NCBI GenBank assembly: GCA_003552765.1
Contig: PUOI01000117.1
Span: forward strand, 1-17,983
DNA: 17,983 nucleotides
Source: Candidatus Hydrogenedentota bacterium
GTDB lineage: Bacteria > Hydrogenedentota > Hydrogenedentia > Hydrogenedentales > SLHB01
Direction of reading: 5' to 3'
Shown: positions 1 to 17,983 of the stretch, one piece after another
Numbering within the stretch: position 1 is the stretch's first letter
Layout: each line of letters begins with the position of its first letter
The notes under the pieces: model-generated
The model's database searches: none
Told to the model about the DNA's origin: nothing
What the model saw: only the letters and a program-made list of their open reading frames with translations
Position numbers and translations under genes: made by a program

Positions 1-138
1 AGCTTGGCGGGGCGCGTCCTACGGCCGGCCAAGGTGGTGGTTAGCCAGGGAAGCCCCGTCGAGGACGATGAACCGCAAGAGTCCGATCGCGAAACACAGG
101 CGAAACAGCCGGAGGGATCGGATGAGCCCGAGCCGTAG
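1..138 (+). CDS. grpE: GrpE nucleotide exchange factor, 3' end only
   Basis: Only the last 45 codons and the TAG stop are in the window. The visible residues begin SLAGRVLRPAKVVVSQG, which matches the conserved end of the GrpE beta-domain (G-x-x-L-R-P-A-x-V-x-V-S). In GrpE this domain contacts the DnaK ATPase domain and drives ADP release. After VVVSQG there is a polar, acidic tail of about 28 residues rich in Glu, Gln, Asp and Pro. GrpE proteins usually stop soon after this point, so the tail is a modest lineage-specific extension. dnaK follows on the same strand after 147 bp, the usual grpE-dnaK arrangement. The assignment rests on a short stretch, but the motif and the neighbour agree. Confidence 0.85.
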   Translation, partial: SLAGRVLRPAKVVVSQGSPVEDDEPQESDRETQAKQPEGSDEPEP

Positions 139-161
139 GCCGGGGTAATGGTTCTCCCGGC
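139..161 (+). repeat. Small hairpin between grpE and dnaK
   Basis: GCCGGG (139-144) can pair with CCCGGC (156-161) around an 11-nt loop, starting immediately after the grpE stop. No T-run follows, so it is probably an mRNA processing or stability element rather than a terminator. The rest of 162-270 shows no CIRCE, no sigma-54 site and no convincing sigma-70 pair. Confidence 0.4.
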
Positions 162-285
162 GCGGGGCCAGCGTGAGGGGACATCTTGAACGTCCTAAGA
201 GCCGTTCGAAGCAAAAAAGTATGTGAGTCGATTTTCAGTTAACCACGCTCGCCGCATCGATAATGTGCATGGAGGTATAGATACC

Positions 286-2214
286 ATGGGTAAAGTAATT
301 GGAATTGACCTTGGCACGACCAATTCCTGTGTCGCGGTCATGGAAGGCGATGACGGGAAGGTTATCGCCAACGCCGAGGGCAATCGGACCACGCCATCGG
401 TCGTGGCCTTCAGTAAGGAGGGCGAACGGCTGGTGGGCGGTGTCGCCAAACGTCAGGCGATAACCAATCCTCAAAACACCATCTTCTCGATCAAACGCTT
501 CATGGGACGGCGCTATAACGAAGTGAGCGAAGAAGAGCGCACCGTTCCGTATGCCGTACGCCAAGCCCAGAATGGCGATTGCGAGATTGAGGTGCAAGGC
601 CGCACCTATCGTCCGCCGGAGATTTCGGCCATGATCCTTCAGAAAATGAAGGAAACCGCCGAGAATTATCTGGGGGAGGAAGTGACGCAGGCCGTCATTA
701 CGGTGCCCGCGTATTTCAACGACTCCCAGCGTCAGGCCACGAAGGACGCCGGCCGTATTGCGGGCCTTGAAGTGTTGCGCATCATCAACGAGCCCACAGC
801 GGCGGCGTTGGCCTATGGCCTGGATAAGAAGAAGGACGAGAAGGTGGCCGTCTATGACTTGGGCGGCGGCACGTTCGATATTTCGCTGTTGTCGATTGGC
901 GATGATAGCTTTGAGGTGCTGGCCAGCCAAGGCGACGGCCACTTGGGCGGCGATGACTTTGACCAGCGCATCATTGACTGGCTCGCCGATTCGTTCATGA
1001 AGGACCAAGGCATTGATCTCCGCAAAGATCACATGGCCTTGCAGCGTTTGAAGGAAGCGGCGGAGAAGGCCAAGTGCGAGCTTTCGACGACGATGCAGAC
1101 GGATGTGAATCTGCCGTTCATCACCGCCGATTCCGCTGGACCAAAACACATGAACTACACGCTCACGCGGGCCAAGGTCGAGCAGCTTTGCGATGATCTG
1201 CTGCAACGCACCAAGGGGCCGTGCCAGCAAGCGCTGGAAGACGCCGGTTTATCCAAGAACGACATCGACGAAGTCATCTTGGTGGGCGGGCAGACGCGCA
1301 TGCCCGCGGTCATCGAGCTGGTGAAGGAGCTGTTTGGCCGGGATCCCCACCGGGGCGTCAACCCGGACGAGGTCGTGGCCATCGGTGCGGCCATCCAGGG
1401 CGGCGTGCTTTCCGGCGACGTTAAAGATGTGCTATTGCTTGACGTCACGCCTCTGTCGCTGGGCATCGAAACCCTGGGCGGCGTGTCCACCAAGCTCATT
1501 GAGCGCAACACGACCATCCCCGTCACCAAGCGGCAGATTTTCTCGACGGCCGCCGACAATCAGACTGCGGTCACCATCCATGTGTTGCAAGGTGAACGGG
1601 AGCTTGCCAAGGATAACCGCAGCCTGGGCAACTTCACCTTGGAGGGCATACCCCCGGCGCCGCGGGGCGTTCCCCAGGTTGAGGTGACGTTCGATATCGA
1701 CGCGAACGGCATCCTTCATGTGTCCGCAAAAGACTTGGCCACGAATAAAGAACAGAAGATTCGCATTGAGTCCTCCAGCGGCTTGAGCGAGGACGAGATC
1801 CAGAAGATGGTCAAGGATGCGCAGGAGCATGAGCAGGAAGACAAGGAACGGCGTGAACTCATCGAAGTCCGGAACAACGCCGATCAGCTCTTGTACTCGA
1901 CCGAGAAGTCCTTGAATGAAAACGGGGACAAGATGGACGAGCAAGACAAACAAGCGTTGCAGGCCGCCTTAGAGGAGCTGCGCAACGTGAAGGATGGCGA
2001 TGACAAGCAAGCCATCCAGTCGGCCATGGAGAAAGTCCAGAACACGTCGCACAAATTGGCCGAGGCTATGTACGCCGCCGCGGCAGCGGGCGCCGAAACC
2101 ACTGACACTGGTGGTGGAGACGGCCAACAACAGGCCGGCGGCGCCGAATCCAGCGGCGACGGCCCGATTGACGCTGATTTCACCGTTGTGGACGAAGATC
2201 AGGAAGAGAAATAG
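286..2214 (+). CDS. dnaK: Chaperone protein DnaK (Hsp70)
   Basis: DnaK is the cytosolic ATP-dependent Hsp70 that binds exposed hydrophobic peptides and cycles with DnaJ and GrpE. The start is placed at ATG 286, preceded by GGAGG at 271-275. The protein then begins [14 protein letters not shown] and is 642 residues, the normal DnaK length. An in-frame ATG at 223 would add 21 atypical residues without a good ribosome site. Visible motifs are phosphate-1 GIDLGTTNS (residues 6-14), [10 protein letters not shown] (about 191-200), VGGQTRMP (about 333-340), the substrate-binding segment beginning about [11 protein letters not shown], and a helical, Ala/Gly-rich C-terminal lid ending in an acidic tail ([14 protein letters not shown]). 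It is the middle gene of grpE-dnaK-dnaJ. Nothing looks truncated or altered. Confidence 0.98.
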
Positions 2215-2222
2215 CCGCAGAC

Positions 2223-2254
2223 GCCCGGGCGGGTCCTTTTGAGTCCGCCCGGGC
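2223..2254 (+). repeat. Perfect 10-bp hairpin between dnaK and dnaJ
   Basis: GCCCGGGCGG (2223-2232) pairs perfectly with CCGCCCGGGC (2245-2254) around a 12-nt loop, GTCCTTTTGAGT. No T-run follows, so it is not a standard intrinsic terminator. It fills most of the 65-bp dnaK-dnaJ gap. A plausible role is protecting the dnaK mRNA 3' end after cleavage, or damping read-through so that DnaK exceeds DnaJ. That role is inference. Confidence 0.7.
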
Positions 2255-2279
2255 CAACCGGAAGCCGTAGGCGGAGCGC

Positions 2280-3449
2280 ATGCCTAAGCAAAAAGATTAC
2301 TACGAGATTCTGGGCGTATCCAGGGACGCCTCGCCAGAGGATATACGCAAGGCCTACTTGAAGCTGGCCCACAGGTACCATCCCGACAAGACCGGCGGGA
2401 ACAAGGAAGACGAGGACAAGCTCAAGGAAATCAACGAGGCCTACGACGTCCTTAAGAATCCAAAGAAGCGCGCCGACTATGACCGCTTCGGCGAGGGGGG
2501 CAATCCCTTCGGAGCCGGAGGCGGGTCGGCTGGTTTCGACCCGCGCGATTTCGCGGGCTTTGGCGGATTTGGAGGCCAGAGCGCGGACTTTGGCGAGGGC
2601 GAACCGTTCGAGGACCTTTTCGATGTCCTCTTCGGCCGCGGCGGCGGGGGGCGCCGGCGGGGCGGACCTTCGCCAGGCAGGGATTTGGAAGTGCGGGTGC
2701 GGATTTCCCTTCGGGACGCCGCGTTCGGGGCCCAAAAAGAGATACAGGTCAACCGCCGCGAGGCGTGCAGCGAGTGTAACGGCTCGGGAGCGGCGCCAGG
2801 TTCAGAACCGCAACGCTGTCCGGATTGCGGCGGAGCGGGTCAGGTGCGCCGTGCGCAAGGGTTCTTCAGCGTAACCCAGACCTGTCCGAAATGCCGCGGC
2901 CGCGGCCGCGTGGTATCCAATCCGTGCAAGCGCTGCAAGGGCAACGGAAAGATGGCGGCGGAGCGCGAGATCTCGGTGGACATTCCGGCTGGCGTGGACA
3001 CGGGGTCGAGGCTGCGGGTGCCCAATGAGGGAGAAGCCGGTGATGCGGGCGGGCCGCGCGGAGACCTCTACATCTACGTAGAAGTGGACCCGCACGAAGT
3101 CTTCGAGCGCCGCGGCAACGATCTCATCTGCGAGGTCCCCGTGAGTTTTCCGCAAGCGGCGTTGGGCGCGACCATACGGGTTCCCACACTCAAGGGCGAA
3201 GCCGAGTTGAAAGTGCCCGCGGGCACCCAGTCGGGAGCCACATTCCGGCTGCGTGGCCAAGGGTTGCCCGATTTGCGCGGGTATCACAAAGGCGATCAAT
3301 ATGTGCAGGTGCAAGTGGAAACGCCCACGAAGCTAACCCGCGAACAGAAGGATCTCCTCAAACAGTTTGAAGACTCCACGAACTCATCCAGTTATCCGCT
3401 GCACAAGCGGTTCATGGAAAAGATCAAACGAACTTTAGGCGGCGAGTAA
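2280..3449 (+). CDS. dnaJ: Chaperone protein DnaJ (class A Hsp40)
   Basis: DnaJ is the J-domain co-chaperone that delivers clients to DnaK and stimulates its ATPase. The 389 residues have the full class A architecture. There is an N-terminal J domain (about 5-70) with the essential HPD at 34-36 and a Gly/Phe-rich linker (about 71-130). A zinc-binding domain follows with four C-x-x-C-x-G-x-G repeats, whose cysteine pairs are 163/166, 180/183, 202/205 and 216/219. The C-terminal peptide-binding beta domains run from about 225 to 360. The start ATG follows a GGAG at 2273-2276, and the N-terminus [18 protein letters not shown] is standard. It is the last gene of the operon, and a T-rich terminator lies about 95 bp downstream. 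Confidence 0.97.
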
Positions 3450-3479
3450 GCGTATAGCGCAATACCGGTTGTCTTTAAT

Positions 3480-3509
3480 CGCCTGAGAAACAAGCAAGGT
3501 TCTCAGGCG
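3480..3509. repeat. Perfect 10-bp inverted repeat after dnaJ
   Basis: CGCCTGAGAA (3480-3489) and TTCTCAGGCG (3500-3509) are perfect complements around a 10-nt loop. No T-run follows on either strand. It could be a first, inefficient termination or processing hairpin for dnaJ mRNA ahead of the T-tailed terminator at 3544. Confidence 0.6.
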
Positions 3510-3543
3510 TGCGAATCTCCTCCATGGTATGCCTCCTCCCTTG

Positions 3544-3580
3544 ATTGCGGGCTGTTTTCAGCCCGCAATTTCTTTGTCTT
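3544..3580 (+). terminator. Rho-independent terminator of grpE-dnaK-dnaJ
   Basis: ATTGCGGGCTG (3544-3554) pairs perfectly over 11 bp with CAGCCCGCAAT (3559-3569). The loop is TTTT, and the T-rich tail TTTCTTTGTCTT follows. The orientation suits transcription from dnaJ. Confidence 0.85.
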
Positions 3581-3742
3581 GCGCTGGCCTCGTCAAGCCG
3601 CCATTCTTCGCCGGTCTGTTGGGCAAGAAACGGGCATGGGGGAGAGGCTTCATGGCTCGCGCAGGGAGCGCCGCCAACCTGGTTTCACGGGCATTCCCCG
3701 GCCAGCAACATCAAGGCGGCATTGCGCACGTGGATTGATGAC

Positions 3743-3783
3743 AAAACGGGCTGGCCCCGGCGGATGGGCTGCCCGCCGGGGCC
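3743..3783 (-). terminator. Rho-independent terminator of groES-groEL
   Basis: GGCCCCGGCGG (3753-3763) and CCGCCGGGGCC (3773-3783) form a perfect 11-bp GC-rich stem with a 9-nt loop. Read on the minus strand it is followed by AGCCCGTTTTG, a short T-run. It lies 33 bp beyond the groEL stop codon. Confidence 0.7.
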
Positions 3784-3816
3784 ATGAGTGGAACGAGGAG
3801 GGAATTGTGGTACGGG

Positions 3817-5463
<1,647 letters not shown>

Positions 5464-5479
5464 CTATAGCGTAGGGTTG

Positions 5480-5770
5480 TTAGTTTTCAATGACGGCCAG
5501 CACATCGTCTTCACGAAGAATCAGATGATCCTCGCCGTCGAGCTTCACTTCCGTACCCGCGTACTTGCCAATAAGCACGCGATCGCCCTTCTTCACTTCC
5601 AACTCGACCCGCTTTCCGTCCTCGTCAAGACGGCCCGGTCCCACCTCGATGACCTTGGCTTCCTGGGGCTTTTCCTTAGCCGTATCGGGGATGATAATCC
5701 CGCCCCGCACCTGTTCATCGGCTTCCTCGCGCTTGACTAGAATGCGGTTTGCAAGTGGCCTGACTTTCAT
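5480..5770 (-). CDS. groES: 10 kDa co-chaperonin GroES
   Basis: GroES is the heptameric lid of the GroEL chamber. The 96 residues match the family in length and pattern. [19 protein letters not shown] leads into the mobile-loop segment (about 17-33, including [14 protein letters not shown]). A VGPG turn follows and then the C-terminal strand [15 protein letters not shown]. The ATG at 5770 is preceded on the minus strand by AAGGGAG eight bases upstream. It is first in the groES-groEL operon. The 544 bases upstream carry several regulatory sites described separately. Confidence 0.97.
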
Positions 5771-5826
5771 GATCCATTCTCCCTTCTTAACATTGCCTTG
5801 GGTGTACTGCGTCGAATTTCGCCTAG

Positions 5827-5855
5827 CTTATACACTGCGCCCGCGGCCTTGACAG
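5827..5855 (-). promoter_or_regulatory. Possible sigma-70 promoter for groES
   Basis: On the minus strand CTGTCA (5855-5850) lies 17 bp from TATAAG (5832-5827), matching the -35 and -10 consensus at 4/6 and 5/6 positions. Transcription would start near 5820, giving a leader of about 50 nt before the groES ATG. It would supply basal expression. Such matches also arise by chance. Confidence 0.45.
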
Positions 5856-5964
5856 GACGCAAGCGTCGAATAAGAGACAGGCGCGAACTACCCTCTCCCA
5901 CACAGGGGAGAAGAGCGCCACGGAACGGGGCTCCTATGCCCCTGACTCGTTCCGCTGACAAGGA

Positions 5965-5988
5965 TACAGCAACCAGCGTGCCAACATT
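5965..5988 (-). promoter_or_regulatory. Sigma-54 (-24/-12) promoter of groESL
   Basis: On the minus strand the core reads TGGCACG-CTGG-TTGCT. The -24 GG and the -12 GC are separated by exactly 10 bp. The flanks also fit: AATGT precedes and GTA follows, so every constrained position of the published 24-base sigma-54 consensus (mrNrYTGGCACG-N4-TTGCWNNw) is satisfied. The -12 C is at 5969, putting the start near 5957, 187 nt upstream of the groES ATG and pointing at it. Such promoters depend on a bacterial enhancer-binding protein, and suitable upstream dyads are present. Confidence 0.85.
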
Positions 5989-6059
5989 GGCAAGATGCTG
6001 TAAGTCCTTGTGACACAGGTGCTTATGAGGATTCGAATGGTGAGGGTGTTGGGGTGGTT

Positions 6060-6072
6060 TGCCCAAATGGCA
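6060..6072 (-). promoter_or_regulatory. Upstream dyad 1 (putative enhancer site)
   Basis: On the minus strand this reads TGCCA-TTT-GGGCA, one of three related dyads. Its centre (6066) is about 109 bp upstream of the predicted sigma-54 start, a normal distance for an enhancer-binding protein site. Confidence 0.6.
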
Positions 6073-6112
6073 AGCTGATGGAAACGGAGGGAGTTCTTGG
6101 AGGGGCGGTGTG

Positions 6113-6125
6113 TGCCAAAGTGGCA
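6113..6125 (-). promoter_or_regulatory. Upstream dyad 2 (putative enhancer site)
   Basis: On the minus strand this is TGCCA-CTT-TGGCA, a perfect 5-bp inverted repeat. It is centred at 6119, 53 bp from dyad 1 and about 162 bp upstream of the predicted sigma-54 start. Five bases separate it from the CIRCE element. Confidence 0.6.
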
Positions 6126-6130
6126 AACTG

Positions 6131-6157
6131 GTAGCACTCGCTCGATATGAGTGCTAA
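6131..6157 (-). promoter_or_regulatory. CIRCE operator (HrcA binding site)
   Basis: On the minus strand this is TTAGCACTC-N9-GAGTGCTAC, matching the CIRCE consensus TTAGCACTC-N9-GAGTGCTAA at 17 of 18 arm positions. CIRCE is the operator of the heat-shock repressor HrcA and is usually found at groESL or grpE/dnaK promoters. Here it lies about 360 bp upstream of groES, outside both candidate promoters and between dyads 2 and 3. I see no convincing sigma-70 -35/-10 pair overlapping it. Confidence 0.93.
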
Positions 6158-6164
6158 TAAGGGG

Positions 6165-6177
6165 CGCCATTTTGGCA
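6165..6177 (-). promoter_or_regulatory. Upstream dyad 3 (putative enhancer site)
   Basis: On the minus strand this is TGCCA-AAA-TGGCG. It is centred at 6171, 52 bp from dyad 2 and about 214 bp upstream of the predicted sigma-54 start, seven bases beyond the CIRCE element. Confidence 0.5.
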
Positions 6178-6218
6178 GAGCCGCCTGGGCGCATTCCGCT
6201 TCAAGACGAAAGGACGGA

Positions 6219-6239
6219 GCCGGTTACGCGATAACCGGC
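6219..6239 (-). terminator. Hairpin, possible terminator of the ThuA-like operon
   Basis: GCCGGTTA (6219-6226) and TAACCGGC (6232-6239) form a perfect 8-bp stem with loop CGCGA. Read on the minus strand it is followed by TCCGTCCTTTCGTCTT, pyrimidine-rich but without a clean T-run. It lies about 75 bp past the end of the last ThuA-like gene. Confidence 0.5.
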
Positions 6240-6265
6240 CCCGTCTGGTCAGCGACTCTTGAGCA

Positions 6266-6295
6266 TTCGTCTTCTTCCAAGAGGAACAAGACGAA
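6266..6295 (-). repeat. Nested inverted repeat after the ThuA-like operon
   Basis: TTCGTCTT (6266-6273) pairs with AAGACGAA (6288-6295). Inside it, after one mismatch, TTCC (6275-6278) pairs with GGAA (6283-6286) around loop AAGA. No T-run follows on the minus strand. It starts about 20 bp past the ThuA stop codon and is probably a 3'-end stabilising or processing hairpin. Confidence 0.5.
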
Positions 6296-6314
6296 CATCA
6301 ACAGGGCGCGTCAA

Positions 6315-7265
6315 TTACTCGTCATATTGCTCGCGCCATTCATTCACGAGATTCTCCCATCGCTCGATATCATAGTCATCGGGCATGTCGTAGTCTTGGT
6401 TTTCCAGAAGGTCTTCAATGGTGACGTCGCCCACGGGAACGCCGCCCTCGGGAATGTCAGCGCCAGCGGCCCAAGCGATGGCGTTGAGCACCTGGCCGCG
6501 GAACATGGGGTGTCCCCAATTCCAATGCCAGTGCCCGCCGGTGAATCCGAAGCTCCGGCCGCCATCCTCGCGCTCGTAGGCCCACGCCACATGCTGGATC
6601 TCGCCGCGTTCAAGGACCGCCTCGCGCACGTGCGGGTTGTTGCTGAAGGGCCCGTCATCGCGGTCCAGGGTTTCTTCAGGCGGATGATCGCTCATAATCG
6701 GCGTCACGCCTTCCATGTCTTCGCGGAAGCGCATGTGGTAGTACCACTCATCTTCCAGCGTATAGGGTTCGATGCCGTTGTTAATGGGGTGATCGGCCAG
6801 CTCCGGATCTTCAATCGTCCAGAACGGATTCACGGCCCAATGGGGCTCCTTGTTTCCGCCAAGCCATTCGACCCATTCATCATCCGCTTCCCCCGACGGG
6901 AAGGCCCAGTGCATGATGACGAATCCAATCCCGTCGTTGATCATCTCTTCAAGTTCGTCGAGATGAGGCAACGCGGGATGACCGCCACCGCCATCGGCGT
7001 AGATCACAATGGCGTCCGCGCCCTCGAAGGCGTCCGGATCATCGGGCCACCCATCCTGGTGCACGACCGAGGTGACGCCCTCATGCTCGTTGAGCAAGTC
7101 ACTGAGGAGGAGACACCCCGCGTTGTGTTCATGGGCGCCGTAGCCGTGACTGGGCGTGCCCGCCACGAACACCACGTTCTTTTCCTCCGCGTGTGCGGCG
7201 CCGCTCCCCAATACGAGCGCTCCAAGTGCGCCAAGGGTCAGTGCTGCTGCTAGACTGGTTCGCAT
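6315..7265 (-). CDS. Secreted ThuA-like domain protein, copy 1
   Basis: This is a 316-residue protein with a signal peptide. A short basic start (MRTS) is followed by a hydrophobic stretch, with likely cleavage after AHA (residue 26). The mature part fits the ThuA family (trehalose-utilisation-like, a glutamine-amidotransferase-like fold). It shows FVAGTPSHGYG near the N-terminus, a GWPDDP loop, ADGGGGHPALPHL, GGNKEPHW, DEWYYHMRF, FGFTGGHWHWNWG and a LNAIAWAAG helix. The His/Trp-rich clusters suggest a metal or sugar site, but no biochemical function can be read from sequence. A C-terminal extension of about 45 acidic residues follows the core domain. The ATG at 7265 has AAAGGAGA upstream. 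It is a tandem duplicate of the gene 31 bp upstream and presumably co-transcribed. Action would be outside the cytoplasmic membrane. Confidence 0.85.
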   Translation of the reverse strand: MRTSLAAALTLGALGALVLGSGAAHAEEKNVVFVAGTPSHGYGAHEHNAGCLLLSDLLNEHEGVTSVVHQDGWPDDPDAFEGADAIVIYADGGGGHPALPHLDELEEMINDGIGFVIMHWAFPSGEADDEWVEWLGGNKEPHWAVNPFWTIEDPELADHPINNGIEPYTLEDEWYYHMRFREDMEGVTPIMSDHPPEETLDRDDGPFSNNPHVREAVLERGEIQHVAWAYEREDGGRSFGFTGGHWHWNWGHPMFRGQVLNAIAWAAGADIPEGGVPVGDVTIEDLLENQDYDMPDDYDIERWENLVNEWREQYDE

Positions 7266-7296
7266 ACTGTTGCTCTCCTTTGTTGTGTTGCTTCGG

Positions 7297-8256
7297 TTAC
7301 TCTCCGAATGTTTCGTTCCATTCGTTTACAAGATTCTCCCAGTGTTCCAGGTCGAAGTCCTCCGGCATTTCGGAGTCTTGGTTGGCCAGGAGGTCCTCAA
7401 TGGTGATCACGCCAACGGGAACCCCGCCTTCCGGGATTTCGGCGTGCGCGGTCCATGCGATGGCGTTGAGCACCTGGCGGCGGAACATGGGATGACCCCA
7501 GTTCCAATGCCAATGCGCGCCAGTGAACCCGAAACCCCGGCCGCCGTTCTCGCGTTCCGAGGCCCAGGCCACATGCTGGATCTCGCCCCGTTCCAGGACG
7601 GTCTCGCGGACGTGCGGGTTGCCGCTATAGAAGCCGTCCTCCCGGTCCAGCGTCTCTTCGGGCGGGTGATCGCTCGTAATGGGCGTGATGCCTTCCATGT
7701 CTTCGCGAAACCGCATGTGATAGTACCACTCATCGTCAATCGTGAAGGACTCGACACCGTTGTTGATGGGGTGGCTGGCCAACTCCGGATCCGTGATGAT
7801 CCAGTGCGGATTGACCGACCAATGGGGCTCCTTGTTCCCGCCTACCCAAGCCAGCCATTCATCGCCCGCCTCATCCGGCGGAATGCCCGTGGCCCAGTGA
7901 ATCGCCACAAGCCCAACCCCCTCGTCCATCAGTTCGCCGAGTTGGTCCAGATGGGGCAAGGCGGGATGGCCGCCGCCTCCGTCGGCAAAGATGACGATTG
8001 AATCGGCATCGTCGAAGGCGCCGGGATCCTCTGGCCACCCGTTGTGATGCACCTCCGAAATGATACCGTCATGATGTTCGTTGAGCAAGTCACTCAGGAG
8101 GAGACATCCCGCATTGTGCTCGTGCTCGCCGTAGCCGTGGCTGGGCGCGCCCGCGACAAACACGACCTTCTTTTCCTCCGCGTAAGAGGCGCTGCTTCCA
8201 AGCAAGAAGGCTGCAAGCGCGCCGAGGGTCAGTACCGCTGTGAAGCTGTGCCGCAT
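7297..8256 (-). CDS. Secreted ThuA-like domain protein, copy 2
   Basis: This 319-residue paralogue of the neighbouring downstream gene is roughly three-quarters identical by eye along its entire length, including the C-terminal acidic extension ending in WENLVNEW plus a few residues. The start is taken at ATG 8256, which has AAGGGAG upstream and begins a clean signal peptide (MRHSFTAVLTLGALAAFLL, cleavage after SYA at about 26). An in-frame ATG 26 codons further upstream would spoil that signal. Shared motifs include FVAGAPSHGYG, ADGGGGHPALPHL, GGNKEPHWSVNP, DEWYYHMRF and FGFTGAHWHWNWG. Copy 2 has short insertions relative to copy 1 near residues 60 and 125. A TACAAT resembling a -10 lies upstream on the minus strand but lacks a clear -35. 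The substrate is unknown. Confidence 0.85.
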   Translation of the reverse strand: MRHSFTAVLTLGALAAFLLGSSASYAEEKKVVFVAGAPSHGYGEHEHNAGCLLLSDLLNEHHDGIISEVHHNGWPEDPGAFDDADSIVIFADGGGGHPALPHLDQLGELMDEGVGLVAIHWATGIPPDEAGDEWLAWVGGNKEPHWSVNPHWIITDPELASHPINNGVESFTIDDEWYYHMRFREDMEGITPITSDHPPEETLDREDGFYSGNPHVRETVLERGEIQHVAWASERENGGRGFGFTGAHWHWNWGHPMFRRQVLNAIAWTAHAEIPEGGVPVGVITIEDLLANQDSEMPEDFDLEHWENLVNEWNETFGE

Positions 8257-8395
8257 TGGTCGTACTCCCTTCATGGTAATGCGTAACTTCGTTGCCCTAA
8301 TTGTAGCGCACACTTTTGCATGCGGATGCGCCACATATCCGCGTTCCCGATTCTCCGGCTAGTTCTTTCTGGGCCACAAGGCGGCTGCGTGGGCC

Positions 8396-9202
8396 CTACT
8401 CAGCGCCATAACCCTCCACGGCTTGGCCGTCGTCCCCGAGGTTGCCTGTCACATACAGGATACCCCGCGCCACCAGGTCCAGATAGACGGGGTGTTCCAT
8501 CGTCTCATTATGATGTCCGATGGTTGTGGCGAAAATGGGAACCCCTTCATACTCCCGTGTCCAGATGACGGGCTCATACTCGAGCGAACGTTCGCGGCCG
8601 TAAGCGATGGCCAGGGGAGAGGTGTTGGGCAGGACCCGGTTGATGTTGTACAGCTCCCCGGCCGGCGTCTCCCATTCGGTTCCGAAATCGGCCATCAGGG
8701 GATGGTCCTCCCGGAAGTTCAGCACCGTGAAGGGATATTCGGGTTCGTGGTGGTACATATCCACGCCGGTGAACTCAAACCATTCGGGGGCGTCCCGAAA
8801 CGTGGCCATGGTGTTGTGAAGGAGCACGGCGCCTATCCCCGATTCCGCATGCGCTCCCGCGACCACCTCCGCCATTTGGGCTTGCACATCCGGATCCAGA
8901 TAGCTCCAGCCGTGATTGTGCAGGACGGCGTCGTACCCTTCGATCCAATCGTGACCCTCAAGATCCTCTTCCGGCGCATCCGTGAAGAGGATATCCACGG
9001 TCGCGTTGATCCGCTCCGCTATACCATTGGAGAGAATGTGTTGTTGCGTCTCATAGTCGTGCCAGCCTCCCCCCGTGAGCTGCAGGATGCGAAGGGGTTC
9101 CGGGCCGTTCTCCTCCGCCGCGCCCGCCATCAGCGTTCCAAGCAAGAAGGCCATAACGAACGTGGCGCACCAACATTTCTTTCTACAGGGCGTCATTTGC
9201 AT
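8396..9202 (-). CDS. Secreted ThuA-like protein, divergent member
   Basis: This 268-residue exported protein begins at ATG 9202, with AGGGAGA seven bases upstream. An open frame continues to 9262 but lacks a better ribosome site. The signal peptide has a basic, Cys-rich n-region (PCRKKCWC), a hydrophobic core and probable cleavage at AGA-AEE. The mature part shows the ThuA pattern: ILQLTGGGWHDY, a VDILFTD strand, YDAVLHNHGW, GIGAVLLHNT, DMYHHEPEYPF, REDHPLM, and TTIGHHNETMEHPVY at the end of the domain. These motifs differ from those of the two paralogues downstream, so it belongs to another ThuA subgroup, closer to the HP-type proteins common in Planctomycetes. It lacks their C-terminal extension. 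A 139-bp gap separates it from copy 2, so it may or may not share their transcript. Confidence 0.8.
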   Translation of the reverse strand: MQMTPCRKKCWCATFVMAFLLGTLMAGAAEENGPEPLRILQLTGGGWHDYETQQHILSNGIAERINATVDILFTDAPEEDLEGHDWIEGYDAVLHNHGWSYLDPDVQAQMAEVVAGAHAESGIGAVLLHNTMATFRDAPEWFEFTGVDMYHHEPEYPFTVLNFREDHPLMADFGTEWETPAGELYNINRVLPNTSPLAIAYGRERSLEYEPVIWTREYEGVPIFATTIGHHNETMEHPVYLDLVARGILYVTGNLGDDGQAVEGYGAE

Positions 9203-9457
9203 CGGCTGTCTCCCTAGCGCTGGCCGTTTGGCGGCTGCGCGATTATGGGTAACTTGCCCCATGCTCCAGTTCAGGCGCGTGGCATGGGCCTTACGTCCGG
9301 ACAGGCCAGCGCCTCTCAGCGTGTATACCAGAGAAGCAAACTACCACCCTCTCCCGAATGGAATCAAGCCGGCCACCATCGGCGCTTGCGAAGCACAAGG
9401 GTCTTGTGGTACTTAAAAGGACCATATTTGGGAGGAAACCCAGGGGACCTAGCCAAC

Positions 9458-10210
9458 ATGAGACCCATGATGCCCGTGCTGAGAAGACGTCTTTCGTATT
9501 TGTGCCTTTTTGTGCTGATCACCGCTCTTGCTTGTGAAACCACGGGAAGCAGGGTCCCTATTCCCCGCGGAAGGGACAGAGACGAAAGGGAAAGGCCCGC
9601 GAGATCGGAAAGCGGCCCTGATCTCTCAGCGGTCGAGTGGGACGCTGAACGGATTCACAATGGAGACGGCATAACCTACCTTGTTACAGCCGATTTCCCG
9701 TGTCCGGTAGACGTGTCGGCGCATGCCGCCTTTCGCGGAGCCGGGGTCATCGAGGATGTAAAACCCTCCCCGGACGGAAGGATGCTCGCCATTCGCACGA
9801 GAACCACGTCTCACGGGATGGGATGGCTCTATGACCCTCGTGGGGGAAACCTCAGGCCCGTGTCTTTCCAATACGGCGGGGAGACGAAGCTTGTGGGATG
9901 GCGGGAAGATGGGGAGTATGTGGCGTTTCTCGAGCGAACGCCCGGCCCCGGCGATTTCTTGCGGCTGGTGGGCGTCTCCGAGCGGCATGATTACGTGGCC
10001 GACTACGGGTTGGACGTGGGACAGCCGGGAGCGGATGTAGAGTTGCCGAGCGGGGTGATGGGCGAAGCGATCGAGCCTGAGGGGTGGAACGGGCCGTACT
10101 TCTTCTTCCATTGCGGAGACGCCTTCTTTCGGATTGATCCCGCTGAAGGGGACCTGGAGGATGCGGAAGAGGCCTCCGCGCCATCTCAAGCAACGGAAGA
10201 CCTTGGGTGA
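9458..10210 (+). CDS. Putative lipoprotein, beta-propeller-like, unknown function
   Basis: I do not recognise this gene. The start is set at ATG 9458, with AGGGGA ten bases upstream. The frame is open back to 9245, but that part reads like non-coding sequence. The 250-residue product begins with a positively charged, hydrophobic segment ending LITALAC, a plausible lipoprotein signal with the lipidated Cys at 26. Next comes a charged, Arg/Glu-rich linker (about 30-55). Two segments then look like TolB/WD-type propeller blades: KPSPDGRMLAIR (about 102-113) and GWREDGEYVAFLER (about 147-160). With only two or three blades it would not close a propeller alone. The final part is acidic. It is divergent from the ThuA genes and precedes the infC promoter; the 255 bases between it and the ThuA gene show no clear promoter. 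Confidence 0.6.
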   Translation: MRPMMPVLRRRLSYLCLFVLITALACETTGSRVPIPRGRDRDERERPARSESGPDLSAVEWDAERIHNGDGITYLVTADFPCPVDVSAHAAFRGAGVIEDVKPSPDGRMLAIRTRTTSHGMGWLYDPRGGNLRPVSFQYGGETKLVGWREDGEYVAFLERTPGPGDFLRLVGVSERHDYVADYGLDVGQPGADVELPSGVMGEAIEPEGWNGPYFFFHCGDAFFRIDPAEGDLEDAEEASAPSQATEDLG

Positions 10211-10300
10211 GAATGCACGCCCGGCATCCATGATCCGAATTGGGGGCGGCTATCCGGTTCCCGCGAACGTTATCTCGGCGATTGGAGGGCCACAGAGTCT

Positions 10301-10330
10301 TTGACAACAGAAATTTCGCTATGGTATATT
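10301..10330 (+). promoter_or_regulatory. Strong sigma-70 promoter of the infC operon
   Basis: A perfect -35 TTGACA (10301-10306) lies 18 bp from the -10 TATATT (10325-10330, 5/6 match). The -10 is extended by TG at 10322-10323. The predicted start is near 10337, 196 nt upstream of the infC start. Confidence 0.85.
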
Positions 10331-10336
10331 TCTGTT
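10306..10336. promoter_or_regulatory. Inverted repeat overlapping the infC promoter (candidate operator)
   Basis: AACAGAAAT (10306-10314) and ATTTCTGTT (10328-10336) are perfect 9-bp inverted arms 13 bp apart, with centres 22 bp apart (about two helical turns). The element covers the promoter spacer, the -10 and the start region, where a dimeric regulator would block polymerase. No known regulator motif is recognised. Confidence 0.5.
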
Positions 10337-10470
10337 CGCTAAAGCAGAAGCGCCAGCTTCTCACCTTGCGGCGGCCATGGGCTAGCTAGTCAAGGTTCGT
10401 CCCCGAAGGGCTCGAGATCCGAGATGCGCCCGCGGCCGCAGAACTGGCAGCTTCTGTGGCCGCTTTTTTT
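10337..10470 (+). ncRNA. infC operon leader RNA, candidate attenuator (L20-leader-like)
   Basis: This is the predicted transcript from the promoter to the terminator, about 134 nt. Early in the leader AGAAGC (10346-10351) and GCTTCT (10356-10361) form a hairpin, followed by GCGGCC (10371-10376). That GCGGCC can pair with GGCCGC (10434-10439) and TTCT (10358-10361) with AGAA (10440-10443), which would tie up the 5' arm of the terminator. Terminator and antiterminator are therefore mutually exclusive. In Bacillus, L20 controls infC-rpmI-rplT through a leader terminator, so the same logic is inferred here. No leader peptide is evident: the ATG at 10377 is followed at once by a stop. Confidence 0.55.
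10432..10470 (+). terminator. Rho-independent terminator in the infC leader
   Basis: GCGGCCGCAGAA (10432-10443) pairs with TTCTGTGGCCGC (10452-10463) over 12 bp with one G-U pair. The loop has 8 nt and seven T residues follow (10464-10470). It sits between the promoter and infC, so it must be read through for the operon to be expressed. Confidence 0.92.
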
Positions 10471-10532
10471 GTTTGGCGGGCCGGCTAGCCCGCCGTGCGA
10501 ATGTGTCGTGAGGTTTCCAGGAGGGTATACCT

Positions 10533-11072
10533 ATCGCCAAGGCATCCGAACAGCGGACGCGGGTCAATGAAATGATACGCGCCCGTCAGGTGCGTATTAT
10601 TGATGAGGAAGGCAATCAGCTCGGTATCATGAGCCCGGAGGATGGGCTGCGAGACGCCAACGAACGAGGGTTGGACCTTGTCGAAGTGGCGCCGAATGCG
10701 AGTCCGCCGGTGTGCCGGATAATGGACTACGGCAAGTACCGGTATCAGCAGAGCAAGCGGACCAAGGAATCCAAGAAGAACCAGCACACGGTTACCGTCA
10801 AGGAAGTCAAGTACCGGCCCAAGATTGACGGGCACGACTTCGACTATAAGACGCAGCATGTGCGGGATTTCTTGGAGGCCGGGAACAAGGTCAAAGTGAC
10901 CATCATGTTCCGCGGCCGTGAGATGGCTCACCCCGAGTATGGCCAGGAGATCATTCAGCGGGTGGTCAACGGAGTGAAGGACCTCATCGGTAACGAGGCT
11001 GACCCGAAGCGGTGCAAGCTTGAGGGGCGTCAAATGAGCCTGGTGCTTTCGCCCAAGGGCAGCGCCAAGTAG
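10533..11072 (+). CDS. infC: Translation initiation factor IF-3, AUC start
   Basis: IF-3 binds the 30S subunit, blocks 50S joining and checks the start codon. The 179-residue product carries both domains, with conserved PPVCRIMDYGKY, the basic linker KESKKNQ and MFRGREMAHPEYG. The first in-frame ATG is at 10572, but homologous sequence (RVNEMIRARQVRII, compare RINGEIRAQEVRLI in E. coli) starts before it, and no ribosome site lies near it. No ATG, GTG or TTG exists between the in-frame TGA at 10509-10511 and 10572. AGGAGGG (10519-10525) is exactly seven bases before ATC at 10533, which gives a normal-length IF-3. Non-canonical starts on infC are known (AUU in E. coli, AUC in Myxococcus) and let IF-3 repress itself. 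Confidence 0.95.
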   Translation: MAKASEQRTRVNEMIRARQVRIIDEEGNQLGIMSPEDGLRDANERGLDLVEVAPNASPPVCRIMDYGKYRYQQSKRTKESKKNQHTVTVKEVKYRPKIDGHDFDYKTQHVRDFLEAGNKVKVTIMFRGREMAHPEYGQEIIQRVVNGVKDLIGNEADPKRCKLEGRQMSLVLSPKGSAK

Positions 11073-11104
11073 TCCATTCAGCCGCCGCGTCAAATACAGC
11101 TATA

Positions 11105-11174
11105 CCGGCCTGGGCCGGAAGAGAGACTTTTCGCGATTAGTGCTTAAACGGACGAAAAGGAGGGCCTTTTTGTC
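11105..11174 (+). promoter_or_regulatory. Paired hairpins in the infC-rpmI spacer
   Basis: In the 124-bp spacer CCGGC (11105-11109) pairs with GCCGG (11114-11118). Further on, GACGAAAAGG (11151-11160) pairs with CCTTTTTGTC (11165-11174) over 10 bp with one G-U pair and loop AGGG. The second hairpin ends 22 bp before the rpmI ATG, close to its ribosome site. This is where a ribosomal-protein translational operator could lie. The structure is seen; the role is inferred. Confidence 0.4.
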
Positions 11175-11196
11175 GTAATTTCAGGAGAAGAAGTCC

Positions 11197-11394
11197 ATGC
11201 CCAAAATCAAGACCAATAAAGCCGCGCAGAAGCGCTTCAAGCGTACGAAGTCGGGCAAGTACAAGTATACCAAGGCGTTTGGCCGGCACTTGCTGACATC
11301 GAAGACCTCCAAGCGGCGGCGGAAGCTTCGCCGGCCCGGACTCATCGACGCCACGAACCTGAAGCACGTTCGAATTCTCCTTCCCTACAGTTGA
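11197..11394 (+). CDS. rpmI: 50S ribosomal protein L35
   Basis: This is a small basic protein of the large ribosomal subunit. The 65 residues start MPKIKTNKAAQKRFKRT and contain the conserved HLLTSKTSKRRRKLRRP segment, matching L35 in length and order. The ribosome site AGGAG lies upstream of ATG 11197. It is the middle gene of infC-rpmI-rplT. The spacers on both sides (124 and 174 bp) are long for this operon and contain hairpins. Confidence 0.97.
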   Translation: MPKIKTNKAAQKRFKRTKSGKYKYTKAFGRHLLTSKTSKRRRKLRRPGLIDATNLKHVRILLPYS

Positions 11395-11466
11395 GCGTGC
11401 GCCGCGCGGCTTGGCCCGCGCACTGATTCGGATTAACCCCAACGCGATCCGGGCCTCGAATTGGCG

Positions 11467-11495
11467 GGAGCCTGGACCAAGGTTCCGTTGTTTTT
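11467..11495 (+). terminator. Weak candidate terminator/attenuator between rpmI and rplT
   Basis: GGAGCCT (11467-11473) pairs with AGGTTCC (11480-11486) over 7 bp with one G-U pair and a 6-nt loop. The tail GTTGTTTTTCC follows directly. It could partly reduce transcription into rplT and the genes beyond. It is short, so the call is tentative. Confidence 0.35.
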
Positions 11496-11525
11496 CCTTC
11501 ATTTTCCCCCGGAATCGCCAGACCA

Positions 11526-11553
11526 CGCATCCGCCGCATGAATAGCGGGTGCG
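11526..11553 (+). promoter_or_regulatory. Hairpin abutting the rplT ribosome site
   Basis: CGCATCCGC (11526-11534) pairs with GCGGGTGCG (11545-11553), 9 bp with one U-G pair and a 10-nt loop. The purine-rich rplT ribosome site GAAGGGAGAG begins at the next base. It is a plausible translational control element for L20; no binding protein can be deduced. Confidence 0.4.
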
Positions 11554-11568
11554 GAAGGGAGAGTTACC

Positions 11569-11934
11569 ATGCCACGAGCAACCAACGCGCCGGCTTCCCG
11601 GCAGCGGCGAAAGAAGTACTTGGAGCGGGCCTCGGGATACCGTGGCAGCCGCCATCGTTTGATGAAGAGCGCACGGGACGCGGTGTTGAAGGCGGGCCAA
11701 TACGCCTACCGTGATCGCAAGGTCCGCAAGCGCGATTTCCGTAAGCTTTGGATTGCCCGCATCAATGCGGCTTCCCGCGCCGCCGGTCTCAGTTACAGTC
11801 AATTCATCCGCGGCCTGAAGCTGGCCGAGATTGATCTAAACCGCAAAGTGCTGGCCGATATCGCCGTGACGGATCAGGAGCGTTTCAACGAGCTGGTGGC
11901 CATGGCCAAGGCTCAGTTGAACGCGGCATCCTAG
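11569..11934 (+). CDS. rplT: 50S ribosomal protein L20
   Basis: L20 binds 23S rRNA early in large-subunit assembly and in many bacteria represses its own operon. The 121 residues begin MPRATNAPASRQRRKKYLE and contain the expected RKRDFRKLWIARINAASRA and LSYSQFIRGLK blocks. The start ATG is preceded by GAAGGGAGAG. The basic N-terminal extension reaches into rRNA in known structures. The stop codon is only two bases before the hisA ATG, so hisA is almost certainly translated from the same mRNA. Confidence 0.97.
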   Translation: MPRATNAPASRQRRKKYLERASGYRGSRHRLMKSARDAVLKAGQYAYRDRKVRKRDFRKLWIARINAASRAAGLSYSQFIRGLKLAEIDLNRKVLADIAVTDQERFNELVAMAKAQLNAAS

Positions 11935-11936
11935 CC

Positions 11937-12668
11937 ATGCGAATCATACCTGCCGTTGATATTCGCGGCGGACTTTGCGTGAATCTGGTACAGGGCGATT
12001 ACGGTCAGGAAACCGTCTTCTCGCAGGATCCCGTGGCCCAAGCCCGTCTCTGGTACAAGCAAGGGGCGGAGCTGGTGCATATCGTGGACCTCGACGGCGC
12101 CAAGGCGGGATACCTGTGTATCGACGGCTATTTGCGCCAATTGACCAAGGAAGGCATCCCCTATGAAGTGGGGGGCGGCATCCGGGACATGACGGCGCTG
12201 GAGAGCACCTTTTGCGCCGGGGCCACCCGAGCGATTCTTGGCACGATCGCCTACCGCGATCCGGCCTTTGTCCAGCGGGCGGCGAAGCTGTACCGGGGAC
12301 GCGTGGCGGTCGGAATCGACGCCCGGGATGGGTGGGTCGCGCTCAACGGCTGGTTCGACGTAACCGAGACGGACGCCGTCGCCTTTGCGCGTGAAATGGA
12401 AGCCGCCGGCGCCGCGCGCATCATCTATACGGACATTATGAGCGACGGGATGATGAAGGGCCCCAATATTGAAGCCACGCGCCGTGTGGCGGAGGCCGTG
12501 TCCATCCCCGTGACCGCGTCCGGCGGCATCTCCTCCCTGGAGAATATCCGCCAGCTCGCGGCCCTGCAACCGCTGGGCGTGGACGAGGCCATTGTGGGAC
12601 GGGCGCTGTATCTTGGCGCGTTCACCCTCCCCGAAGCCTTGGAAACGGCCCGCGCGGCAGCGGTATGA
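11937..12668 (+). CDS. hisA: ProFAR isomerase HisA
   Basis: HisA is the cytosolic (beta/alpha)8 barrel that isomerises ProFAR to PRFAR in histidine synthesis. The 243 residues carry both catalytic aspartates, in IPAVDIRGG (Asp8) and VGIDARDGW (Asp128). The phosphate-binding turns VGGGIRD and TASGGISS are present, as is YTDIMSDGMMKGPN. HisF shares the fold, but Val-Asp-Ile near the N-terminus and the GIDARDG context favour HisA. No other his gene is present, so the gene is detached from a his operon. It sits two bases after rplT and overlaps tyrA by four bases (ATGA), implying translational coupling. Confidence 0.95.
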   Translation: MRIIPAVDIRGGLCVNLVQGDYGQETVFSQDPVAQARLWYKQGAELVHIVDLDGAKAGYLCIDGYLRQLTKEGIPYEVGGGIRDMTALESTFCAGATRAILGTIAYRDPAFVQRAAKLYRGRVAVGIDARDGWVALNGWFDVTETDAVAFAREMEAAGAARIIYTDIMSDGMMKGPNIEATRRVAEAVSIPVTASGGISSLENIRQLAALQPLGVDEAIVGRALYLGAFTLPEALETARAAAV

Positions 12669-13525
12669 AACCCTGGTTCGATACCGTCGCCATCATTGGC
12701 GTGGGACTGCTGGGCGGGTCGCTGGGGTTGGCGCTCAAGCAACGCGGGCTGGCCGGGCGCGTCCATGGGGCGGGGCATCGCCAGACCTCCTTGGATGCGG
12801 CGCTGGAGCGCAAGACCATAGACGCCGCGTTTCTTGACGCCCGCGCGAGTGTGGAGGGGGCTAATCTGGTGGTCCTCTGCACGCCCGCGGCCATGGTGAC
12901 CGATAAACTCGACGAGATCGCGCCCGCCTGCCTTCCTGAAGCCGTCATCACGGACGTAGCCAGCACCAAGGCGGACATTTGCGCCCATGCGGCGAACCGT
13001 TGGAACGCGGGCCGCCGCTTCGTGGGCAGTCATCCCATGGCGGGGAGCGAGAAGTTTGGGCCCGAGCACGCCGACCCGGCGCTTTACGAGGGCCGGGTGG
13101 CCGTGGTTGAGAAGGGCGACGGCCTTGACCCGGAAGCGCAACGCGCGGTGTGCGCCCTATGGGAAGCCGTTGGCTCCCGCGTGGTGGAATTGGAGCCCGC
13201 CATGCACGATGCGCTGGTCGCCCGGACCAGTCATTTGCCCCATATAGCCGCCGCCGCGCTTGCCGTGGTGGCTGGGCGAGCGGGCTCCGAAAGCAAGCCC
13301 CTCATTGGCCCGGGATTTCGCGACACGACGCGTATTGCTGGCGGAAGGCCCGAAATTTGGCGCGACATTTGCCTGACCAACGGCCCCGCCATTGAACAAG
13401 CCTTGGCGGAGTTGGAGCCCTTGTTGGCGGAGCTGCGCGCCGCGGTTCGGGACAAGGACGAAGAGGCCCTCATGGCCTTCTTTGAGGAAGGACGCCGCAT
13501 GCGGGGGGAGCTGGCGGACGAGTGA
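12665..13525 (+). CDS. tyrA: Prephenate dehydrogenase (TyrA)
   Basis: This enzyme oxidatively decarboxylates prephenate (or arogenate) with NAD(P) in tyrosine synthesis. The 286 residues begin with a Rossmann fold carrying IGVGLLGGSLG (residues 11-21), then LVVLCTPAA and ITDVASTKADI. The catalytic segment SHPMAGSEKFG has its His at 123, and RTSHLPH (about 187-193) is the second His-rich motif. The C-terminus ends after the helical dimer domain. No ACT domain and no chorismate mutase fusion are present, so feedback control, if any, must act on the catalytic domain. Prephenate versus arogenate specificity cannot be told. It overlaps hisA and tmk by four bases on each side. Confidence 0.93.
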   Translation: MKPWFDTVAIIGVGLLGGSLGLALKQRGLAGRVHGAGHRQTSLDAALERKTIDAAFLDARASVEGANLVVLCTPAAMVTDKLDEIAPACLPEAVITDVASTKADICAHAANRWNAGRRFVGSHPMAGSEKFGPEHADPALYEGRVAVVEKGDGLDPEAQRAVCALWEAVGSRVVELEPAMHDALVARTSHLPHIAAAALAVVAGRAGSESKPLIGPGFRDTTRIAGGRPEIWRDICLTNGPAIEQALAELEPLLAELRAAVRDKDEEALMAFFEEGRRMRGELADE

Positions 13526-14154
13526 AGGGCGTCTTCATCACAATCGAGGGCGTTGAAGGCTGCGGCAAGACGACGCAACTTCGTCATTTGAGCCGTCACC
13601 TCGCCGAACGAGGACATCCCGTCGAAACCACCCGTGAACCCGGCGGAACACCTATCGCCGAGGCCGTTCGCGTTCTGCTTCTTGACCCCGCCCACACCGC
13701 CATGACGCCCACGACGGAATTGCTCTTGTACGAGGCGGCGCGGGCGCAACACGTGAGCGAGCGCATCCGGCCTGCCCTTGAGGGAGGCCGTGTCGTTCTA
13801 TGTGACCGTTTCGTGGACAGCACCACGGCATATCAGGGCGGCGGCCGGGGAATGGCATGGGAAACGTTGAACGAGCTTCACGCCATCGCCACGCAAGGCC
13901 TGTGGCCTCATCTGACCATTCTGCTTGATGTCTCCGTGGAAGAAGGGCTCCAGCGCGTTCAAGGCGGGCGGCCCCGCGACCGCATCGAAGAGGAGTCCCT
14001 GGCCTTTCACGAGCGCGTGCGCCAGGCGTTTCTCCGGATTGCCAGCCAAGAGCCGGAACGTGTTAGAGTAGTGGAAGGTCATCTGCCGGTGGAGAGCGTC
14101 CGCGAACGGGTCACCACGCTAGTCGAGGAGTTTCTGCGCTCCCATGAGTTTTGA
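13522..14154 (+). CDS. tmk: Thymidylate kinase
   Basis: Tmk phosphorylates dTMP to dTDP for DNA synthesis. The 210 residues contain the P-loop EGVEGCGKTTQ (9-19), TREPGGTPIAE (37-47), the DRF motif in LCDRFVDSTTAYQGGGRG (93-110) and the LID segment GRPRDRIEEE (149-158). The start is GTG at 13522, overlapping the tyrA stop (GTGA). The downstream holB start lies inside its last codons (11-base overlap). The tmk-holB pairing is conserved in many bacteria. Confidence 0.96.
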   Translation: MKGVFITIEGVEGCGKTTQLRHLSRHLAERGHPVETTREPGGTPIAEAVRVLLLDPAHTAMTPTTELLLYEAARAQHVSERIRPALEGGRVVLCDRFVDSTTAYQGGGRGMAWETLNELHAIATQGLWPHLTILLDVSVEEGLQRVQGGRPRDRIEEESLAFHERVRQAFLRIASQEPERVRVVEGHLPVESVRERVTTLVEEFLRSHEF

Positions 14155-15238
14155 GGCCATACGCGACCAAGAAGTCCCTGTCCGGCTGCTCCGGACAATG
14201 ATTCAACGCGAACGCATACCGAACGGACTCCTTTTCTGGGGTCCATCGGGGGTGGGAAAGCGGTTGGCCGCTCAGGAGTTGGCGAAGGCCGTAAATTGCG
14301 CCGAGCGAAAGGATTCGGCCTGCGATGTCTGCCTGTCCTGCCGGAAGATGGACCACGGCAATCACCCCGACGTGAAGACGCTCGCGCCCATGAAAAAGTC
14401 CCGCGTGATTCCGGTTGAAACGGTCGAGGACGTGAACGAACTGGCCACGCTTCATCCCCATGAGTCCCCGTGGCGCGTGTTCATCTTTCAAGAGGCGGAC
14501 CGGATGAATTTGGCGGCGCAAAACCACTTCTTGAAGACGCTAGAGGAGCCGCCCGGCCAGTCCTTGTTCATTTTGGTTACAGAGTTCCCCCGGGTGTTAC
14601 TGCCCACCATTCGATCGCGATGCCAGCTTATTCGTTTTGGAAGTCTTCGGGCCGAAACCATCGTGAGCCTGCTGCGCGAACAACGCGGCGCCCCCGAAGA
14701 GACAGCGCGGGCGGTCGCGGCGGTCGCCCAGGGCCAGATGTCGCGGGCCCTGGATCTGTTGGAGTCGGAGAAGCGGGAAGTGATGCTGAGCGTGGCCGGG
14801 CAGATAGGGGAAGGCAAGAGTCCCAACGCGCTGGCCGAGGATTTCATGAAGCGCCTCGAGGACTTGAAGAAGCAAGTCGCCAGCCAAGTCAAGGCCCGCC
14901 TTCAAGACGAGGGCGGCGCGGAGGAACTCACCCCAGATGACCGCAAACAGGCCGAAGAGCGGGAAGAAGCCATGGTGGACGCGTTGTTGCGGCAGGAAGT
15001 GCTTGAACACCTTTACATTCTGGAGACGTGGTATCGGGATGTGCTGGTGTATGCCGCCACGGGAGACGCGAACCGCGTGTTCAATCAGGACCAGATGGCG
15101 CGCCTTGAGGCGCAGCCGTCCGCCGGAAATGCCGAGCGCAGGATTGAGGCCGTGGAGCGGGCGCGAGACCATTTGAATAGATTTATCAACGAAGAACGGG
15201 TCTTCCGGGATCTGTTCTTCACGCTGGCGGAACGTTGA
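14144..15238 (+). CDS. holB: DNA polymerase III delta' subunit (clamp loader)
   Basis: Delta' is the stator of the clamp loader. The 364 residues include a P-loop-like GPSGVGKR (33-40) in which the usual Thr/Ser after Lys is Arg, and a degenerate Walker B FIFQEADRM (113-121). This suggests poor or no ATP hydrolysis, as in E. coli delta'. Four cysteines (52, 60, 63, 66) form the zinc module of the DnaX/HolB family, and SRC lies at 158-160, the arginine-finger motif. A Lys/Glu-rich helical segment (about 225-285) looks like an insertion with coiled-coil character. DnaX (tau/gamma) is less likely because of the degenerate ATP site and the tmk-holB-ricT context. Confidence 0.92.
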   Translation: MSFEAIRDQEVPVRLLRTMIQRERIPNGLLFWGPSGVGKRLAAQELAKAVNCAERKDSACDVCLSCRKMDHGNHPDVKTLAPMKKSRVIPVETVEDVNELATLHPHESPWRVFIFQEADRMNLAAQNHFLKTLEEPPGQSLFILVTEFPRVLLPTIRSRCQLIRFGSLRAETIVSLLREQRGAPEETARAVAAVAQGQMSRALDLLESEKREVMLSVAGQIGEGKSPNALAEDFMKRLEDLKKQVASQVKARLQDEGGAEELTPDDRKQAEEREEAMVDALLRQEVLEHLYILETWYRDVLVYAATGDANRVFNQDQMARLEAQPSAGNAERRIEAVERARDHLNRFINEERVFRDLFFTLAER

Positions 15239-15260
15239 TTGACCGTTGGCGGGAGGCTGT

Positions 15261-16286
15261 ATGCAAATCGTAAAGGTGCGCCTGAGGAAGCCTACGCGGG
15301 TCTACTCGTTTCTATGCGAGGACATCGAACTTAAACGCGACGAACACTGCATCGTGGAAACCGAGCGCGGGCTCGAGTTTGGGTCGTGTGTCCTGCCGCC
15401 CGAGGCCTGTCCCGAAGAGGACAAGAATCAGTACTCCATGCACGTCCTCCGAAGGGCTCATGAAGAGGACGAGGCCGATTTCGCCAAGATCCTTGACGAC
15501 GAGGCGAAGGCCCGGACCATCTGCCAGGAGTGCATCCAAACCCGGCGGCTTCCCATGAAGATTGTGGACGCCGAGTATGCGTTCGATCGTCATAAAGTCG
15601 TCCTCTACTTCACGGCGGATGAGCGGGTGGATTTCCGGGATCTGGTTCGGGAATTGGCGAAACACCTCAAGACCCGGATTGAACTCCGGCATATTCAGGT
15701 GCGGGATGAAGCCAAACTTATCGGGGGACTCGGCGTATGCGGGCGCGAACTATGTTGCAGCACGTGGTTGCGCGACTTCAAGCCCATCTCCATGAAGATG
15801 GCCAAGCGCCAGAACCTTTCGCTCAATCCCGCCAAGATCAGCGGCCAATGCGGCCGGTTGTTGTGCTGCCTCAGTTATGAGAACGAACTTTATCAGAACA
15901 AGAAGTCCATTGTGATGGCGCAACGCGAGGCCGAGCAGGCCGCGGAAGCCGCCCGGCGCGAGGCGCAAGGCGAAGACGCCGAGCCCGAGTGGCTGGAAGA
16001 TCCTTTCCCAGACGCGGAAATCTACACCGCCTATGCGGGCGGGCGGCCGCCCTCGTTGGAGGAATTGGAGGATCCGGGGGATGCGGGTCCGTCGGCCGTG
16101 GCGGATCTCAGCGCGGGCGACAGCGTTGAGGAGGACGGCGAGGAAACGGAAGAGACCGCTGCCGATAAACAGGATTCCCCGGAAAAGTCCAGGCGCTCGA
16201 AAGGCCGGCGGGGCAAGAAGCGGGGCAACCGGAGAAGACGCGGCGGCAAGGGTGGTTCGGGTTCGAACGGATCGGGCGGCAAATGA
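15261..16286 (+). CDS. ricT: PSP1-domain protein RicT/YaaT with long charged tail
   Basis: In Bacillus, RicT (YaaT) works with RicA and RicF in a complex with iron-sulfur clusters that helps RNase Y mature mRNAs. The start is ATG 15261 with GGGAGG just upstream; a TTG at 15246 has no ribosome site. Of the 341 residues, about 1-215 are the PSP1-type core. Cysteine clusters occur at 160/165/166 (GVCGRELCC) and 197/202/203 (QCGRLLCC), the positions that carry the cluster in Bacillus. An extra CxxC lies at 88/91. Residues from about 221 are a long acidic, Ala/Glu-rich stretch ending in a strongly basic Arg/Lys/Gly tail (about 310-341), probably disordered and suited to binding RNA. No RicA or RicF is visible. 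The holB-ricT order matches Bacillus. Confidence 0.9.
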   Translation: MQIVKVRLRKPTRVYSFLCEDIELKRDEHCIVETERGLEFGSCVLPPEACPEEDKNQYSMHVLRRAHEEDEADFAKILDDEAKARTICQECIQTRRLPMKIVDAEYAFDRHKVVLYFTADERVDFRDLVRELAKHLKTRIELRHIQVRDEAKLIGGLGVCGRELCCSTWLRDFKPISMKMAKRQNLSLNPAKISGQCGRLLCCLSYENELYQNKKSIVMAQREAEQAAEAARREAQGEDAEPEWLEDPFPDAEIYTAYAGGRPPSLEELEDPGDAGPSAVADLSAGDSVEEDGEETEETAADKQDSPEKSRRSKGRRGKKRGNRRRRGGKGGSGSNGSGGK

Positions 16287-17095
16287 GTAGCAAAACCAAT
16301 GATGTGCGTTTGACCGATACGCATTGCCATCTTCAAGCCAAGGCATTCGACGAGGATCGGGAGACCGTCCGGGATCAGGCGCTTGAGAGCCTTGAATGGA
16401 TTGTCGTCATCGGCGATGACATGGAGAGCAGCCAGGCGGGGTTGGACTTGACCGGCCCGGGCGTTTACGCGGCCGTTGGCATCCACCCTTATCATGCCGC
16501 GCACGTGACGCCCGAAGCCCTAGGCGCCCTTGAAGGGATGGCGGGCTCGCCGCACGTGGTGGCGTTGGGGGAGATGGGGCTTGATTACTTCAAATACAAC
16601 GACACGCCCCCGGATGTGCAAGCGGAGGGATTCCGGCGGCAGCTTGAACTAGCGGTTAAGCTTGACCTGCCCGTGGTGATCCATAATCGCGAATCTCAAG
16701 ACGACATCATCTCAATCCTCGACGACTACGCGGACCAGCTACCGGGCGGAATCATGCATTGTTTCTCTGGGGACATCAACCTGGTGGAACGCTGTGTCAA
16801 ATGGGGCTTTCACGTGTCCTTCGCGGGCAATGTCACGTTTCCCAAGGCGGGCGCCCTCCGTGAAGCAGCCGCGGCCACACCCGTGGAGCTGTTGCTGGTG
16901 GAAACGGACAGCCCCTATCTGGCGCCTCAGCCGAAGCGGGGCAAACGCTGTGAGCCCGCCTACGTCTGCTATACGGCGGAGACCTTGGCCGAGGTTAAGG
17001 GCGTGTCCGTCGAGGAACTGGGCGAACGCACGACGGCTAACGCCGAGCAGTTGTTTCGAGTAAACAACGGCGTGGTCCGCCGAAACAAGGAATAG
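16283..17095 (+). CDS. tatD: TatD-family metal-dependent hydrolase (DNase)
   Basis: The TatD family comprises divalent-metal nucleases of the amidohydrolase superfamily, often 3'-5' exonucleases. The 270 residues keep all metal ligands: DTHCHL (His14, His16), GEMGLDY (Glu97), VVIHNRES (His134), IMHCFSG (His159) and VETDSPYLAP (Asp209). GIHPY (67-71) is also typical. It overlaps ricT by four bases (ATGA). TatD, YcfH and YjjV cannot be separated on sequence alone; placement beside holB favours the YcfH/YabD type. Confidence 0.93.
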   Translation: MSSKTNDVRLTDTHCHLQAKAFDEDRETVRDQALESLEWIVVIGDDMESSQAGLDLTGPGVYAAVGIHPYHAAHVTPEALGALEGMAGSPHVVALGEMGLDYFKYNDTPPDVQAEGFRRQLELAVKLDLPVVIHNRESQDDIISILDDYADQLPGGIMHCFSGDINLVERCVKWGFHVSFAGNVTFPKAGALREAAAATPVELLLVETDSPYLAPQPKRGKRCEPAYVCYTAETLAEVKGVSVEELGERTTANAEQLFRVNNGVVRRNKE

Positions 17096-17149
17096 CCGCA
17101 AGACGCCGTTCGAGCGCCGGAAATGGGGGCACTCCGCGTAAGGCATATC

Positions 17150-17983
17150 ATGGAAAACCGCACTGAATTCGGCGATGTACGGTTCGTTTCCCGGAATGGG
17201 GAACGGTTCTATCGGCGGCCCGAAGCCGTCGTGACCGCCCATACGCTTGATGAAGTGCAACCCGCACTGGACCGTGTGCAACGCGCGGTTACCGGTGGAG
17301 CCCACGCCGCCGGTTTCATAAGCTACGAAGCGGCCCCGGCCTTTGACCCCGTGTTGACGGTTCATTCCCCTGGGCGTGTTCCGCTCGTGTGGATGGGAGT
17401 CTACGATGAAGTAGTTCACTCGCGGTGGCAAGCTCCCGAAAAGCCGGTGGAGGTGGGACCCTGGGAGCACATGATCTCCCGGGAAGCGTACGAGCGGGCC
17501 ATCCGTGCGATTCGGGACTACATCGCCGCCGGGGACACGTATCAGGTAAACTACAGTTTTCCGCTCTCCGCGCCTTTCCACGGCGATCCCTTGGCCTGGT
17601 TCTATCAACTGTGCGCAGCCCAAAAGGGCGATTACAACGCTTATGTGGACGCGGGGGTCTTCAAGGTGCTTTCCGCGTCGCCTGAACTCTTTTTCCACAC
17701 CAATGACGGACAGATCACGGTGCGGCCCATGAAAGGGACCGCCCAGCGCGGTCTCTATTCGACTCAGGACAAGCGCCAAGCCGAGACCCTCGCCACCAGC
17801 GAGAAGAACCGCGCCGAAAACCTTATGATCGTGGATCTGTTGCGAAACGACCTCGGCCGTGTCTGCCGCATTGGGACGGTGAAAACGCCCGCGCTGTTTG
17901 ACGTGGAACGTTACGAGACGGTATGGCAAATGACGTCGACCGTAACGGGGCGGACGGACGCCGGCGTCCCGGAGATTCTGAAC
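17150..17983 (+). CDS. pabB: Aminodeoxychorismate synthase component I, 5' part
   Basis: PabB converts chorismate to 4-amino-4-deoxychorismate for folate synthesis. 278 codons are in the window and the frame runs off the right edge. Motifs of the chorismate-binding fold are FISYEAAPAFDP, GDTYQVNYSF (128-137), ASPELFF, RPMKGTAQRG (192-201), ENLMIVDLLRNDLGRV and YETVWQMTSTV. FISYEA and the short N-terminal domain fit the PabB type, often fused to a PabC lyase, rather than TrpE. The C-terminal half cannot be seen here. The start is ATG 17150, with TAAGG six bases upstream. An in-frame ATG at 17123 is possible but lacks a ribosome site. It follows tatD by 54 bp. Confidence 0.88.
   Translation, partial: MENRTEFGDVRFVSRNGERFYRRPEAVVTAHTLDEVQPALDRVQRAVTGGAHAAGFISYEAAPAFDPVLTVHSPGRVPLVWMGVYDEVVHSRWQAPEKPVEVGPWEHMISREAYERAIRAIRDYIAAGDTYQVNYSFPLSAPFHGDPLAWFYQLCAAQKGDYNAYVDAGVFKVLSASPELFFHTNDGQITVRPMKGTAQRGLYSTQDKRQAETLATSEKNRAENLMIVDLLRNDLGRVCRIGTVKTPALFDVERYETVWQMTSTVTGRTDAGVPEILN

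Follow-up and report, generated by a model that had tools for sequence, protein, structure and literature searches.

The groESL operon of this Candidatus Hydrogenedentota bacterium, and of most members of its family, is likely transcribed by σ54 RNA polymerase under the control of an orphan NtrC-like regulator acting from upstream dyads, as judged by comparison of genomes. According to this model, σ54 RNA polymerase would transcribe groESL from a −24/−12 element at positions 5983 to 5968 of the window (the whole stretch of 17,983 nt analyzed here), and the regulator would bind TGCC-N5-GGCA dyads at 6060 to 6177, loop to the promoter and open it with ATP. The σ54 promoter stands at the position of an order-wide TTGACA-N18-TATTAT/CIRCE σ70 promoter. 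The regulator carries its σ54 contact loop, the GAFTGA motif, only in lineages that have the σ54 promoter; in the rest of the order, these dyads flank a σ70/CIRCE promoter and are probably bound by an ortholog that has no GAFTGA. The operon and the element lie in the window as follows.

3817 to 5448, minus strand: groEL, the downstream gene of the operon (PF00118, Cpn60_TCP1).
5480 to 5770, minus strand: groES (PF00166, Cpn10).
5968 to 5983, minus strand: σ54 −24/−12 element TGGCACG-N4-TTGCT, 0 mismatches; at least 10/12 positions in 15/18 same-family groES upstream regions.
5979 to 5992, no strand assigned: imperfect dyad TGCCAACATTGGCA, whose lower-coordinate half (minus-strand TTGGCA) overlaps the −24 element.

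The sequence TGGCACGCTGGTTGCT at 5983 to 5968 on the minus strand matches TGGCACGN4TTGCT with 0 mismatches and keeps the GG-N10-GC spacing, in agreement with the sequence-only reading, which had described a perfect minus-strand element directed at groES. It is the sole perfect match to the motif in the window. The C of its −12 part is position 5969, from which we infer a transcription start at about 5957, 187 nt before the groES ATG (5770). The dyad overlapping the −24 element is possibly incidental, with a spacing 1 base off that of the dyads farther upstream. Relaxed forms of the motif show no enrichment across the window: when as many as 3 mismatches are allowed, 22 matches are found versus 18.1 expected over the 17,983 nt, and a shorter relaxed pattern gives 20 matches versus 19.8 expected. 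Since relaxed matches stand at background level, the case must rest on genome-wide and comparative evidence.

The window's draft genome (3.29 Mb in 640 contigs, 83% complete) contains one rpoN gene (PF04552, E value of 1.1e-63, 492-amino-acid open frame) and 16 matches to the σ54 activator domain, 12 of them strong (E value of 5.8e-34 or better). The pattern TGGCACN5TTGCW occurs 5 times in this genome versus 3 times for the reversed-pattern control, a small margin, and the relaxed TGGCN7TTGCW occurs 95 times versus 49 for its reversed control. All 5 perfect matches have G as their seventh base and end in T (TGGCACG...TTGCT). Besides the one at groESL, they precede amtB, glnB-glnA, a pair of hsp20 genes, and an unclear open frame followed by a gene for a MoxR-type ATPase (L002, positions 1501 to 1516), the glutamine synthetase after the P-II gene having been identified from sequence reading. 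Classical σ54 targets (amtB and glnB-glnA) thus lie behind two of the other perfect elements, and chaperone operons (groESL and the hsp20 pair) lie behind 2 of the 5. The presence of rpoN, of activators and of perfect elements at amtB and glnB-glnA suggests that textbook-type σ54 promoters appear to be in use in this bacterium. The assignment of the groESL motif to σ54, originally made from the motif itself, is strengthened by the rpoN gene, the 12 strong activator-domain matches and the company that the motif keeps genome-wide, as well as by its conservation.

To place the element among relatives, 119 genomes were searched, groES was found in 106 of them, and the upstream regions of 56 order-level groES loci were compared, the window's own included, with 18 loci belonging to the window's family. 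The comparison does not include the groES gene of G059, which abuts a contig edge and so has nothing upstream, or the additional groES of G009 (55% identical), and three of the loci have short upstream sequence (189 bp in L052, 264 bp in L054 and 283 bp in L057). In this alignment, which had been set beforehand as the check, the −24/−12 element is kept at 10/12 positions or better, with both GG and GC, in 15 of the 18 family regions, between −141 and −213 relative to the ATG. The exceptions are G019 (9/12), G009 and G012. No region from the order's other families has it (0/38), and it is found at 1 of 80 loci of other named organisms. The opposite strand gives 1/18 in the family and 0/38 in the other families, and reversed sequence gives 0/18 and 0/38. 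An alignment of 16 sites from the family shows no variation in GG or TTGC, GG and GC having been selection criteria. A chance match would account for relaxed matches at expectation in the window and for a genome-wide count of 5 versus 3 in the control, but it is hardly credible for an element that recurs in 15/18 family members between −141 and −213, even though its spacer can vary freely, and in 0/38 relatives, when opposite-strand and reversed controls yield 1/18 and 0/18. This contrast between the family and the controls makes the chance reading untenable, and groESL very probably has a conserved σ54 promoter.

The region upstream of this promoter contains several further elements, to which a weak σ70-like pair downstream of it can be added.

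5827 to 5855, minus strand: weak σ70-like pair CTGTCA-N17-TATAAG, 9/12, a possible second start near groES.
6060 to 6072, minus strand: dyad U2, TGCCATTTGGGCA, candidate activator site, starting 89 bp upstream of the −24 element.
6113 to 6125, minus strand: dyad U1, TGCCACTTTGGCA, candidate activator site, 53 bp from U2.
6131 to 6157, no strand assigned: CIRCE operator with one mismatch (0 in 200 shuffles), within the rigid composite TTRGCACTC-N12-TGCTAA-N5-U1.
6165 to 6177, minus strand: dyad U0, TGCCAAAATGGCG, a third copy with one mismatch, 52 bp from U1.
6213 to 6245, minus strand: intrinsic-terminator-like hairpin of 15 pairs that follows the ThuA-domain gene lying upstream (expected number of hairpins of this kind in the region, 0.6).

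The hairpin is the upstream limit of the groES regulatory region. Beyond it, two tandem, similar ThuA-domain genes (PF06283) lie on the same strand at 6315 to 7265 and 7297 to 8334, a duplication.

The CIRCE operator had escaped the sequence-only reading, as had U0, U1, U2, the hairpin and the weak σ70-like pair. The contrast which that reading drew with CIRCE-controlled chaperonins turns out to be too simple, given that a near-perfect CIRCE shares the intergenic region with the σ54 promoter, 174 bp farther upstream than the −24 element when measured from start to start. Both the CIRCE/HrcA operator (TTAGCACTC-N9-GAGTGCTAA) and an hrcA gene are present in the genome, where perfect CIRCEs precede a second groEL and hrcA (L047 and L048, each at 1501 to 1527). 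HrcA control and σ54 chaperone control coexist in this genome. Is groESL, then, mainly run by σ70, with or without HrcA and CIRCE, and the σ54 element minor, poised or silencing, the last if σ54 holoenzyme blocked a σ70 start? Such a reading can draw on the one-mismatch CIRCE at 6131 to 6157, on the perfect CIRCEs at hrcA and the second groEL, on the weak CTGTCA-N17-TATAAG pair at 5855 to 5827, and on five family members in which a σ70-like pair overlaps the σ54 element. We nevertheless consider it improbable. In the order's other families, CIRCE (≤2 mismatches) is found at 33 of 38 groES loci, and in 33/33 of these a σ70-like promoter of at least 8/12 runs into it, 30 of them being TTGACA-N17/18-TATTAT. 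Membership in the CIRCE/HrcA regulon is defined by such an operator next to a core promoter, but in the window the CIRCE lies far upstream of both possible starts, and the sole 9/12 σ70-like pair of the region is far off, at 5855 to 5827. That pair falls outside the stricter σ70 scan rules (its last base is not T), an equally good pair occurs in 17.6% of region shuffles, and none of 17 family relatives has a counterpart at that position; no site between 5700 and 6330 passes the stricter scan. Moreover, in most other family members the right arm of the CIRCE has decayed and the σ54 element is kept.

The composite TTRGCACTC-N12-TGCTAA is found a fixed 32 bp before U1, with 13 to 15 of 15 positions matching, in all 16 family regions that have U1, and the upstream element passes a two-mismatch CIRCE test in three family regions, the window's included. 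The idea that the window's CIRCE is what remains of a core CIRCE that was displaced was also considered; this was dropped because a similar composite (12 to 13 of 15 positions) occurs at the same 32-bp offset outside the family, in G043, G040, G045 and G052 among 15 non-family loci tested.

Measured from the −24 element, the dyads U2, U1 and U0 start at upstream distances of 89, 142 and 194 bp, within the range for looping; the regulator would bind them and loop to the promoter. Exact matches to TGCC-N5-GGCA in the window are U2 and U1 only. Within the family, U1 (TGCCATTTTGGCA) is present in 16/16 and U2 in 14/16 regions long enough to judge, U2 being absent from G009 and G012. Across 25 family genomes, the pattern TGCCANTTTGGCA is matched exactly 23 times; 15 of these matches fall at 13 groES loci, and the window's own genome has a single match, at groES. 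A reversed control yields 27 matches versus these 23; the pattern itself is therefore not commoner, and placement at groES, not dyad frequency, is the telling point. A wider dyad regulon was considered and rejected: 6 of the 8 exact matches away from groES are TGCCAGTTTGGCA, their contexts look unrelated, and, with the control at 27, they are read as chance. Outside the family, a dyad precedes groES in 12 of 13 genomes that encode the regulator ortholog versus 8 of 25 that do not (P = 5e-4).

The spacing of the dyads was measured on fitted sites only, in 14 related family loci. U1 and U2 are 51 to 55 bp apart in 12 of them and 43 bp apart in 2, and the distance from U2 to the start of the −24 element is 89 to 92 bp in 4 loci, 99 to 103 bp in 9 and 112 bp in 1. 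A downstream dyad, which the window does not have, is present in 11 of the 14, at 56 bp (1 locus), 66 to 67 bp (2 loci) or 75 to 79 bp (8 loci) from the −24 element. These spacings shift in ~10-bp steps, which is suggestive of helical phasing and would fit proteins that must face the polymerase. Known activators bind other sites, namely TGT-N10-ACA for NifA and TGCAC-N7-GTGCA for NtrC-type regulators. There is no NifA site near groES, the window's only two being at 15408 and 16760, and a search of 5770 to 6212 that tolerated 2 mismatches found no NtrC-type site.

σ54 promoters depend on an ATP-driven activator, and 120 activator proteins were extracted from the window's genome and seven relatives. 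One cluster stands out, with GAFTGA intact in G000 (the window's genome), G004, G007 and G011 and lost in G009, G012 and G032. Its member in the window's genome (G000:C73:2451-3821, L394; PF00158, PF25601, PF02954 and PF00072) combines a Sigma54_activat AAA+ domain having Walker A/B and GAFTGA motifs with a Fis-type HTH and a receiver-like domain. Clear orthologs are found in 38 of 68 order genomes: 23 of 25 in the family (not G010 and G014) and, in the remainder of the order, 15 of 43, where G045 is a borderline case. Of the 23 family orthologs, 20 have GAFTGA, those of G009 and G012 have lost it, and the truncated G017 cannot be read at this point; outside the family it is lost in 15/15 orthologs. 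Among genomes with both the groES upstream region and the regulator in hand, a σ54 site is found at groES in 14 of 15 that are GAFTGA positive (the 15th is G019, at 9/12) versus 0 of 15 that are GAFTGA negative (P = 2e-7, an overstated value of limited weight, since the GAFTGA-positive proteins form one clade [100/99, full-length tree] and the covariation is essentially one evolutionary event). Because there is essentially one evolutionary switch, the case for this regulator is strong but falls short of proof. The HTH (LGIGLRTLYRKL) hardly varies within the order, whereas the AAA+ motifs have decayed, a pattern that would fit a protein whose remaining role is to bind DNA. Hence the regulator looks tied to groESL throughout the order, in a σ54 form and in a form without σ54 contact, and we think it quite likely that in the window's bacterium it activates the groESL σ54 promoter.

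Alternatively, the σ54 promoter may be real but activated by some other enhancer-binding protein, and the dyads may belong to a different DNA-binding protein. The regulator gene is not linked to groESL, its covariation with the promoter amounts to one event, several other activators are common to the family, 8 non-family genomes have dyads and no clear ortholog, and G010 has the σ54 site and the dyads with no regulator ortholog found in its draft genome (93% complete). All of these points would fit another activator, which we regard as unlikely nonetheless, because none of the 10 other motif-bearing activator clusters of the window's genome loses GAFTGA in any ortholog detected in the seven genomes (one reads GAFTDA), because dyads and regulator orthologs co-occur outside the family, and because the HTH is kept where the AAA+ domain has decayed. 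The linkage scan, made with motifs on eight family loci of 11 to 19.5 kb, flagged no activator; it used the longest non-overlapping frames and is crude, leaving most groEL and groES genes unflagged too. Autoregulation through the dyad was rejected as well, an exact dyad lying upstream of the regulator gene in only 1 of 38 genomes.

With regard to what the candidate regulator senses, the sequence-only reading had proposed that GroESL production depends on an activator and so on a sensed signal. Dependence on an activator follows from established σ54 biology, and a candidate has been found; the sensed signal finds less backing, given the Glu receivers and the lack of shared neighbors. In ten genomes viewed without profile annotation, neighbors of the regulator gene are shared only in the same-genus pair G011/G022. 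The phospho-acceptor position holds Glu in 77 and Asp in 27 of 104 scored homologs, and the regulator of the window's genome has Asp. A Glu receiver would possibly make for an always-on or differently sensed regulator. Among the best 120 of 307 homologs of the N-terminal part, 86 are GAFTGA-like, one has GVFTGA and 33 have neither; public homologs 96% identical to this part are annotated as Candidatus Hydrogenedentota. Where the regulator family is named among these best 120 of 307, it is only as NtrC-/HydG-like or σ54 regulators, and the present analysis suggests a function for it. The regulator frame of G007 (L327 and L303) contains unread residues and a second activator-like stretch, probably an assembly fault.

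The hsp20 pair is a second putative chaperone target of σ54. Its perfect element (L006, 1501 to 1516; G000:C562:5863-5878) stands before two consecutive Hsp20 genes, and orthologs of this pair have a σ54 site (≥10/12) within 1,100 bp upstream at 12 of 14 family loci; of the two loci with no site, one had 465 bp of upstream sequence. When all Hsp20 loci examined are taken together, 25 of 30 have the site, one site being common to two loci, versus 2 of 30 on the reverse strand. G009 and G012 keep this hsp20 site though their ortholog of the groESL regulator lacks GAFTGA, so the hsp20 σ54 promoter probably uses an activator other than the groESL candidate. The groESL dyad was looked for at the hsp20 promoter and not found there.

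A further question is how promoters of two classes came to occupy one position. G009 and G012 have TTGACA-N18-TATTAT or TATCAT where other family members have the σ54 element, with no core CIRCE, and these σ70-only regions contain GG-N10-GC in the same register (7/12). Overlaps of a σ70-like pair (9 to 10 of 12, N18) with the σ54 element are found in G003, G016, G020, G022 and G023, which span three genera; in all five, the −35 hexamer starts 9 bases ahead of the σ54 element. The pair is TTTGCA-N18-TATAGT in G022 and TTGAC[A/G]-N18-TA[A/G]ACT in the other four. By this shared register, the −12 GC corresponds to the TGC preceding the −10 hexamer. An in-place conversion of a σ70/CIRCE promoter (TTGACA-N18...TGC, TATTAT) into a σ54 promoter, with promoter and activator class exchanged as a pair, would account for these arrangements, and we put the odds of it at about even. 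On this account, the −12 GC of the σ54 promoter would derive from the TGC before the −10 hexamer, the regulator would keep or lose its GAFTGA loop in parallel with the promoter class, its DNA-binding half and binding sites remaining unchanged, and overlapping hybrids would survive in the five genomes of three genera. As for the direction of change, the AAA+ tree places the GAFTGA-less regulators in one clade (99/94), and in the full-length tree G009 and G012 are weakly supported (94/29) as neighbors of the GAFTGA clade. Neither tree includes G007, G017 and G024, and the AAA+ tree also omits G001 and G038. The σ54 promoter may have been gained in the family or repeatedly lost elsewhere.

The groES gene of the window is the single groES match in the draft genome, and transcription of its operon appears to require an activator powered by ATP. 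The supply of chaperonin would accordingly respond to a signal and not just to the release of a repressor. The order offers a natural series, from σ70 with CIRCE through σ70 alone and overlapping promoters to σ54, in which the GAFTGA loop tracks the promoter, and this series makes the movement of a promoter between two unrelated σ classes testable with existing sequences. If the conversion is true, a single essential chaperonin operon can exchange the class of its promoter together with that of its activator. In the open-licence papers searched, we met neither a σ54-dependent groESL in Hydrogenedentota nor a paired switch of promoter and activator, with one operon and one regulator family in both states.

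groESL is usually taken to be under σ70/CIRCE or σ32 control. The operon studied here resembles the CIRCE/HrcA type in having a CIRCE upstream and an hrcA gene in the genome, but differs from it in that the CIRCE lies far upstream of the predicted start and no σ70 promoter was found beside it. The sequence-only reading had set σ54 control of groESL against the usual control of chaperonin operons; it is not without precedent. Precedents exist for the single ingredients, a σ54-dependent groESL and GAFTGA-less NtrC at σ70 promoters. In Bradyrhizobium, groESL3 is one extra copy within the nitrogen-fixation regulon, with NifA as its activator. Bacteroidota belong to the FCB group, in which Hydrogenedentota are also placed. 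Passages of one study list Bradyrhizobium japonicum groESL3 among RpoN-dependent genes, behind a σ54 −24/−12 promoter as is predicted here (PMC4842269). Unlike that extra copy, the present groES is the only match in its draft genome, has no TGT-N10-ACA upstream, and comes with different dyads and a different candidate activator. Passages of another study describe a predicted σ54 cluster enriched for GroES, GroEL, IbpA, GrpE and DnaK/J in Bacteroidota and Planctomycetota and call GroES of Bacteroides thetaiotaomicron σ54 dependent; the term hydrogenedent is absent from its main text, and these passages describe no activator or promoter conversion (PMC12316311). In passages of a third, NtrC proteins of Caulobacter and Rhodobacter without GAFTGA are reported to work with σ70, so that GAFTGA-less orthologs of a σ54 activator are common to those bacteria and the order studied here; there the loss affects a nitrogen regulator, whereas here the presence of GAFTGA tracks the promoter class of groESL (PMC10274813).
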